A DNA stretch of 64,000 bases, taken from Verrucomicrobiota bacterium (GTDB lineage: Bacteria > Verrucomicrobiota > Verrucomicrobiia > Chthoniobacterales > UBA10450). The DNA lies in NCBI GenBank assembly GCA_003218975.1, contig QHPD01000105.1, positions 1 to 64,000 of the forward strand. The letters are read 5' to 3'. Position 1 is the first letter of the stretch. The number at the start of each line of letters is the position of its first letter. A model generated the notes under the pieces. The model ran no database searches and was not told the origin of the DNA. It was given only the letters and a program-made list of their open reading frames with translations. Of the stretch, positions 1 through 64,000 are shown piece after piece. The translations under genes were made by a program, and so were the position numbers.

Positions 1-2
1 AT

Positions 3-470
3 GGAAAGACGCTCGCGATTGATGATCCTGCTCTGATGGACATGGTTCGGGCCGACCTTGACGAAAAGCATCAGCTCACATTGATGCGATCGGAGCGCGC
101 CCTGACCGATTGCCGTCCTGTATCGATCTTTAGTTTACAATCGGCGCGGCAACTAGGCGAAGAGACTGGCATGCAGTTGGACAAGCGCCGCTTCCGAGCA
201 AACGTTTATGTCGATTTAACATCCGCCCAAGGCTTCGCCGAGAATGAATTTGTCGGGCGATCGCTGCGCATCGGACCGAAAGTGATGGTCACGATTCTGG
301 AACGCGATCCGCGCTGCGTGATGATCACACTCGATCCCGATACCGGAGAGAAAACACCAGCGATACTGAAGAAGGTAGCGCAAGCTCACGAAGGTATGGC
401 TGGTGTTTACGGTGCAGTGATGGTGGAGGGAATGCTGCACAAAGGCGATTCGATCGAAGTGGTAGACTAG
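3..470 (+). CDS. MOSC domain protein, 5' end outside window
   Basis: The reading frame is open from base 3, well before the first ATG at 36, so the N-terminus lies upstream of the window. The visible part matches the C-terminal half of a MOSC (molybdenum cofactor sulfurase C-terminal) protein: an RFRANVYVD strand, then GRSLRIGPKVMV, a DPRC motif with the conserved Cys, and a final GDSIEVVD strand. MOSC proteins bind or transfer sulfur or handle Moco-linked N-hydroxylated substrates; the substrate here cannot be told. It stands alone, followed by an MFS gene about 110 bp downstream. Confidence 0.8.
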   Translation, partial: GKTLAIDDPALMDMVRADLDEKHQLTLMRSERALTDCRPVSIFSLQSARQLGEETGMQLDKRRFRANVYVDLTSAQGFAENEFVGRSLRIGPKVMVTILERDPRCVMITLDPDTGEKTPAILKKVAQAHEGMAGVYGAVMVEGMLHKGDSIEVVD

Positions 471-578
471 CGCACACCCGGCACGTTACGAACAGGTAAA
501 GTGTTCGCTGAGCTTTTGATTCGTTAAGCGAAAATCGCATTTTGCGTCGCGCGTTTCTTTGCGCGAAAGACTGGGACA

Positions 579-2027
579 ATGGCAAATGGCGAAACGATCG
601 AATCCTACGTGCCAGCGCGGCTGGATCGGATGCCATGGAGTCGATGGCACTGGCTGATCGTGGTTTCGCTCGGCGCGACCTGGATTCTCGATGGTCTGGA
701 GGTGACACTGGCCGGAGCATTGGGCGGGATTTTAACGCTCCACGAAACACTCGGATTAACGCCGGCCCGAGTCGGCGCGAGCGCGACTTGCTATCTCGCA
801 GGCGCGGTGGTGGGCGCGCTGCTTTTCGGTTATGGGACCGACCGGTTTGGCCGCAAGAAATTGTTTTTCATTACTGTGGCGGTTTATCTCATCGGAACAG
901 CGCTGTCCGCTTTCTCTTGGAACTTCTGGAGTTACGCATTCTTTCGCGCGGTGACCGGAGCGGGCATTGGCGGTGAATACGCAGCGATCAATTCCGCGAT
1001 TGACGAATTGATTCCGGCGCGGGTGCGCGGCCGAGTTGATTTGATTATCAATGGCTCATACTGGGTTGGCGCCGCCATGGGCGCAGCCGCCACGCTTGTA
1101 CTGCTTGATCCGCGCAGGGTGCCAGTCTGGCTGGGATGGCGATGCGCTTTTGGAATCGGCGCGACGCTGGGCCTCATTGTGATTTTCTTTCGCCGCTGGA
1201 TTCCGGAGAGTCCGCGCTGGTTGATGATTCATGGTCGCAACCCCGAGGCGGAAGAGATCGTCGGAGAAGTCGAGCAAAAAATCCTGGGGTCACATGCGAC
1301 CGCGGTCGCCGCCCGCGGCTATAGCGACGCGTGGCCCACACGCATTCGTACACGTACACACACGCCGTGGCAGGAAATTTGGGACGCGATCGTACACGAA
1401 CATCGCCGGCGTTCGTTCCTCGGTTTTGTGCTGATGCTGACACAGGCTTTCTTCTATAACGCGATCTTCTTCACTTACGCGCTGGTTCTGATGCGATTTT
1501 ACAAGGTGCCCGAGCAAAATGTGGGCGGCTATCTCTTGCCCTTCGCGCTGGGAAATGTGCTCGGCCCGGTGTTGCTCGGGCATTTGTTTGACACAATTGG
1601 CCGGAAAAAAATGATCGCTGTCACCTATGGTCTGGCTGGCATTCTCCTCGCGCTGACCGGCTGGCTTTTTCAGGCAGGGCTGCTGACCGCACAAACGCAG
1701 ACACTGGCTTGGACGATTATTTTTTTCGTCGCCTCGGCAGCTGCGAGCTCGGCTTACCTGACTGTGAGCGAAATTTTTCCGTTGGAAATCCGCGCACTGG
1801 CGATAGCAATTTTCTACGCGATTGGAACGCTGGTAGGGGGAGTCGGCGCGCCGGTGCTGTTCGGATGGATCATCGGTACGGGATCGAGCACGGCATTATT
1901 CACGGGATATCTGCTCGCGGCTGTACTCATGGTTTTTGGCGCATTGGTTGAGGCATGGATCGGCGTTGCGGCCGAGCGTCGATCGCTTGAGCACGTAGCC
2001 GCGCCGCTCTCGAGCAAAGGATTGTGA
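579..2027 (+). CDS. MFS transporter (sugar/metabolite:H+ symporter type)
   Basis: This 482-residue protein has about twelve hydrophobic segments and major facilitator superfamily signatures. The loop 2-3 motif GYGTDRFGRKK is at about residues 84-94, its second-half repeat GHLFDTIGRKK near residue 335, and PESPRWL follows helix 6. That set places it near the sugar porter and metabolite:H+ symporter families of inner-membrane carriers. The substrate cannot be predicted. The start is the ATG at 579; the 542 ORF in another frame is a shadow. It appears monocistronic, with word-repeat DNA downstream. Confidence 0.85.
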   Translation: MANGETIESYVPARLDRMPWSRWHWLIVVSLGATWILDGLEVTLAGALGGILTLHETLGLTPARVGASATCYLAGAVVGALLFGYGTDRFGRKKLFFITVAVYLIGTALSAFSWNFWSYAFFRAVTGAGIGGEYAAINSAIDELIPARVRGRVDLIINGSYWVGAAMGAAATLVLLDPRRVPVWLGWRCAFGIGATLGLIVIFFRRWIPESPRWLMIHGRNPEAEEIVGEVEQKILGSHATAVAARGYSDAWPTRIRTRTHTPWQEIWDAIVHEHRRRSFLGFVLMLTQAFFYNAIFFTYALVLMRFYKVPEQNVGGYLLPFALGNVLGPVLLGHLFDTIGRKKMIAVTYGLAGILLALTGWLFQAGLLTAQTQTLAWTIIFFVASAAASSAYLTVSEIFPLEIRALAIAIFYAIGTLVGGVGAPVLFGWIIGTGSSTALFTGYLLAAVLMVFGALVEAWIGVAAERRSLEHVAAPLSSKGL

Positions 2028-2105
2028 TCGAGAATCATGAATCGTTAAATCGAGAATCGTGGCTAGTTGCATCGTTAATTCGACCCCGATTCACGAATCT
2101 GGAAG
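2025..2105. repeat. Intergenic word repeat (GAATC / GATTCACGA type)
   Basis: The gap between the MFS gene and thpR is built from short recurring words such as ATCGAGAATC, ATCGTTAA and GATTCACGAATC. The same vocabulary recurs near 13.1, 14.1, 15.5 and 63.5 kb. The two flanking genes converge here, so the tract could also act in transcription termination, though I see no clean hairpin with a T-run. Confidence 0.5.
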
Positions 2106-2111
2106 CGAGGT

Positions 2112-2654
2112 TCACTTAGCTGGCACACTAAGCTCGCGCGTGTGTATTGGGCCGGCAGGGGTCAGCTTGCTCGAGTAAAGATGAAATGTGTCGACGCGGA
2201 TCATTCCGGCATCAAGATCCTCATTCGCTTTTAGAAAATTTCGCAGCGATTGCGGCGCGACATCGCGGCAACGCGCAATGGTAATGTGCGGATGCCATGG
2301 GCGAAGCTCTGGCTCGATGCCTACGGCAAGGGCAGCCTCTTGCACGCGCTTGTGGACTTGGAACAGATGCGGATGCGCTTTGCCGACACCGATCCAAATA
2401 ATCTTCGGTGGGCCTTTTCGCGGAAATGCGCCGATGCCAGTGATCGGTAGAAAAAACGCGCCAAATTCAATGGCGTCAAGTTTTTCGCAGAGCGCAAGAT
2501 CGACTGCTTCTGAAACGTCGCCGAAGAAACCGAGCGTCAGATGCATTTGGCCGGCTTCGGTCCAACGCACACCGCGAATCTTTGGCTCAAGATCTGCAAG
2601 AAATTGGCGCGTTGATTCTGGCAAGTCGATAGCGATGAAAAGGCGTTTGGTCAC
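2112..2654 (-). CDS. thpR: RNA 2',3'-cyclic phosphodiesterase (2H family)
   Basis: The 180-residue protein carries the two H-x-T motifs that define the 2H phosphoesterase superfamily: HLT at residues 38-40 and HIT at 123-125. The opening RLFIAIDLPE is typical of ThpR (formerly LigT), which hydrolyses 2',3'-cyclic phosphate ends of RNA in the cytoplasm. Length is normal for the family. It lies about 30 bp downstream of the SDR gene on the same strand and may be co-transcribed with it. Confidence 0.88.
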   Translation of the reverse strand: MTKRLFIAIDLPESTRQFLADLEPKIRGVRWTEAGQMHLTLGFFGDVSEAVDLALCEKLDAIEFGAFFLPITGIGAFPRKGPPKIIWIGVGKAHPHLFQVHKRVQEAALAVGIEPELRPWHPHITIARCRDVAPQSLRNFLKANEDLDAGMIRVDTFHLYSSKLTPAGPIHTRELSVPAK

Positions 2655-2683
2655 AGGATGGGCGCCCCTATTTTAACGCCGGC

Positions 2684-3712
2684 TTATCGTCTGTTCGTGA
2701 CAGGCTCTTCGTTGTTTCTCTTTGTTGCGCGATCGGCCAGACGCGTCAGCCATTTCGGGGTCAATCGGCAGAGCTGCGAGCCGGCCCGTGATTGATTGCC
2801 TTCCTCGTCGCCGGCTCCGGGAAGAAATCGATTGACCAACTTCATCAAATAACCGGTAAGATTCGGAAAGAGCACATTTCCAACGATTGCCGCGCGCGCG
2901 GCGAACGTAAGCGTAAGCGATGGCTGACCACGGCGGCAGGCGGCGAGAATCTTACGCGCCGCGCGCTCCGCGTTCATGGAGATCAACGGCGCTCCGGCTG
3001 AAGCGGCGAACCAGGCGAACTCAACATCGCGTTTGCCTTTGAATCTTGCATTTATATGGGAGCCGGTGCGCATCATCCCCGGCGCAACGGTTGTCACATA
3101 AATATTGTCGCGCGCGAGTTCGGCGCGAAGCGCATCAGAAAACCCAGTGAGCGCAAATTTGCTTGCGCTGTACGGCGCGAGGTGCGGCACCGCCATTTTG
3201 CCGCCGATGGAAGAAATATTGACGATTCGTCCCCCACCCCACATGCGCATTTCGGGAAGAATCTGCGAAACCAATTCGAAGGGAGCCCAAAAATGCAATT
3301 GCATGGCGCGTTCGAAATCTTCACGGGTCATATGCTCATGCGGGCCGACCTCGATAATGCCGGCGTTATTGATTAAGATGTCGATCTTGCCCAGGCGATC
3401 GATAACTTGCCGGGCTGCTGATGGAATCTGCGCAGCGTCCAGCAGGTCGCATTGAACCGTAAGCACTTCGCCGCCGCGGCGGACGAGATCAGCTTTTGCA
3501 CGTGAGAGTTCGTCAGCGTCGCGAGCAATCAGCGCAACCTTGCCGCCGTCTGCGCAAATTTGCCGCGCAAGCACGAGTCCAAGTCCGCGTGATCCACCTG
3601 TGATGAGAACGACTTTGTCCCGTAAGGAAAAGCGGTGTGTTCGGATCACGCGCGCAATCGCCCATGCAACAAAGAGGAGGGCGCCTGCGAGCAGCAAAAC
3701 GCGAGCATTCAT
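2684..3712 (-). CDS. Membrane-anchored SDR-family oxidoreductase
   Basis: The protein has a classical short-chain dehydrogenase/reductase core: the nucleotide-binding TGGSRGLG at residues 38-45, NNAG at 115-118, an NISS strand near 165, and the catalytic YSASK at 181-185. An N-terminal hydrophobic helix (about residues 4-20) precedes the Rossmann fold, so it is probably bound to the inner membrane. At 342 residues it is longer than a 250-residue SDR because of this anchor and a basic C-terminal tail. The substrate is unknown. Confidence 0.85.
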   Translation of the reverse strand: MNARVLLLAGALLFVAWAIARVIRTHRFSLRDKVVLITGGSRGLGLVLARQICADGGKVALIARDADELSRAKADLVRRGGEVLTVQCDLLDAAQIPSAARQVIDRLGKIDILINNAGIIEVGPHEHMTREDFERAMQLHFWAPFELVSQILPEMRMWGGGRIVNISSIGGKMAVPHLAPYSASKFALTGFSDALRAELARDNIYVTTVAPGMMRTGSHINARFKGKRDVEFAWFAASAGAPLISMNAERAARKILAACRRGQPSLTLTFAARAAIVGNVLFPNLTGYLMKLVNRFLPGAGDEEGNQSRAGSQLCRLTPKWLTRLADRATKRNNEEPVTNRR

Positions 3713-3735
3713 TTCAGTAAATTAAGGTCTAGCAC

Positions 3736-3777
3736 GGGAGGCCTCCCGGCAAGCTGCGGCGGAGGACAAACCGCAGC
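3736..3777 (-). terminator. Two small hairpins downstream of smpB
   Basis: Just past the smpB stop are a 7-bp stem (GCTGCGG / CCGCAGC, 11-nt loop, 3753-3777) and a 12-bp perfect palindrome GGGAGGCCTCCC (3736-3747). Neither is followed by a T-run in the direction of smpB transcription, so a role as intrinsic terminator is only possible, not shown. Confidence 0.3.
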
Positions 3778-3790
3778 CTTTGCTCCCTAA

Positions 3791-4252
3791 TCAACCGTGT
3801 TTGCGATGGAAACGGGCGACTTCACGCGCTGTCTCGCGATCGATCGCCCGCTTTTTCAAGTCTGCGCGTTTGTCGCGCGCCAATTTGCCCTGGCCGACCC
3901 CAAGCTCGGCCTTTAGCTTTCCGTTCTTCCAGTAAAGCTTCAAGACAACAAGTGCTCGGCCCTTTACCTGCGTCTCGCCGTAAAGTTTGTCGATCTCTTG
4001 TCGATGCAACAGCAATTTACGAACGCGTTTTGCGGGTAAAATTTCGTGACTGGCTTTCTCATAAGGCTGAATGTGGGCGTTGTAGAGAAAGGCTTCCCTG
4101 TTTTCGACGCGCGCGAATGCATCGTTGATGTTTGCCTTACCCGCGCGAACGGATTTGACCTCGCTACCTTTGAGCTCGATGCCAGCTTCATAGCGCTCGA
4201 GTACATGATAATCGCGGAGCGCCTTGCGATTGATAATCGACTCAGCCGCCAT
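3791..4252 (-). CDS. smpB: SsrA-binding protein
   Basis: The 153-residue protein matches SmpB throughout: an N-terminal NRKALRDYHVLERYEAGIEL block, GSEVKSVRAGKANI, and a basic C-terminal tail with a DKRADLKKR stretch. SmpB binds tmRNA and delivers it to stalled ribosomes for trans-translation. The ssrA gene is not seen in this window. rpoZ lies upstream on the same strand with about 30 bp between, so the two may be co-transcribed. Confidence 0.96.
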   Translation of the reverse strand: MAAESIINRKALRDYHVLERYEAGIELKGSEVKSVRAGKANINDAFARVENREAFLYNAHIQPYEKASHEILPAKRVRKLLLHRQEIDKLYGETQVKGRALVVLKLYWKNGKLKAELGVGQGKLARDKRADLKKRAIDRETAREVARFHRKHG

Positions 4253-4284
4253 ATTGCAGACAGGCTGGAACCCCGCTCAATAAG

Positions 4285-4500
4285 CTAAGCGCCGTCCGAT
4301 GAGCCTTCGAGCGACTCGTAAGTCAATTTGCCCGCGATGATTTCCTTGAGCGCAATGTCGGTCAGCGACATTCGCAGCGTCGTTTCCACCATTGGCCGAT
4401 GTCCCAAACCGAGCTGACGCACGCGCTTGGAGACAACGTTGATCAGAAGTTGCGTATTCGGGATCACCTGGGCTGCTTCCTGGAGAAGTTGAGTCGTCAT
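4285..4500 (-). CDS. rpoZ: RNA polymerase omega subunit
   Basis: The conserved part runs from MTTQLLQEAAQ through NTQLLINVVSKRVRQL and the MSLTDIALKEIIAGKL segment, which resembles omega proteins in which the usual A-x-E motif region is followed by a conserved lysine. I chose the internal ATG at 4500, giving 71 residues. The ORF-track start at 4602 would add a 34-residue Pro/Ala-rich leader unlike omega. Omega helps assemble and stabilise the beta' subunit. Neither start has a clear Shine-Dalgarno sequence. Confidence 0.82.
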   Translation of the reverse strand: MTTQLLQEAAQVIPNTQLLINVVSKRVRQLGLGHRPMVETTLRMSLTDIALKEIIAGKLTYESLEGSSDGA

Positions 4501-4738
4501 ATGGCGCAAGGAACCAACGGGGTGGGATGCTTCTGTTGGGAATTGAAGAATGATCGGCGCGCTGCCTGCGAGCGGAAATGGAGTAAGTTGCGGAGCGAGC
4601 ATGGTAAAAATGAGTTTTGACTTTCCAAGTGGAGCACGAGCTTGTCAACCCCAAAGCTCTCCACAGGCAAGTCCGTTCTGCTAGAGCGTTTAGTCCCACC
4701 CAAAATCACTTTGATGCGCGGCCCGCTACCGTGAGCCT

Positions 4739-4912
4739 ATGTCTCAAACAAATATAGTGGTCTGCGATACGCCGACAGAGGCGATCGTAGAGCGCACAAG
4801 CCAAGCTATGCGAAGCTGTTCAGCCGCTCACACGAATGCTGTGATCCGCGTTTAGGATGAAGCAATGTGATCGAGACGCATAAGCGCGCGGGCGATTTCA
4901 AAGAGTGGTCAG
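4739..4912 (+). pseudogene. Decayed small gene, copy A
   Basis: An ATG at 4739 opens a short frame that reads ...TNAVIRV and then hits TAG at 4853, where copy B (5949-6058) has TAC. Four bases are also missing just after, compared with copy B. Past these lesions the other frame continues NVIETHKRAGDFKEW, so the sequence is best read as a broken gene of roughly 55-60 codons. I do not know its function. The two copies align over about 58 bp at roughly 80% identity plus a weaker 3' part, and they flank the TPR gene. Confidence 0.55.
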
Positions 4913-5060
4913 TTCGCTTTTCTTCTCGCGCCGGGTATCTGCTCACGGTAATATTGAGAAAATTCCGCAGATAGTTTCGTTAGAGCCCAAGCACCATGGA
5001 CAGTCGATCCGACCCCAAGAAATGGGATGTAAATCGACCGCGCGTATTTTTGGAGAACTT

Positions 5061-5903
5061 ATGCCAGAAGGTCGTGGCGCCTTGAGCAACTGGAGTAAAT
5101 GCAAGAGGGTTGCCGCCACGCTCTTCATTTTGCTCTTTACGCCTGTGCTCGCGGGTTCGCAATCCACCGGTGCGTCGGTAAAAACGTGGATAGAAATCAA
5201 AGCGGCCGATGAAGCAGCGAAGGCGCTCGCGAATCCCAAGGTCACGGCCGAACAGCGTTTGCGTGTGGAGCAAATCTACTATCGACTCGTCCGGGACAAT
5301 CCGCAGTCTGTCCCAGCGCAAAACGCACTTGCCGCATTTCTCTGGAAAAACGGGAAGGCGGAAGCAGCCGTTGAACATTGGCGCATCGCGCAAGGGCTGG
5401 AGCCAGCCAATGCCGAAACGGCGAACTCGTTAGGCGGTGCGTACCTCAGGATGGGTCTTGTCCCCGAAGCGGCGGAGGAGTTTCTTTTGGCGGTTCGCTC
5501 CGAAAGGGACAATCCCGATTATCATTTTGACCTCGCGAACGTCGAATTCGTCCTCCGCAGTGATCTGACTGCGGCCTGGAAGATCGATTCCGCGGAATTG
5601 TTGCAACGCGCCCTGTTCGAATTTCACGAAGCGAGCCGGCTTGCACCGATGGATCTCGAATACGTGCGCGCTTACGCGGAAACGTTTTATGGGATGCCGA
5701 ATCCCGATTGGAAAGAGGCGCAAGTCGCCTGGCAGCATTACCTCGAGCTCTCCACGGACCGGAACTTCGCCTACTTGCAGCTCGCGCGGGTCAGCCTGAA
5801 GCAGCACAAGAAAGCTGAAGCGTTATCTTTCCTCGATAAAATTTCAGACCCCTCTTATTCCGAGGTAAAGGAAAAGGTGCGCAAGCAAACTGAAGCGCTC
5901 TAG
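5061..5903 (+). CDS. Secreted TPR-repeat protein
   Basis: The start is the ATG at 5061, which has a GGAG ribosome site a few bases upstream and opens directly into a signal peptide (basic KCKR, then a hydrophobic run ending VLAGS). The ORF-track start at 4905 adds 52 residues derived from decayed copy A. The 280-residue product has TPR-like helical pairs at about residues 55-180 (for example NALAAFLWKNGKAEAAVEHW and NSLGGAYLRMGLVPEAAEEF). TPRs mediate protein contacts; no partner is evident. It is flanked on both sides by the decayed small gene. Confidence 0.75.
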   Translation: MPEGRGALSNWSKCKRVAATLFILLFTPVLAGSQSTGASVKTWIEIKAADEAAKALANPKVTAEQRLRVEQIYYRLVRDNPQSVPAQNALAAFLWKNGKAEAAVEHWRIAQGLEPANAETANSLGGAYLRMGLVPEAAEEFLLAVRSERDNPDYHFDLANVEFVLRSDLTAAWKIDSAELLQRALFEFHEASRLAPMDLEYVRAYAETFYGMPNPDWKEAQVAWQHYLELSTDRNFAYLQLARVSLKQHKKAEALSFLDKISDPSYSEVKEKVRKQTEAL

Positions 5904-5948
5904 ACGATTTACGAACGCTCTGAACTTATCTGTATCTTCTCGGAATCC

Positions 5949-6058
5949 GCTACGCGAAGTTCTACAGCCGCTAACATCATGCGGTAATCCGCGTTTACGA
6001 TGAAGCGGGCAACGGGATTGGGAGGACGAGCAATCGGGCGCGTTCAAGGGTGTGGTGA
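5949..6058 (+). pseudogene. Decayed small gene, copy B
   Basis: This stretch encodes AVIRVYDEAGN in one frame, matching copy A upstream of the TPR gene, but a missing base just before it and mismatched bases after it break the frame. The alignment starts at GCTACGCGAAG and runs to a TGGTGA stop equivalent. No intact start is present. It overlaps, antisense, the 3' end of the putative lipoprotein ORF. Confidence 0.5.
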
Positions 6059-6240
6059 GTCATTTTTGCGCCCGAAAACGGCGCGGCTGCTATCAATAGG
6101 GGGAGAAGCTTCCCATAGTGGGCTCCGGGGGGAGGTGGAGGTGCGGTCCTGGTTGTGTCGGATTCGCTCGCGCAAGAGACCAGCATTAGAGCGAGGATCA
6201 AAAGTGCGGAAGAAAGAATAATCGAGCGAGGAGTTTTCAT
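5995..6240 (-). CDS. Possible small lipoprotein
   Basis: The 81-residue frame begins MKTPRSIILSSALLILALMLVSCASES, a good lipoprotein signal with an LVSC lipobox at about residues 20-23, followed by a Thr/Pro-rich PPPPPG stretch. The second half is antisense to decayed copy B and looks like read-through into unrelated DNA, so the original gene may have been shorter. No clear ribosome site is seen. It may be real, or a remnant. Confidence 0.4.
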   Translation of the reverse strand: MKTPRSIILSSALLILALMLVSCASESDTTRTAPPPPPGAHYGKLLPLLIAAAPFSGAKMTHHTLERARLLVLPIPLPASS

Positions 6241-6472
6241 AGATTTTGGCTAGTGGAAGTTCGCGATTCTCTGTAGAGATGGTTGTCGTGTCAACGCCCG
6301 TAACGCATGAAAACATGCCGGCTCGGCCTACCAGCGAAAGGCGATGGGGCCAACTTTGGTCAGTGAAAACGCGTCGACACAGCGCCACGGCTATAGCTCA
6401 GTCAATGCGATCGAGTCAATCATCACTACCGATTTTGCTACTTCCTCGGGGCGCGACGATTCTTTCGCCAAG

Positions 6473-7057
6473 TCACTGACCGCCAAGTTTGGCAGGTTTT
6501 TGGTGCGTCGGCCCATTGTATCTTGGTGCCGCCTCCCATTGTAAACTGACTTTCTCAAGACTGCTAAATCCGGTGGTGCTTTTAACTCCGGTGTTGCTGA
6601 CGATATTGCCGTTATCATCAACATCGATCCATCGACCCGTGCCGCCGATAAGCGTTCCCGTCTCGTTGGGACACCAAACCGAGTGTATGTGTTTCGTAGC
6701 CGACGCCACCTGTGCGGCTAGATCGAAGTTGAGTTGAGTGGGTTTGCCAAACTGCGTCTTGGCGTTTGGGATTGACGCTTTGACTGATCCATTGACAACG
6801 AGAGTGACTTTATAAGTGCCAACCGCCAAGCCACTGGAGATGTAGTGACCGCTGGCATCGGTCTTAGCAATCTTAGAAAAATTTTTCGCTTCAATCCGGA
6901 CGTCGGCGCCTTTGATCGGGCGTCCGGTCGGGTCCTTCACAACGCCTTCAAGAGCTGACGTCCCAACTGGCCGCGCTTGCACCCCGGGTGAAAGCGCAAA
7001 ACAGGTGAGCACGAACACCGCGAAAGCGGGGTAAATAAATTTCGATATTGTTTTCAT
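6473..7057 (-). CDS. Secreted carboxypeptidase-regulatory-like domain protein
   Basis: A cleavable signal peptide (MKTISKFIYPAFAVFVLTCFALSP...VQA) leads into one carboxypeptidase regulatory-like beta-sandwich at about residues 35-95: ALEGVVKDPTGRPIKGADVRIE, then TDASGHYISSGLAVGTYKVTL. The C-terminal 90 residues include WCPNETGTLIGGTGRWIDVDDNG and are not recognised. Such domains often sit in periplasmic or outer-membrane proteins. An A/G-rich ribosome site (AGGAAGAGATCT) precedes the ATG. The gene appears solitary. Confidence 0.75.
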   Translation of the reverse strand: MKTISKFIYPAFAVFVLTCFALSPGVQARPVGTSALEGVVKDPTGRPIKGADVRIEAKNFSKIAKTDASGHYISSGLAVGTYKVTLVVNGSVKASIPNAKTQFGKPTQLNFDLAAQVASATKHIHSVWCPNETGTLIGGTGRWIDVDDNGNIVSNTGVKSTTGFSSLEKVSLQWEAAPRYNGPTHQKPAKLGGQ

Positions 7058-7225
7058 AGATCTCTTCCTTTCAGTCGTGATTTCATGGCCGGCGAAATTA
7101 CTAAATTGGCTCGACCCGTAGCAAGCATTTAATTGTGTTTTCTACGGAAATATCGGCGATAACCTTATTTATGCTTTCTTTGAGTCAGCGATTCACCAAG
7201 GGGGACCAATCCAGCGGAGCCTCAC

Positions 7226-7426
7226 TTATGCGGTTCTTCGGACACAGCGTTCAAGTTCGATAAACGCAGTCAGCTTTTCATCCGGGCGCACAATGAGGCG
7301 TTGACCGTCGCCGCGATGCGCGTCAGCAACGAGGATTGCTCGCCCGCGAGAATCCACGCCTGAAACGCAGCCCCAACTCCAACCGGCTTTGCTAAGATTG
7401 TCAGCGATGATTTCCCACTACTTCAT
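7226..7426 (-). pseudogene. Small conserved ORF with a stop at codon 3
   Basis: On the minus strand ATG AAG is followed by TAG and then by a clean 63-codon frame: WEIIADNLSKAGWSWGCVS, DSRGRAILVADAHRGDGQRL, DEKLTAFIELE, ending in TAA. From memory this resembles a small hypothetical family that starts MKYWEIIAD, in which the third residue is Tyr; a TAC-to-TAG change would explain the stop. The ORF track misses it because no start follows the stop. The function of the family is unknown to me. It lies 10 bp downstream of a frameshifted gene. Confidence 0.6.
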
Positions 7427-7435
7427 TTTGCCGCT

Positions 7436-8510
7436 CTATGGCGCGATCAATCCTGTGTGAGTACCAACGCAGGCGTTCCTGTCGTGCTCGTAAGGTTTGT
7501 TATTCGATAAATTCTGAATGCGCTGTTGCTTACCTTCGAGCGAGACCGGCTGAAGCCAATAATACTTCTCCATAGCACTCCCTACGTCGCGTTTGGCCTG
7601 AGCAGCAATAACAAACGCCCCCGTCTGTGGAACTTCAATCGCGAACTTTCCCTCAGCATCCGTTTCTGCTGTCTGAATGGGCGATGCGAGAAAACCGAAG
7701 TAAAAAAGCCCCCGAATAGTAAAAAGCCAGCTCGCCTTTAATTTCCGAATATTGATTCTCTGCGGCGCGTCGAGCTTCCCGCGCTTCGCGACTCTGTGCG
7801 CGTGCGACATCAAGCGCACGTCTTGCCTCCGCGTGATTACCACTCCCAATAAGATTTAATGACGCGTTAAAAGCAGTCTGTTCAGCCGTCCGCGCAGCTT
7901 GTTCATTCGCCTCCGCTTGCTTGAGATTGGCCTGTGCAACACCAAGCGGGCCGTTTAGTTGCTGAATCTTGATGTCTGCGTAGCGCTTGAGTCCCGCGAG
8001 AAGAATGTCCATCGCATCGCGCCCGAACAACGTTCCCTGAACTGCACCAAGCTTAAAATTCTCACGCCCTCTCGCGGATACGAAGACTTGACCAGATAGA
8101 GTCCCTTTTGGAGCGCTTCGATAGGTTTGCGCTGCACGTTGTTCAGCCGCTTGTGACTGTTCCCGCGACTGCGTTAAATCAGCCTCCGCGTTCTTCTCTC
8201 CCTCTGCTTGCTCTCGTGCTACGGCCTTTTGTTCCTCAACTTGTTTGTCTTCGAGGGCCTCTTCCTCTGCTCGACGTTTCTCTTCAGCGATTGGATCAAA
8301 CCCGTAACGTTTCTGGACTTCAGGCGATAATTCGGCAAACGGAAGTTTGACGATTCCCCCGGAAAACGTAATGACGATTCCATCCGGCTCGACCCTGCTC
8401 ACCTTCGCGTTCTTGTATTCTTTCCCGTCAACCGTTTTGAAATCGTCAGCCAGAGACACTGACGCGAGACAAACCGTCAAGATGAGAATCTTCGAAAGCT
8501 TGGGAATCAT
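7436..8510 (-). pseudogene. Frameshifted secreted coiled-coil protein
   Basis: Two minus-strand frames form one gene. The first (8510 to about 7695) has a signal peptide ending SLA-DD, a beta-rich FKTVDGKEYKNAKVSRVEPDG block, an E/K/A-rich coiled coil (about residues 75-125) and a second helical region. Its frame ends in nonsense after KGELAFYYSGAF. The second frame continues FYFGFLASPIQTAETDAEGKFAIEVPQTG, a plausible regulatory-like beta domain, to 7436. The break lies at a run of six T; five would restore the frame. It could be a real mutation, a sequence error, or be partly rescued by slippage on the T-run. Confidence 0.65.
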
Positions 8511-8622
8511 GTGGAGGCTTTTATCGGTGAACGTGAACCAAGCCGCGCGCCGCGTTGAGAGGCTGGCGCCGACGGTAACAGCACTTGACCGTAGCGATTC
8601 GAGTTGCCCATTTCGCCGATTT

Positions 8623-8853
8623 TCAGGAGCGCGAGCTCCAGTTGTCGACGATCCATTGCAGCGCTTTGTTTGTTTCGTTCTGTCGCTCGGTGATCTTGTC
8701 TAGCAGTTCGTTTTGCCTTGTCAGAAGCTTTTGAAGCCGACTGAACCCGTTGCTCACGAGAAACGGGAAAGCGATCCAAATAATCGAAATCGCGAGGACG
8801 CCGAGAAATATGAAAAATGCTAAAACTGGACTGTTCTCGACGATGGTGTTCAT
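8623..8853 (-). CDS. Small single-pass membrane protein with coiled coil
   Basis: The 76-residue protein has one transmembrane helix (FFIFLGVLAISIIWIAFPFLV, about residues 13-33) followed by an amphipathic coiled-coil-like tail, LQKLLTRQNELLDKITERQNETNKAL. A good AGGA ribosome site precedes the ATG. It lies 113 bp upstream of the frameshifted gene on the same strand, so it may be the first gene of that unit. The longer ORF 8507-8977 in another frame is a shadow. I do not recognise a function. Confidence 0.65.
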   Translation of the reverse strand: MNTIVENSPVLAFFIFLGVLAISIIWIAFPFLVSNGFSRLQKLLTRQNELLDKITERQNETNKALQWIVDNWSSRS

Positions 8854-9217
8854 TCGCGCTTTCCTTTCTTCTGGACCGGGTGTTCGCCTTTGGTTGCGCC
8901 CGTGATATCACTTTGTCATTACCGGGTGAAGGACAAAAACGGCACAATCCATCGCGCGTTTGACAAACCCTTGCCATCCTGAGCGGTCCCGCGCTCCATT
9001 CGCAATCTTGGCGCGTTTAGGCTCGCGCCTCGCCGTTGTCTGACTGTCGAACCAGTGGGGCGCGGCCAGCTTTTCCATTTCGGCAGCAAATCGACGCGTA
9101 CATTCGCCACCGTTACTCGTCCGCGATCGACTCGAGCGGTAGCTCCTTGCTATGAACCGGGAAATGCACGAAGTAAGGAGACGCAGCGCGTTGGCGTGCG
9201 AAAACTGATGACTAATT
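8854..9217. other. Gene-poor interval upstream of tRNA-Pro
   Basis: I see no convincing coding frame here; the ORFs on either strand are short, Arg-rich and lack ribosome sites. It should hold the promoter of the small membrane protein (minus strand) and of the tRNA (plus strand), but no clear -35/-10 pair stands out. Confidence 0.5.
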
Positions 9218-9291
9218 CGGGCTGTGGCTCAGCTTGGTAGAGCGCCTGGTTCGGGACCAGGAGGCCGTGGGTTCAAATCCCACCAGCCCGA
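9218..9291 (+). tRNA. tRNA-Pro (anticodon CGG)
   Basis: A full cloverleaf can be folded: acceptor CGGGCTG / CAGCCCG, D-arm GCTC...GAGC, anticodon stem CCTGG / CCAGG around loop TTCGGGA (anticodon CGG, reading CCG proline codons), T-arm GTGGG-TTCAAAT-CCCAC and discriminator A. CCA is not encoded. The antisense ORFs reading GLVGFEPTAS are the usual artefact of translating a tRNA. Confidence 0.95.
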
Positions 9292-9327
9292 TGTGATAAA
9301 CTTCCTCAGAGCGGTCGCCGCGGCAAC

Positions 9328-9357
9328 AGGCCGTGGGTCCAAATCCCACCAGACCGA
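9328..9357 (+). repeat. Duplicated 3' end of tRNA-Pro
   Basis: Thirty bases match the last 30 bases of the tRNA (9262-9291) with two differences, starting 36 bp after the tRNA ends. The rest of a tRNA is absent. This is the form left by a site-specific integrase using the tRNA 3' end as attachment site, or by a decayed tandem tRNA. Confidence 0.7.
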
Positions 9358-9363
9358 TTTCGT

Positions 9364-9415
9364 TACCGAAATTTCGAAGCACGAATTTCGAAATCCGAAA
9401 CAAATCTAAAATTCA
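9364..9415. repeat. Intergenic word repeat (CGAATTTCGAAATCC type)
   Basis: An AT-rich tract contains near-repeats AATTTCGAAGCACG, AATTTCGAAATCCG and AAATTCAAATG. It is of the same general kind as the other short-word repeats in this window but uses a different word. Confidence 0.45.
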
Positions 9416-9533
9416 AATGCTCAAAAATCGCGTCCGCGAAAGGGATTTCGAATTTTTCCGCACAGCCATGAAAGTTGACCTGTAAGGTTCTTGCGGGATA
9501 AAAGAGGCCTTTGCCACAAACGCGTCTACAACC

Positions 9534-10073
9534 ATGGCTGTCCAGAATCTCTTTCCGCCGATTCATTTCTCTGTGCCGATCGTTGGCGCGTTGATCGGCG
9601 TTGTGGTTCTGTTGTTTGGGCGAAAACTATTCTGGCTTTGCGTCGCGGCGGCAGGATTTGTAGCGGGCGCAGAGATTGCGCCGCATCTTGTTCATGAGCC
9701 ATCACCGCTTCTGCAACTCACGGTGGCACTCGTTCTTGGCTTAATTGGCGCCCTGCTGGCGTTCCTGCTGCAAAAAATTGCGATTGCAGTCGTTGGCTTC
9801 CTCGCGGGCGGCAAGTTGGCGGGCGCGATCGCAGCAGCGTTTTTTGTCCATTACGCGCAGCATTCGACGATCATTTTTGTGATCGGCGGCATCGTTGGCG
9901 CTATTCTCATGCTCGTCTTATTTGATTGGGCACTCATCGTTGTGTCGTCCCTCATTGGCGCGCATTTGATTCAAAGCGCGATTGTCCTTCCGCCATCGGG
10001 ATCGACCATCTTGTTCCTCGGCCTCGCAGTCATCGGTATCCTTGTTCAAGCCGCATCTTTACGGAGAGCGTAA
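9534..10073 (+). CDS. Polytopic membrane protein, DUF4203/TMEM198-like
   Basis: The 179-residue product has six or seven hydrophobic helices with many small residues (for example VGALIGVVVLLFGRKLFWLCVAAAGFVAG and LTVALVLGLIGALLAFLLQKIAIAVVGFLAGG). The repeated GxLxG/FVAG pattern and a two-fold internal repeat resemble the DUF4203 (TMEM198) family of integral membrane proteins. Its role in bacteria is not known. It has no obvious operon partner, though a 68-codon membrane ORF follows 60 bp later. Confidence 0.7.
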   Translation: MAVQNLFPPIHFSVPIVGALIGVVVLLFGRKLFWLCVAAAGFVAGAEIAPHLVHEPSPLLQLTVALVLGLIGALLAFLLQKIAIAVVGFLAGGKLAGAIAAAFFVHYAQHSTIIFVIGGIVGAILMLVLFDWALIVVSSLIGAHLIQSAIVLPPSGSTILFLGLAVIGILVQAASLRRA

Positions 10074-10133
10074 CCATCGGATGATGGCGACTTTTTTGCT
10101 GACAAATCCCAGTGCATTCACAACAATGCGCAA

Positions 10134-10340
10134 ATGAACTCGCCAACAACCGGATTACGCGTCGCAAGCGTCATCTTCGCTATTTTTTTCCTGGGTCACC
10201 TCCTCCGATTGATCAACCATGCCCAAGTCACGGTTGGCACCCATACCATTCCAATGAGCCTGAGCTGGATCGCGCTTGTCGTTGCCGCAATTCTTTGTAT
10301 CTGGATGTGGCGACTTTCGAATCTGAGGGGAATCGCATAG
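10134..10340 (+). CDS. Small two-helix membrane protein
   Basis: The 68-residue frame encodes two clear transmembrane helices, VASVIFAIFFLGHLLRLI (about residues 10-27) and LSWIALVVAAILCIWMWRL (about 43-61), with a short polar loop holding THTIPM. Composition and periodic hydrophobicity look protein-like. It overlaps, antisense, the last 186 bp of the FMN dehydrogenase ORF, whose C-terminal extension there looks unlike its family; I think this small frame is the functional one in the overlap. Function unknown. Confidence 0.6.
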   Translation: MNSPTTGLRVASVIFAIFFLGHLLRLINHAQVTVGTHTIPMSLSWIALVVAAILCIWMWRLSNLRGIA

Positions 10341-11531
10341 TTGCTTTCTGAGCCATTCTGCCGGGAAATCTATAAAAGATCGATCCAGGTGCGCAATGGA
10401 GGCGCAGCCGAGCAGTTTGAGAGTGCGAATGAGATCCGTGCGCAGGATTTCGATCGCTCGCGTGACACCCACTTCGCCAGCGGCGCCAAGACCGTACGCA
10501 TAGGCGCGTCCCGTTAGAACAGCTCGTGCGCCGAGGCAGAGCGCCTTGACGATATCGCTGCCACGGCGGATCCCGCCATCCAACAGCACTTCAACGCGAT
10601 CGCCGACGGCAGACAAAACTTCAGGCAGCATCTGCAAGGTTGGTGCAACGCCATCGAGCTGCCGCCCGCCGTGATTGGATACTACCAACGCATTTGCGCC
10701 TACATCGACTGCGCGCCGCGCATCTTCTCCAGTATGCACGCCTTTGATGATGATAGGGCTGTTCCAGGCGTCGCGGATCCAGCTGAGATCTTGCCAGCTC
10801 ACCACGGCCTGCTCCAAAGCAGTCGTCACATCCGCATACAACATCGGCCCCTTTCCGGGAATGATGACGTTGGCAAACTTCATTAATCCGCCGTCCGCCA
10901 GAAAAGCCGCCAGCCAGCGCGGCTTGGTGAACAGTTGCCTCACAAACGGCAAGATTTCCCGGAGGTTTCCGCTCAAGAGCTCTTTGGCGCCGTTGCGAAT
11001 GTCGCGCTCTCGCATCCCGGCGACAGCAGTATCAATCGTAACAACAAGCGCTGAAAAACCTGCTTTGCGCGCGCGCTCGATTGCCGCAAGCGCGCAATCA
11101 CGCCCGCCCACGAGATAAAGCTGATACCAGACCGGCCCTTCCGATGCAGCAGCAACATCTTCCAGGCGGCAACCCGACAGCGTCGAGAGTGTATAGATGA
11201 TACCCGCTCTCCCGGCGGCGCGCGCGGCCGCTTCTTCGCCGCGCGGATACATCAGCCGACAGCTGCCAACAGGCGCAAGAATCAACGGCATTGAGAGTGA
11301 GGTCCCAAGCACTGCCGTGCGCAGATCGCACGCGGGCGTGGCTATCGCGCAACGCGGCCGGAGTGTCACTGCCTCAAATGCCTGACAGTTGGCGCGCAAG
11401 GTCCGTTCGGCCTCTGCGCCGCCGTCAATGTAGTCGAATACAACACGAGGCAGTCGGCGTTTCGCGATCCGGCGCAAATCTTCGATGTTGATCACGCGCG
11501 GCGGTTGAACTGATCGAGACATGCGTCCCAC
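10155..11531 (-). CDS. FMN-dependent alpha-hydroxy-acid dehydrogenase
   Basis: The first 380 or so residues match the L-lactate dehydrogenase (LldD)/glycolate oxidase family: INIEDLRRIAKRRLPRVVFDYIDGGAE at the start, a YQLYL strand, the catalytic-His motif SNHGGRQLDG, and the FMN-phosphate site LLDGGIRRGSDIVKAL...GRAYAYGL. These enzymes oxidise 2-hydroxy acids such as lactate and pass electrons to quinone or O2. The substrate cannot be set from sequence alone. About 75 residues after FIDFPAEWLRKQ are unlike the family, are hydrophilic, and run antisense to the 68-residue membrane ORF, suggesting a lost stop codon. Confidence 0.88.
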   Translation of the reverse strand: MGRMSRSVQPPRVINIEDLRRIAKRRLPRVVFDYIDGGAEAERTLRANCQAFEAVTLRPRCAIATPACDLRTAVLGTSLSMPLILAPVGSCRLMYPRGEEAAARAAGRAGIIYTLSTLSGCRLEDVAAASEGPVWYQLYLVGGRDCALAAIERARKAGFSALVVTIDTAVAGMRERDIRNGAKELLSGNLREILPFVRQLFTKPRWLAAFLADGGLMKFANVIIPGKGPMLYADVTTALEQAVVSWQDLSWIRDAWNSPIIIKGVHTGEDARRAVDVGANALVVSNHGGRQLDGVAPTLQMLPEVLSAVGDRVEVLLDGGIRRGSDIVKALCLGARAVLTGRAYAYGLGAAGEVGVTRAIEILRTDLIRTLKLLGCASIAHLDRSFIDFPAEWLRKQLCDSPQIRKSPHPDTKNCGNDKRDPAQAHWNGMGANRDLGMVDQSEEVTQEKNSEDDACDA

Positions 11532-11542
11532 GCCACAGAGTC

Positions 11543-13066
11543 TTAGTGCCGAAAATGCCGGACCCGAGTGAAGATCATCGCCATGTTACGCTCGTTGGCA
11601 GCGGCTATCACTTCTTCGTCACGAATCGAGCCGCCAGGCTGAATCGCGCAGGTTGCGCCGGCATTTGCGGCGGCGATCAGCGCATCAGGAAAAGGAAAGA
11701 AAGCATCGCTAGCCACAGCACTGGCTTTGAGGGAGAGCCCAGCTTCTTCAGCCTTCCAAATCGCAATGCGCGACGCGTCGATACGCGACATCTGCCCGGC
11801 GCCAATCCCGAGCGTACGATCCGCGCTCGCATAAACGATCGCATTCGATTTCACGTGCTTGACGACTCGCGATCCAAACAACATGGCTTTCAATTCCGTT
11901 TTTGTTGGCTGCCTCTTGGTCACTACGTTTTCCCGAATGGCGTTCGCGCTGTCTGCGTCCTGCACGAGCACACCGCCGCAAACCGACCGAATATCTCTTG
12001 TCGGTCTTGCTTCGGTTGCCGCGGTCAGCAGCCGAACGAGACGCAGGTTCTTTTTCTTTTGCAAGATGCCTCGCGCCTCAGCGTCAAAATCCGGCGCGAT
12101 GATCACTTCGCTGAAAATCTCGCTAATCGCTTTAGCCAGCGGCTCACCAAGTGGCCGATTGCAAATAATGATCCCACCAAAAGGCGCTTGCTTATCTGTA
12201 GCAAACGCTTTGTCCCATGCCTTCCGAAGATCAGCATCCGAACCTACGCCGCACGGATTCGTATGCTTAAGAATCGCAACGGTTGGGTCGTCAAATTCAC
12301 CAATCAAGTTCGTCGCAGCGCTGATATCCAGGATGTTGTTAAAGGAAAGCTCCTTGCCATGCAGTTTCTCGAAGTGTTTATCAAAATCGCCGTAGAGTGC
12401 GGCCTTCTGATGCGGATTCTCCCCGTAACGCAGACGAGTCACCAACGGCAACGAGAGCGAGAACGAAGCGTCGGTTGCCTGCTCTTTTTCCAGAAAATTA
12501 CTGATCACGCGGTCGTACTCCGAGGTTTTGATGAATGCTTTGATGGCGAGTCGCTCGCGCAGTTTCAGAGTCGTTTCACCGTTGTTCTCCCGCATATTTT
12601 CCAGCACTGTGTCGTAATCTGCCGGATCAACAACTACCGTGACCGATTCGTAGTTTTTTGCGGCGCTGCGAATCATTGATGGCCCGCCAATGTCGATATT
12701 CTCGATCGCTTGAGCCAAGGTCACATCCGGCTTGCCGATCGTTTCTTCGAATGGATACAGGTTCACTACGACCAGATCGATCGGCTCGAACCCGCACTCG
12801 CGCGCTTCGGCTTCGTGTTTCGGATTGCCGCGTTTGTAGAGCAGGCCGCCATGCACGCGCGGATGCAGAGTCTTCACCCGACCTTCGAGAACTTCGGGAA
12901 ACGCGGTGAAGCTGGAAATCTCGCGCACCGGAATTTTTTCTCTCCTTAGCAGCTCTGCCGTTCCGCCGGTGGAAATAATATCGACGCCTTGACGCTCCAA
13001 CGCCCGCGCGAATGAAGCGATGACACTTTTATCCGAAACGGAGATGAGAGCGCGGGAAATTTTCAT
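11543..13066 (-). CDS. purH: Bifunctional AICAR transformylase / IMP cyclohydrolase
   Basis: The 507-residue protein matches PurH from end to end. The N-terminal IMP cyclohydrolase part reads [19 protein letters not shown]...[10 protein letters not shown]...[11 protein letters not shown]. The C-terminal transformylase part includes [22 protein letters not shown] and [11 protein letters not shown] near the end. It carries out the last two steps of IMP synthesis. It is followed 12 bp later by the FMN dehydrogenase gene on the same strand, an arrangement without obvious metabolic link. The large plus-strand ORF 11546-12679 is its shadow. Confidence 0.97.
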
Positions 13067-13080
13067 TTGTCGTTAACATC

Positions 13081-13138
13081 GTGATTCGCTAATTCGTTAC
13101 ATCGATTCACGATTCACGACTCACGATTCACGCGACCG
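13081..13138. repeat. Intergenic word repeat (GATTCACGATTCACGA)
   Basis: The words GTGATTCG, AATTCGTTACATCG and three near-tandem GATTCACGA/GACTCACGA units fill the space between purH and the AraC gene. The motif ATTCGTTACATCG recurs at 14.13 kb, and GTTACATCGTGAATC at 63.46 kb. Confidence 0.6.
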
Positions 13139-13140
13139 AT

Positions 13141-14085
13141 TCAGCGATCGAGAATCACGTTTTTCGCCGCGGGATAAAGCACAGGGCAACAACCGATCGT
13201 TTGACAAAACGCTTTGCTAAAATGGCTGAGGCTGGAATAACCGACTTCGGTCGCGGCCTCGGTGACATTGTAGCGTCCACTGCGCAACAGCTCCGCGGCG
13301 CGTTCCATCCGCACATTGCGCAGATATTGCGGAATCGTGAGACCAACCTCGCGGGAAAAAATACGGCTCAGGTAAAACGGACTACATCCCACCTCTTGGC
13401 CCAACATTTCCAGCGTCGGCGGGTTGATCAGATCGCGCCCCAGAATCTCCTTGACCCGCTCGACGCGCTCCCGCGCTACGCGTTTTTGCCGCACGCAGAA
13501 AAATTCCCGGTCTTTTGGCGCGAAAAGAAAATGCGCCATCAGCTCGAGTGCTTTGCTTTGGTACCAGAGAATCTGGGCCGCTTTCGCTACCGGCGGTTCG
13601 CGCAAGCTCGCCACGACGTTACGTTGTTGGATTGACATCAGCCGCGTCGGCGCAACCACGGTCACGTTGCTATCACCGAAAATCACGCGGCGAATCGCTG
13701 GCTCGAGATCGGCTTCGATTTGCACAAATTGTTTCTGTAAGTGCGAGCGCGAAAATTCCAACGTAACAAATTGGTGATGATCACGCGCGTGCCGCGACGC
13801 CGGCAATGGTTCGTCGGCGACTGCGTAGTAGCCGGAGTTGCCCGGGAGATAATCACTGCGCGTCTGGCCTCGTGTGCCAACCGCGCCGCGGCCATCGAGA
13901 TTCAGACAAAACTCCAGGCTGTGCGGATGAAAACTGCGGCCCCAATCGAGCGCTTGCTCGGTTCGAAAATCATGCCACTCGATGCTCACGCCTAGGCGAT
14001 CGAAATCGCCATAAAGCTGACGCCAGCCTGGGGCCACCTCCTTCCACGCGTCCTGCTCGCCGTGCGTTGCCTCATTCGAAACCAT
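13141..14085 (-). CDS. AraC-family transcriptional regulator
   Basis: The C-terminal 100 residues form the double helix-turn-helix of the AraC/XylS family: NPPTLEMLGQEVGCSPFYLSRIFSREVGLTIPQYLRNVRMERAAELL, then NVTEAATEVGYSSLSHFSKAFCQTIGCCP. The N-terminal 180 residues are a probable cupin-like ligand-binding domain (HSLEFCLNLDGRG). At 314 residues it has normal length. Its target is unknown; no divergent neighbour shares an obvious promoter. Confidence 0.9.
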   Translation of the reverse strand: MVSNEATHGEQDAWKEVAPGWRQLYGDFDRLGVSIEWHDFRTEQALDWGRSFHPHSLEFCLNLDGRGAVGTRGQTRSDYLPGNSGYYAVADEPLPASRHARDHHQFVTLEFSRSHLQKQFVQIEADLEPAIRRVIFGDSNVTVVAPTRLMSIQQRNVVASLREPPVAKAAQILWYQSKALELMAHFLFAPKDREFFCVRQKRVARERVERVKEILGRDLINPPTLEMLGQEVGCSPFYLSRIFSREVGLTIPQYLRNVRMERAAELLRSGRYNVTEAATEVGYSSLSHFSKAFCQTIGCCPVLYPAAKNVILDR

Positions 14086-14128
14086 CGCGTCTAATTACCA
14101 GTGCTGCCGCCCGGAATGCAAGTGGACG

Positions 14129-14178
14129 TGATTCGTTACATCGGATCACGAATCTTGAATCTTGAGTCTCGATTTACG
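14129..14178. repeat. Intergenic word repeat
   Basis: GTGATTCGTTACATCGGATC and ACGAATCTTGAATCTTGAGTC are variants of the words at 13.1 and 63.5 kb. They lie upstream of the AraC gene, between it and the next minus-strand stop. Confidence 0.5.
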
Positions 14179-14206
14179 TTCGATCCCTCAATCAACCAAT
14201 TGCCTG

Positions 14207-14899
14207 CTACTCGCGATTAATGAAATCGGAAAACGAATGTTTCACTCTTTCAAACATGCCTCGCGCTTCTTCTTGGGTTCGATGGAATGCGCGTTTGATT
14301 CGGGCCTCAATGCCGGTCAGCATTCCGCGCTCTTCCGCGTCGTACTCGGTTTCCACGTCTTCCATTGTTGTGCCGGCAAACATTCCTTCCGTACGTCTAA
14401 CTGTACCGCGCGTCGCGCCGATGTTGATCGTCCCGACCGGGCGCGATGATTTGTTGACAAGGGTAACGATCCAAACCGGCTCGCCACGCTCGTCCGTGCG
14501 CAAAGTGTAATCGACCGTGGCAAACTTGGTATGCGATGTTTGCGCAGTATGACTTGCCAGCGCGTACGCTCCGCTGGAATCAAGATTTAGGCGCGCCATG
14601 TCAATCGTTGCGCCTTCGGCAGAACCAGCAACCGATCCGCGTGGCGCTCCTTCGGAACCAATCCGCCCGTCATGGACGACAACTTCGCGTACGCCGCCGC
14701 CCGCGTCTGGGCTCTCCAGAACAATGTTCCATTTCTTTGGCTGCGGATCGCCTTCAACACCAGTGATCGAGACAATGTGATGGAGAGCATTCCGGCCTGA
14801 TTCCCTGGCAACCACGCGCAGAGCTTCGTAGGCGGTCGCATGTTCCTGCGCCAGCGCCGGATTAACAAAAAGTAAAAGAGCCACTAACGATCTCCACAT
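14207..14899 (-). CDS. Secreted protein of unknown function
   Basis: I start the gene at the ATG at 14899, which opens a signal peptide MWRSLVALLLFVNPALA-QE; the ORF-track start at 15088 would overlap the divergent kinase gene and add 63 residues that do not look like protein. The mature part, about 210 residues, is rich in beta strands (WNIVLESPDAGGG, EPVWIVTLVNKSS) and ends in a helical, charged segment RIKRAFHRTQEEARGMFERVKHSFSDF. No family is recognised. It is transcribed divergently from the anti-sigma-type kinase. Confidence 0.65.
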   Translation of the reverse strand: MWRSLVALLLFVNPALAQEHATAYEALRVVARESGRNALHHIVSITGVEGDPQPKKWNIVLESPDAGGGVREVVVHDGRIGSEGAPRGSVAGSAEGATIDMARLNLDSSGAYALASHTAQTSHTKFATVDYTLRTDERGEPVWIVTLVNKSSRPVGTINIGATRGTVRRTEGMFAGTTMEDVETEYDAEERGMLTGIEARIKRAFHRTQEEARGMFERVKHSFSDFINRE

Positions 14900-15055
14900 T
14901 GTGATAAAAGTGAATAACTGTTTTAGTCCCAGTTCAATGACTTTTGCGGTTACGATCGCCGTTTTTGTAATTTCCGATATGGCTGGCAGGTGCCATAAGC
15001 GTGTGTTCCAAGCTTGATCGCGCGCGAGATATGTGCTCAAGCGTTGGCGTAGCCG

Positions 15056-15457
15056 ATGAAGAGAAAGACCATCGAATTCGCCAGTCATACCGGCAACCTG
15101 GCATTAATGCGCAATTGTGTTCGCGACTTTCTCAACGGTTATCCGTTTTCCGATAAAGAACGATTACTGATGGTGCTCGGCGTGGATGAAGCGTGCACGA
15201 ATATCATTCGCCACGCCTATCAATTGCGCGACGACCAGCTGATCGCATTGCACATGGAAGAGTCGCGAACATGCATTCGGATGCGTTTGCGAGACTACGG
15301 CCAACAAGTTGGACCGCACCAAATGAGGGGGCGCTCCGGCGACGTGCTTAAGCCAGGCGGACTCGGTTTGTATCTCATTCGTACCGCATTTGACGGCGTC
15401 GATTATGTACTTAAGCCTCGTGGCACGGAGCTCGTCCTGACAAAGAATTTGGAGTAG
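15056..15457 (+). CDS. Anti-sigma regulatory factor, RsbW-type kinase
   Basis: The 133-residue protein is a single HATPase domain of the anti-sigma (RsbW/SpoIIAB) class. The N-box reads [12 protein letters not shown] (about residues 44-55), and the ATP-lid [13 protein letters not shown] follows at about 100-112. Such kinases bind a sigma factor or phosphorylate an anti-anti-sigma partner in a partner-switching circuit. No anti-anti-sigma or sigma gene lies next to it. A word-repeat tract separates it from ruvB. Confidence 0.85.
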
Positions 15458-15515
15458 CATCGAGAATCGTGAATCGCTCTTGCGATATATCAATGTATCG
15501 ATTCACGATTTAACA
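15457..15515. repeat. Intergenic word repeat upstream of ruvB
   Basis: ATCGAGAATCGTGAATCG and ATCGATTCACGATTTAAC are reverse-complement-like words around a short ATATATC centre. This tract explains the first residues of the ORF-track ruvB start and argues that they are not coding. Confidence 0.5.
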
Positions 15516-15521
15516 TTTCCC

Positions 15522-16532
15522 ATGAAACCGCCGGAACCAGATGCCGCTTTTGAAATTTCGCTGCGGCCACCAGCCTTCAGCGAGTTCAATGGACAGGTAA
15601 AGGTCCGCGAACGCTTGGAATTAATGGTGGAAGCGGCAAAACGGCGTGGGGACGTGCTCGAGCACATTTTGTTGAGCGGCCCGTCCGGTCTGGGGAAAAC
15701 CACGCTTGCCTACATCATTGCGAATGCCATGAGCGTAAACATCAAAAACACCAGCGGACCCGTGGTCGAAAAAGCCGGTGAACTCGCCGGACTTTTAACC
15801 AGCCTCGAAAAGGGCGACGTACTTTTCATTGACGAAATCCATCGGCTGCAACCCGCCATCGAAGAATATCTTTATCCGGCGATGGAGGATTACCGGCTCG
15901 ACATCATCATCGACCAGGGACCTCAGGCGCGCAGCCTTCGTCTCAATCTGCCGAAGTTCACGCTCATAGGTGCGACCACGCGCGCCGGAATGGTGAGCGC
16001 GCCACTTCGGTCGCGTTTCGGCATGACCGCGCGGCTAGACTATTACAATGCCGAAGAAATGCAGAAAATCATTCTACGCAGCGCGCATTTGCTCGGAGTG
16101 GAAATCGACGCGGCCGGTGCAGCTGAGATCGCCGCGCGCTCACGCGGCACGCCGCGCACGGCGAACAATCTCCTCCGATGGGTGCGCGATTACGTGCAGG
16201 TCAAGGCAGATGGAAAAATCACAGCAGAGCTGGCTGATCGCGCGCTGGCCATGCTCGAGATCGATCGCGATGGCTTCGATCAGTGGGACAAGCGCATCAT
16301 CGAAACGTTGATCCACAAATTCAATGGCGGACCAGTCGGTCTGAATTCGCTTGCTGTGGCGGTCGGCGAAGAAGCCGGCACGCTCGAGGAAGTAAACGAG
16401 CCATACCTGATTATGGAAGGGTACATCAAGCGCACTCCGCAAGGCCGCGTCGCAACAGCAAACGCGTATCGTAAGCTCGGCCTAAAGCCGCCGACCGGCG
16501 CACAAAGCGAATTATTTGGTAGGGGCGATTGA
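15522..16532 (+). CDS. ruvB: Holliday junction branch migration ATPase
   Basis: The 336-residue protein is Ruv[13 protein letters not shown] at the start, Walker A GPSGLGKT at residues 53-60, Walker B DEIHR at about 104-108, sensor 1 GATTRAG, the arginine-finger region LRSRFGM, and a C-terminal winged helix ending in [17 protein letters not shown]. It drives branch migration with RuvA. I start at ATG 15522; the ORF-track start at 15480 lies in the word-repeat tract. ruvA and ruvC are not in the window. Confidence 0.96.
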
Positions 16533-16593
16533 CCTCAATCCCCTAGGTGGTTTAGGCCTGCCACGCCGTAGCAGCGAAGGCGGGTGAACCGAC

Positions 16594-17371
16594 CTACTCT
16601 TTGGGCCATTGCAAGGCGGCGTTTAAGCGCGGCCACACGCGTAGAAACGAATTTGAATTCATAAGAAATTCAAAATCGGTCTTTAGTTCTGTGAATTGAA
16701 AATGCTGGAGCGCCGGATCGGAGCGCGGCAGCGGAATATACTGGCTCGGCTGGGCTTCAAATGTGATCGTGGGATAAATACACGCTTCACTACGCGTGAC
16801 GCGCATAAGTTCCAGAATCGAGTCGCGGTGGAACTCGCAGGTTAATCGTTCCTGATAAGCGAAAAGGAAGTAGGAGACGAGCGTCAGATCAAACGAACCG
16901 TCAGGAAAGGGCAGACTCGGCAACTCCCCGGCCACGTTACGTTCAGGGTGGTTTTGTAGTCGGACACAAAATGGAATAGGCGCACTGCCGAAACTCGCGC
17001 ATGCGTTCCGGAGTCTTGTAATAGCTCCAGCGATAGATGGGAACGTTCCCAATGGCGCGGTAAACCGCTTCGAGATCTGGCTCGGAGCGCGCCGCAATTC
17101 CTTCCGCAGACAACGAATAGATGGGATCAAATGAAATGACGCGTATGCCGCACGCGTTGGCCTCTGCGCAAAACGAACTGACCCCGCCCGCCACATCGAG
17201 TACGTCCCTTGCAATCAGCTCTTCGGGCTTTAGCAAAAAATAGCGGCGATATTCTTCAAATGTGCGTCCAAGCAGAACAACCCGATCAAGTCTGAGTCCG
17301 CGTTTTTCGGCTAGTAGCTCAGCACCCGCATCCATCGCTCTTCCTCCGTGTGGCTGGAACAGCGCGCCCAA
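16594..17371 (-). pseudogene. SAM-dependent methyltransferase, frame broken
   Basis: Two overlapping minus-strand frames make one gene. The first supplies the nucleotide-binding start of a class I methyltransferase (ARDVLDVAGGVSSFCAEANACGIRVISFDP). The second supplies LPSLPFPDGSFDLTLVSYFLF and LELMRVTRSEACIYP, the usual later motifs. Between 16945 and 16985 the reading passes through all three frames (one carries FVSDYKTT), which suggests two nearby indels rather than one. The product as encoded would be truncated. The substrate is unknown. Confidence 0.7.
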
Positions 17372-17401
17372 ACGTGCAGTCGAAGTGCTAACCCTCCTGA
17401 A

Positions 17402-18685
17402 TCAAGGGAAGATCGTGATCTGGCCGTTGTTGTAAGTTCCAATGCGGACCCAGGTATCATGGCGAACAGCCCAGAAATCGAAATCACCATTGGCCCGGTC
17501 ACCGGCGGAATTGAGCGCCAGCGATCCAGTGATGCCCGAATAAGCGTCCGCCTCACTCACGAATGCCGCCTTGAAAGCGTCGAAGTTCTTCAGGTTGAAC
17601 CCTTTTCGGCTTCGGCCAGCGCGCACATCTTCTAGGGCGCGCTGGATAACAAAGAGCGCATCGTAAGTGGATAGCGCAAACGCGTCGGGTTTAATTCCCG
17701 TGCGCGCTTCGATCTCGTCCGAGATTGGCTGCCACTTACTCTTCAGCGAGTCCGGCAGTCCGAAGATTGGATTTGGGTAATCTACGCTGGCCGCGAAAGC
17801 CGCAGCAGTCGCATCGCCAGTTAACGCCGCAGAAAGCGCCACGCCGTCACTGCCGTACCAATGGCGTGGAGATCGCAGCGTCGTCGCATTAGAATCGGGA
17901 TTACTTTGTGCGCTGTGAAACACGTCCACTACTTCATCGAACGCTGCCAGATAAATCGCAATTGTGGACGCCTGAGCGCCGTCATCTTGCAGCGTTTTAA
18001 TTTGCAATGCGATCGAGCTGGTCGCCGCGGTAAAGTCAGTCGTTGTCGGCTGGTACTGAAAGCCTGAAGCGACTGTGTGTCCCGCCCCGAGCGCTTCGAA
18101 CTTTGCCTGAACCGAATCGTGCAGACCGTTGTTGCCTGCATCGTTTCGCCATAGCGGGACGATGTGCTGGATTCCATCGTGCTGCATCAATGCAACGATC
18201 GCGTCAGCTTCGAGCCTGTCGTCCGGGCAAAGACGAAAGATATTGTCTCCGGCGATAGAAAGCAAGGAGGCAGTGCTGCCCTGGCTAATGACGAGAATGT
18301 TGTGCGCGTCGGCGTAGGGTTTGATCATCCTGACCTCGGAGCTCGTTTGCGGTCCGATGATGATTTGGACGCCGAGCTTATCCAGGTCCTGGATTGCTTC
18401 AAGCGCCTTCGAGGGATCGTGTTGAGTATCGCGTACAAAGAATTCGAAACGATATCCGCCGCCGTGTTGGCTAATCGCGTCTGCTTCGATCTGTTCTTCG
18501 GCAATCTGCAGCGCTGCAACCGTGTCTATCCCGAGAGTAAACCCGGATCCAGTCAGCGTAGCAAGCACGCCAATCTTGAACACCCGCTGTGAATGCAGTT
18601 TGGCAGATTGATCCCCTGCTGCCTGACCAACGAAAGCGAGCACGAGCCCACAAACCATGACACGGAAGACTTGGCGATTTTTCAT
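17402..18685 (-). CDS. Periplasmic substrate-binding protein (branched-chain amino acid type)
   Basis: The 427-residue protein has a signal peptide (MKNRQVFRVMVCGLVLAFVGQAAG) and a type I periplasmic binding fold of the LivJ/AmiC-like family: VFKIGVLATLTGSGFTLG at the start, QIIIGPQTSSEV, and STYDALFVIQRALED near the hinge. It should bind an amino acid, amide or similar ligand for an ABC importer or act as a sensor. No ABC permease or ATPase gene lies near it, so its partner is elsewhere or absent. Confidence 0.82.
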   Translation of the reverse strand: MKNRQVFRVMVCGLVLAFVGQAAGDQSAKLHSQRVFKIGVLATLTGSGFTLGIDTVAALQIAEEQIEADAISQHGGGYRFEFFVRDTQHDPSKALEAIQDLDKLGVQIIIGPQTSSEVRMIKPYADAHNILVISQGSTASLLSIAGDNIFRLCPDDRLEADAIVALMQHDGIQHIVPLWRNDAGNNGLHDSVQAKFEALGAGHTVASGFQYQPTTTDFTAATSSIALQIKTLQDDGAQASTIAIYLAAFDEVVDVFHSAQSNPDSNATTLRSPRHWYGSDGVALSAALTGDATAAAFAASVDYPNPIFGLPDSLKSKWQPISDEIEARTGIKPDAFALSTYDALFVIQRALEDVRAGRSRKGFNLKNFDAFKAAFVSEADAYSGITGSLALNSAGDRANGDFDFWAVRHDTWVRIGTYNNGQITIFP

Positions 18686-18798
18686 AAGCGCCCGACCATC
18701 TCCGGCCTGGCGAGACTGTCAAGAACGATCGAAACCTCACGCTGGATGATCCAACGCGTGCTTGTTGAAAATTGACCTTTAAGCGTTGAACATTTTCT

Positions 18799-20088
18799 GT
18801 GCAATCGACGAGCGATCTTTTCCCGCAAACCTCAAAGATTCTCACCGTCGCCGAGCTGACCCGAAGTATCCGTGCGGCGCTGGAAACGAAATTCGGCGCG
18901 GTTTGGGTCCAGGGAGAAATTTCGAACTACAGGTCAAACCCGAACGGCAATCGATATTTCACCTTAAAGGATTCGCGGGCGCAGATCGCCTGCGTGATTT
19001 TTCGCAATACGATGCCGCCGCTGCGGACCACGCTCGCCGACGGCGCGCAGGTGCAGGTTTACGGCAGCGTCACCGTTTTCGAAGCGCGCGGACAGTACCA
19101 ACTGAGCGTCCAAATTTTGCAGCCGCGTGGACTTGGTCTGCTCCAGGCGAAATTCGAAGCGCTAAAGCGCAAACTGGAAGCCGAAGGACTTTTCGACTCC
19201 GCGCGCAAGCGCGCGCTGCCAAAGTTTCCGCGAAGAATTGGCATCGTCACCTCACCCAGTGGAGCTGCAATCCGAGACATCCTCAATGTTTTGAGGCGGC
19301 GCGCACCGTGGCTGCAAATTTTGGTTAACCCCGTGCGCGTTCAGGGAACCGGCGCGGCCGCTGAAATCGCCGTTGCAATTCGCGAATTGGCGAGGTCAAA
19401 TGTGAATTGGGCGCCTGTCGATCTTATTGTGGTTACGCGCGGTGGCGGCACCATAGAAGATTTATGGGAGTTCAATGAAGAAATTGTGGCCCGCGCGGTT
19501 TTCCACTCGAAAATCCCAATCGTCTCGGCTGTTGGTCACGAAATCGATTTCACCATTTGTGATTTCGTCGCTGACCTGCGCGCGCCAACTCCTAGTGCCG
19601 CGGCGGAGTTAATTGTGCCGGACGTTGTCGATCTTCGCAGGCAGCTCGCCGCCTGCGCTCGCGTGCTCGGGCGCGAATTGCTTAACCGTGTCCGCGACGC
19701 GCAGCAGCGGCTGGATCATGCTCACGAAACTTTGCGGCGTTGTCTCGCGCACAAGATCGACAGTTACAAACGGTGGATTCTGCATGTCGCTGCTGCGCTG
19801 CAAGCGCGCAGTCCAGCACGCGAACTAATGATTCGCCGCAACCATTTCGTCGATCTTCGCCGCCGTTTCGCCGATTCACCGATGCGCGTTTTGCAAAATG
19901 CGCGGCATCGCTTTCAGCACGCCGCCGCAGTTCTGCGCGTGCTTGGGCCGGATGCGACGCTACGCCGCGGTTACAGCATAACCAGCGACGAAGCCGGAAA
20001 AATCATTCGTACTGTCACTACCGTGCGGCCGGGAATGAAGATTCGCTCTCGCGTTAGCGACGGCGAATTTGGATCCGAGGTGTTTTAG
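18799..20088 (+). CDS. xseA: Exodeoxyribonuclease VII large subunit
   Basis: The 429-residue protein matches XseA: the N-terminal OB fold (ILTVAELTRSIRAAL...VWVQGEISNYR, YFTLKDSRAQIACVIF), then the catalytic core with PRRIGIVTSPSGAAIRDIL, DLIVVTRGGGTIEDLW, FNEE and SAVGHEIDFTICDFVADLRAPTPSAAAEL. The start is a GTG at 18799. The small subunit gene xseB, commonly adjacent, is not found beside it. The enzyme degrades single-stranded DNA. Confidence 0.95.
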   Translation: MQSTSDLFPQTSKILTVAELTRSIRAALETKFGAVWVQGEISNYRSNPNGNRYFTLKDSRAQIACVIFRNTMPPLRTTLADGAQVQVYGSVTVFEARGQYQLSVQILQPRGLGLLQAKFEALKRKLEAEGLFDSARKRALPKFPRRIGIVTSPSGAAIRDILNVLRRRAPWLQILVNPVRVQGTGAAAEIAVAIRELARSNVNWAPVDLIVVTRGGGTIEDLWEFNEEIVARAVFHSKIPIVSAVGHEIDFTICDFVADLRAPTPSAAAELIVPDVVDLRRQLAACARVLGRELLNRVRDAQQRLDHAHETLRRCLAHKIDSYKRWILHVAAALQARSPARELMIRRNHFVDLRRRFADSPMRVLQNARHRFQHAAAVLRVLGPDATLRRGYSITSDEAGKIIRTVTTVRPGMKIRSRVSDGEFGSEVF

Positions 20089-20153
20089 GTTCGAGTTCGT
20101 CCCTTGGTATTTCCATTTTGATTGACGAGGAACACGGTCGCATACTTCTTCTA

Positions 20154-21077
20154 ATGGATCAGACAACGGGGAATGCAGTTGACGAACTGCTACAGACTTA
20201 CAGTGAAACCGGCGGGATAAATTATCTGGACGCCGCTGCCACGCTTCCTTCGCGTCTCGCCATTGAGGCAGCCTGCGCGGAGTTGATGAGCTTAATGTTT
20301 CCCGGCTTCCGCAGTGAAGCATTGGTGAGCTCCGAAGACCTGGCCGAAACAACGCGCATCCGCGTTAGAAATTTACACGCACGCCTCAAAACTGAAATGT
20401 GCCGGAGCCTCGGCAAGGTCCCGCCCGACGAAGCAACCGAGGCAAAAGCCGACGAACTCTTAGCGAAATTTCTCACTGAATTGCCATCGGTGCGACGCAT
20501 ACTTTGGACGGACGTTGACGCGGCCTATGAAGGTGATCCGGCGGCGAAAAGCTACGAGGAAATCATTCTTGCTTACCCCGCCCTGGAAGCGATCGCCATT
20601 TACCGAATGGCGCACTTGCTCTACGAAAAGGTCCCGCTGATACCGCGTATCATGACCGAATGGGCGCACAGCCGCACCGGAATCGATATCCACCCTGGCG
20701 CAAAAATTGGATCGCATTTCTTCATCGATCACGGGACCGGCGTCGTAATCGGCGAGACTTCCGAAATCGGTTCGCGCGTGAAACTTTATCATGGCGTCAC
20801 GCTCGGCGCGCGCAGTTTTCAAAAAGACGAGCACGGCAAGATCAAAAAGGGCGGCAAGCGTCATCCGAAAGTGGAGGACGATGTGACCATCTACCCAAAC
20901 TCGACCGTGCTCGGCGGCGAAACGGTGATCGGCGCGCGCAGCACTATCGGCGGCAACGTCTTTCTCGTGCAAAGTGTGCCGCCGGATTCGCTGGTCTATT
21001 ACGAAGAAAAACAATTGCGCATCGTGCCTAAGGGAAAACATAAGCCGATGACAACGCGCGATGAATTTCGGGAATGA
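20154..21077 (+). CDS. cysE: Serine O-acetyltransferase
   Basis: The C-terminal half is a left-handed beta-helix of the SAT type: HSRTGIDIHPGAKIGSHFFIDHGTGVVIGETSEIGSRVKLYHGVTLGA, a KRHPKVEDDVTIYPNSTVLG stretch, and GGNVFLVQSVP. The longer helical N-terminus resembles the EpsC-like long form. It makes O-acetylserine for cysteine synthesis. I prefer the ATG at 20154 over the upstream TTG at 20118; neither has a clear ribosome site. A cysteine desulfurase follows 112 bp later. Confidence 0.92.
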   Translation: MDQTTGNAVDELLQTYSETGGINYLDAAATLPSRLAIEAACAELMSLMFPGFRSEALVSSEDLAETTRIRVRNLHARLKTEMCRSLGKVPPDEATEAKADELLAKFLTELPSVRRILWTDVDAAYEGDPAAKSYEEIILAYPALEAIAIYRMAHLLYEKVPLIPRIMTEWAHSRTGIDIHPGAKIGSHFFIDHGTGVVIGETSEIGSRVKLYHGVTLGARSFQKDEHGKIKKGGKRHPKVEDDVTIYPNSTVLGGETVIGARSTIGGNVFLVQSVPPDSLVYYEEKQLRIVPKGKHKPMTTRDEFRE

Positions 21078-21083
21078 TATTTG

Positions 21084-21142
21084 GGGGAGCACACGCCCGC
21101 GCGTGTTGGTGATGGCGCCCTCGCCATCGCGCACTTTTCCCG
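21084..21142. repeat. Partial copy of the 150-bp inverted-repeat element
   Basis: GGAGCACACGCCCGCGCGTGTTGG followed by a hairpin TGATGGCG-CCCT-CGCCATCG and CACTTTTCCC parallels the left end of the element at 38268: terminal repeat, hairpin, then ACTTTTCCC. The hairpin arms differ from the other copies but still pair. The right half is missing. Confidence 0.45.
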
Positions 21143-21189
21143 ACCGTTATTACGAGCACGAGCACGACCAATATTAAAGGGAATAGTCG

Positions 21190-22353
21190 ATGATTTACCT
21201 CGATTACAATGCCACGACGCCGCTGTGCGAAGCAGCGCGCGAAGCGATGCTGCCGTACCTTGGCCGGCATTTCGGCAATCCATCGAGCGTGCACGCGGCG
21301 GGCCGCGACGCGCGCGCGGCAATTGATAATGCGCGTGACAAACTTGCCGCGCTTCTGCGCGTCAAACCGCATGAGCTCATTTTCACGAGCGGCGGAACGG
21401 AATCCTGCAACCTAGCCGTGCTTGGCCTGGCACGATGTCGATCTTCCCTGCCTGAGGCGGGTGGTCACGTGATCTCGAACAAAGCCGAACATCATGCGGT
21501 GCTGAACGCGCTTGAGCATTTGGAAAAGCACGAAAATTTCGAAGTGACCTGGCTAAGCGTTTCCGAAAACGGAATCGTTGATCTCGATCAGCTCGCAAAA
21601 TCAATTCGCCCCGAAACGAGATTGGTTTCCATCATGACCGCCAACAACGAGACGGGCGCAATTCAGCCGATGCGCGAAATTTCGCAGATGTGCCGTGAAC
21701 ACGCTGTTCTCTTGCACAGCGACATGGTGCAATCGTTCGGTAAAACCGACGTCGATCTTTGGCTCGTTGATTCAGCCAGTTTTGCGGCGCACAAATTCTA
21801 CGGGCCAAAGGGCGCTGGATTTCTTTTTCTGCGAAGTGGCTTGTCGATCCAACCAATCATGTTCGGCGGTGCGCACGAAAACGAGCGACGCCCCGGAACG
21901 GAAAACGTCGCTGCGATTGCAGGAATGGTCGCGGCTGCGGAATGGACGATACGTGATCGGCAGACGGAACAGGAACGCGAAGCGCAATTGCGCGACGCAT
22001 TGTGGACACGGATTACAGACAGCTTTCCAGAAGCAAGACAAAACGGCGATCCCGCGCATCGCCTGGCAAACACTCTCAATGTCAGCTTCAACGGTTTCGA
22101 TTCAGAGACAATGCTCATGGCGCTCGATTTAGAAGGCGTGTGCGCCTCGAGTGGATCAGCCTGCATGGTGGGCTCAGTAGTAGCGTCGCATGTCTTGCTC
22201 GCAATGGGGCTACCGAAGGAACGTGCCAGTTCGGCCGTTCGTTTTTCGTTGGGTAAAAAGACAACTGGGCAAGAAATCGACGAGGCCGCAAAAGCAGTTG
22301 AGCGAATCATCAAGCGACTGACGCAAGCCGACAAAGCGTATGCGGTTGCTTAG
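21190..22353 (+). CDS. Cysteine desulfurase (NifS/IscS family)
   Basis: The 387-residue PLP enzyme has IYLDYNATTPL at the N-terminus, FTSGGTESCNLAVLG, the HHAVLN motif, the PLP-Lys segment SFAAHKFYGPKGAGFLF (about residues 195-211), RPGTENVAAIAGM, and the active Cys loop SSGSACMVGS (about 318-327). It moves sulfur from cysteine to acceptors for Fe-S clusters or thiolated tRNA. No iscU/A partner is adjacent. Its 3' end overlaps the SprT-like gene by 14 bp, so the two are co-transcribed. Confidence 0.93.
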   Translation: MIYLDYNATTPLCEAAREAMLPYLGRHFGNPSSVHAAGRDARAAIDNARDKLAALLRVKPHELIFTSGGTESCNLAVLGLARCRSSLPEAGGHVISNKAEHHAVLNALEHLEKHENFEVTWLSVSENGIVDLDQLAKSIRPETRLVSIMTANNETGAIQPMREISQMCREHAVLLHSDMVQSFGKTDVDLWLVDSASFAAHKFYGPKGAGFLFLRSGLSIQPIMFGGAHENERRPGTENVAAIAGMVAAAEWTIRDRQTEQEREAQLRDALWTRITDSFPEARQNGDPAHRLANTLNVSFNGFDSETMLMALDLEGVCASSGSACMVGSVVASHVLLAMGLPKERASSAVRFSLGKKTTGQEIDEAAKAVERIIKRLTQADKAYAVA

Positions 22354-22918
22354 GCAACTGGAATTTGCTTTAGCTAGCGCGACGGTAGCCGAAATCGATG
22401 GTTCCGGCCGGAACAACGACGAGCGCAATGTCGATCTTGAGGAAAGGGCGCGTGAGCTTCTGCGCGCCAACGGCGCAGGTCGAATCGCAATGGAAATTCG
22501 CGTGGAATGGAATCCGCGACTGAAAACTTGCGCAGGCCGAGCCGACTATCGGTCGGGTTTGATCTCGCTAAATCCGCAGCTTGCTGAGCATCCGGTCGAA
22601 ATCGACCGCACGCTTCGACACGAGCTAGCGCATATTTTGGCGCAATTTCGCGCCGGGCGCCGCAGGATTCTGCCGCACGGCACTGAATGGCAACAGGCTT
22701 GTCGCGATCTTCGAATCAGCGGGGAGAAACGTTGTCATAATCTTCCCTTTCCGGTGAAACGCCGTGCTCACCGATACCTTTACAGATGTCCAAATTGCCA
22801 GCACGATTTCCCTCGTGTCCAACGGATCAAACGTGCCGTTGCATGCCTGGCCTGTTGCCGCGCTCATAACGGCGGTGAATTTGATGCACGCTTTCGATTG
22901 CGACTCGTTTCCATGTAG
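22340..22918 (+). CDS. SprT-like zinc metalloprotease domain protein
   Basis: The 192-residue protein carries the zincin motif HELAH (about residues 95-99) with ISLNPQLAEHPVEIDRTLRHELAHILA around it and a downstream HGTEWQQAC that could give the third ligand. A C-terminal zinc ribbon follows: YRCPNCQHDFPR...ACLACCRAHNGG. This is the SprT/Spartan-like arrangement; eukaryotic relatives cleave DNA-protein crosslinks, while the bacterial role is poorly known. It overlaps the cysteine desulfurase gene. Confidence 0.82.
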   Translation: MRLLRQLEFALASATVAEIDGSGRNNDERNVDLEERARELLRANGAGRIAMEIRVEWNPRLKTCAGRADYRSGLISLNPQLAEHPVEIDRTLRHELAHILAQFRAGRRRILPHGTEWQQACRDLRISGEKRCHNLPFPVKRRAHRYLYRCPNCQHDFPRVQRIKRAVACLACCRAHNGGEFDARFRLRLVSM

Positions 22919-22980
22919 CAGTGGTCTCTGACCGTCGCACTTTTCGGCGATCGGAGATCGCTGCGACAGATTCGCTTGCG

Positions 22981-24103
22981 CTACTCTTTGGCCGCTTTTT
23001 CTCCGCGCAACTTCGCCTGGATGAACATGTCGATGTTGCCGTCCATGACGTCCTGAACGTTGCTGGTTTCCGCGCCTGTTCGATGATCCTTCACCATCTG
23101 GTACGGCTGGAAAATGTAGGACCGAATCTGGTTGCCCCAGGCAATTTCGCCTTTTTCTGAATATTGCCGATCGATCTCAGAGCGTTTTTTGTCCTCTTCG
23201 ATTTCGTAAAGCTTCGCCTTCAACATTTTCATCGCGAGCTCGCGATTGCGTCCCTGGCTGCGCTCGGCCTGGCAAGCGACGACGATACCGGTTGGCTTGT
23301 GCAGGACGCGCACAGCAGTTTCCACTTTGTTCACGTTTTGCCCACCCTTGCCGCCGCTACGAAACGTGTCGATCTCCAGATCGGCGGGATTGATTTCGAT
23401 CGGCGTCGTATCCGCGATTTCCGGCACCACATCGACGCTGGCGAACGAGGTGTGCCGGCGTTTGTTTGCATCAAACGGCGAGATTCGCACCAGCCGATGC
23501 ACACCACGCTCGGTCTGAAGGTGGCCATAAGCGTACTCGCCGGTCGCCAGTAAGGTCACAGACTTAACGCCGACCTCTTCGCCCTGTTGAATGTCCACTG
23601 TCTGCGATTTGAAGCCGCTTCGCTCAATCCAGCGCTGATACATCCGCAGCAACATGTCGGCCCAATCGCATGACTCGGTGCCGCCCGCCCCGGAGTGAAT
23701 GGTCAGAAACGCGTTCGCGCGATCGTGTTCGCCGGAAAGAAATTGCCGCAGCTCGAACTCGTCCAGTTTGTGCAGCAGGCGAGCATGCTCCGTCGCAACT
23801 TCTTTTTCAGCTCGCTCGCGCGCAACTGGATCGTTTTCTTCGGCAGCTAACTGCTGCAATGCATTAAAATCCTCGATTTCGCGTTCCAGCTCATGAAACG
23901 GATTGATAACGGAACGTAACCGGGAGACTTCCTCGACATCGGCCTGAGCGCGCTCGCGATTCGACCAGAAATCAGGCGCTGTCATTCGCGCCTCAATAGC
24001 CGCTAGTTTGTTTTGGAGTTTCTCTACGTCAAAGAAACCTCCCCAGCTCGCGCACGCGCGATTTTACATCCTCGGCATTCACGGTAGAAAGGTCAGTTGG
24101 CAT
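22981..24103 (-). CDS. prfB: Peptide chain release factor 2, with programmed +1 frameshift
   Basis: The ORF track shows only residues from MTAPDFW on. The full gene starts at the ATG at 24103: 24 codons ([24 protein letters not shown]) lead to CTT TGA, and skipping the T at 24031 continues [22 protein letters not shown] to the stop at 22981, giving 373 residues. Domains match RF2: the GGQ motif ([16 protein letters not shown]) that triggers peptide release is present, and the SPF tripeptide that reads UGA/UAA appears as RISPFD. Expression is autoregulated by RF2 level through the frameshift. Confidence 0.96.
24028..24047 (-). promoter_or_regulatory. prfB +1 frameshift site
   Basis: On the minus strand the sequence is GGGGAGG-TTT-CTT-TGA-C. 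A Shine-Dalgarno-like GGGGAGG lies three bases before the slippery CTT, followed by a UGA stop and C, the same order and spacing as in the well-studied E. coli prfB site. When RF2 is scarce the ribosome slips forward one base. Confidence 0.95.
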
Positions 24104-24179
24104 ATCAAAAAATAGTCCAACTCACTTGGAACCGCAAAAGTGTAACAGGATCGCATTTGCGGCGAGGCCCCGCAGAATC

Positions 24180-24329
24180 GGGTAGCGCACCCGTCTCGCG
24201 TGCTGGCGAGCACGTCCTCGCGATCGCGAACTTTCTTTTCGCTCGCTCATCTTCGCTGCTGAACGAAACCAAAGGAAAGATTGTTTCGGCGCGACGCCGA
24301 AACCGGCACGCGAGACGCGTGTTCTACCC
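24180..24329. repeat. 150-bp inverted-repeat element, copy 1
   Basis: The element begins GGGTAGCGCACCCGTCTCG and ends with the near reverse complement (CGAGACGCGTGTTCTACCC). Inside the right end is the hairpin GTTTCGGCG-CGA-CGCCGAAAC. It is 150 bp, lies 4 bp past the ftsB-like stop codon, and is flanked by AATC on both sides, a possible target duplication. It is inverted relative to copy 2 at 38268. No ORF of note lies inside, as expected of a non-autonomous element. Confidence 0.75.
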
Positions 24330-24332
24330 AAT

Positions 24333-24698
24333 CTATTTCCGAGCGGAATCGGTGGGTCTCGATTTTCCGGCGCGCGCCGACTCGAGACGAAAAATTGTTT
24401 CACCTTCCTTCATGAGATCGAGGCGATCGCGCGCGATGGTCTCCAGATAAGTCACGTCCGTCTTCAGGAGGTTGACCTCGCGCGTCTGGCGAGCAAGCAG
24501 GCTTTGCTGCTCGTTCACTTGTTGTTGCAATTGATCAATCTCGGCGCGGCTTTGCATCAGTTTCTTGTACGGCGGCACGAACAAACTCACGATCACCAGC
24601 CAGACCGCGAGGACGAGCAGGACGTAAAGAACTCGGTTGAGTCGCTGCCAGACTGTAGCTTGGCGACGCTCGCGGAAATCGGCGTAAGGCTGATCCAC
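24333..24698 (-). CDS. Septum formation initiator (FtsB/DivIC) family protein
   Basis: The 121-residue protein has a short cytoplasmic start, one transmembrane helix (LYVLLVLAVWLVIVSLFV, about residues 26-43) and a periplasmic coiled coil (SRAEIDQLQQQVNEQQSLLARQTREVNLLKTD), followed by the typical YLETIARDRLDLMKEGETIF. FtsB joins FtsL and FtsQ in the divisome. Order with the enolase remnant upstream is that of the common eno-ftsB pair. The 150-bp element sits right after its stop. Confidence 0.88.
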   Translation of the reverse strand: MDQPYADFRERRQATVWQRLNRVLYVLLVLAVWLVIVSLFVPPYKKLMQSRAEIDQLQQQVNEQQSLLARQTREVNLLKTDVTYLETIARDRLDLMKEGETIFRLESARAGKSRPTDSARK

Positions 24699-25188
<490 letters not shown>

Positions 25189-25279
25189 TCAACTAATCTT
25201 CACCGGCATCAACTCGCGCTTCTTCCTTGCGGCTGACATTCCCATCGGTAATTTCGCCAAGGTGCGAATAACCTGGGCA

Positions 25280-26092
25280 ATGATTCGTTTGGCGAGGCTC
25301 AGCCTGATCGCGGTGGTGGAAATTATCTCCGCCGCCAGCGGCGCTGACCCTGCGCGTCTCCCCGCCGATCAACTTGCAAGAGCAGTCAGAAGCGATTCGA
25401 TTAGCATTCCTACGCCGGGCGAGCTATTCGCCGCACTCGAAAAACCGGGCAAAATAAACTGGTCTGGGCAATATCGCGCGCCGATGCCAATGACGTATCG
25501 CAATCGCGCGCAGATTGCCCTTAACCTGGGTGGCTTGATCGCCGATGGCTTTATCGCTGTTGAAGCAAAAGACAGCCAGCAGGTCAAAAATATTGGCTCG
25601 GATATCATCAAGCTTGCCAAAGCGCTTGGAGTAAGCGAGCACGTGCTCAGCCGCGGCAATAGCATCAACGAATTCGCCGAGCATAACGAATGGGACACGC
25701 TGCAGGAAGAACTAGAAGCAACTCAAAACGAGGTGAAGTCGTCGATGCAATCGCACAGCGATCAGGATCTGATAATTCTGGTGAGCCTCGGCGGTTGGAT
25801 TCGCGGCACCCAGGTGGTTAGCGGAGCGATTCTGGAAAGCTACGACGCAGGAAGTGCAAAAGTGCTGCGGCAGCCTGCGCTGGTTGGTTTCATGCAGTCG
25901 AAGATCGACGAAATCTCACCCGAACTTCGCAACGAGCCGCTGGTTAAGGATGTGAGCCAGCAACTTACCGGGATCCAAAAACTCGTTTCCTTCCCAGTAG
26001 GTAAGGCGCCAAGTGTCGATGAAGTGCGGAAGGTGAACGAAGCAGTTGGAAAAGTAATGGAGGAAATCGAAAGCAAAACTATCGCAAAATGA
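25280..26092 (+). CDS. Secreted protein of unknown function
   Basis: I start at ATG 25280, which opens a signal peptide (MIRLARLSLIAVVEIISAASG-AD); the ORF-track start at 25151 would add 43 unlikely residues. The mature 250 residues are mostly helical, with the blocks IPTPGELFAALEKPGKINW, LNLGGLIADGFIAVEAKD, IIKLAKALGVSEHVLSRGNSI and LGGWIRGTQVVSGAI. I know no function. The stop overlaps the start of the next gene by 4 bp (ATGA), so the two are translationally coupled. Confidence 0.75.
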   Translation: MIRLARLSLIAVVEIISAASGADPARLPADQLARAVRSDSISIPTPGELFAALEKPGKINWSGQYRAPMPMTYRNRAQIALNLGGLIADGFIAVEAKDSQQVKNIGSDIIKLAKALGVSEHVLSRGNSINEFAEHNEWDTLQEELEATQNEVKSSMQSHSDQDLIILVSLGGWIRGTQVVSGAILESYDAGSAKVLRQPALVGFMQSKIDEISPELRNEPLVKDVSQQLTGIQKLVSFPVGKAPSVDEVRKVNEAVGKVMEEIESKTIAK

Positions 26093-26523
26093 ATCGCTCG
26101 CTCACTTTTCCTTGCATTCTTGTACTCGCCGCGGCGATCATCTCCTCGTCTGCCGAAACAGATAACGAGATCGAAGCGCGCAAGAGTGCACTTGACGTGG
26201 CTGGAGCATTTACTAACGACGGTTTCAAGATTCGAGACGGCCATTGGTGTGGAACGTTAAAGCCGCAGACTCACGCTCTGGTAGCGGTAAATCTTTACGC
26301 GGGAAATCAGTACTGGTTTTCTGTCGGCGCCACCGAGCCGGCGAAGAAGGTTGCGGTGAGCGTATATGATGAGGCGGGCAACCGGGTCACTACGGAATCT
26401 TATGATGCCGGAGATAAAGCTGCCGCTGGATTTTCGCCGGCAAACAGCGGCCAGTACTTCGTTTCAGTCGATCTGGTTGATGGTCAGGAAGGAAGCTTCT
26501 GCCTCGTTTATTCGTACAAATGA
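26089..26523 (+). CDS. Small secreted beta-rich protein
   Basis: The 144-residue protein has a signal peptide (MNRSLTFPCILVLAAAIISSSA) and a beta-rich body: WCGTLKPQTHALVAVNLYAGNQYWFSVGA, VAVSVYDEAGNRVTTESYD, and SGQYFVSVDLVDG. The pattern resembles small all-beta secreted domains in which polar substances are bound, but I cannot name a family. It overlaps the upstream secreted gene by ATGA and probably acts with it in the periplasm. Confidence 0.7.
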   Translation: MNRSLTFPCILVLAAAIISSSAETDNEIEARKSALDVAGAFTNDGFKIRDGHWCGTLKPQTHALVAVNLYAGNQYWFSVGATEPAKKVAVSVYDEAGNRVTTESYDAGDKAAAGFSPANSGQYFVSVDLVDGQEGSFCLVYSYK

Positions 26524-26620
26524 GCCGATACTCGTTATTTAACCGTGGATGCTGAATGTTGCGCCCACTCCCTCGGTTATCTACATCAGGTATCTAGAAT
26601 CCAGCACCTGAGATCAAGCG

Positions 26621-26896
26621 ATGACGTCGCTCCAAGTATTTTACGAAGGCTATGTTCAAGGCGTCGGGTTTCGCTGGACTGTGCAACATATTGCCAAAGG
26701 CTTCGATATCACCGGCTGGGTACGCAATCTGCCGGACGGACGCGTAGAACTTCAGACGGCTGGAGAGGAAGAGGAGGTGCGCGCGTTCCTCGATGCCATC
26801 TCAAAGAGCGAACTACGCGCGCATATTCGCAGGCAAATCGAAAACAAATTGGAAACCCCAGTCGCCGCGCGCGGTTTTGAAATTCACCATGACTGA
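26621..26896 (+). CDS. acyP: Acylphosphatase
   Basis: The 91-residue protein is a typical acylphosphatase: [20 protein letters not shown] carries the phosphate-binding loop with catalytic Arg, and [22 protein letters not shown] holds the catalytic Asn. It hydrolyses acyl phosphates in the cytoplasm. Its end overlaps the ABC ATPase start by 8 bp, so they form one unit. Confidence 0.93.
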
Positions 26897-27731
26897 GCCA
26901 GCAATCGCAGTCCGAGGATTGACGAAGATTTTCCCTGTCCCTTTTCATCGGCAATCGATTACGGCAGTGCGCGATCTCGATCTCCGGGTTGAGCCTGGAG
27001 AAGTTTTCGGATTACTAGGTCCGAATGGTTCCGGCAAGAGCACCACTCTGAAAATCATTCTTGGCCTGGTTTCGCCAACGCGCGGTCGCACGGAAATTTT
27101 TGGGCGCGACAGCCGTTTGGTTGAAAGCCGGGTGGCGGTCGGCTTTCTGCCGGAGAATCCCTATTTTTACAAATATCTCACCGGCGAAGAAACGTTGCGC
27201 TTTTTCGGAAGGCTTTGCGGCTTGGGAGGCGCGCGACTAAGAGAGCGCATAAACGAACTGCTCGACCTCGTAGGTTTAACAAAGGCGCGCAAACAACGGC
27301 TGGGCACTTATTCAAAAGGAATGCTCCAGCGCATTGGACTGGCGCAGGCGTTGATTCATCATCCCAAGCTGCTGGTTTTGGATGAACCAACAGCGGGCGT
27401 TGATCCGGCAGGATCACGCGAGATTCGCGATCTGATCCGCGATCTGCGGCACCGCGGGATTACTGTGCTGCTTTCCTCGCATTTGCTCGCGCAAGCGCAG
27501 GAAATCTGCGACCGCGTTGGGATTCTCGCCGATGGCGCGCTCGTGCGCGAAGGACGCCTGGAAGAATTGATCGCGATCGAAAATCAAACTGAACTCGTTT
27601 TGGAAAACGCATCGGGCACGTTGCTGAATGAGATCGAAGGGCTCGCCGCAAGGTCCAACGCCAGAGTGATCGAGCGCCGAAAATCGACAACGACTCTCGA
27701 GCGACTGTTCCTCGAGGCAACAAAAAAATGA
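26889..27731 (+). CDS. ABC transporter ATP-binding protein
   Basis: I take the ATG at 26889 (280 residues); the ORF-track start at 26793 lies within acyP. Walker A reads GPNGSGKST, the signature region is [16 protein letters not shown] (a YSKGM variant seen in ABC-2 exporters), Walker B is [13 protein letters not shown] and the switch is SSHLLAQ. The subfamily is that of ABC-2 exporters (CcmA/NatA type). It works with the permease gene directly downstream. The substrate is unknown. Confidence 0.92.
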
Positions 27732-27741
27732 CGAAACTCGA

Positions 27742-28689
27742 ATGTCGAATGAGATAGACAATTTAACGCTTGAACGCTTCGACGCTTCCGCGTCAGCGAG
27801 GCCAATGCAAACTCGACATCGCGCTTTCTCTTTGGCTCGTGTCCGCGCCATCACGGTCAATACCCTGACTGAGCTGACGCGCCTCAAGGTTTTTTACGTT
27901 CTGCTGGTCTTCGCGTTGCTTTTGATCGGCAGCTCGATCTTCATGGCGCAGTTCACCTTTCAACAGGAGTTTCAAATCCTGAAAGACGTCTCGCTCGGCG
28001 CGATGTCGATTTTCACCTCCCTGCTGGCAATAGTGGCAACGGCGCGGCTCATTCCGCAGGACATCGAGGATCGGACCGTTTACACAATTCTCGCCAAACC
28101 GGTGCCGCGTCTCGAGTATTTACTCGGAAAAATTGCTGGCGTGCTTTTGCTGTTGGCGATCAGTACGCTGGTAATGAGTGCCGTGTTTGTCCTGGTGCTC
28201 TACATGCGCGAGCAGGCTGTGTTGCACACGACAATCCGGCAAATGTCGGCGGCACCGCGCGAGCAACTGGACGCCGCGGTGCGCGCCGTGCGCGCCTCGG
28301 CCTTCAACATCGACATGGTACCAGGCATCACCATCATTTACCTAAAAGCGTGTCTGCTGGCTGCGCTGACGTTGTTTGTATCCACGTTCGCGACCACAAA
28401 CATTTTCACCATCGTGGTAATGGCGTTCATCTATTTCATTGGTCATTTGCAGGCGACCGCGCGCGAGTACTGGCTGCAGGCACATGCCAGCGGCTTGATC
28501 ACAAAGATCTTTCTCGCTGTCGTCGCTCTATTGTTTCCGGATTTGCAGGCGTTCAATTTGGTGGATGATATCGTTGCCGGCACTGCGATCTCGTTGGGAT
28601 TGTTCTTCAAGACCGCACTTTTGGGAATTTTCTACACCGCAATTTACACTCTTTTGGCCGCGTTCGTCTTCTACGGGAAAGAATTATGA
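27742..28689 (+). CDS. ABC-2 type transporter permease
   Basis: The protein has about six transmembrane helices and the ABC-2 signature TARLIPQDIEDRTVYTILAKPVPRLEYLLGKIAGVLLLL. It should form the membrane part of the exporter whose ATPase is upstream. The first 21 codons contain word-repeat-like DNA (AACGCTTGAACGCTTCGACGC), so the true start may be the ATG at 27805. Its stop overlaps the next gene by ATGA. Confidence 0.85.
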   Translation: MSNEIDNLTLERFDASASARPMQTRHRAFSLARVRAITVNTLTELTRLKVFYVLLVFALLLIGSSIFMAQFTFQQEFQILKDVSLGAMSIFTSLLAIVATARLIPQDIEDRTVYTILAKPVPRLEYLLGKIAGVLLLLAISTLVMSAVFVLVLYMREQAVLHTTIRQMSAAPREQLDAAVRAVRASAFNIDMVPGITIIYLKACLLAALTLFVSTFATTNIFTIVVMAFIYFIGHLQATAREYWLQAHASGLITKIFLAVVALLFPDLQAFNLVDDIVAGTAISLGLFFKTALLGIFYTAIYTLLAAFVFYGKEL

Positions 28690-29438
28690 TCCGCGCCATT
28701 CTCGTGGTCGTGATCCTGATCGTGCTCGGAGCCCTTAAAGTGCCAATTGAACGCGACCTCGCAGCGCTCCACAGGAAGGAACATTTCCGGGGCGTGGAAT
28801 TTAATCTCGATCTTCGCGAAAAACTTGGCCAACTCGGTTTCGTCGCGGCTTTGAGCGGATTTCGGGCAATCGTCGCCGATGGACTTTTCATTCAGGCGCA
28901 TGTGGCCTGGGAGCGGACAGAATGGGGGCGTGTGCTGTTGCTGTTCCGGCAAGTCACCACGCTTCAGCCGCGCGTGATCTTGTTTTGGGACATGGCGGCA
29001 TGGCACATGGCTTGGAACGCCGCGGTGGCCGCGATGAATGATAAAAGCCAGCCACGCCTCGCGCTGCGGGTGAAGGCTCAGCGCGAATATTTTGCCTTGG
29101 GCAAAGATTTCCTCGAACGCGGGATAAAAAATAATCCGGATCGCCTGCAGCTTTACGAGGCGCTGGCCCGCCTTTACAAAGAGAAATACAAAGATCATGA
29201 GCACGCCGCAGAATTTTACGCCAAGGCAGCGACTTTCCCGGACGCGCCCAGCTACGAGCAGCGTTTTTCCGCGTACGAGCGTTCCTATTGCGAGGGACGC
29301 GAACGCGAAGCTTATGAGCAGCTGCGTCAGCTTTACGACGAAGGAGTGAAAGAGCGGTTACCGACTTTGATTACTCGGCTGAAATTTCTCGAGAACAAAC
29401 TTGGAATTCCGCAGGATCAGCGAATCCCCGACAAATAA
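28686..29438 (+). CDS. Membrane-anchored TPR-like protein linked to ABC-2 exporter
   Basis: An N-terminal hydrophobic helix (IRAILVVVILIVLGALKV) is followed by about 220 mostly helical residues with TPR-like pairs, for example LQLYEALARLYKEKYKDHEHAAEFYAKAA and AYEQLRQLYDEGVKERLPTLI. The motif WDMAAWHMAWNA is notable. I do not know the family. The 4-bp overlap with the permease gene suggests a role in the same transporter system. Confidence 0.7.
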   Translation: MIRAILVVVILIVLGALKVPIERDLAALHRKEHFRGVEFNLDLREKLGQLGFVAALSGFRAIVADGLFIQAHVAWERTEWGRVLLLFRQVTTLQPRVILFWDMAAWHMAWNAAVAAMNDKSQPRLALRVKAQREYFALGKDFLERGIKNNPDRLQLYEALARLYKEKYKDHEHAAEFYAKAATFPDAPSYEQRFSAYERSYCEGREREAYEQLRQLYDEGVKERLPTLITRLKFLENKLGIPQDQRIPDK

Positions 29439-29451
29439 GGTGACATCGCCA

Positions 29452-29496
29452 AATCGTTGAAGCGTTGAAGCGTTTGCGTTGTAACGTTGTAAGCGT
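29452..29496. repeat. Intergenic word repeat (CGTTGAAGCG type)
   Basis: AATCGTTGAAGCGTTGAAGCG followed by GTTGTAACGTTGTAAGCG makes two nearly tandem word pairs between the TPR-like gene and the phosphoesterase gene. Related words occur at 18.78 kb (AAGCGTTGAAC) and 27.76 kb. Confidence 0.5.
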
Positions 29497-29502
29497 CGCG
29501 TC

Positions 29503-30228
29503 ATGCGTTTTGCAATTTTTAGTGACGTTCACGCCAACCTCGAGGCGCTCGAAGCGGTTTTGGCCGATGCGCGCGAGCGCAATTGCACGCATTTTGTCTG
29601 CCTTGGCGATGTGGTCGGCTACAATGCGAACCCGCACGAGTGTGTGGAACGGGTTCGCGAACTGGATTGCCCGATCGTGAAAGGCAATCACGACGAGCAG
29701 GCGACGCTCGTCGAGTCCTCCAGTGATTTCAACCCGGTGGCGGAACGCGCCATCCAATGGACGCGCGACCACCTTGCCGAAGAAGACCGTCAATGGTTGC
29801 AGGACTTGCCGTTGCAAAAACAGGTGCGCGATTTTACCATCGTCCACGCAACGCTCGATACTCCATCGCAATGGGGCTACGTGTTTAATAATCTCGATGC
29901 CGCCGCCAGCTTTGCCTACCAGTATACCGGCGTTTGTTTTTTTGGGCACACTCATGTGCCAATGGTTTTTATTCGCGACGATGGCGACATCAAACGCGAG
30001 CGCATGGAGTATGTGCGAATTAAGCCAAACACGAAATATTTCATCAACACGGGTAGCGTCGGCCAACCGCGCGACGGAAACTGGCGCGCGGGCTATTGCA
30101 TTTACGACATTGAAAAGAACCTCATCCAGCAGTTGCGCATCAAATACGACTTGGAGACGGCGCAAAAAAAAATCATTAAAGCTGGTCTGCCGCGATTGCT
30201 CGCCGAGCGGCTTGCCATTGGAAGATAA
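29503..30228 (+). CDS. Calcineurin-like metallophosphoesterase
   Basis: The 241-residue protein has the full metallophosphoesterase signature: FSDVHANLEALEAVL (D-x-H), CLGDVVGYNANP (GD), VKGNHDEQ (GNHD) and FFGHTHVPM (GHTH). It resembles the YfcE/MJ0936 group of small phosphodiesterases. Substrate unknown. It precedes the GT9 gene by about 35 bp on the same strand. Confidence 0.9.
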   Translation: MRFAIFSDVHANLEALEAVLADARERNCTHFVCLGDVVGYNANPHECVERVRELDCPIVKGNHDEQATLVESSSDFNPVAERAIQWTRDHLAEEDRQWLQDLPLQKQVRDFTIVHATLDTPSQWGYVFNNLDAAASFAYQYTGVCFFGHTHVPMVFIRDDGDIKRERMEYVRIKPNTKYFINTGSVGQPRDGNWRAGYCIYDIEKNLIQQLRIKYDLETAQKKIIKAGLPRLLAERLAIGR

Positions 30229-30264
30229 GGTCGCTTCAACACTTCCCTGGCCGCCGAAGCCTTG

Positions 30265-31278
30265 ATGAAGGAGGCACCCGTCACTCTGAATCCGAAATCC
30301 ATCTTAATCATCAAGCCAAGCTCGCTCGGAGACATCGTCCACACCATTCCGGCAGTGGCACTGGTTCGCGACGCGTATCCCAATGCTGAGATTACCTGGG
30401 TGATTAACTCCGAGTTTGTGTCGCTCCTGCGGGGCAATTCGGACGTGAATCACGTTTACATTTTTCCGCGAGGCGAATTTCGCGGCCTCGGCGCAACGAA
30501 GAGCCTGATGCCGTGGTTAAAACAGACGCTGACTCTGCGGCCCGATCTTGCGCTGGATTTTCAGGGCCTGCTGCGCAGCGCGCTCATCGCCAAAATCTCG
30601 CGCGCAGCACAGTTTTACGGAATGAGCGATGCCCGCGAAGGCTCGCGCTGGCTTTACGATCGCGTCGCCAAGGTGGATCGCCGCGCGCATGCCGTCGAAC
30701 GTTACATCAAGCTGGCCGAATTAGCCGGCGCCGCTGTCGGGGAATCCCTCCGTTGTCCCATTCCGACAGGAGACCCGCTTCCGCGGTTCGACCCATATCC
30801 GCCGTTCATTCTTCTTCATCCCTTTGCGCGCGGCGCGGGTAAATCGCTCTCCACGGCCGTAATCGAGGAATTCTGCCATGCCTTTGCGCCTACGCGCGTA
30901 GTGGTGGTGGGGCAATCGCGTCGCGGGATCGACGGCGCGCCGGAAAATTGCATTGATTTGACCAACCAAACTTCACTCTTGCAATTGATCTGGCTCATTC
31001 GGGCCGCGCACTTCATCGTGAGCGTGGACAGCGGCCCGATGCACATCGCCGCGGCGCTCACGGATCGCCTGTTGTCCATCCATACCTGGACCGATCCGCG
31101 CCGGGTCGGTCCTTACAACCCGAATGCGTGGGTCTGGAAAAACGGTCAACTCTGCCGCGTCAACAAACTCGCCACCACCAAAATTCGAGCGCGGGGGCGC
31201 CGGTTCAGGTGCAAGGACGTTCCCGCCCTGGCCGAAATGATCCGGCCACTCGTCCCACTGGACTCAATGTTCGCTTAG
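30265..31278 (+). CDS. Glycosyltransferase family 9 (heptosyltransferase-like)
   Basis: The 337-residue protein starts with ILIIKPSSLGDIVHTIPAVALVRDAYPNAEITWVIN, the ADP-heptose:LPS heptosyltransferase signature, and has the nucleotide-sugar motif SVDSGPMHIAAAL near residue 255. It should add a sugar to the LPS core at the inner face of the inner membrane. Which linkage cannot be told. The ATG at 30265 is chosen over a preceding in-frame TTG. Confidence 0.88.
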   Translation: MKEAPVTLNPKSILIIKPSSLGDIVHTIPAVALVRDAYPNAEITWVINSEFVSLLRGNSDVNHVYIFPRGEFRGLGATKSLMPWLKQTLTLRPDLALDFQGLLRSALIAKISRAAQFYGMSDAREGSRWLYDRVAKVDRRAHAVERYIKLAELAGAAVGESLRCPIPTGDPLPRFDPYPPFILLHPFARGAGKSLSTAVIEEFCHAFAPTRVVVVGQSRRGIDGAPENCIDLTNQTSLLQLIWLIRAAHFIVSVDSGPMHIAAALTDRLLSIHTWTDPRRVGPYNPNAWVWKNGQLCRVNKLATTKIRARGRRFRCKDVPALAEMIRPLVPLDSMFA

Positions 31279-31379
31279 CTCACGCGAGCTCTTCAATTTG
31301 CCGCCGAGCGGCGCGCATTGCCTTATAAGGCATATCGCCCTACAAATGATTAAAAGCGACTGGATAATGTCACCCCGCC

Positions 31380-32786
31380 GTGAATAAGTGCTTCGCTGAC
31401 TTTCGCGCGATTACGATCGCGCAGCATTTACTCGGATTGGCGGCGGGAGCGATCTTCTTAGTCGCCTGGCAGCGAATTCACAGCTTCATGTGAGCGCCGC
31501 GCTTGCCGCAACCGCTTTACGCGTTCATCGGACTTATGGCGGCAGCGATTTATCTTACCGGGGAGGAGCCGATCCGATTCGAAACAGACGTAAGACCAGA
31601 AAGCATCGTTTCCTTTTTGATCATCCTTAACATATTTCTGATTCTGGAATTTTCATATCGCTGCTATCTGCGCAGCCCGCGCGTGATCCCAGTCATCCTC
31701 GGCCCCTGCGCTGTGATCAGTTCCATTATTACGACTCTCGCGAAGCCTAGTCTCGCGATTGCTGCAGCTGGTGCTCTTACTCCTGTCGCCGCTTCGCTAT
31801 TTCACCCGTCCTCGCGAAGAAACAAAATCGCGCTGCTTCTGGGATCGCTAGTGGTTGCATCGCTCTTGATTTTGCCAGCACAAGTGCCCGCACGGCGTGA
31901 TCCGGCAAACGTAGCATTTTTGCCCACCCAGTTGTTTGTGATCCATGCTTGATTTGATTCGAGACCAAATTGCGAATGACCTGAGTGACGCAGCCGCGAC
32001 GAAATATCCCAGGGAGCTTCTTAGCAAAGTCCACCAGATACTCGTCGTCGAAATCAACAAAGCTGCCACATTCAAAACCTGCCCAATTCTAGGCTTTAAC
32101 CCAGATTATCTGATGTATGAACCGACTTCCGCCGATGCTCAAATGCGCGCGGAATTCGACGGCCGAGTTGACGATCTTTGTGCCTTCTACCGTTATTATC
32201 ATAAGCGGGCGTGGACGAAAACAGCCCGATCGAATGGCGGGGAAAATTGCTCGCGAAATGCTGGCTTTCTATGGGCCTTATTGCCCTGCGTACTATCGTT
32301 GGAAGACGCGGCACCTCTCAAGAGAGTACAGCCAAAGTCTAATTGCGATCCAGGCGGCTGATCTTCGCCGCCAATGGGCCCGGTATAAACCACTCGAGAA
32401 CCTGATTCACAGGACAACTGAACTCGCACAAAACGGACTTGGCGTTCCAGTACCTCGTTTTCTCTAACCTTGTCAGTTGTTTCTGGCACGCACTTACTCG
32501 CTGGCTATTGGCATATCCGCAGCAGCGATCGTAGTTATCCTATTTCCATCGGCGGCTAAGGTATCGGTTGGGTGCCTTCGCGACCGTAGTTGCATTTCTT
32601 TGCTGGTATAATTTTGCTGCCTGTCTCGAGGTTGCCATTATCCACACTCTGGACAACCGTCGCTACGACACCATCCAACTAATCTTTACTCTTCTGGCGC
32701 AATTTACTGCGTTCGTACTGATCGGCCAATGCGCGTTCGAAATTGGGAGATCCGTTTTGAAAACGAGCCGAGCGGAAAGTGGGTAA
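31380..32786 (+). pseudogene. Decayed polytopic membrane protein
   Basis: Fragments in three plus-strand frames join into one gene of about 460 codons. GTG at 31380 opens a membrane helix and ends at an in-frame TGA (31491). The same frame continues (YLTGEEPIRFETDVRPES..., several helices). An extra T near 31937 shifts FVIHA to DLIRDQIANDL; an extra A near 32220 shifts HKRAWTK to QPDRMAGKIAREMLAFYGPYCPAYYRW; further breaks precede the last fragment (YNFAACLEVAIIHTLDNRRYDTIQL). Function unknown; the layout with a soluble middle domain is that of large envelope membrane proteins. Confidence 0.7.
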
Positions 32787-32975
32787 TCACGCTTGCCAAC
32801 CCCGGCCGTGCTTGGATCGCCTGTTAAAGCCAGGAGCACTTATTGTTCCTTGCCTGCTAGAGAATTGATTAGCACTGTCAGTTCGCGACACGCATTTTTT
32901 GCTCGGCAATATGCGCAGATCCAGTATGACGAACCAACTATCGATCTTGTACGACGCTTCCACCGTGTTACGCGT

Positions 32976-33686
32976 TTACACCTTTTGCTGAAGAATAAAC
33001 TCGGCCAGTGGCAAATCTCGTGGATAGGTAATTTTGAAATTGAAGTCGTCATTGAGAACAAGTGCGACCTCGCGGCCGAGTCGTTCAACTGCGGAAACTT
33101 CGTCAGTCACTGAAACATTGTCCGCATAAATGGCGCGATAAGCCTCTTCGATTAGCGCGCGCTCGAAAATCTGCGGCGTCTGCATAGCGTAAAGTTGATG
33201 TCGATCCACTGAGCCGGTGACCAGAAGAACTTGTCCTGAGCGCGAGTCGAATTGATTGGCGTCTGCGCGTTTTAATGTGTCGTTGATCGGCTCGGCCAGG
33301 GTCGCCGCGCCGTGGGCGCGACACTGCTCGAAGACGCGCTCGATCCGCTCCGGAGTAATCAGAGGACGCGCGGCATCATGCACAGCAACATATTTTGCGT
33401 CGGCGCTCAGGCGCGCCAGACCAGCGCGCACGGAATCTTGCCGATGTTCGCCGCCAATAACGATGGATCGGACCTTCTTAAAGCTTCGATCACGCGCAAT
33501 CTTTCCGATTTCGGCATGTCGATCTACGCAGGCGACGACGACGATTTCGCTGACAGAACCGGCCTCCTCGAACGCGCAGATGGTATGCGCGATCACCGGC
33601 GCGCCGGCGATATTTGCAAACAATTTGTTAAACCCCATGCGCCGACTGCTGCCTGCGGCGACGATGATGGCCGTTAGCATTAGCAA
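32976..33686 (-). CDS. ispD: 2-C-methyl-D-erythritol 4-phosphate cytidylyltransferase
   Basis: The 236-residue protein has the CTP-binding start AIIVAAGSSRRMGFNKLFANIAG, the VAVHDAARPLITPE motif, and the C-terminal SVTDEVSAVERLGREVALVLND and NFKITYPRDL. IspD performs the third step of the MEP isoprenoid pathway. ispF, often adjacent, is not seen. yqeY lies upstream across a long inverted repeat. Confidence 0.94.
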   Translation of the reverse strand: MLMLTAIIVAAGSSRRMGFNKLFANIAGAPVIAHTICAFEEAGSVSEIVVVACVDRHAEIGKIARDRSFKKVRSIVIGGEHRQDSVRAGLARLSADAKYVAVHDAARPLITPERIERVFEQCRAHGAATLAEPINDTLKRADANQFDSRSGQVLLVTGSVDRHQLYAMQTPQIFERALIEEAYRAIYADNVSVTDEVSAVERLGREVALVLNDDFNFKITYPRDLPLAEFILQQKV

Positions 33687-33691
33687 AAAAG

Positions 33692-33785
33692 GAAACGCCC
33701 AACGCCCAACGTCGAACGCCCAATCTCAAATTCAGAAACCAACAATTCGGCGTTGGATGTTGGGCGTTGAGCGTTCGGTGTTTTC
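33692..33785. repeat. Long imperfect inverted repeat of AACGCCC words
   Basis: The left arm GAAACGCCCAACGCCCAACG... (33692-33720) is close to the reverse complement of the right arm ...TTGGGCGTTGAGCGTTCGG (33749-33785). Both arms are made of CCCAACG-type words, with an AT-rich loop between. It lies between the yqeY stop and the ispD start and could fold into a strong RNA hairpin that ends yqeY transcription or uncouples the two genes. Confidence 0.7.
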
Positions 33786-33786
33786 T

Positions 33787-34239
33787 TCACTGCAGCTGCT
33801 TCTGCACTTCCGCGCTCAGCGTCTTGCCGTCCACGCGACCGGCCACTTTCGCCTGCAACGCCTTCATCACCGCGCTCATCTGTGTTTTTGATGTGGCGCC
33901 GACCTCGGCAATCGTCTCCCGTACAACTTTTACCAACTCATCGCTGCTCATTGCTTGCGGCAAATATGCATTCAAGACCCCCAATTCCTCTTTCTCTTTG
34001 CTGGCCAGTTCGGCGCGCCCGCCTTTTTCGAAACTCTCGATCGAATCCTGCCGTTGCTTGACCTGCTTACGAATCACGTGTGCAGCCTCGGCATCGCTCA
34101 GTTCGGCTTCCGTTCCTGATTTTGCAATCGCAGCATATTTCAAAGCTGATTTGAGCATACGCAAAACGCCAAGCTTCGTGCTGTCCCTGGCACGCATGGC
34201 CTTCTTCAAATCCGAATCCAAACGCTCTTCCAATGTCAT
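33787..34239 (-). CDS. yqeY: GatB/YqeY domain protein
   Basis: The 150-residue protein matches YqeY: TLEERLDSDLKKAMRARDSTKLGVLRMLKSALK at the start, VKQRQDSIESFEKGGRAELASKEKEEL in the middle and TSKTQMSAVMKALQAKVAGRVDGKTLSAEVQKQL at the end. This family equals the tail domain of GatB and is thought to bind tRNA; its cell role is not settled. I start at the ATG at 34239, trimming 10 residues from the ORF track. Confidence 0.92.
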   Translation of the reverse strand: MTLEERLDSDLKKAMRARDSTKLGVLRMLKSALKYAAIAKSGTEAELSDAEAAHVIRKQVKQRQDSIESFEKGGRAELASKEKEELGVLNAYLPQAMSSDELVKVVRETIAEVGATSKTQMSAVMKALQAKVAGRVDGKTLSAEVQKQLQ

Positions 34240-34315
34240 TGGCGCAAAGCCTACGTTACCGCTGCGCACTTGTCGATTGCGCGGCAGCCAGCCATGACGG
34301 CGACTTTTTTCTTGC

Positions 34316-35479
34316 CTAACGAATTGCCAGCAGGCGAGCTTTAACTCTATCGCGTTCCGGCTCTACGATCTGAGTAGATCGCGCCGCCGGAATTTCCAGC
34401 CATCCCGCTTCATCAAAGAACCACGAGCGCCGTTCCAGTTTAACAAAAATGGGGTGTACAGCTAAAAAACGGGAGATGGGAATTGTGAGCTGGCCTATGA
34501 AAGCGTTGCCACGATATTGTGCTACGGCGCCCTGATCCAAGGAGGCCGAGTCCACCATTTTAACACGCGAGGAGCGGGCAGGCAGTCGCATAGTTGCGCA
34601 ACGCAACGCGCCAGCTTCGTCGCGCCCCAAAACGGAAAGTATCGGTTCGGACATGCGCATTGCTTTTGGGGAAAGGCGCACCTCTATACGGAGCGAATGA
34701 GGCAGCCTGGAAACTGAACCAATTGAGCCATCAGCGACGGTTTTATCGCGTGTACCGAGCTTCACCAAACGTTCGGGCCGACCCGCGTATCCGAGAAATC
34801 GCTTCCTTGATAATTTGAGCTGCGTTTTGTGGCAACGAATCGCCCGAAGCTTGGTCGCTGTTTCGATTGGGGATTGCCGGATCGTTTCCGCACGATCAAA
34901 AAACGCGGCGCTCCTACCGTGCACAGTATAACTCCAGATGGCCATCCGTCCGGTCGTAGTTGGATCCGGAAAATAGTCGCTCAAGACAAGCCGAAGCATT
35001 ACCCCGAGCGCGCTATGGTCGGGATGCGTATCAGAAATCGACGGGACGAGAAAATCCGTGGGCGGCCAGTCCGCAATGATGGCCGTAAAGCGCTCAAGCG
35101 CAGATCGACAATCGCACATCAACAAGGCGGTCAATTTCTGATCGGGCAGAGCCATAAAACGCGCGGCTGACACATTCACGCCGAGAACGCGCAATGCCGC
35201 GAGCGCTTCTGTGCGTCGCAATCGTCCCCAGCGCTTGCGATCGGTTGCGTCCAGGCGCCACTTGCGTTCGAGCACCCGCTGCGGCCAGGGATTATCGTCG
35301 CCGTCTGTAGCATAAACGACACGAATCGCTGCACCTGCGCGAACTGCTCGTTGTAAAAGGATGCTGCACGCGAGCGATTCATCGTCAGGATGCGGCGCGA
35401 ACACTATTAAGCGAGAACTTGAACGAAAAGCTGGAACAAGCACGGGTAAGTCTTCTAGCAGAAGCCAAGCTAAACGCAA
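34316..35479 (-). CDS. PIG-L family deacetylase
   Basis: The N-terminal 200 residues carry the LmbE/PIG-L zinc motif FAPHPDDESLACSILL (about residues 27-42) and ISDTHPDHSALG (the later HPDH ligand). These enzymes remove acetyl groups from GlcNAc-containing substrates. A C-terminal extension of about 180 residues is of unknown fold. It follows the GT-C glycosyltransferase gene on the same strand (gap 11 bp), so a role in a surface glycan or glycolipid is likely. Confidence 0.85.
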   Translation of the reverse strand: MRLAWLLLEDLPVLVPAFRSSSRLIVFAPHPDDESLACSILLQRAVRAGAAIRVVYATDGDDNPWPQRVLERKWRLDATDRKRWGRLRRTEALAALRVLGVNVSAARFMALPDQKLTALLMCDCRSALERFTAIIADWPPTDFLVPSISDTHPDHSALGVMLRLVLSDYFPDPTTTGRMAIWSYTVHGRSAAFFDRAETIRQSPIETATKLRAIRCHKTQLKLSRKRFLGYAGRPERLVKLGTRDKTVADGSIGSVSRLPHSLRIEVRLSPKAMRMSEPILSVLGRDEAGALRCATMRLPARSSRVKMVDSASLDQGAVAQYRGNAFIGQLTIPISRFLAVHPIFVKLERRSWFFDEAGWLEIPAARSTQIVEPERDRVKARLLAIR

Positions 35480-35490
35480 TGCCAGAACTC

Positions 35491-37260
35491 TTATCCTTTT
35501 GCCCGTGGGTGGGAGAATTTCTCAGGGATAAAATTCCGATCCACCGCCTGGGCCCAGAGAAGAACGAGTTCCGTTCCGGATGCCGTTTGCACAAAAGTGT
35601 GTCTGCCCGGCGTGAGAAACCGTGCACCGTCATATGGCGTCCCATCGAGCATCCCTTTCACCTGCCCGTCATCACGCGCGATAATTTTGTAAGCTGCGGG
35701 AATCACAACTTCGAAGTCCATCCGCGTGCTGTCTGCTGCAGATGGTTTCAAAAACTTGCCCACTACCCGCAAGTCGTCGCCGACAGGAATATAATTTTCC
35801 CAGATAAATTTTTTCGCGTGGATGGGCATCCGCCCCTTCATGACCGCAACACAGGTGTGCGTCTCAACAGCTCGCTCGGCAGCATTGTCGGCTACAAGAC
35901 CTCGGTTGAGGCGCTCCATCATGATCGATTCCGTCACCGGCCAAAAACAGCGTTGCCGAAAGATGGTTTCGCCCTTGCAATCGAGGACGTAATCGCTGGG
36001 ATCGGTCAATTTCAAAACACCGCGAAGCAAATTCGTCTCGATTTGGGCGCGATCGATCCACAACGGGCGCGTGGCAATTATTAGAAAAAATTCCGCAAGA
36101 GCGACAAACGCCGGCAAAGGCACACGGCGCAGATAACGGCTGACATGCAGGTCGTACTTCGCTAAGCGAGATGAAACACCAAGCAAAACTCCGCTAACGA
36201 GCACGAATGCGAGAGGATAATACGGAAGGTAATCCTGGCGGATGAGAAAGTTCCAAAAACTGCGCAGAGCTGGCACATAAAAACCGCAGATGAGAAAAAT
36301 GAAAGCGCGCCGAAACGCCACTGCCGGCTCGGGAGTTGCGCGAACGATTAGTCGCGCAGCATATATCGCAAATGGGAAGACCACAGGGAAAACGATGATC
36401 CACCAGACTGGATGATTCTTGGCATTGAGATGCGGCAGAATATTGTGCTCAAAATTGCAATAGCGAAATTCACGCCATACGCCAGCAAGAGCGAACGCGG
36501 CCGCGATCGCGCCGGGAGCCAGGAGGATCGCAGCAAAGAATGCTGCCGTACAGCGCGCGAGATGTGTCCAAGACTGGCCAAGTTGTTTTCTCCCCACCAG
36601 GAAGAGCGCAATCGGTGCACCGACCAAAAGCGCCAGTAACAACAGAATCGACTTCATCGAGACGCTGAAACAAAATCCGAGCAACAGCCCACCAATCAAC
36701 GCTCGAGGCACTGTCAACGGTCTACTGATCAGCGTCATAATGCATAGAAGCCAGAGCGGCGCCCAGAGGTTATCGGTTCGAAATTCAAACGAAATAAAAT
36801 GATAGAGGGTGTAAAGGCCGGCCAGAATCACCGCCCAGATGCCGGCGCGCCGCGAAAAAAGTGATTCCCCAATTCGGTAAGTGCACCACGCTCCGACAAA
36901 GTACATCGGCAACAGGATCAAACGCATCCAGTAAAGAATGGTCGCCCGATCGCCAATCAGTCCGAAAATCGGCGCAAGCGTTATCTGGAAAAGGGGCATG
37001 TGATTATCGAACACATCGCGGTATTGAACGAAGCCGCGCGCCCAAGCCCAGATTACATGCATGTGCTGCGACTCGTCGCTGTCGAATCGGTAGCGCGTAA
37101 TATTAACGAGCTTGAGCACAACCATGAGCGCAAAGAGGCCGGCAGCCGCCATGAACTCCGCCGATCCGAACATGCCAAAGTAGTCGGCGCCGCGTTGTGC
37201 AAGCGATCTGCGCCCCGACGATGCAGGTTGGCTTGTCGATATTGTAGATTCCAGCGCCAT
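35491..37260 (-). CDS. GT-C fold membrane glycosyltransferase
   Basis: The 589-residue protein has about ten or more transmembrane helices. Its first loop holds FDSDESQHMHVIWAWARGFVQYRDVFDNHMPLF, with the acidic DE pair typical of GT39/GT83-like polyprenyl-phosphate-sugar transferases (ArnT/PMT type). The C-terminal 180 residues are soluble and probably periplasmic. It should move a sugar from a lipid carrier to an envelope acceptor. It forms a unit with the PIG-L deacetylase gene downstream. Confidence 0.8.
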   Translation of the reverse strand: MALESTISTSQPASSGRRSLAQRGADYFGMFGSAEFMAAAGLFALMVVLKLVNITRYRFDSDESQHMHVIWAWARGFVQYRDVFDNHMPLFQITLAPIFGLIGDRATILYWMRLILLPMYFVGAWCTYRIGESLFSRRAGIWAVILAGLYTLYHFISFEFRTDNLWAPLWLLCIMTLISRPLTVPRALIGGLLLGFCFSVSMKSILLLLALLVGAPIALFLVGRKQLGQSWTHLARCTAAFFAAILLAPGAIAAAFALAGVWREFRYCNFEHNILPHLNAKNHPVWWIIVFPVVFPFAIYAARLIVRATPEPAVAFRRAFIFLICGFYVPALRSFWNFLIRQDYLPYYPLAFVLVSGVLLGVSSRLAKYDLHVSRYLRRVPLPAFVALAEFFLIIATRPLWIDRAQIETNLLRGVLKLTDPSDYVLDCKGETIFRQRCFWPVTESIMMERLNRGLVADNAAERAVETHTCVAVMKGRMPIHAKKFIWENYIPVGDDLRVVGKFLKPSAADSTRMDFEVVIPAAYKIIARDDGQVKGMLDGTPYDGARFLTPGRHTFVQTASGTELVLLWAQAVDRNFIPEKFSHPRAKG

Positions 37261-37283
37261 CTCGAGTTGACTCCTAGCGGAGG

Positions 37284-38228
37284 CTAATTCTGCGCAACAA
37301 TTTTCTCAGCGCACTTCCGGACCGATTCCGCGTCGCTCGCGGATATCACATCGACGTCTCCACACGTGCGTCGCAGCAAAGCAGCCAGCACGCCGCCCGG
37401 CCCCAGCTCAATAAAAAGGTCGGAACCACGCTCGGCGAGCCGCTCCATACAATCGAGCCAGCGCACCGTGCCCGTGACTTGATCTTGCAAAGTGCGGCGA
37501 ATTTCAATCGGCGTTTCCACTTCTTCACCGGTCACATTGCTAATCACTGGAAAGCGCGGCGGTTGCACCGGAACATGCTGAAGCACTGCGCCAAGTTTCT
37601 TATATGCGCTTTCCATCAGACGTGAATGATACGCACCCCCAACATTGAGTAATGTCGCCCGGCGAATACCATATTCCTTGGCTACGCCGACTGCCGCTTC
37701 CACTTTCGCCAGCTCACCCGAGATGACGACCTGGCCCGGCGCATTGATGTTCGCAATATCGACATCTTCATCCGCTGCGAGCTGGCGCACCATGTTTTCA
37801 TCCGAACCGATCATCGCCGCCATCGCTCCATTTGTCGCCGCGCAAGCTTCGTCCATCAATTCGCCGCGCCGCTGCACGAGCTTGAGGCCCGTGGCAAAAT
37901 CAAAGGTGCCAGCGGCCGCGTGCGCAGTCATTTCGCCTAACGACAAGCCGGCTGCGCCGCCGACCGGAAAATTGCCCGCCAACTCGCGCAGAACCGCTAG
38001 GCAGGCCAGTCCGTGAACCAAAAGTGCAGGCTGGCAATTCGAAGTCTTGGTCAATTCCTCGATAGGACCAGTCCACGCAATTTCGCTCAAGTTTCGGCCG
38101 AGAATCTCGTCCGCTTCTCGAAACAAATCCGCCGCGACAGGAAATTGGTCTGCGAGATCACGGCCCATTCCGATGGTCTGCGCGCCCTGGCCCGCGAAAA
38201 GCAGTGCGATTTTTTTTGCCATACGCAC
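37284..38228 (-). CDS. fabD: Malonyl-CoA:ACP transacylase
   Basis: The 314-residue protein begins LLFAGQGAQTIGMGRDLA and has the catalytic-Ser motif as AGLSLGEMTA (about residues 95-104). Later come the Gln-x-Val strand region (NINAPGQVVISGE), the catalytic-His region GGAYHSRLMESA and NVTGEEV. It loads malonate onto acyl carrier protein for fatty acid synthesis. Other fab genes are not next to it here. The element copy 2 lies just upstream of its start. Confidence 0.93.
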   Translation of the reverse strand: MRMAKKIALLFAGQGAQTIGMGRDLADQFPVAADLFREADEILGRNLSEIAWTGPIEELTKTSNCQPALLVHGLACLAVLRELAGNFPVGGAAGLSLGEMTAHAAAGTFDFATGLKLVQRRGELMDEACAATNGAMAAMIGSDENMVRQLAADEDVDIANINAPGQVVISGELAKVEAAVGVAKEYGIRRATLLNVGGAYHSRLMESAYKKLGAVLQHVPVQPPRFPVISNVTGEEVETPIEIRRTLQDQVTGTVRWLDCMERLAERGSDLFIELGPGGVLAALLRRTCGDVDVISASDAESVRKCAEKIVAQN

Positions 38229-38267
38229 TAGTTAACGCGGTTCAATTCGTGGCGCGAGCATGATTCT

Positions 38268-38416
38268 GGGTAGCGCACGCGTCTCGCGTGTTGGTTTTGG
38301 CGTCGCGCCAAAACGAACTTTTCCCAGAGGGGACGACGAAGTGGTGGCTGCCGCAATGAATGAAAGTTCGCGACGGCGAGACACCGTCGCCAGCACGCGA
38401 GACGCGTGCGCTACCC
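38268..38416. repeat. 150-bp inverted-repeat element, copy 2
   Basis: It runs from GGGTAGCGCACGCGTCTCG to CGAGACGCGTGCGCTACCC; the 27-bp ends match as inverted repeats at 26 positions. Internal hairpins sit next to each end: GTTTTGGCG-TCG-CGCCAAAAC on the left and GCGACGG-CGAGACA-CCGTCGC on the right. At 149 bp it is nearly the same length as copy 1. It lies between the divergent fabD and nuoD genes, so it may alter their promoters. Confidence 0.8.
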
Positions 38417-38472
38417 ATTTTACGCTTGCGCGCTGATTTCCTGCCACGAGCGTAGTAAAACTTGTCGATCCT

Positions 38473-39729
38473 ATGCCTTTTACGACACGCGAAATTGAAT
38501 CACCCGACGCCGTGACACAAGTGAGTGCGGCTGACGCAGCAGTCCGAGAGCCCGATGACGACATCGGCGAGAAAATGGTCCTAAATATGGGGCCGTCGCA
38601 TCCGGCCACGCATGGCGTTTTGCGGCTAGTGCTGGAGCTCGACGGGGAGATCATTACCAAGGCCACGCCGGACATTGGTTTTCTACATCGCGGCGACGAG
38701 AAAATCGCCGAAAACATGCAATACAACCAGTTCGTCCCTTATACAGATCGGCTCGATTATCTCGCGCCGCTGTCAAACAACGTCGCCTACGCGCTGGCAG
38801 TGGAAAAGTTGATGGGCTGGGATATTCCGCCGCGCGGACAAGCGATCCGCACCATTTGCTGCGAAACCTCCCGCATTTCCTCGCACCTGCTCGGTCTCGG
38901 AGCGATGGCACTCGATCTAGGCGCGATGACAGTCTTCCTCTACACATTCACTGAGCGCGAAAAACTCTATGACCTTTTCGAGCTGCTCACTGGCGCGCGT
39001 TTCACTACCTCCTACACGCGCGTGGGCGGGCAAATCCGCGATCTGCCGGAAAATTTCATCCCGCAGCTCAAAAAATTCCTCGATGACTTCTGGCCAAGTC
39101 TCGATGAATGCGACAAACTGCTCACACGCAACCGCATTTTTGTAGATCGGACTAAAGACGTCGGAGTCATCTCGAAAGAGCGCGCCATCGCGTACGCCCT
39201 CTCCGGTCCGAATTTGCGCGGCAGCGGGATCGAACACGACTTGCGGCGCAAACATCCGTATCTTGATTACGAGAATTACGATTTCGACGTGGTGATTGGC
39301 AGCGCGGGCGATTGTTACGATCGATATCTAGTGAGGATCGAGGAAATGCGCCAAAGCGTCCGGATCTTGCGGCAAGGCATCGATAAACTTCCCAGCGGAC
39401 CAATCAACGTGGCGGATTGGAAAAATATGGCCCCGCCAAAATCGCGGGTCATGACGAAGATGGAAGAGCTGATTCATCATTTTATCGTGGTGACTGAAGG
39501 GCTCGACGCGCCGCCGGGTGAAATTTATTTCGCGGCTGAAAATCCCAAAGGCGAGCTTGGCTTTTACATCAACAGCAGAGGCGGCGGCGTGCCGTATCGG
39601 TTAAAAATTCGCGCGCCATCGTTTGTGAATCTCAGTATCCTGCCCGAACTTCTGCCGGGTTGCATGGTCAGCGACGTGCCTGCGGTATTAGGGAGTCTGG
39701 ACTTCGTCATGGGCGAATGCGACAGATAA
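38473..39729 (+). CDS. nuoD: NADH-quinone oxidoreductase subunit D
   Basis: The 418-residue protein is the 49-kDa subunit of complex I: MVLNMGPSHPATHGVLRLVLELDGE, IGFLHRGDEKIAENMQYNQFVPYTDRLDYLAP, TSYTRVGGQIRDLP, and the C-terminal VLGSLDFVMGECDR. It helps form the quinone-binding site in the peripheral arm. It opens the nuo locus here; nuoA, B and C, which usually precede it, are absent from the window. Confidence 0.97.
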   Translation: MPFTTREIESPDAVTQVSAADAAVREPDDDIGEKMVLNMGPSHPATHGVLRLVLELDGEIITKATPDIGFLHRGDEKIAENMQYNQFVPYTDRLDYLAPLSNNVAYALAVEKLMGWDIPPRGQAIRTICCETSRISSHLLGLGAMALDLGAMTVFLYTFTEREKLYDLFELLTGARFTTSYTRVGGQIRDLPENFIPQLKKFLDDFWPSLDECDKLLTRNRIFVDRTKDVGVISKERAIAYALSGPNLRGSGIEHDLRRKHPYLDYENYDFDVVIGSAGDCYDRYLVRIEEMRQSVRILRQGIDKLPSGPINVADWKNMAPPKSRVMTKMEELIHHFIVVTEGLDAPPGEIYFAAENPKGELGFYINSRGGGVPYRLKIRAPSFVNLSILPELLPGCMVSDVPAVLGSLDFVMGECDR

Positions 39730-39731
39730 CT

Positions 39732-40016
39732 ATGTCGATCTTGCAATTGGTCTCGAGATTCGTGCTCGTGCTCCTTCTCGTGCTCGGAATTTCTTGCTCC
39801 GGCAAACGAATCACAAAAGCAAACGTAGATCAGGTCACTGAGGGAATGTCAAAAAAACAGGTGGAATCGATTCTTGGTCGGCCCACCTCTCTTAGCACTG
39901 AGGATTTCGTGATCATGAAAAAAACGACCTATGTTTACCGGCAAGGTAAGGACACGGTGAAGGTCGTTTTCAAGGACGACAAGGTGCAGTCGAAAGACAG
40001 CACGTTATCCAATTAA
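39732..40016 (+). CDS. Small BamE/SmpA-like lipoprotein
   Basis: Starting at ATG 39732, the 94-residue product has a lipoprotein signal with lipobox LGISC and then an SmpA/OmlA-like domain: ITKANVDQVTEGMSKKQVESILGRPTSLS, followed by a beta-rich VYRQGKDTVKVVFKDDKVQSK. BamE-like lipoproteins assist outer-membrane protein assembly, but many paralogues exist. It lies 2 bp after nuoD and 13 bp before the nuoEF fusion, so it is co-transcribed with complex I, for which no such subunit is known. Confidence 0.78.
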   Translation: MSILQLVSRFVLVLLLVLGISCSGKRITKANVDQVTEGMSKKQVESILGRPTSLSTEDFVIMKKTTYVYRQGKDTVKVVFKDDKVQSKDSTLSN

Positions 40017-40029
40017 TCGGCTGCTTTCG

Positions 40030-42021
40030 GTGGACTCTACGAGCATATCTGTTCCCGCCGAGTTGGAGCGGAAAATGGATGCTGCGATCGGGCTTTATCC
40101 GCAGGATCATCGGCGAAGCGCAGCCATGCCGCTATTGCATCTGTGGCAGGAGCACTTCGGATTCATCAGCGACGAAGCCGTGCTATGGATCGCCGAAAAG
40201 CTCGGCTTGCAACCAATCAACATTCTCGAGCTGGTGACCTTTTATCCGATGTTTCGCCAGCAGCCGGCGGGTAAAACTCATATCCGCGTGTGCTGCACAC
40301 TCAGCTGCGCCATGGCTGGCAGTTTTGAGCTGATGGAAAATTTATGCGCGGACCTTGGAATCCAGCACCAATCTGATGGAGAGGGAATTCATAATCCCAT
40401 TGCCGTCAGCGCCGACGGAAATTACAGCGTCGAGTTTGTCGAATGCCTGGCAAGCTGCGGCACCGCGCCCGTATGCATGATTGGCGAACAGTTGTATGAA
40501 AAGGTTTCGCCAGAGTCCGCGGCAGACATCCTTTTAAATCCGCAATCCGCAATCCGGAATCCGCAATTTCATTCACCCCATCCCCTCGAACACCGCTTAA
40601 CCTTCAAGAACATTGGGCGCGCCGATTGGACGACTGATATTGATTGCTACCTGCACGACGGCGGTTACGAACAACTGAAGCAAGGGCTGACCATGTCGCG
40701 CAGCGATATCGTCAACAAAGTCAAAAACTCCGGACTGCGCGGCCGCGGCGGGGCAGGATTTTCCTGCGGTCTGAAGTGGAGCTTTATCAAGCCGGACGAA
40801 AAGCGGCCGGTCTATCTGATTTGCAACGCGGACGAGTCTGAGCCGGGCACGTTTAAGGACCGCTACATCGTTCACTACGATCCGCATCAGTTGCTCGAAG
40901 GCATTCTAATCTCATGTTACGCGTTGAACGCGCACACGGCGTACATCTACGTACGAGGCGAATTCCCGGTGGGCGCGAAAATTCTCGAACGCGCCATCGA
41001 AGAAGCGCGTGCACACAATTTTGTTGGAAAAAACATTCTCGGCTCCAGATTTGACACGGAGATTTACGTTCATCGCGGAGCCGGCGCTTACATTTGCGGA
41101 GAAGAAACGGGCTTAATCGAATCTTTGGAAGGCAAGCGTGGTTACCCGCGAATTAAGCCGCCCTATTTTCCGGCGGTGCTTGGTCTCTACATGTGTCCGA
41201 CAATCGTGAACAATGTCGAGACCCTCTGCCACGTAAAACACATTATCGCCATGGGCGGCGCGGAATACGCGCGCCTCGGCCGACCGAATAATACGGGAAC
41301 GCGGATTGTGTGTGTCAGCGGCGACGTCCAGCGACCAGGCTACTTTGAAATTGAAGTCGGTGCGGTGACGATGGGTCAGTTGATTTACGAGATGGCCGGC
41401 GGATTACGACCAGGCCGAAAATTAAAGGCGGTTATTCCGGGCGGAAGTTCTGCCAAGGTGTTGCGCGCCGATGAGCGATTTAAGCTCAAGCGGAGACAAA
41501 CTGACGGCTCGACAGTCGAGCGGGAGATATCGATTGATGAGATCCTGATGGATTTCGATTCGCTTACAGCGGCGGGTTCCATGGCCGGTTCCGGCGGCGT
41601 GATCGTGTTGGATGATTCCCGCGACATGGTCTGGGTATTAAACAACATTAACGAGTTCTATGCCCACGAAAGCTGCGGCCAATGCACACCCTGCCGGGAA
41701 GGCTCGCTTTGGATGAAGAAAATTACCGACCGCATGTTGCGCGGCGGGGGAGTTGTGGAGGATCCGGAAACACTCAAGACCATTGGTGACAATATCGCCG
41801 GGCGCACAATTTGCGCCTTTGGTGAGGCGTGTGCCTGGCCGACGCAAAGTTTTGTCGAAAAGTTTTCAGAGGAATTTGCGGCCCGTGCGCAGAAACCTGT
41901 GCCCCCGCCACTTCCGCCAGAATATACGCCAGAAGAGTTAATTGAGCGGGACGAGATTTCGATAGCTCCCCTCGCCCATGACCCCGGTTGGGAAAAAGCT
42001 GGAACAGCGGGGACGATTTAA
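40030..42021 (+). CDS. nuoEF: NuoE-NuoF fusion, NADH-quinone oxidoreductase
   Basis: One GTG-started ORF of 663 residues joins both subunits. Residues 1-165 are NuoE, with [2Fe-2S] ligands in CCTLSCAMAG and ECLASCGTAPVCMI. A linker (DILLNPQSAIRNPQFHSPHP) comes from repeat DNA. From about residue 187 on it is NuoF: EHRLTFKNIGRADWTTDIDCYL, the NADH/FMN sites LRGRGGAGFSCGLKW and CNADESEPGTFKDR, GAGAYICGEETGLIESLEG, and the 4Fe-4S motif ESCGQCTPCREG. The usual NuoF start Met is replaced by Leu (CTC), so separate translation is unlikely. Confidence 0.95.
   Translation: MDSTSISVPAELERKMDAAIGLYPQDHRRSAAMPLLHLWQEHFGFISDEAVLWIAEKLGLQPINILELVTFYPMFRQQPAGKTHIRVCCTLSCAMAGSFELMENLCADLGIQHQSDGEGIHNPIAVSADGNYSVEFVECLASCGTAPVCMIGEQLYEKVSPESAADILLNPQSAIRNPQFHSPHPLEHRLTFKNIGRADWTTDIDCYLHDGGYEQLKQGLTMSRSDIVNKVKNSGLRGRGGAGFSCGLKWSFIKPDEKRPVYLICNADESEPGTFKDRYIVHYDPHQLLEGILISCYALNAHTAYIYVRGEFPVGAKILERAIEEARAHNFVGKNILGSRFDTEIYVHRGAGAYICGEETGLIESLEGKRGYPRIKPPYFPAVLGLYMCPTIVNNVETLCHVKHIIAMGGAEYARLGRPNNTGTRIVCVSGDVQRPGYFEIEVGAVTMGQLIYEMAGGLRPGRKLKAVIPGGSSAKVLRADERFKLKRRQTDGSTVEREISIDEILMDFDSLTAAGSMAGSGGVIVLDDSRDMVWVLNNINEFYAHESCGQCTPCREGSLWMKKITDRMLRGGGVVEDPETLKTIGDNIAGRTICAFGEACAWPTQSFVEKFSEEFAARAQKPVPPPLPPEYTPEELIERDEISIAPLAHDPGWEKAGTAGTI
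40537..40570. repeat. Word repeat inside the nuoEF linker
   Basis: Four near-tandem AATCCGCA / AATCCGGA units lie in-frame at the junction of the NuoE and NuoF parts and encode NPQSAIRNPQ. The composition is that of intergenic word repeats and not of the flanking coding DNA. Confidence 0.7.
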
Positions 42022-42082
42022 AATGCAACCTCGTGATCGCTGATCGACATTTTTCGATTGCGAGTAAGAGCAAGAACTACTG

Positions 42083-43864
42083 ATGAGCGACTCAACAGAC
42101 ACCGCGCCTCTGCTCTCTAACGTGCAGGTTGACGGCGTGTGGCATCAATTTCCTAAGGGCACGCGCGTGATCGAGGCATGCGAGAAAGCTGGGAGCTATG
42201 TGCCCCGCTATTGTTACCACAAGAAGCTTAGTTCACCCGGCAATTGCCGGATGTGTTTGATCGAAATGGGGTTCCCGAGGCTCGGCCCAGATCGCAAACC
42301 CGAGCTCGGCGCTGATGGCAAACCGATTATCAATTGGATGCCGCGTCCGCAAATTTCCTGCGCCCAGGATGTGGCCGAAGGCATGGCCGTTCGCACCAAT
42401 TCGCCGCTGGTGAAGGAATGTCAGCGCGGTGTGATGGAATTTCTCCTTATCAATCATCCGCTCGATTGTCCGATCTGCGACCAGGCGGGCGAATGCCGCT
42501 TGCAGGAATTCAGCGTCGATTACGGGGATTCCAAGTCGCGTTTTCTCGAGAACAAAGTCAAAAAACCAAAAAACGTTGTGCTCGGGCCGCGGGTCACGCT
42601 CGATGATGAACGCTGCATCCTCTGCTCGCGGTGCATCCGTTTTTGCCAGGAAATCGCACACGACGACGTGCTCGGCTTCGTCGATCGCGGGAGTTACACC
42701 GTGCTGACAGCCCATCCGGGCAAGCGGCTGGAAAATAATTATTCTCTTAACACCGTAGATATTTGTCCCGTTGGCGCGCTTACCTCGACGGATTTTCGTT
42801 TCAAAATGCGCGTCTGGTTTCTCAAAGAAACAAAGAGTATCTGCACAAGTTGTGCCACCGGTTGCAATACCATCATTGGCACGCGTGAGGACGTGATTTA
42901 CCGGCAAACGCCACGCGAGAACGATCACGTGAATTCGTGCTGGATGTGCGATTATGGGCGGCTCAATTTCTATTATCTGCAATCCGATCAACGATTACTT
43001 GAACCGCAGATTCGTTCCGAAGGAAAACTGGTTCCCACAGATTGGCCAAGCGCGATCGCACAGGCGGCGCTCCAGCTAAAACAATTTTCCGGTCCTGAAA
43101 TTGGCATCATTGCTTCTGGCCGCATGACGAACGAGGAACTTTGGCTAACGTCGCAGCTGGCAAAGTCGTTAGGTGTTCAGTGGATCGACATCGTCCCACG
43201 CCGCGAGCCCGGCGACGACATTTTGCTGAGCGAGGATCGTAATCCAAATACGAACGGCGCGCGCTTGATTCTTGGATCGACGTCCGAGCCGGGCGCAAAA
43301 CTTATGGCGATCGCTGATGCTGTGAAATCTGGACAAGTCAAAGCGCTGGTGATTTTGAAAGAAAACACAATGCATTTGGGCATACCCGTCGAGCAGCTCG
43401 CGCAGCTCCCTGCATTCATTATGGTGAATATTTTGTCGAACGAGGCGACCGAAAAAGCGACCGTCGTTCTGCCCGCGTGCGGTTTTGCGGAAAAACGCGG
43501 CTCAATGATCAACGGCAGAGGCCGATTGCAACGATTGAATCGGGGCGTGCGCCCGCCTGGAAATGCGCGTGATGATTGGGAGATTTTGCGTGATTTGCTT
43601 CAGGCAGTCGGCGGAGGCGACTCGCTTCTCTCCATCGATGATGTCTTTCGTCGCATTAGCGAAACAGTCCCGCAGTTCGCCGGGTTGACCCTGAGCAAAA
43701 TCGGCGACCTCGGCGTGCACATTTTGCAAATGGAAGAATTACCGCCGATGCATCCCAGCGACGAGGAAAAAATCGAGCAAGCCGTCGCGATCCAGACAAC
43801 ACGCCGCGCCATCCGGCAACAGCTCCATGACGCGCCTAAAGCTGCAGCTGTTGGAACACACTAG
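42083..43864 (+). CDS. nuoG: NADH-quinone oxidoreductase subunit G
   Basis: The 593-residue protein has the [2Fe-2S] ferredoxin start (CEKAGSYVPRYCYHKKLSSPGNCRMC), the H-x3-C motif region HPLDCPICDQAGECRLQ, 4Fe-4S ligands CILCSRCIRFCQE, and the N7-like CTSCATGCN...SCWMCDYGR set. The following molybdopterin-oxidoreductase-like part is shorter than in many NuoG proteins (typically 700-900 residues) and lacks cofactor function. It carries electrons from NuoF to NuoI. Confidence 0.95.
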   Translation: MSDSTDTAPLLSNVQVDGVWHQFPKGTRVIEACEKAGSYVPRYCYHKKLSSPGNCRMCLIEMGFPRLGPDRKPELGADGKPIINWMPRPQISCAQDVAEGMAVRTNSPLVKECQRGVMEFLLINHPLDCPICDQAGECRLQEFSVDYGDSKSRFLENKVKKPKNVVLGPRVTLDDERCILCSRCIRFCQEIAHDDVLGFVDRGSYTVLTAHPGKRLENNYSLNTVDICPVGALTSTDFRFKMRVWFLKETKSICTSCATGCNTIIGTREDVIYRQTPRENDHVNSCWMCDYGRLNFYYLQSDQRLLEPQIRSEGKLVPTDWPSAIAQAALQLKQFSGPEIGIIASGRMTNEELWLTSQLAKSLGVQWIDIVPRREPGDDILLSEDRNPNTNGARLILGSTSEPGAKLMAIADAVKSGQVKALVILKENTMHLGIPVEQLAQLPAFIMVNILSNEATEKATVVLPACGFAEKRGSMINGRGRLQRLNRGVRPPGNARDDWEILRDLLQAVGGGDSLLSIDDVFRRISETVPQFAGLTLSKIGDLGVHILQMEELPPMHPSDEEKIEQAVAIQTTRRAIRQQLHDAPKAAAVGTH

Positions 43865-43879
43865 GACTGCAAGATTGAT

Positions 43880-44947
43880 ATGGATCCTTTTTTCATTATC
43901 ACCTCGCTGCTGAAAATCGTCGGCATTCTCTTTGTGGTGATTCTACCGATGGTTTCCTACGCCGTTTATGCCGAGCGCAAGGTGAGCGCGGCGATTCAGG
44001 ACCGGCTCGGCCCGAATCGCGTGGGACCAGCCGGTCTATTCCAGCCAATTGCCGATATGTTCAAGTTGCTGCTGAAAGAAGATTTCACGCCGCGTAACGT
44101 AAACACGTTTTATTATTGGCTGGCGCCGTGTCTGGCGGTGATGCCGGCCATCATTACGATCGCGGTAGTGCCGTTTGGCAGCACTTTGTTCGGCGTTCCC
44201 ATGGTGATCGCCGATGTGAACGTCGGAATTCTTTTCGTGTTTGCCATCGCCTCACTTGGAGTTTACGGAATCGTGATCGGCGGTTGGGCATCGAATTCCA
44301 AATACCCATTCCTCGGCGGCATTCGTTCCAGCTCGCAAATGCTTTCATACGAACTTTCGCTGGGGCTTGCGGTTATTCCCGTCTTTCTGCTCGTCGGAAA
44401 TTTGCGGCTCACCAGCGTGGTGCGTTACCAGATCGAACACGGCTGGTTCATTGCGCCTTTTGTGGGCGATTGGATGAACCCTTGGAAATGGGTGCTCGCT
44501 GTTCCCATGATCATTTCCTTCTTAGTGTTCATGATCGCGATTTTTGCCGAGACAAACCGGCTGCCGTTCGATCTGCCGGAAGCCGAGCAAGAACTCGCCG
44601 GCGGTTATAATACCGAATACAGCTCGATGAAGTTCGCCCTCTTTTTCCTCGGCGAATACGCGGCAATGATCACCGGCTCGGCCGTCATCGTGACATTATT
44701 TTTCGGCGGCTGGCATTTTCCAGGGATCCCCGACGGCTCGCGCGGATGGATCTTCGGCGTGATCAACATCGCAGTCTTCTTCGCAAAAGTCGCCATCATG
44801 ATTTTCATCTTTATGTGGGTCCGGTGGACACTGCCGCGTTTTCGCTACGATCAACTGATGCGGCTCGGCTGGCTGTTCTTTTTTGAGATTGCGCTGGTCA
44901 ACATCTTCGTTGCCGCCTGGATACTCGCATACTTTCCTAGTAGTTAA
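43880..44947 (+). CDS. nuoH: NADH-quinone oxidoreductase subunit H
   Basis: The 355-residue membrane protein is NuoH: YAVYAERKVSAAIQDRLGPNRVGPAGLFQPIADMFKLLLKEDFTP, then IRSSSQMLSYELSLGLAVIPV, and the loop FAETNRLPFDLPEAEQELAGGYNTEYSSMKFALFFLGEY that lines the quinone channel, and the end VRWTLPRFRYDQLMRLGW. It connects the peripheral arm to the membrane arm. The nuo operon is interrupted after this gene. Confidence 0.97.
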   Translation: MDPFFIITSLLKIVGILFVVILPMVSYAVYAERKVSAAIQDRLGPNRVGPAGLFQPIADMFKLLLKEDFTPRNVNTFYYWLAPCLAVMPAIITIAVVPFGSTLFGVPMVIADVNVGILFVFAIASLGVYGIVIGGWASNSKYPFLGGIRSSSQMLSYELSLGLAVIPVFLLVGNLRLTSVVRYQIEHGWFIAPFVGDWMNPWKWVLAVPMIISFLVFMIAIFAETNRLPFDLPEAEQELAGGYNTEYSSMKFALFFLGEYAAMITGSAVIVTLFFGGWHFPGIPDGSRGWIFGVINIAVFFAKVAIMIFIFMWVRWTLPRFRYDQLMRLGWLFFFEIALVNIFVAAWILAYFPSS

Positions 44948-45130
44948 GATGCCGGCAAGCTGAGGGACAGAGCACGGAGCGGTTCGCCGAAAGCATAACA
45001 AAGAATCATGAGGTTTTCATTGTGCAGTGCCTCGTATGTTGAGCTAGCGATGGCACCTCTCGGTACATTTGGTACCCGTAAACGCCGATTCCAACTGGCG
45101 ACTGCCTAAATTACGTATATGTGTTGACTC

Positions 45131-45613
45131 ATGAAGAACCTGGGAAGCCGATGTTTCATTGTTTTCTATTTGCTGGCTGCCGTAAGCATTTCTTTTGCTG
45201 GGGAATTCAAAAGCAAAATCATTACGACTTCGCCAGTGGTCATTACGGTTGCTGACGATCACTTTCTTAAGATTACGAACTTTACACAGGAAGGAGGCGT
45301 TGATCGCGGCGTGGTTGCGGTGACACTAACGGGTGAAAATAATCAGCGCGCCAATGTTTTGACGGCGAGCCGCATCGACTTGAGCACCGGGAGCGTTTCG
45401 CAAAACCCACCAGAAATTATCAACCGAGTGACAATAGCAGGACCAGCTCAAGTAATGATTGCCCCCGTAATGGGTGCAACGCTCTTCATAACATATAGAA
45501 AGGAGCCCAATCAAGGCACAGCTACTTCCACAGTGGTGATTGTCACTCCCACTCCTACACCGACCGCAACTGCTACTGTTACTCCGACTCCTACTCCTAC
45601 TCCTACGCTTTAA
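45131..45613 (+). CDS. Secreted protein with Thr-Pro repeat tail
   Basis: The 160-residue product has a signal peptide (MKNLGSRCFIVFYLLAAVSISFA-GE), a beta-rich body (SPVVITVADDHFLKITNF, RGVVAVTLTGENN) and a C-terminal Thr-Pro tail TPTPTPTATATVTPTPTPTPT like those linking or ending envelope proteins in related bacteria. The underlying CCTACTCCTACTCC DNA is itself a tandem repeat and may vary in length. Function unknown. It lies in the gap that splits the nuo locus. Confidence 0.65.
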   Translation: MKNLGSRCFIVFYLLAAVSISFAGEFKSKIITTSPVVITVADDHFLKITNFTQEGGVDRGVVAVTLTGENNQRANVLTASRIDLSTGSVSQNPPEIINRVTIAGPAQVMIAPVMGATLFITYRKEPNQGTATSTVVIVTPTPTPTATATVTPTPTPTPTL

Positions 45614-45682
45614 GCCACGTGCATGGAACGACCAATTGCACGGCCGCCCGTCTAAGGCGGATTGTAATTTTGATTGCCAGCT

Positions 45683-46678
45683 TTACCCCGCCAAGGCGTC
45701 AATTGCTTTCCACTCTTCGGGAGTTAGCTTGAGCTTTGCGGCAGCGATATTTTCTTCCAAGTGGGGAACGGAGGATGTGCCAGGAATTGGCAACATCACA
45801 GGCGATCGCTCCAAAAGCCACGCGAGCGCGACTTGAACCACGCTCACGCCGTGAGCCTTTGCCGCAGCATTTAGCGGGTTTTCAGGTTTCAAACCTCTGC
45901 CTCCTCCGATAGGAAACCAAGGCAGAAAGCCAATGTTCTCCTTCTCGCAATAGACCAAAACCCTTTCCGATTTTCGGTCCTCAATATTGTACTCATTTTG
46001 CACGCTTACTATCGGAAGAACCTTACGGGCGCGCACGATTTCGTCTGTACTAACGTTCGATAATCCCACGTGTCGAATCTTGCCGGCATCCTGCATTTCC
46101 TTGAGCGCGCCGAGCGATTGCTCCAAGGGCACTTTCCGATCGACTGTGTGCAATTGATACAAATCGATCCGCTCTAGCCGTAGCCGTTTTAGACTTCCTT
46201 CGAGAGCCTGCTTTAGATGTTCGGGGCGACAGTTTGGCACCCATTGACCGGGCCCCGGCCGGGTCAAACCGCCTTTTGTCGCGACGACGAGTCCCTTGGG
46301 ATAACGATATAGCGCCTCCGCAATTAGTAGTTCGCTTGTGTCTGGGCCATAGGCGTCGGCGGTATCGATTAAGTTGACGCCCAGCTCGACCGCGCGTCTG
46401 AGAACTTTCAGCGCGTTCTGCCGGTCAGGCGGCCAACCCCAAATCCGTTCACCGGTGATGCGCATTGCGCCAAAGCCGAGTCGATTGACCGTGAGATCGC
46501 CGCCTAACGTAAAAGTCGGATTTGAAGCCATTTTCGATGTCGTTGATGAGTCAGCTCCGAAGATTACATCGGATTTCCCCACCAAAAGCGCCGCTCCGCT
46601 TGCCACGGCTGCGCCAAGAAACTGTCGGCGGGTTACATCCAGCGCTCGCTTGGGTTCCAGAGACTCGTCACCCATCAT
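45683..46678 (-). CDS. Aldo/keto reductase with twin-arginine signal
   Basis: The core is an aldo/keto reductase: LGFGAMRITG, GVNLIDTADAYGPDTSELLIAEAL with catalytic Asp and Tyr, a Lys in VVATKGGL, LYQLHTVD with catalytic His, and MLPIPGTSSVPHLEEN near the cofactor site. The N-terminus holds a Tat signal, TRRQFLGAAVASGAALLVG, which is unusual for this mainly cytoplasmic family and implies export in folded form with its cofactor. I start at one of the adjacent ATGs (46678/46675); the ORF-track start at 46762 adds residues upstream of the signal. Confidence 0.85.
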   Translation of the reverse strand: MMGDESLEPKRALDVTRRQFLGAAVASGAALLVGKSDVIFGADSSTTSKMASNPTFTLGGDLTVNRLGFGAMRITGERIWGWPPDRQNALKVLRRAVELGVNLIDTADAYGPDTSELLIAEALYRYPKGLVVATKGGLTRPGPGQWVPNCRPEHLKQALEGSLKRLRLERIDLYQLHTVDRKVPLEQSLGALKEMQDAGKIRHVGLSNVSTDEIVRARKVLPIVSVQNEYNIEDRKSERVLVYCEKENIGFLPWFPIGGGRGLKPENPLNAAAKAHGVSVVQVALAWLLERSPVMLPIPGTSSVPHLEENIAAAKLKLTPEEWKAIDALAG

Positions 46679-46768
46679 GCTAGAATTATCTTTATGAAAA
46701 GCGCTGCAAACGCAAGAGCCCTCTTCCGCGCTGTCTTTTGGCGCTGAAATCGAGGGAGTCAATTCTCT

Positions 46769-47359
46769 TTACCGCCGCTCACGCATCAGAACAGCGAACG
46801 CCTCGTCGAGATTTTTCCCAAAAATTACGATGCCTCCTTCATGTCCCGCCATGATAAGAATTTTTCTGTTTCGCAGCTCGGTAACCTTGAAGAGCCGCGT
46901 TATTTCGTACGCCATCTCCGGTGTGCCGTACTCACTCGCTTTCGAGCTCGTTGGAACCTGATTTAAAAGGGCTCCCCACAATTTCGGGTCGTGGCAATGA
47001 ATAATCGCACCGGCCTTTGCATCGGATTCGTAAATTGCAGCGTGCGTCAACGATTCAGAAGAAGGAATCGCAGTCCCTTCGTATTGGAGCCAGTTCCTTT
47101 CAAAATCGTAAGCGACGACTCTTGCGCAATCTGCCACCTCCAGTTCTGGTATTCCGCCGGTCGCCGAACCAGTGATATAAAAATTATTGGTCGTCCCATC
47201 TCTAACGCTCAGGTTGCCGAATCCAACGCCACTTGAATCAACGCCGATGAGTTGAAGGTGCAGAAGTTTCCGCCGGCATACATTTAATTTGGCGAACCCG
47301 TCGAACAAGGCGATCTCGTTAGGCGCGGGCTCACACTTGAACTTTACGTATTTGCTCAC
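46769..47359 (-). CDS. Class II aldolase/adducin family protein
   Basis: The 196-residue protein fits the class II aldolase/adducin fold: GFGNLSVRDGTTNNFYITGSATGG, SSESLTHAAIYESDAKAGAIIHCHDPKLW (the H-x-H zinc ligands) and a later GHEGG with a possible third ligand. Its start overlaps the mtnA stop by ATGA. Given mtnA upstream, it could be the methylthioribulose-1-phosphate dehydratase (MtnB) or the aldolase of the DHAP shunt; the sequence does not decide between these. Confidence 0.78.
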   Translation of the reverse strand: MSKYVKFKCEPAPNEIALFDGFAKLNVCRRKLLHLQLIGVDSSGVGFGNLSVRDGTTNNFYITGSATGGIPELEVADCARVVAYDFERNWLQYEGTAIPSSESLTHAAIYESDAKAGAIIHCHDPKLWGALLNQVPTSSKASEYGTPEMAYEITRLFKVTELRNRKILIMAGHEGGIVIFGKNLDEAFAVLMRERR

Positions 47360-48477
47360 GGCGCGTGCTCAGGGAAAAGCGCGCGGATGCTTTTCTCGTT
47401 GGCTTCACACACGCCTCGCTCAGTAATCAATCCGGTTATCAACCGTCGCGGCGTAACATCGAAACCGTAGTTTGCAGCTCGACTTCCCTCAGGCGCAACG
47501 CGCACTTCCACTTGTTGTCCTTCTAGCAAGCCGTCGGCGCACTTCACTTCTTCCGCGCCCCGCTCTTCGATTGGGATTTCCTTCAATCCGTCCCGCATCC
47601 TCCAATCAATCGAAGACGAAGGCAGCGCAACATAGAAAGGAACATTATTATCTTTCGCCGCCAGCGCCTTCAGATACGTCCCAATCTTGTTTGCAACATC
47701 TCCCGTGTAAGTCGTGCGATCGGTTCCGACCAACACGAGATCCACTTCGCCATGTTGCATCAAATGCCCTGCCGCGCTGTCAGCGATCACCGTATGCGGC
47801 ACGCCGTGCTCGCCTAACTCCCAGGCAGTGAGTTTTGAACCCTGATTCCTCGGTCTCGTCTCAGCCACCCACACGTGGACCGGCACTCTGCTATCGTGCG
47901 CGGCATAAATCGGTGCGGTAGCTGAACCGTAATCAACAAAAGCGAGCCATCCCGCGTTGCAATGTGTGAACACGTTGACCGGCTTTCCCGCCTTCTTTCG
48001 AGCAATCTGTCGCAAGAGATTCAACCCATGCTGCCCAATCATCCGGCAATGCTCCGCATCTTCATCGGCAATCAGTTTGGCTGTGCGCAAAGCAAGCGCG
48101 ACCTTCTCGTCCACGGTTTTTCCATCAGCAATATTCTTTAGCTGGCGCTCGACCGCCCAGGAAAGATTAACTGCTGTCGGTCTCGCTGCGTTTAGTTGCG
48201 CCGCCGCGCTGGCAAGGTGCTCATCAAACTCCGGAATTGCAGGACGCGCCGCCGCAGCCTCAATTGCCGCCAGATACATCCCGTATCCGGCGCTCGCACC
48301 AATCAGGCCTGCTCCGCGAACGTGCATCTCGCGAATTGCTGCCGCCATCTGCTCGACCGTGCGGACTTCCTCAATCACGAAACGGTGTGGCAAAAATCGC
48401 TGGTCGATCAGCTGTACGACACATTGATCTTCCAGCGTAAGCCAGATCGTCCGAAAATGTTGCCCTCTTACTTTCAC
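47356..48477 (-). CDS. mtnA: S-methyl-5-thioribose-1-phosphate isomerase
   Basis: The 373-residue protein matches the eIF2B-related MtnA family: QLIDQRFLPHRFVIEEVRTVEQMAAAIREMHVRGAGLIGASAGYGMYLA, NVFTHCNAGWLAFVDYGSATAPIYAAHD with the catalytic Cys, VADSAAGHLMQHGEVDLVLVGTDRTTYTGDVANKIGTY with the catalytic Asp, and FYVALPSSSIDW. It isomerises 5-methylthioribose-1-phosphate to the ribulose form in methionine or methylthioadenosine salvage. It is coupled to the class II aldolase gene. Confidence 0.93.
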   Translation of the reverse strand: MKVRGQHFRTIWLTLEDQCVVQLIDQRFLPHRFVIEEVRTVEQMAAAIREMHVRGAGLIGASAGYGMYLAAIEAAAARPAIPEFDEHLASAAAQLNAARPTAVNLSWAVERQLKNIADGKTVDEKVALALRTAKLIADEDAEHCRMIGQHGLNLLRQIARKKAGKPVNVFTHCNAGWLAFVDYGSATAPIYAAHDSRVPVHVWVAETRPRNQGSKLTAWELGEHGVPHTVIADSAAGHLMQHGEVDLVLVGTDRTTYTGDVANKIGTYLKALAAKDNNVPFYVALPSSSIDWRMRDGLKEIPIEERGAEEVKCADGLLEGQQVEVRVAPEGSRAANYGFDVTPRRLITGLITERGVCEANEKSIRALFPEHAP

Positions 48478-48602
48478 AAGTTTTGATTATGATTTGCGGA
48501 TCTCATTCTTAATTCATTAATCGTTCAAACGCTCAATTGTGGACACTCTGCTCTCCACCTCCCGTCGTATCTTTGTCGCGAAGTTGCCGCATGCCACAGA
48601 GT

Positions 48603-49001
48603 TCAGGTGGAAAATTGCGCGCGCACTTCCATAGGCACGCGCATGGGACGGCCAGTTCTGGCATTGACGGGACACCAGAGCGTGCGCGCTTGAGACAAAG
48701 GCCGGCGATCGCTTTTGCGCCGGATTTCGGTAAAGCGTTCGAAGGTAAGCCGAGTGGCTTTGCCTACCCAAGTGCGAAGGATAATTTCGTCGCCTAGCGC
48801 CGCCGGCGCCTTGTAATCGATCTCGTGTCGCAACACAACCCAGCGGATCATTTTCTGAGCTTCAGGCCCGGCGATTGCTCGCCAATGCGCCGTGGCAACA
48901 TCCTGAACCCAACGCACGTAAACGGTGTTATTAACGTGATTTTGTTGGTCGATATCGGCCGCAACCACCGGCATAACCATTTCGAAAGGGGACGAGGACA
49001 T
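48603..49001 (-). CDS. Hotdog-fold acyl-CoA thioesterase
   Basis: The 132-residue protein is a 4-hydroxybenzoyl-CoA thioesterase/YbgC-type hotdog enzyme: VAADIDQQNHVNNTVYVRWVQDVATAHW carries the acidic active residue and the H-V-N-N start of the long helix, and DEIILRTWVGKATRLTFERFTEI forms the sheet. The acyl substrate is unknown. It is separated from mtnA by about 125 bp. Confidence 0.82.
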   Translation of the reverse strand: MSSSPFEMVMPVVAADIDQQNHVNNTVYVRWVQDVATAHWRAIAGPEAQKMIRWVVLRHEIDYKAPAALGDEIILRTWVGKATRLTFERFTEIRRKSDRRPLSQARTLWCPVNARTGRPMRVPMEVRAQFST

Positions 49002-49128
49002 CGAGAATCGATAATCAGTTTACCTTTCTCTGGTCTTGCAATCGATTTAATCCTGTAAATCCTGTTTGGAGATCGAGCATCCGCCTTGGCTCGACTAGAG
49101 TCACGACAAGCGGGCAAGGCACAAGTGT

Positions 49129-49659
49129 ATGGCCATTACTGTTCCACGACCGAAACTTAACTGGCGCGAGCGGCTTTATTTGCCCGCCATCGTCGCAGGG
49201 CTTGCCATTACGATCAAACATTTCAAGAACATGCTGCTCGGGCGAACCAAGGTCACGATGCAATATCCCGAGCAGAAATGGGACAGCAGCATGCCGGATC
49301 ATTATCGCGGTGCGCCGGCACTCGTGCGCGACGCCGACGGCCGGGTGCGCTGCGTGGCGTGTCAGCTCTGCGAATTCATTTGTCCACCACGCGCGATTAA
49401 AATTGTTCCCGGGGAAATCCCTTCAACTGATCGCTTTGCCAAAGTCGAAAAATATCCAGAAGAATTCGATATCGACATGATCCGCTGCATTTTTTGCGGC
49501 ATGTGCGAAGAGGTTTGTCCCGAGCAGGCGATTTTTCTGCGCAAAGATTACGCGATCACTGGATTTACGCGCGCGGATATGGTGCATCACAAGGAGAAAC
49601 TCCTTGAGATCGGCGGTGTTATGCACGGCGTGGTGTTGAAATGGAACGAAAAAAAGTGA
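49129..49659 (+). CDS. nuoI: NADH-quinone oxidoreductase subunit I
   Basis: The 176-residue protein has the two 4Fe-4S motifs of NuoI: CVACQLCEFICPPRAI and CIFCGMCEEVCPEQAI, with the amphipathic start LNWRERLYLPAIVAGLAITIKHFKNM. It passes electrons to the last cluster near quinone. It restarts the nuo operon after the 4-kb interruption. Confidence 0.96.
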   Translation: MAITVPRPKLNWRERLYLPAIVAGLAITIKHFKNMLLGRTKVTMQYPEQKWDSSMPDHYRGAPALVRDADGRVRCVACQLCEFICPPRAIKIVPGEIPSTDRFAKVEKYPEEFDIDMIRCIFCGMCEEVCPEQAIFLRKDYAITGFTRADMVHHKEKLLEIGGVMHGVVLKWNEKK

Positions 49660-49717
49660 GCGGGTTGTTAATTGCCGATTCTTCGGTCGCCTTTCCTTCC
49701 GCAATCCGTAATTGATC

Positions 49718-50221
49718 ATGCCTCCATTCCTGTTCTGGCTTTTCGCGTCATTGATGCTGGTTTTCGGCGCGGCCGTCGTTCTCAATCGCAATCCGGTCGC
49801 AAGCGCGCTCAGCCTTGTCGTTTCGTTCCTTGGTCTCGCCGCGCTGTTCATGTCGCTCGACGCCTACTTTGTTGGAATCATTCAGGTGCTGGTTTACGCA
49901 GGCGCGGTGATGGTGCTTTTCCTTTTCATCATCATGCTGCTCAACTTGCGGGCCGAGGAAGGGCGCCGGATCAATTGGCTGGCTGCCACAGGCGGAATCG
50001 TCGTCGCCCTCATCTTGGTCATCCAGATTTTCTCTGTGATCGGGCACTTCCAAGCCGCACGGCAAACTTTTCCGTCGCTTGAAAGATCGACAACTGACGA
50101 TGTCTGGAACATCGGCGCGCTGCTTTTCAGCAATTACAATCTGCCGTTTCAGATCGTTGGCGTTCTGGTGCTCGTGGCGACCATCGGTGTGGTCCTCTTA
50201 AGCAAACGCGAGCCTCGATAA
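49718..50221 (+). CDS. nuoJ: NADH-quinone oxidoreductase subunit J
   Basis: The protein has five transmembrane helices, with the signature [53 protein letters not shown] near the conserved helix 3 pi-bulge region. I start at ATG 49718; the ORF-track start is a TTG two codons earlier. The next gene, nuoK, begins 2 bp later. Confidence 0.94.
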
Positions 50222-50223
50222 GC

Positions 50224-50544
50224 ATGATCACGCTCGGCGATTATCTCATTGTCAGCGGCATTCTTTTCGCGATCGGTTTCGCCGGCGTGATGCTGCGCCG
50301 CAATCTTATCATCATTCTCATGTCGCTGGAGCTGATGCTGAACGCGGCAAACTTATCCCTTGTCGCTTTCTCTCGATTCAGGGTCAGCCCGGCTGGCTTG
50401 CCAAATTACAACGCCCAGGTGTTCGTCTTTTTCATCATCACCGTCGCCGCCGCTGAAGTTGCCGTGGGACTCGCGATCCTCGTTGCTCTCTTTCGGGCGC
50501 GCCAAACAACAGACGTGAAGGACATCAGCGAGCTAAAGTTTTGA
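50224..50544 (+). CDS. nuoK: NADH-quinone oxidoreductase subunit K
   Basis: The 106-residue, three-helix protein has [36 protein letters not shown] with the two membrane glutamates, typical of NuoK, and [23 protein letters not shown]. It forms part of the membrane proton path. Normal length and tight spacing on both sides. Confidence 0.96.
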
Positions 50545-50556
50545 GCCGCAAATCCA

Positions 50557-52353
50557 ATGAGTTCAATCTTACCGTGGATTCTTCTACTGGCGCCGCTGTG
50601 TAGCGCAGCCTGTATCACTCTCTTCGCGCTGCGATGGAAAGCGTTGAGCAGCTTTATTTCGATCATGGCAGTACTGCTAAGCTTTATTTGCAGTTGTTTG
50701 GTCTTCGCGCGAGCGGACATTTCAGCGCCACAGTTTGGCTGGATCGACGTCGCAGGTGCTCTCAAGGTCCCGTTCGGTCTTACACAGGATCAGTTGAGCA
50801 AGATGATGCTCGTTCTCGTCTCGGGCGTTGGAGCAGTCATCCACATCTATTCGCTCGGCTATATGCGGGACGACGAAGGCAAGTCCCGCTATTTCGGGGC
50901 GCTGTCGCTCTTCATGTTCGCAATGCTCGGAATCGTTGTGGCGAACAATTTCGTGATGTTGTTCATGTTCTGGGAACTGGTCGGTTTTACCTCCTACGTG
51001 CTGATCGGTCACTGGTTCTACCGTGATGCGGCTGCGGCTGCGGCTAAAAAAGCATTCATCACCACGCGCATCGGCGATTTCGGATTCATGATTGGAATTC
51101 TGATGCTTTGGATGGCGACGGGTTCAATCGTCTTTGCCGAGATTACTCCGCGAATGTCGATGTTAACGAGTCATCCGACGTTCCTGACAGTTGTCGCCCT
51201 GTTGATTTTCTGCGGTGCGGTCGGCAAATCGGCTCAGTTTCCGCTGCATGTTTGGTTGCCGGACGCGATGGAGGGTCCCACGCCAATTTCCGCTTTGATT
51301 CACGCCGCTACCATGGTCGCAGCCGGCGTTTACATGCTAGTCCGTGTTGCCTTTGTCATACAGACATCGCAGACTGCGCTTTTGGTCATTGCGTGGATCG
51401 GCACGATCACCGCTGTCCTCGCCGCGTTGATCGCGACTCAACAAAACGACATCAAACGCATCCTGGCGTACTCCACACTATCGCAACTCGGTTACATGGT
51501 GATGGCTGTCGGCCTCGCTTCAAATGACGCGTCGATGTTCCACCTTTTTACTCACGCATTCTTCAAAGCGCTCCTCTTCCTCGCGGCCGGTTCCGTCATC
51601 GTGATGCTCCATCACGAACAGAACATCTGGAAAATGGGCGGTCTTTCGCAAAAGCTCCCGATCACATTTGTAACCTTCGTCGCTGGCGCGCTCGCGTTAA
51701 TCGGATGCCCGCCCTTCAGTGGATTTTTCAGCAAAGATGCGATTCTTGCGCTCGCCTACCAGCGGAACGTGCCAATCTTCGCCGTGGGATTGTTCACGGC
51801 GTTTTTGACTGCCTTTTATGTTATCCGCTTGCTCGTAATAGTTTTTTTTGGCAAACCGCGCAGCGAAGTTGCACGTGAAAGCCGCGAATCACCAGCGGTG
51901 ATGACAGGGCCGTTAATCGTACTCGCACTTCTGGCAACGCTGGGTGGATTTGCATTCTTCGCCCGCAGATTCCTTGCACTCCCAATCGAAAAAGAAGTTG
52001 CCGTGTTTGTTCCCGCGGTTGCGATCGTCGCGTTGATCCTGGGAAGTGGACTGGCAATCGTACTCTATCGCAACCGGGCGAGCGAACCGCTGGATCTCCA
52101 GCTGTTGCGCCACAAATTTTATTTCGATGAGTTCTACCGCTGGTTGATTTACTGGACGCAGGAACTGCTCGCAGGCGTCTTTGCTTTTTTTGATCGATGG
52201 ATCATCGACGCGGGCGCAGTCAGTGGAAGCGGTCGCGGCACCTTGGGAATCGGTGCGCTTTTGCGCCTGATCCAAATTGGAAATCTGCAAGCCTATCTGT
52301 TCCTCTTCGGCCTGGGAATCGTCGCGCTCATTTATTTCGCCGTTTTCCACTAA
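50557..52353 (+). CDS. nuoL: NADH-quinone oxidoreductase subunit L
   Basis: The 598-residue protein is the distal antiporter-like subunit: YMRDDEGKSRYFGALSLFMFAMLGIVVANNFVMLFMFWELVGFTSYVLIGHW with the key Glu, GKSAQFPLHVWLPDAMEGPTPISALIHAATMVAAGVYM with the key Lys/His, and KRILAYSTLSQLGYM. A C-terminal amphipathic helix and final membrane helix are visible. Its stop overlaps the nuoM start by one base. Confidence 0.97.
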   Translation: MSSILPWILLLAPLCSAACITLFALRWKALSSFISIMAVLLSFICSCLVFARADISAPQFGWIDVAGALKVPFGLTQDQLSKMMLVLVSGVGAVIHIYSLGYMRDDEGKSRYFGALSLFMFAMLGIVVANNFVMLFMFWELVGFTSYVLIGHWFYRDAAAAAAKKAFITTRIGDFGFMIGILMLWMATGSIVFAEITPRMSMLTSHPTFLTVVALLIFCGAVGKSAQFPLHVWLPDAMEGPTPISALIHAATMVAAGVYMLVRVAFVIQTSQTALLVIAWIGTITAVLAALIATQQNDIKRILAYSTLSQLGYMVMAVGLASNDASMFHLFTHAFFKALLFLAAGSVIVMLHHEQNIWKMGGLSQKLPITFVTFVAGALALIGCPPFSGFFSKDAILALAYQRNVPIFAVGLFTAFLTAFYVIRLLVIVFFGKPRSEVARESRESPAVMTGPLIVLALLATLGGFAFFARRFLALPIEKEVAVFVPAVAIVALILGSGLAIVLYRNRASEPLDLQLLRHKFYFDEFYRWLIYWTQELLAGVFAFFDRWIIDAGAVSGSGRGTLGIGALLRLIQIGNLQAYLFLFGLGIVALIYFAVFH

Positions 52354-53831
52354 TGGTTTTGTTCGTCATTTTCTGCCCTATCGTTGCAGCAATCCTAATC
52401 ATGATTGGTGCGCCGGCGCGCAAGATGGCTGTAGCTGCATCGGTGCTGACGCTGGGCGCGACGTTACTTCTCCTCGCTTCGTTCTCACCCGAGCAGCACG
52501 ATTTTCAGGAGGTCACGTCGTTTCCCATATCTTCCGAGTGGCATCTTAGTTTCACAACCGGCATTGACGGCTTGAGTCTGGCGCTCGTCCTGCTCGCGGC
52601 AATCGTCACGGTGGCGGCGGTCTGGTTCGCAGGCAAAATCGACAAGTACCAGAATGCTTTCTACGCTTGTCTTCTCTTCATCTCGGGCGGCGCAATCGGC
52701 GCATTCGCTTCGCTTGATTTATTTTTCTTTTATGCGTTTCACGAGCTCGCACTCATTCCGACTTTCTTGTTGATCGGAATCTGGGGCGGCGGAAATCGGG
52801 TCGCAGCGGCCTGGAAAATCACGATCTATCTGGCGATCGGAAGTTTTATCTTGCTGCTCGGCCTGATCTTACTTTATCAAAGCGTTCCGACAGCATCACG
52901 CAGCTTCGACATTCGCGCATTAAAGGCCGCAGCCAGCCTCGGGCAAATCTCAGGAGACGCACAACGCCATATCTATCTTCTGCTGCTCATCGGCTTCGGA
53001 ATTCTGACTTCGCTCTTCCCGTTTCACACGTGGGCGCCGGAGGCGTACGCCGCCGCTCCGGCGCCGGCGGCAATGCTGCACGCTGGAATCCTAAAAAAAT
53101 TCGGTCTCTACGGTTTGTTACGCCTGGCCATTCCGCTGCTTCCAGAAGGCGCGCGACATTGGACGAATCTGCTCGTGCTGTTACTGCTCGGGAACATCAT
53201 TTATGTGGGGCTAGTCACGATCGCCCAAAAACGGCTCGATTGGATGCTCGGTTATTCGAGCGTGATGCACATAGGCTACATTTTTCTCGGGATCGCCAGT
53301 GCTAGCATCCTAGGCGTAACCGGTGCTGTTGTGTTAATGTTCGCCCACGGCCTTTCGATCGCGTTGCTGTTTGCGCTCGCAGGCGAATTGCGCAAGCGAA
53401 CCGGCACCTTGGTTTTCGAAGAATTGGGCGGCCTTGCGAAAGTGATGCCTTTCGCCGGGCTCGCTTTTGGTCTCGGCGCATTTGCTGCGATCGGTCTTCC
53501 AGGCTTCGCAAATTTTGCCGGCGAAATCATGATCTTTTTCGGCGCGTTCAAGAACGGCTGGGAAATCGGCCGCTTTCATATTTTTCAAATTGCAACCGTG
53601 CTAGCGCTGTGGGGCATGGTGATCTCGACTGTCTATATGCTGCGCGCCTACCGGAAAGTCTTCATGGGCGCGCTGAATGAGCGCTGGACTGGACTTGTCG
53701 ATCTGCGGTCCGCCTTGCGCGTACCCGTGACGCTATTGGTCGGCGCGCTGCTCTGCTACGGATTTTTTCCCCAATCCTTTGTGCGAATGACCACGCCTGC
53801 CTTTCGCACTTATCTCACCGCGAACAAATAA
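52353..53831 (+). CDS. nuoM: NADH-quinone oxidoreductase subunit M
   Basis: The ATG at 52353 shares its A with the nuoL stop. The 492-residue protein has the NuoM signatures GIDGLSLALVLLAAIVTVAAVWFAGK, FYAFHELALIPTFLLIGIWGGGNRVAAAWKI with the key Glu, FPFHTWAPEAYAAAPAPAAMLHAGILKKFGLYGLLR with the key Lys, and SSVMHIGYIFLG. It is one of three antiporter-like proton pumps. Confidence 0.96.
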   Translation: MVLFVIFCPIVAAILIMIGAPARKMAVAASVLTLGATLLLLASFSPEQHDFQEVTSFPISSEWHLSFTTGIDGLSLALVLLAAIVTVAAVWFAGKIDKYQNAFYACLLFISGGAIGAFASLDLFFFYAFHELALIPTFLLIGIWGGGNRVAAAWKITIYLAIGSFILLLGLILLYQSVPTASRSFDIRALKAAASLGQISGDAQRHIYLLLLIGFGILTSLFPFHTWAPEAYAAAPAPAAMLHAGILKKFGLYGLLRLAIPLLPEGARHWTNLLVLLLLGNIIYVGLVTIAQKRLDWMLGYSSVMHIGYIFLGIASASILGVTGAVVLMFAHGLSIALLFALAGELRKRTGTLVFEELGGLAKVMPFAGLAFGLGAFAAIGLPGFANFAGEIMIFFGAFKNGWEIGRFHIFQIATVLALWGMVISTVYMLRAYRKVFMGALNERWTGLVDLRSALRVPVTLLVGALLCYGFFPQSFVRMTTPAFRTYLTANK

Positions 53832-53833
53832 TC

Positions 53834-55252
53834 GTGATCACAGCGCCACTACTTGAGGTCGGCGTCCTAGTGCTCGGGATGGTGATCCTGATGTTCGAGG
53901 CCTTCGCCACGAAGATCGACAAGCGGATTTTGGCTTTCGCCGCAATCGCCGGTCTGGCGATCGTTCTTGTCGCGACCTTCTTCGTCGCTCCAGTCCCATC
54001 GCCTAATCAAGCGACCGGTTTCTGGAATTTTTACACGGTTGATCGGTTGTCGGTCTTCTTCAAACAATTCGCACTACTGACCACGATACTCGTGCTCATC
54101 ATGATGATCGATTATGCGCCAGCGGTGCGCAGTTCCTTTCCCGGTGCACACGATGGATTGGGCGAGTTTTTCACGGTGCCAATTTTCACATGTGCCGGCC
54201 TGATGTATCTGGTGTCGGCCATCGATTTCATCTTCATCTTCGTCTCGCTCGAGCTGGTGACGATTTCGTTTTACGTCCTAGTCAGTTTTACAAGAAAAAA
54301 TCCCGTCACGCTCGAAGCCGGCGTGAAATACCTGGTATTGAGTGCGCTTTCCACAGCGTTCCTTGTGTACGGAATCGCCTGGATTTTCGGGGTAACAGGC
54401 CAGACAAACTTGCAGCGAATCACGGAGGCGTTGGCTACTCCGAGTACAGATCAAAGCGCAACGCTCTTAGGAATGGTGCTCGTTCTTGTCGCCCTCGGTT
54501 TCAAAATTGCGGCCGTGCCATTTCAAATCTGGGTGCCGGATGTTTACCAAGGCGCGCCCACGCCGGTCACTGCATATCTCTCGGTCGGCTCGAAGGCGGC
54601 CGGTTTCGTCGTGCTGCTGCGGGTGCTGCGTCCATTCGCGACGCTTCCGCAAATGCAACGATTGCTCGTTTTAATTGCATTATTGACTTTGATCTACGGA
54701 AACCTGGCTGCCCTGCCACAGGGAAATTTAAAACGGCTCCTCGCGTACTCCAGCATTGCGCACACAGGTTATTTACTCATCGGAGTTGTCTGTTTGGATA
54801 GTAACGCAGTTGTTTTTTATCTGGTGGCTTACCTGCTCATGACACACCTTAGCTTTGCCGTTCTCGTCATTGTGGCGCAACAAACGGGTGAACAGATCGC
54901 CGATTTCGACGGCTTGGCAAAGCGCTCGCCTTTCCTCGCCTTCGCTATGTTAATCGGGATGGTGTCGCTCGCCGGTGTGCCATTCACCGCCGGCTTTTTG
55001 GGGAAGTTTTTTATCTTCTACGCCGCAATTTTGCAGCGCCAGATCGCGCTGGTCGTTATCGGCGTGATCACTGTCGGCTGCGGCTTTTACTACTATTTGA
55101 AAGTCGTTCGCGCCATGTATTGGCAGCCTGCTGCGAAGATCGACAACATTTCAGTCAGCACCCTTTCGCGCATCGCGATTGGCGCGTTAATCGCCGCGAC
55201 AATCTGGCTCGGCGTCTATCCGCAGCCAATTTTGGATGCGTTGAAGCGATAA
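53834..55252 (+). CDS. nuoN: NADH-quinone oxidoreductase subunit N
   Basis: A GTG start 2 bp after nuoM opens this 472-residue subunit. It has DFIFIFVSLELVTISFYVLVSF with the key Glu, EAGVKYLVLSALSTAFLVYGIAWIFG, KIAAVPFQIWVPDVYQGAPTPVTAYLSVGSKAAGFVVLLR with the key Lys, and KRLLAYSSIAHTGYLLIGV. It is the last nuo gene of the operon. Confidence 0.96.
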   Translation: MITAPLLEVGVLVLGMVILMFEAFATKIDKRILAFAAIAGLAIVLVATFFVAPVPSPNQATGFWNFYTVDRLSVFFKQFALLTTILVLIMMIDYAPAVRSSFPGAHDGLGEFFTVPIFTCAGLMYLVSAIDFIFIFVSLELVTISFYVLVSFTRKNPVTLEAGVKYLVLSALSTAFLVYGIAWIFGVTGQTNLQRITEALATPSTDQSATLLGMVLVLVALGFKIAAVPFQIWVPDVYQGAPTPVTAYLSVGSKAAGFVVLLRVLRPFATLPQMQRLLVLIALLTLIYGNLAALPQGNLKRLLAYSSIAHTGYLLIGVVCLDSNAVVFYLVAYLLMTHLSFAVLVIVAQQTGEQIADFDGLAKRSPFLAFAMLIGMVSLAGVPFTAGFLGKFFIFYAAILQRQIALVVIGVITVGCGFYYYLKVVRAMYWQPAAKIDNISVSTLSRIAIGALIAATIWLGVYPQPILDALKR

Positions 55253-55295
55253 CAAGGAACGACGCCGTTGGGCAGCCGTCACTTCTTGAGCGATG

Positions 55296-56018
55296 CTAAT
55301 CGCTCAATTCAACGTTCCAGTACGCAAGATCGACAAAATGCTTCCAGAGATCGTGCTGCGGCGCGGAAAAAGTGATCTGGACAAACGGGCGCCATTTGGG
55401 CCGCTTCGGTTTGCGGATCAGGCTCATGTGGGCTTCTCGCGGAAGCCGGTTGCCCTTCCGTGTATTACAGGCGATACACGAGCAGACCACGTTTTCCCAG
55501 GTCGTCATCCCGCCGCGATCGCGCGGCACCACGTGATCGAGATTGAGGTCGCTACGTTCAAAAACTTCTCCACAGTACTGGCAGGTGTTCTTGTCGCGTT
55601 CGAAAACGTTGTGACGCGTAAACTTTACCTCCTTTTTCGGAAGCCGATCAAAAACTAAAAGCACAATCACGCGGGGCACACGAATCTTGAACGAAATCGT
55701 CGTGACCACTTCATGGTCGGGCGCGTTCGCCGACAAGTCGCGCCAGCTTTCGAAATCGTGCGTCATGAAATTGTTCGCCTGATCGGATGAAACAATGTAG
55801 GCGTGACCCGCATATACCAGCGCAAAGGCGCGGCGCGCCGTGCAGATGTTCACCGCCTGCCAGAGGCGGTTCAGCACCAAAACCTGACTGTTCAACGATG
55901 TATGCAAATCTCTCGTCAATCGCGTTGCCGCCCGCTTTTTGCGGACTTCCACGTAAATTTGCGCGACGGTACCATTGGCAGTTTTCGCTGTCAACGGAGC
56001 GGCCAGATCCGCCATCAA
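55296..56018 (-). CDS. HNH endonuclease family protein
   Basis: The C-terminal half has a zinc-binding HNH nuclease fold: RHNVFERDKNTCQYCGEVFERSDLNLDHVVPRDRGGMTTWENVVCSCIACNTRKGNRLPREA. The N-terminal part (NSQVLVLNRLWQAVNICTARRAFALVYAGHA) matches the usual partner region of a small bacterial HNH family of unknown role. That family usually starts near LNSQVL, so a TTG near 55892 might be the true start and not 56018. It converges with nuoN. Confidence 0.82.
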   Translation of the reverse strand: MMADLAAPLTAKTANGTVAQIYVEVRKKRAATRLTRDLHTSLNSQVLVLNRLWQAVNICTARRAFALVYAGHAYIVSSDQANNFMTHDFESWRDLSANAPDHEVVTTISFKIRVPRVIVLLVFDRLPKKEVKFTRHNVFERDKNTCQYCGEVFERSDLNLDHVVPRDRGGMTTWENVVCSCIACNTRKGNRLPREAHMSLIRKPKRPKWRPFVQITFSAPQHDLWKHFVDLAYWNVELSD

Positions 56019-56078
56019 TAGGCACGAATAAATTGTTGTTTTAGGCGTTCGTGTTTATTCATGGCCATCTGGGGTTAA

Positions 56079-57041
56079 ATGAAAGCGCAATTTCCAACCG
56101 AGCAAACCGAGTCCGGCGAGTTTCAAAGACAGGAAGACGCGTTCCGTGAGTGGATCTCGAATGACGGATCGACACCTTATGCTTCCGCCGCGGGGCGTTA
56201 TCATCTTTATGTTTCGCTGGCGTGTCCGTGGGCGAGTCGCACGGTCATTTTTCGCAAGTTAAAGGGGCTCGAAAACTCGATCGGCATGACAATTGTTGAT
56301 CCTATCCGGGACGACCAGGGTTGGGCGTTCCGCGATCCGTCCGGCAAGCTTCCGCCGGGCGCGCGGTTTGAATCAACCGATCCGGTCAATGGCTTTAAAT
56401 TTTTGAGCGAGGCCTACAAAGCAACCGATCCAAACTTCGACCAGCGCGTCACCGTGCCTGTGCTTTGGGACAAGGAAACGAAAAGGATCGTGAACAATTG
56501 CGAGGACGATATCTGCCGCATGTTCAACGATGTGTTTAATGACTTCGCCGAAAACAAAGATGTCGATCTTTTCCCGAAAGAGATCGAAGCCGAGAATGCG
56601 AAGCTATGCGATTTTCTTTACAACAACGTAAACAACGGCGTTTACAAGGTCGGCTTCGCAACGCGCCAGCGACCGTACGAGATTGCCTGCCGGAAGCTTT
56701 TTGAAGCGCTCGATCAGTTGGAGAAGCGCTTATCGACGAGCCGCTACTTATTCGATAATCGCATCGTCGAAGCGGACTGGCGATTTTTCTGCACGCTCGT
56801 GCGGTTCGACGCCGTTTATCACGGCCATTTCAAATGCAATCTGCGCCGCATTATCGATTACCCGAACCTGCAAGGGTATTTGATGGACTTGTACCAACAG
56901 CCCGGAATCTCGGACACCGTGAACTTCGATCACATCAAGCGGCATTACTACATGACGCACACCGAAATTAATCCGACGCGAATCGTCCCCATCGGCCCTG
57001 TAATCGATCTCACACGGTCGCACGGCCGCGAGAACTATTAA
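56079..57041 (+). CDS. Glutathionyl-hydroquinone reductase-like GST
   Basis: The 320-residue protein matches the Xi/YqjG/ECM4-type glutathione transferases: YHLYVSLACPWASRTVIFRKLKGLENSIGM with the catalytic Cys at about residue 49 (CPWA), TVPVLWDKETKRIVNNCEDDICRMFN in the thioredoxin-like half and RYLFDNRIVEADWRFFCTLVRFDAVYHGHFKCN in the helical half. These enzymes reduce glutathionyl-hydroquinones. It has its own upstream region and no operon partner. Confidence 0.9.
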   Translation: MKAQFPTEQTESGEFQRQEDAFREWISNDGSTPYASAAGRYHLYVSLACPWASRTVIFRKLKGLENSIGMTIVDPIRDDQGWAFRDPSGKLPPGARFESTDPVNGFKFLSEAYKATDPNFDQRVTVPVLWDKETKRIVNNCEDDICRMFNDVFNDFAENKDVDLFPKEIEAENAKLCDFLYNNVNNGVYKVGFATRQRPYEIACRKLFEALDQLEKRLSTSRYLFDNRIVEADWRFFCTLVRFDAVYHGHFKCNLRRIIDYPNLQGYLMDLYQQPGISDTVNFDHIKRHYYMTHTEINPTRIVPIGPVIDLTRSHGRENY

Positions 57042-57115
57042 TCAGAGAAGCTGCCCATAAACGGCTGAAACGAGCCAGTCGCGAACATCCGTTCCCCGCA
57101 CATTCAGAACAGCAG

Positions 57116-57469
57116 CTACAACGGTGCTTCGCTTACGATGACTTCCAGTTTTATTTCCTGAAACGCGAGCTGATCGTGAATCATGCCGAGCAATTCGAGT
57201 GCGCGCGTATTGGGCATCTGTGCACAGCGCAACTCAATCCGCGCCGGTTTCCCGACAAGCTCCGGATGTTCGCTTGCCATCTCGCCGTCGAGCAGGAATG
57301 AAACATAGGCGTTGAAGCGCTCCTGCAACGCGAGCAATCGCTCGTCCGAACCATCCCACGGATCGAGTTCGTCCATTCGCAGCACGACTTCGCCCGTCTT
57401 CGTGTCCTGCGCGATCACATCGATCATGCCGATCCGATCTTGAGTTTTTGCGCGTGGTTGTCCGTTCAT
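57116..57469 (-). CDS. Conserved hypothetical protein (DUF6572-like)
   Basis: From ATG 57469 (the ORF-track start at 57592 lies inside lptB), the 117-residue protein reads DRIGMIDVIAQDTKTGEVVLRMDELDPWDGSDERLLALQERFNAYVSFLLDGEM, a pattern I associate with DUF6572. Its function is not known. It lies 29 bp downstream of lptB and may be the last gene of that operon. Confidence 0.65.
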   Translation of the reverse strand: MNGQPRAKTQDRIGMIDVIAQDTKTGEVVLRMDELDPWDGSDERLLALQERFNAYVSFLLDGEMASEHPELVGKPARIELRCAQMPNTRALELLGMIHDQLAFQEIKLEVIVSEAPL

Positions 57470-57497
57470 TTGCGCTCCAAATCGAAACAGCGCACGC

Positions 57498-58283
57498 CTA
57501 CATCTTGAATCGCTCGCCAAGATAAAGCTGGCGACTGATGGGATCGTTGATGAGAAAATCTTTCGTGCCTTCGCTTTCGACCCGGCCGTCATAAATCAAA
57601 TAGGCGCGATCCACGATCGCCAACGTCTCGCGCACATTGTGGTCGGTAATCATGATGGCAAGGCCTAATTTGCGGAGGTTTACGATAATCTGTTGAACGT
57701 CATAAACGGCAATTGGATCTACGCCGCTGAAAGGCTCATCGAGCATTAATAATTTCGGTTTCGTCACTAGCGAACGCGCAATGGTTAGGCGCCGTTTCTC
57801 ACCGCCGCTCAATGTGAGCGCAATGTTCTTCGCGATTCGCTCAATGCCGAACTGGTGCAGCAACTGATCGCAACGATTGCGCCGTTCTGCCTTGCTCAGG
57901 GGCAGCGTCTCCAAAATCGCCATGATGTTTTGCTCAACAGTCATCTTGCGAAAAATGGATTCTTCCTGAGGCAAATAACCCATGCCGAGTCTCGCGCGTT
58001 TGTACATCGGATAGTCCGTCACATCGGTATCGGAAAAAATCACGCGGCCACTGTTTGGCCTGACCAGACCGACGATCATGTAAAAACTGGTCGTTTTGCC
58101 TGCGCCATTCGGTCCGAGCAGTCCGACGATCTCGCCCGCGCGAACATGCATGTTAATGCCGTCCACGACGGCCCGGCCACCATAGATCTTCACCAAATCC
58201 TCAGTGATTAGGACATTTTCTTTCTTTGCTGCCGGCGGCGAAGTGACTTTCGGAGCTGAGACAGGCGCAGTTTGGCTGATCAT
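57498..58283 (-). CDS. lptB: LPS export ABC transporter ATPase
   Basis: The 261-residue ATPase is LptB: LVKIYGGRAVVDGINMHVRAGEIVGLLGPNGAGKTTSFYMIVGLVRP, the LptB-typical YPMYKRARLGMGYLPQEESIFRKMTVEQNIMAILE, signature LSGGEKRRLTIARSL, Walker B LLMLDEPFSGVDP and switch ITDHNVRETL. It powers LPS extraction with LptF/G, which are not in the window. An N-terminal 25-residue Pro/Ala-rich extension is unusual. It overlaps lptA by ATGA. Confidence 0.95.
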   Translation of the reverse strand: MISQTAPVSAPKVTSPPAAKKENVLITEDLVKIYGGRAVVDGINMHVRAGEIVGLLGPNGAGKTTSFYMIVGLVRPNSGRVIFSDTDVTDYPMYKRARLGMGYLPQEESIFRKMTVEQNIMAILETLPLSKAERRNRCDQLLHQFGIERIAKNIALTLSGGEKRRLTIARSLVTKPKLLMLDEPFSGVDPIAVYDVQQIIVNLRKLGLAIMITDHNVRETLAIVDRAYLIYDGRVESEGTKDFLINDPISRQLYLGERFKM

Positions 58284-58969
58284 GGTTTTGGCAACGGTGG
58301 TGGACTTAGACTCGGAGAAGGTAAAGGACTCGCTTCGGCCTTCTTTTCTTCCTTCAGTTGCTGCCGAATCTCGGTGCGACTCGGGCCGTGCGTCGTCAGT
58401 TGGCTATTCTGGTTGATGATCATGACGGTATCGGGGCTGGTCGCCAAGTGCATGTTTAATCCTTCCTGCACACGCGGCGTTCCCGTCAATTCAACATTGC
58501 CGGTCGCGGCGGTATAGACAGCTTTGTCAGCACGACCGACTGCGCGGGTAGGCGGACCGCCGCTCGGATCGGGGCGGTCGCGAACCAATCCGACGTTACC
58601 TTCGGCAATAGCTTTCTCCAGGCCCTGATTTTGTCCCTTTGTAATAAACACGGTCAACTTGTCGGATTGAAGATTGAAACGCGGATCGGTTACCTTCACT
58701 CGGCCGCTAAAGATGCCCATGTTCTTTGTTGAATCAAAAAACGCTTCATCTGCGTAGATTTCCGTTGTGGTTGGTTCGTTAGATTGCAGGCCAGTCGCAA
58801 AGAGATTAGCTGATTTAGTCGCTGGCGGTTTATTTTCTTTTTCGGCAGCTGCTTTTTCCGCCTTCTTTGCGCGCGCAGGAGAAGCGACTGGCGCTGCGGC
58901 GACCTGTCCGTGCGAGTGCGGCGTCGTGGCACTAGCGATAAACAAAATGCACACCGCCAATTTTTTCAT
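58280..58969 (-). CDS. lptA: LptA/OstA-like LPS transport protein
   Basis: A signal peptide (MKKLAVCILFIASATTPHSHG) leads to an OstA-type beta-jellyroll: IYADEAFFDSTKNMGIFSGRVKVTDPRFNLQSDKLTVFI, AEGNVGLVR, and ADKAVYTAATGNVELTGTPRVQEG. LptA bridges LPS across the periplasm. Two Lys/Ala/Pro-rich stretches surround the core. Gene order kdsA-lptC-lptA-lptB supports the call. Confidence 0.85.
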   Translation of the reverse strand: MKKLAVCILFIASATTPHSHGQVAAAPVASPARAKKAEKAAAEKENKPPATKSANLFATGLQSNEPTTTEIYADEAFFDSTKNMGIFSGRVKVTDPRFNLQSDKLTVFITKGQNQGLEKAIAEGNVGLVRDRPDPSGGPPTRAVGRADKAVYTAATGNVELTGTPRVQEGLNMHLATSPDTVMIINQNSQLTTHGPSRTEIRQQLKEEKKAEASPLPSPSLSPPPLPKP

Positions 58970-59532
58970 TCGTTCGTGTCTGGTTTTTCTTCCAAATGCG
59001 ATCGGTCAGTGATTACCATTTTTACGTTGCCGATCAATCGGCCGGTCCTCGTATCCGGGTCGAACTGGACAGAATCGCCGACGATATTGAAATCTGCGCG
59101 CTGAATTGTTGTGCGCTCTTGCGAACTCAGGATGCGGGTCTTCAAGTCAAGGACCGACGTGTGCATGTCGATCTGGAGATCGGGTTGGTTCTCCGGTGTG
59201 TAGGTCGTGATTTTAAGATGTTCAAAGCCGACGTGTCCTTCATCAATCCGTCGCGCCATTCCCGCTTCAAATCTTCCCCGTAGATGGCCTTCGCCGTCGA
59301 AATCCGGTAACACAAGACCTTTCGCTTCGTGGCCGATTGGCAGCGGAATATTAGCCAGACTCTGCTCGCCCGGAGAACCGGAGGGACTGGCTGTAGCACG
59401 AGCCTGCTTCTTTTTGTGAGCTTTGGATTGAGCGGAGACCTGTGCCGCCGATATCAATACCGGCAACAATATTGACAATGACCAAACCAGCCAGCCGCGC
59501 GATGCGCAGCGGCCGCTACGACACAGCAGCAT
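58966..59532 (-). CDS. LptC-like periplasmic protein
   Basis: The 188-residue protein has an N-terminal hydrophobic helix (LVWSLSILLPVLISAAQVSA), a Lys/Ala linker and an OstA/LptC-type domain: LVLPDFDGEGHLRGRFEAGMARRIDEGHVGFEHLKITTYTPENQPDLQIDMHTSVLDLKTRIL. LptC links LptB2FG to LptA. It overlaps lptA by ATGA and kdsA by 17 bp. A second OstA-like protein is also possible. Confidence 0.72.
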   Translation of the reverse strand: MLLCRSGRCASRGWLVWSLSILLPVLISAAQVSAQSKAHKKKQARATASPSGSPGEQSLANIPLPIGHEAKGLVLPDFDGEGHLRGRFEAGMARRIDEGHVGFEHLKITTYTPENQPDLQIDMHTSVLDLKTRILSSQERTTIQRADFNIVGDSVQFDPDTRTGRLIGNVKMVITDRSHLEEKPDTNE

Positions 59533-60343
59533 GAATAGCCTTTAACATGCGCAGGTGCTTCGGCAAATCTTTTAGCGGAATCTGGCTTGGTCCATCCGAC
59601 AACGCGTGCGCCGGATTTTCGTGTACCTCCATAAAGATTCCGTCGCATCCTGCAGCCATCGCGGCGCGGGCCAGAATTGGCGCCACGACCCCATCCCCTG
59701 AAGTAGAATCGCCCGCCCCGCCCGGCCGTTGAACGGAATGCGTCGCGTCAAAGATGACGCGATAACCCGCTTCGCGCATCCAGTAGAGCGACCGCATATC
59801 AGCCACGAGATTATTGTAACCAAATGTCGTGCCACGCTCAGTGAAGCAAAAGTTTTCGTTGCCGAAGGCGATCAGTTTTTCGGCGATGTTTCGCACGTCC
59901 CAGGGCGCAAGGAACTGACCTTTCTTCACATTAATTGCGCGACCGCTATCCGCCGCGGCGCGCAGCAGATCGGTTTGCCGGCACAGGAATGCCGGGATTT
60001 GCAACATGTCGATCTTCTCGCCAGCGATTGCAGCTTCGCTTGGGGAGTGCACGTCTGTTGTGACCGCGATTTTCAAGTCGTGCCCTATGGTGGCAAGAAT
60101 CTCGCAGCCCTTGCGTACATCGACTCCGCGAAACGAGCGGACCGAGGTTCGGTTCCCCTTATCGTATGACGCTTTGAAAATAAAATCGACATGTTCGGCG
60201 GCGCAGACCTCGGCGATCTTTTCTGCCATGCGCCAAACAAACTTTTCCGACTCAATCACACACGGCCCGAGAATGAACGCGGGACGTTTGCCACCAATCG
60301 TCACTTTGCCAACTTTGAGGGGTTTGGCGTTCATTGATCGCAC
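59516..60343 (-). CDS. kdsA: 3-deoxy-8-phosphooctulonate synthase
   Basis: The 275-residue protein matches KdsA: FILGPCVIESEKFVWRMAEKIAEV, FKASYDKGNRTSVRSFRGVDVRKGCEIL, TDVHSPSEAAIAGEKIDMLQIPAFLCRQTDLLRAAADSGRAINVKKGQFLAPWDVRNIAEKL, RGTTFGYNNLVADMRSL and DATHSVQRPGGAG. It makes KDO-8-phosphate for LPS inner core. It heads the operon with the lpt genes. Confidence 0.96.
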   Translation of the reverse strand: MRSMNAKPLKVGKVTIGGKRPAFILGPCVIESEKFVWRMAEKIAEVCAAEHVDFIFKASYDKGNRTSVRSFRGVDVRKGCEILATIGHDLKIAVTTDVHSPSEAAIAGEKIDMLQIPAFLCRQTDLLRAAADSGRAINVKKGQFLAPWDVRNIAEKLIAFGNENFCFTERGTTFGYNNLVADMRSLYWMREAGYRVIFDATHSVQRPGGAGDSTSGDGVVAPILARAAMAAGCDGIFMEVHENPAHALSDGPSQIPLKDLPKHLRMLKAIHAAVS

Positions 60344-60370
60344 TGACTCTCGCGATGCAAGCGATTGAGG

Positions 60371-61141
60371 TCAATCGCCGCTCCTCGGCATTCCCCGCAC
60401 CTCAGGCAGACGCGGTTTAGTTGAACCGCCCGTCGACCGCCCGACTTTCACAAGATCGACAATCGCGAATGGCGCATAGAGGCCCAGGAAAAAAGTCAGG
60501 GCAAGACCGTGCATCTGCAAAAGATAAAGCGGCCGAGAATCGGAGAGAAAATTCAAAACGGAAAACGCTTCCGGTTTGTGCAGCAGAAATCCATAGTTAA
60601 AACCAGTCAGTTCATCGGCAATAAATGTGACCAAAAAATAAAATTCCGACCAGAGAAAGACGCGGACGATCGACATGGGATATGGCCGGTGTCGCCGCGT
60701 CAGCATCAGAAAAACTACGCCGATGATGATTCCACAGTGAGAAGTGAAAAAGCTGATAAACCGCCAATCCGGGAAACCGAACCGCAGGTTCGGCGTGAGC
60801 ACAGCCTGTACCGTGCCGCCAATGCCCCAGAAATATGCCACCTCGAACCATCGCTGCTTTCCCGTCCACATCGCTACAATCACAACCACCATTCCCCAGT
60901 CGCACATTTGCAACGGCAACATTTGCCGCCAATCCACAACGCCGTGGCTGCGGATAAAAATCAAATAAGCGACATAATTGAGCACCAACACCGCTGAGAG
61001 AGCAGCGATAATCGCTCGTTCGACACGATGTGATTTGGTCCGCCAGACCACCGCGGCAAGCGCAAACGGTAGGACGATGGTAAGAAAAATAACCGTGAGG
61101 TGCGGCGGGCCGTATGGGTGAAATTGAGGCGCGTCATTCAT
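60371..61141 (-). CDS. TIGR02206/YwaF-family membrane protein
   Basis: From ATG 61141 the protein has about seven transmembrane helices and the family blocks PYGPPHLTVIFLTIVLPF, MLPLQMCDWGMVVVIVAMWTGKQRWFEVAYFWGIGGTVQAVLTPNL, FPDWRFISFFTSHCGIIIGVVFL and FNYGFLLHKPEAFSVLNFLSDSRPLYLLQM. Function is not known. The ORF-track start at 61231 would add 30 residues. It lies 28 bp upstream of kdsA on the same strand. Confidence 0.82.
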   Translation of the reverse strand: MNDAPQFHPYGPPHLTVIFLTIVLPFALAAVVWRTKSHRVERAIIAALSAVLVLNYVAYLIFIRSHGVVDWRQMLPLQMCDWGMVVVIVAMWTGKQRWFEVAYFWGIGGTVQAVLTPNLRFGFPDWRFISFFTSHCGIIIGVVFLMLTRRHRPYPMSIVRVFLWSEFYFLVTFIADELTGFNYGFLLHKPEAFSVLNFLSDSRPLYLLQMHGLALTFFLGLYAPFAIVDLVKVGRSTGGSTKPRLPEVRGMPRSGD

Positions 61142-61231
61142 GACAAGGTGGATGGCTTCTCCGAAGACGATGCTAAATAAATCGGCTTTCTGCGGGTGAG
61201 AATACCATCGCGTTCGGAGAACGCGATCCAC

Positions 61232-62059
61232 CTACCTGATCACCCAGAGATTACAGGGAATGACGTCGGTGACCCAGGCGATGTTGCTCGGCAGTCGGCG
61301 AATATTTTTCTGCATCGACACCACGAGCAAGTCTGCTTTCACTGACTGAACAAAATCCGATGCGGCCAACCCGGTAGTGCTGCGGATACATCGTGTTTCA
61401 ATGGGAACATCCGTCGCGCCGGCTGATAAAACGAAGTTTTCCAGTGCCTCTTCTTCATCGTCGCTCGTTTTGCGTTTCTTAGCCCCTTTGGCATTGCCTC
61501 CGATCGATGCGCGCGCTTCGTCAAAGGCCGTGATAATTCGAACGACGTGAAGCCGGTGGCATGATTCTGCTTCCGCAAGTGGCAGAGTCGTTTTCAACGC
61601 CTTTAATCCGTGTTCTGAATAGTCGGCAACAAAGACAATGCGGCGCAGTGGTTTCGGTTTTAGCTCCGGCTTGGTGAAGAGTATGACTGAGCAGAGAGCC
61701 TCTCGCACAAGCCGGCGCGCGACATTGCCAAGAAACGGATGTAGTACGACTTCTTTTTCGAGCGCGCCGGCGACAACCATGTCGATCTTTTCACGCGCGA
61801 GCGCCCGGAGAATAGCTTCTGCCGGGTCTCCCTCTTCATAATAAATCGTTGAATCGACCGATAGCTGCAGTTGCCCGAACGCGTCTCTAAACTTCTGCGC
61901 AGTTTTCTCGCTTCGTTCACCCACATGAATCGGCCGAAGCTCGGCGCCAAACCTGTCCCGGATTCGTTTCGCCTCGGCGAGTATCTGCTGGAATCGCGGC
62001 GAAAACGTGCTCGCCACGGCGATAGTTTGGATAGTTTGATATGGCGAACGATTAACCAT
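61232..62059 (-). CDS. Universal stress protein, two-domain
   Basis: From ATG 62059, the 275-residue protein has two tandem USP-like domains: YQTIQTIAVASTFSPRFQQILAEAKRIRDRFGAELRPIHVGER...EKIDMVVAGA, then PLRRIVFVADYSEHGLKALKTTLPLAEAESCHRLHVVRI...ADLLVVSMQ. The usual ATP-binding G-x2-G-x9-G[ST] motif is not well kept (VVAGALEKEVVLHPFLGNVARRLV). These proteins respond to stress; the exact role is open. It is divergent from coaD. Confidence 0.8.
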   Translation of the reverse strand: MVNRSPYQTIQTIAVASTFSPRFQQILAEAKRIRDRFGAELRPIHVGERSEKTAQKFRDAFGQLQLSVDSTIYYEEGDPAEAILRALAREKIDMVVAGALEKEVVLHPFLGNVARRLVREALCSVILFTKPELKPKPLRRIVFVADYSEHGLKALKTTLPLAEAESCHRLHVVRIITAFDEARASIGGNAKGAKKRKTSDDEEEALENFVLSAGATDVPIETRCIRSTTGLAASDFVQSVKADLLVVSMQKNIRRLPSNIAWVTDVIPCNLWVIR

Positions 62060-62178
62060 GCGACCGCTTGAACTGTCGCGCTTCGAGAAAATTCGGCAAG
62101 GTGCTAGCGCTGGCGCGCTCGGCAAGCGAGCACTACCAATCCGCTTTTCATTTTTAGATTCCTCTGCGAATTTCGCGT

Positions 62179-62658
62179 ATGAGCCGCGCGATTTACCCGG
62201 GCAGCTTCGATCCAATCACCAACGGTCATCTCGATGTCATCGGGCGTGCCCTGAAACTTTTCGACGACGTGATTGTCGCCGTGGCGCACAACGACGAGAA
62301 ACAGCCGCTTTTCTCGTTGGAAGAGCGCCTCGATTTACTACGCGAAACCGCTGGCAAGATCGACAACGTGCGCGTCGCCGAGTTCGAAGGATTATTAGTT
62401 GAATTTGCCAGAGCAGAAGGCGCCGGGGCGGTCATCCGCGGCTTGCGTGCGGTTTCCGATTTTGAATTTGAGTTTCAGATGGCGTTGATGAACCGAAAAT
62501 TGGAAGCCTCGGTTGAAACAATTTTCCTGATGCCGACAGAGGAATATACTTATCTCAGCTCCCGAATCGTGAAGGAAATCGCGAGGCTCGGCGGCGATGT
62601 CTCGGCCTTTGTTCCGGCTTGTGTAGCCAAAGCGCTGAACAGGAAATTTAATCGATGA
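62179..62658 (+). CDS. coaD: Phosphopantetheine adenylyltransferase
   Basis: The 159-residue protein has the nucleotidyltransferase motif [80 protein letters not shown], and [27 protein letters not shown] with the ISSTxIRE-like site. It performs the fourth step of coenzyme A synthesis. It opens the coaD-yceD-rpmF-plsX run. Confidence 0.97.
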
Positions 62659-62677
62659 ACTGTGAGAGGTGTTCCGG

Positions 62678-63124
62678 GTGAAAGTTCATTTGAAGCAAAT
62701 TCCGCCAGAGGGCCTGCACGTCGAGGGCGACGAAGATTGCCCCATTAAAGGATTGGAAGCGGAGGAGGTTTGTTGCGCTGGGCCACTCAGCTACAAGATT
62801 GATATCGGGGTTTCGGACGGCGCGCTATGGGCGAATGGTTCGCTGCAGCAACCGGCGGAACTGCGATGCGTTGCGTGTCTCGAGAAATTCATCCACGAGA
62901 TTCGGGTGCCAGCATTTGCGGTGCACACCGAGTTGCGCGGCCCGGAGACGGTTGATCTTACGCCGTTCTTGCGCGAAGACCTGTTGCTGAATTTGCCAGC
63001 GCATCCGCATTGCGATCGGGACGGCAATCGCGTTTGCAAGGGTAAGCAAATCCAAGCGGAGCAGCAGGATGAGAAGTGCAAAGCCGATTGGAGCGCATTG
63101 GATAAACTGAGGTTGAAGAGTTAA
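62678..63124 (+). CDS. yceD: YceD/DUF177 family protein
   Basis: The protein has the DUF177 features ADWSALDKLRLKS near the C-terminus, LRCVACLEKFIHEIRVP (C-x2-C) and REDLLLNLPAHPHCDRD. The family is thought to help 23S rRNA folding or L32 assembly and typically precedes rpmF, as here. I prefer the GTG at 62678, which has GAGAGG about 8 bp upstream, over the GTG at 62669. Confidence 0.88.
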   Translation: MKVHLKQIPPEGLHVEGDEDCPIKGLEAEEVCCAGPLSYKIDIGVSDGALWANGSLQQPAELRCVACLEKFIHEIRVPAFAVHTELRGPETVDLTPFLREDLLLNLPAHPHCDRDGNRVCKGKQIQAEQQDEKCKADWSALDKLRLKS

Positions 63125-63256
63125 AAAGTTAAAGGGTTACAAGTTGAATCGGATAGGTCACAAGGCTAAGCTGTCTGCTTTAACATTGTAACTTTCTAGC
63201 AAATCACTTGTGCGCGACTTGTTTTTCGAAAAAAGAGGTGCTTTGGTAGCGCGCAC

Positions 63257-63439
63257 ATGGGCGTTCCGAAACGCAAAACATCCAAAATGCGGTTGCGCAC
63301 ACGCAAGGCGGCCAACCGCTGGCATGCGCCGCATCTGAGCAAATGTCCCCAATGCGGCAGCACCGTGCCGTCGCACATTGCATGTCCATCGTGCGGCTAC
63401 TACCGCGGACGCCAGGTGTTGACGCTCGAAGGCGAATAG
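63257..63439 (+). CDS. rpmF: 50S ribosomal protein L32
   Basis: The 60-residue protein is L32: MGVPKRKTSKMRLRTRKAANRW, then the zinc ribbon CPQCGSTVPSHIACPSCGYYRGRQV with C-x2-C and C-x2-C. All four Cys are present, so it is the zinc-binding form. It lies between yceD and plsX in the usual order. Confidence 0.97.
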   Translation: MGVPKRKTSKMRLRTRKAANRWHAPHLSKCPQCGSTVPSHIACPSCGYYRGRQVLTLEGE

Positions 63440-63456
63440 ATTCGCGTTGTCGGAGC

Positions 63457-63512
63457 GTTACATCGTGAATCATTGGGTCGTTTCAGTAGCTCCGATTCTC
63501 GAATCTCAATTT
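63457..63512. repeat. Intergenic word repeat
   Basis: CGTTACATCGTGAATCATTGG and CCGATTCTCGAATCTCAAT between rpmF and plsX use the same words as the tracts at 2.0, 13.1, 14.1 and 15.5 kb. Confidence 0.5.
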
Positions 63513-63571
63513 GTGCCTTCCGCAATTTTCACTTTGCAATCAGCGAGTTTAGTTCGCAAAGTTTCGCACCG

Positions 63572-64000
63572 ATGAAGATCGCCCTGGATGCCATGGGCGG
63601 TGATTTTGGTCCGCCTAACCTCGTTGCTGGTGCAGTCATGGCGCTGCGTGATTACTCGGAGATCACGAGACTGTATCTGGTAGGAGACTCTGCCAAAATT
63701 GAAAGCGAACTGCGGAAGCACCAGTGTAACGATGCGCGCATCGACATCGTGCATTCCACCCAAGTAGTCGAGATGACTGATCGCGCCTGGACAGCGGTTC
63801 GTCGAAAAAAGGATTCGTCGGTGAGCCGTGCGGTCGATTTGGTGAAACGCGGCCAGGCAGATGCAATTGTGAGTGCGGGTCACACCGGCGCGGCCGTGGC
63901 CGCGAGCACGATCAAGCTTCGCACATTGCCGGGAATCGATCGACCAGGTATCGCGGCGGTGCTTCCGACCGAAACGAATGTCTTCGTTTTAATCGACGCA
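63572..64000 (+). CDS. plsX: Phosphate acyltransferase, 3' end outside window
   Basis: The frame opens at ATG 63572 and stays open to the window edge (143 codons): MKIALDAMGGDFGPPNLVAGAVMAL, LYLVGDSAKIESELRK, KKDSSVSRAVDLVKRGQADAIVSAGHTGAAVAAS and RPGIAAVLPTETN. These are PlsX motifs; the enzyme makes acyl-phosphate from acyl-ACP for phospholipid synthesis. The ORF track omits it because no stop is reached. Order yceD-rpmF-plsX is conserved in many bacteria. Confidence 0.96.
   Translation, partial: MKIALDAMGGDFGPPNLVAGAVMALRDYSEITRLYLVGDSAKIESELRKHQCNDARIDIVHSTQVVEMTDRAWTAVRRKKDSSVSRAVDLVKRGQADAIVSAGHTGAAVAASTIKLRTLPGIDRPGIAAVLPTETNVFVLIDA

Follow-up and report, generated by a model that had tools for sequence, protein, structure and literature searches.

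A REPIN family of a Verrucomicrobiota bacterium and its RAYT transposase, found in frame within housekeeping genes

A 150-bp element that occurs twice in a 64,000-nt stretch of a Verrucomicrobiota genome (contig QHPD01000105.1, analysed as a whole and hereafter called the window) is a REPIN, formed by two inverted REPs, each with a second hairpin. Its arms are shared with longer elements of the same genome that carry a RAYT transposase, and these RAYTs lie in frame within the genes for RecG and MetH. With a probability of roughly three in four, we propose that this REP-RAYT lineage is a translated in-frame passenger in RecG, MetH, ThrRS, AlaRS, PriA and other proteins, that its REP ends double as DNA hairpins and protein linkers, and that it gave rise to the intergenic 150-bp elements as non-autonomous derivatives. 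An earlier note on the window had read the element as REP- or MITE-like, non-autonomous and constrained for structure, which its copy number, paired changes and RAYT-bearing relative support. That note missed the longer, asymmetric arms and the location of the autonomous copies, and of some 150-bp ones, in frame within housekeeping genes.

Architecture, copy number and covariation of the 150-bp element

The two window copies are mutually inverted and lie where the earlier note had placed them (Table 1). That note had them abutting gene ends or starts; more exactly, copy 1 lies just past the stop of the divIC-like gene, and copy 2 between the starts of the divergent fabD-like and nuoD-like genes. 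It had also called both non-coding, which holds insofar as they are intergenic; however, a frame open from end to end (GSARVSRxG...) runs through each, and family members are translated within genes elsewhere. When up to 3 mismatches are allowed, the 23-nt REP core occurs 4 times in the window compared with a mean of 0.00 in shuffles. As single-stranded DNA, both copies fold far more strongly than shuffled sequences, with z of −10.2 and −9.5 on the strands of copy 2 and of −4.5 and −5.1 on those of copy 1. No Rfam family matched the 150-bp element, and another REP family (GCACAGGCTGCCAGCCTGTG) was looked for in the window and is absent. The window also contains an inverted repeat of 40 nt (AACGCCCAACG type; 33685-33784) whose spacer measures 20 nt, unrelated to the REPIN, and dispersed short repeats of ATTCACGA/GAATCTTGA type (2087-2115, 13092-13166 and 14131-14171).

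Table 1. Positions in the window of the two REPIN copies, their parts and the neighbouring genes
Feature	Position	Strand	Details
REPIN copy 2, whole element, 149 bp	38268..38416	-	left end (LE) first on - strand
Copy 2 right-end REP	38268..38294	+	GGGTAG tag 38268-38273; hairpin CACGCG/CGCGTG 38276-38281, 38285-38290; from sequence and pair counts
Copy 2 right-end hairpin 2	38294..38314	+	GTTTTGGCG (38294-38302) / CGCCAAAAC (38306-38314)
Copy 2 GAACTTT arm	38315..38321	+	able to pair with AAAGTTC 38363-38369
Copy 2 left-end hairpin 2	38370..38390	-	GCGACGG (38370-38376) / CCGTCGC (38384-38390)
Copy 2 left-end REP	38390..38416	-	GGGTAG tag (CTACCC 38411-38416); hairpin 38394-38399 / 38403-38408
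REPIN copy 1, whole element, 150 bp	24180..24329	+	left end first on + strand
Copy 1 left-end hairpin 2 region	24206..24227	+	GCGAGCACGTCCTCGCGATCGC
Copy 1 right-end hairpin 2	24283..24303	+	GTTTCGGCG (24283-24291) / CGCCGAAAC (24295-24303)
DivIC/FtsB-like (divIC-like) gene, copy 1 neighbour	24333..24698	-	stop 3 bp from element
Peptide chain release factor gene (PCRF + RF-1 domains), copy 1 neighbour	22981..23985	-	
Acyltransferase gene (fabD-like), copy 2 neighbour	37284..38228	-	start 39 bp from element
NADH dehydrogenase 49-kDa subunit gene (nuoD-like), copy 2 neighbour	38473..39729	+	

Read left end first, the family plan begins with GGGTAG and the REP hairpin CACGCG-TCT-CGCGTG, followed by a second hairpin and GAACTTTC; about 35–40 variable bases then lead to GAAAGATT or GAAAGTTC, a distinct second hairpin (GTTTCGGCG-CGA-CGCCGAAAC) and the inverted REP of the right end. 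Both ends bear the GGGTAG (or GGGGAG) tag and the CACGCG/CGCGTG hairpin. The arms, each comprising REP, second hairpin and GAACTTTC/GAAAGTTC, are unlike in that the left hairpin reads GCGANNG... and the right one GTTTCGGCG.... What had been described as 27-bp terminal inverted repeats are thus really asymmetric arms of about 55–57 bp.

In the genome that contains the window (3.06 Mb in 165 contigs), BLAST with copy 2 gave 62 matches, and a covariance model built from 16 copies gave at least 53. The same model was positive in 34 of 34 congeners and in 46 of 58 genomes overall, most of the genomes compared being MAGs. Matches to the whole query were found at 12 places in the home genome, 149–151 bp long with one exception of 145 bp, and with only 72–79% identity to copy 2 (copy 2 itself aside), which indicates that length and plan are kept while the sequence drifts. 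Among 17 full-length copies viewed in context, only a pair in dnaE2 lies inside a recognizable gene.

About 91% of the cells in the alignment of copies are paired, whether a long-hairpin or a separate-hairpin model is assumed. The covariation score, the number of paired cells and the number of double-change cells all exceeded 500 of 500 shuffles, with the modest power of 16 related copies; the clearest covarying pair is C-G in 9 copies and G-C in 6. Since compensatory changes in inverted DNA repeats can also arise by templated repair, covariation among 16 related copies does not separate DNA structure from RNA structure. The T-A/C-G difference that had been reported between hairpins of the window copies is real, but its direction is opposite to that claimed, as C-G is found in 15 of 16 copies and T-A is therefore derived, in window copy 2 alone. 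The earlier note had named a lack of further copies, or hairpin arms varying without paired changes, as what would speak against its reading; copies are numerous and changes are paired, so neither is the case.

The flanks of the 17 copies contain no target-site duplication, only T-rich bases at the ends, and no exact empty site for the window copies was found among orthologous sites. At the copy-2 site, relatives have decayed orthologues, another REPIN family or short divergent spacers, and therefore no exact junction can be drawn there. In four orthologues (L110, L114, L115 and L116) of the spacer at 38229-38472, from other species, the occupant belongs to another REPIN family (GGGGAGCACAGGCTGCCAGCCTGTG) that matches in size and plan, reflecting either a recurrent insertion spot or family replacement.

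RAYT-bearing elements and their host genes

The earlier note had pointed to a possible full-length relative with a transposase, and such a relative, a RAYT flanked by both arms, was found. Two places in the home genome (contigs C63 and C150) carry Y1 transposase domains flanked by inverted REPs of the family, over spans of 614 and 575 bp, and these elements end in counterparts of the arms seen in the 150-bp form. In a congener, the two flanks of the RAYT match both arms of window copy 2 at 91–93%. The transposase domain is that of a RAYT (Pfam Y1_Tnp); the RecG-embedded one scores 81.6 bits against NCBIfam NF047646 (cut-off 80), and a fold search matched the RAYT domain to 4er8, a RAYT on a REP hairpin (E 2e-6), with RecG (1gm5) in the same chain, while a PDB sequence search with the RAYT gave no match. 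The HUH motif and catalytic Tyr are present in the home RAYT and most others. The motif was part of the search pattern for one set of relatives, which means that its conservation there cannot count as independent evidence; it was not selected for in the order-wide set of matches. In some embedded RAYTs, the putative catalytic Tyr is lost (His in L072, Ser in L095). The named relatives to which the transposase led belong to the Verrucomicrobia, with Chthoniobacterales among the nearest. REPIN density is 17.3 per Mb in genomes with the RAYT family versus 9.0 without (p 9e-5, uncorrected for relatedness and based on counts that are lower bounds). Other Y1 transposase genes (C129, C159, C2 and C51) were considered as partners and rejected, as their loci contain no family REP.

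The RAYT at C63 lies in frame in a RecG ORF of 907 aa, between 'LRTAARQ' and 'IVVGTHALLY', and C150 holds two RAYTs in a single MetH frame (1230 aa), the first cut by the contig end. A third RAYT of the home genome, with other arms, is inside CarB; at L067:932-4993, CarB has an in-frame RAYT with a different REP-encoded arm pair (RQAGGPSVLTGEMPVF / RQAGRLSALTAEVAVF). In relatives, RAYTs are in frame in RecG, ThrRS, AlaRS and MetH, and share a frame with Pfam domains of IleRS, ValRS, PriA, PurH, IspG, PLP decarboxylase, MmeI-type enzymes and DNA methylases; RdgB and uracil-DNA glycosylase were recognized as further hosts by eye. Stop-free frames of at least 500 aa hold 118 of the 150 RAYT matches listed in this order, compared with 3.3% of frame positions in the window. 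Phylum-wide, about 14 of about 155 matches listed (~9%) exceed 500 aa, and most RAYTs stand alone. Embedding therefore appears, among the matches listed, to be a habit of the present RAYT lineage rather than of RAYTs generally.

Individual in-frame RAYTs were seen in RdgB/HAM1-like genes of Phycisphaerales and Planctomycetes (L159, L173, L182 and L195), with GTGFQPV-type REP-encoded peptides; with a uracil-DNA glycosylase in Hydrogenophilales (L204); ahead of an archease-like protein in Deltaproteobacteria (L185); and in MmeI-type restriction-modification enzymes (L207 and L171), one of them in the isolate genome of Fibrobacter intestinalis ATCC 43854.

On the RAYT tree, the host gene is clustered although not of single origin (23 changes versus 50.9 in shuffles), a pattern that fits prolonged residence in a given gene with an occasional change of host. 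In the home genome, RecG appears to be single-copy, there being one strong match and a second, weaker one to a relative of Mfd length that is found across genomes. The RecG insertion site is a short variable stretch in insert-free congeners; across relatives, the same loop carries RAYTs whose arms are of four or more kinds and, in one case, a RAYT-less insert of 71 aa. In an AlphaFold model of RecG-RAYT, the RAYT core has a pLDDT of ~80–87 and the arms <30, as would be expected for a domain on flexible linkers, the remainder being too poor to judge; in the predicted ThrRS-RAYT structure, only the RAYT domain is of usable quality.

Among six RecG-RAYT orthologues, the RAYT has a median dN/dS of 0.08 (from 9 of 15 pairs, the others being saturated) and RecG 0.06–0.09, and by this measure the embedded RAYT is under purifying selection of RecG-like strength. 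The translated arms have a dS of 0.13 (LE) and 0.27 (RE), compared with ~1.4 in flanking sequence, five to ten times higher. Arm DNA is thus either constrained beyond the protein that it encodes or homogenized; exchange between copies, instead of selection, could account for the low values. No ATG, GTG or TTG occurs in frame between 40 codons upstream and the 12th domain codon of the home RecG-embedded RAYT, and a fusion is therefore most likely the only form in which it is translated. Judging from the reading frames, the housekeeping protein appears to be synthesized with the transposase as one of its parts.

The 150-bp form is likewise found in frame. The dnaE2 of the home genome (L239:522-3727, G000:C75) contains two copies in opposite orientations, each adding ~50 aa. 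Between them a stretch is missing and the frame changes, whereas the frames of relatives are long and uninterrupted; this dnaE2 is therefore either broken (a pseudogene) or misassembled. In six relatives, dnaE2 carries in-frame RAYT-less forms of 101–146 bp with similar REPs. Lengths of 2 mod 3 characterize 8 of 8 in-frame copies versus 4 of 14 intergenic copies of the home genome (Fisher p 0.0015), an excess that is partly built in, since an out-of-phase copy ends the frame inspected.

Proposed mechanism and alternative explanations

We hypothesize that the REPIN probably derives from a REP-RAYT-REP element through loss of the transposase gene. In E. coli, TnpA-REP is established to recognize tagged REP hairpins on single strands. 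The present RAYT, as an HUH/Y1 single-strand nuclease, may similarly recognize tagged hairpins on ssDNA, e.g., the lagging-strand template, and may spread REPIN and RAYT forms alike, leaving no target duplications; no transposition event was seen. Where an element lands in a gene, translation would continue through its arms, which would form a flexible linker without stops (GSARVSRxGDGVxPSRTF ... RRDAETSTRDACATQ). The RAYT would fold independently, such that a needed enzyme may tolerate the insertion in one of its surface loops and the autonomous form would persist. An embedded RAYT would borrow the promoter and start codon of its host gene and would be safe from frame-breaking decay, because such changes would damage the host gene. 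We consider this account of origin and persistence, taken as a whole, very probable.

Purifying selection as strong as that on RecG might instead suggest that the embedded RAYT has been domesticated as a functional domain of its host enzyme, such as a DNA-targeting module of RecG, and several hosts (RecG, PriA, DnaE2 and UDG) do act on DNA. However, ThrRS, AlaRS, MetH, PurH and IspG are hosts as well, the RecG of many congeners has no RAYT, and a single RecG loop accommodates RAYTs with different arms and once an insert lacking the RAYT, making domestication unlikely. It is still harder to credit that intein-like or IStron-like splicing takes out the RAYT segment, either ahead of translation or following it, leaving a host enzyme made without it. 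Although splicing would account for the tolerance of an insertion of >200 aa, Pfam scans found no Hint/intein domain in the fusions and Rfam no group I or II intron family, the insertion points are variable loops or interdomain linkers, and both junctions are in phase, which removal at the RNA or DNA level would not need. In that Rfam scan, the RecG, MetH and CarB loci gave only tRNAs, which also speaks against an IStron (group I intron with an IS605-type transposase).

The 150-bp element could also be a domesticated regulatory or RNA hairpin, acting as terminator or mRNA stabilizer, with its likeness to RAYT ends merely a matter of origin. Both strands fold strongly, paired changes are present, both window copies adjoin gene ends or starts, and such roles have been reported for REPs elsewhere (PMC3733652). 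By contrast, the ends are symmetric and mobile-like, copies are numerous, several lie in frame within dnaE2, pointing either way, copy 2 sits between divergent gene starts where relatives show a decayed copy, a member of another REPIN family or no such element, and no Rfam family matched; we consider this reading improbable.

Relation to known systems and significance

REPIN/BIME sequences with their RAYT have been described previously (Bertels and Rainey, 2011; PMC3116915). As in that system, we find inverted pairs of GTAG-tagged REP hairpins, many extragenic copies and a cognate RAYT between the same REPs; unlike there, each arm has a second, arm-specific hairpin, and the cognate RAYT is not a free-standing gene but lies in frame within housekeeping genes. 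The REPIN/BIME with RAYT system was reportedly also treated by Ton-Hoang and colleagues in 2012. In-frame REPs in genes are already known: intragenic GTAG REPs, reported to add ~20–82 aa, have been described in dnaE2 and other genes, including in Opitutus terrae (Di Nocera et al., 2013; PMC3733652). The likeness extends to REPs and REP dimers in frame in verrucomicrobial protein genes, DNA-repair genes included; the difference is that a whole RAYT gene of >200 aa is carried in frame here and kept under selection. Rickettsia palindromic elements are similar in that palindromic DNA of mobile-like character is tolerated within proteins as an in-frame insert. We know of no transposase for these elements, and the likeness is one of description. 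Inteins with homing endonucleases also place a nuclease domain in frame in essential enzymes at recurrent sites, but here no splicing domain was found, the sites are variable loops rather than conserved active sites, and the nuclease is a RAYT with REP ends. Like MITEs, the 150-bp element is short, has inverted termini and resembles an internal-deletion derivative of a transposase element; unlike classical MITEs, it has no target-site duplication and its transposase is Y1/HUH, not DDE. In the open-access papers searched, we came across no account of RAYT genes lying in frame within housekeeping genes, and their novelty is provisional to that extent.

RAYTs persist as low-copy, apparently stable genes, and residence within a needed ORF offers a concrete, testable answer as to how, since it would give borrowed expression and protection against frame-breaking loss. 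A further implication is that aminoacyl-tRNA synthetases, helicases and metabolic enzymes naturally accommodate large inserted domains. Transposase domains annotated within such proteins should not be written off as assembly errors. The REP arms would be sequences under DNA-hairpin and protein-linker constraint at once.
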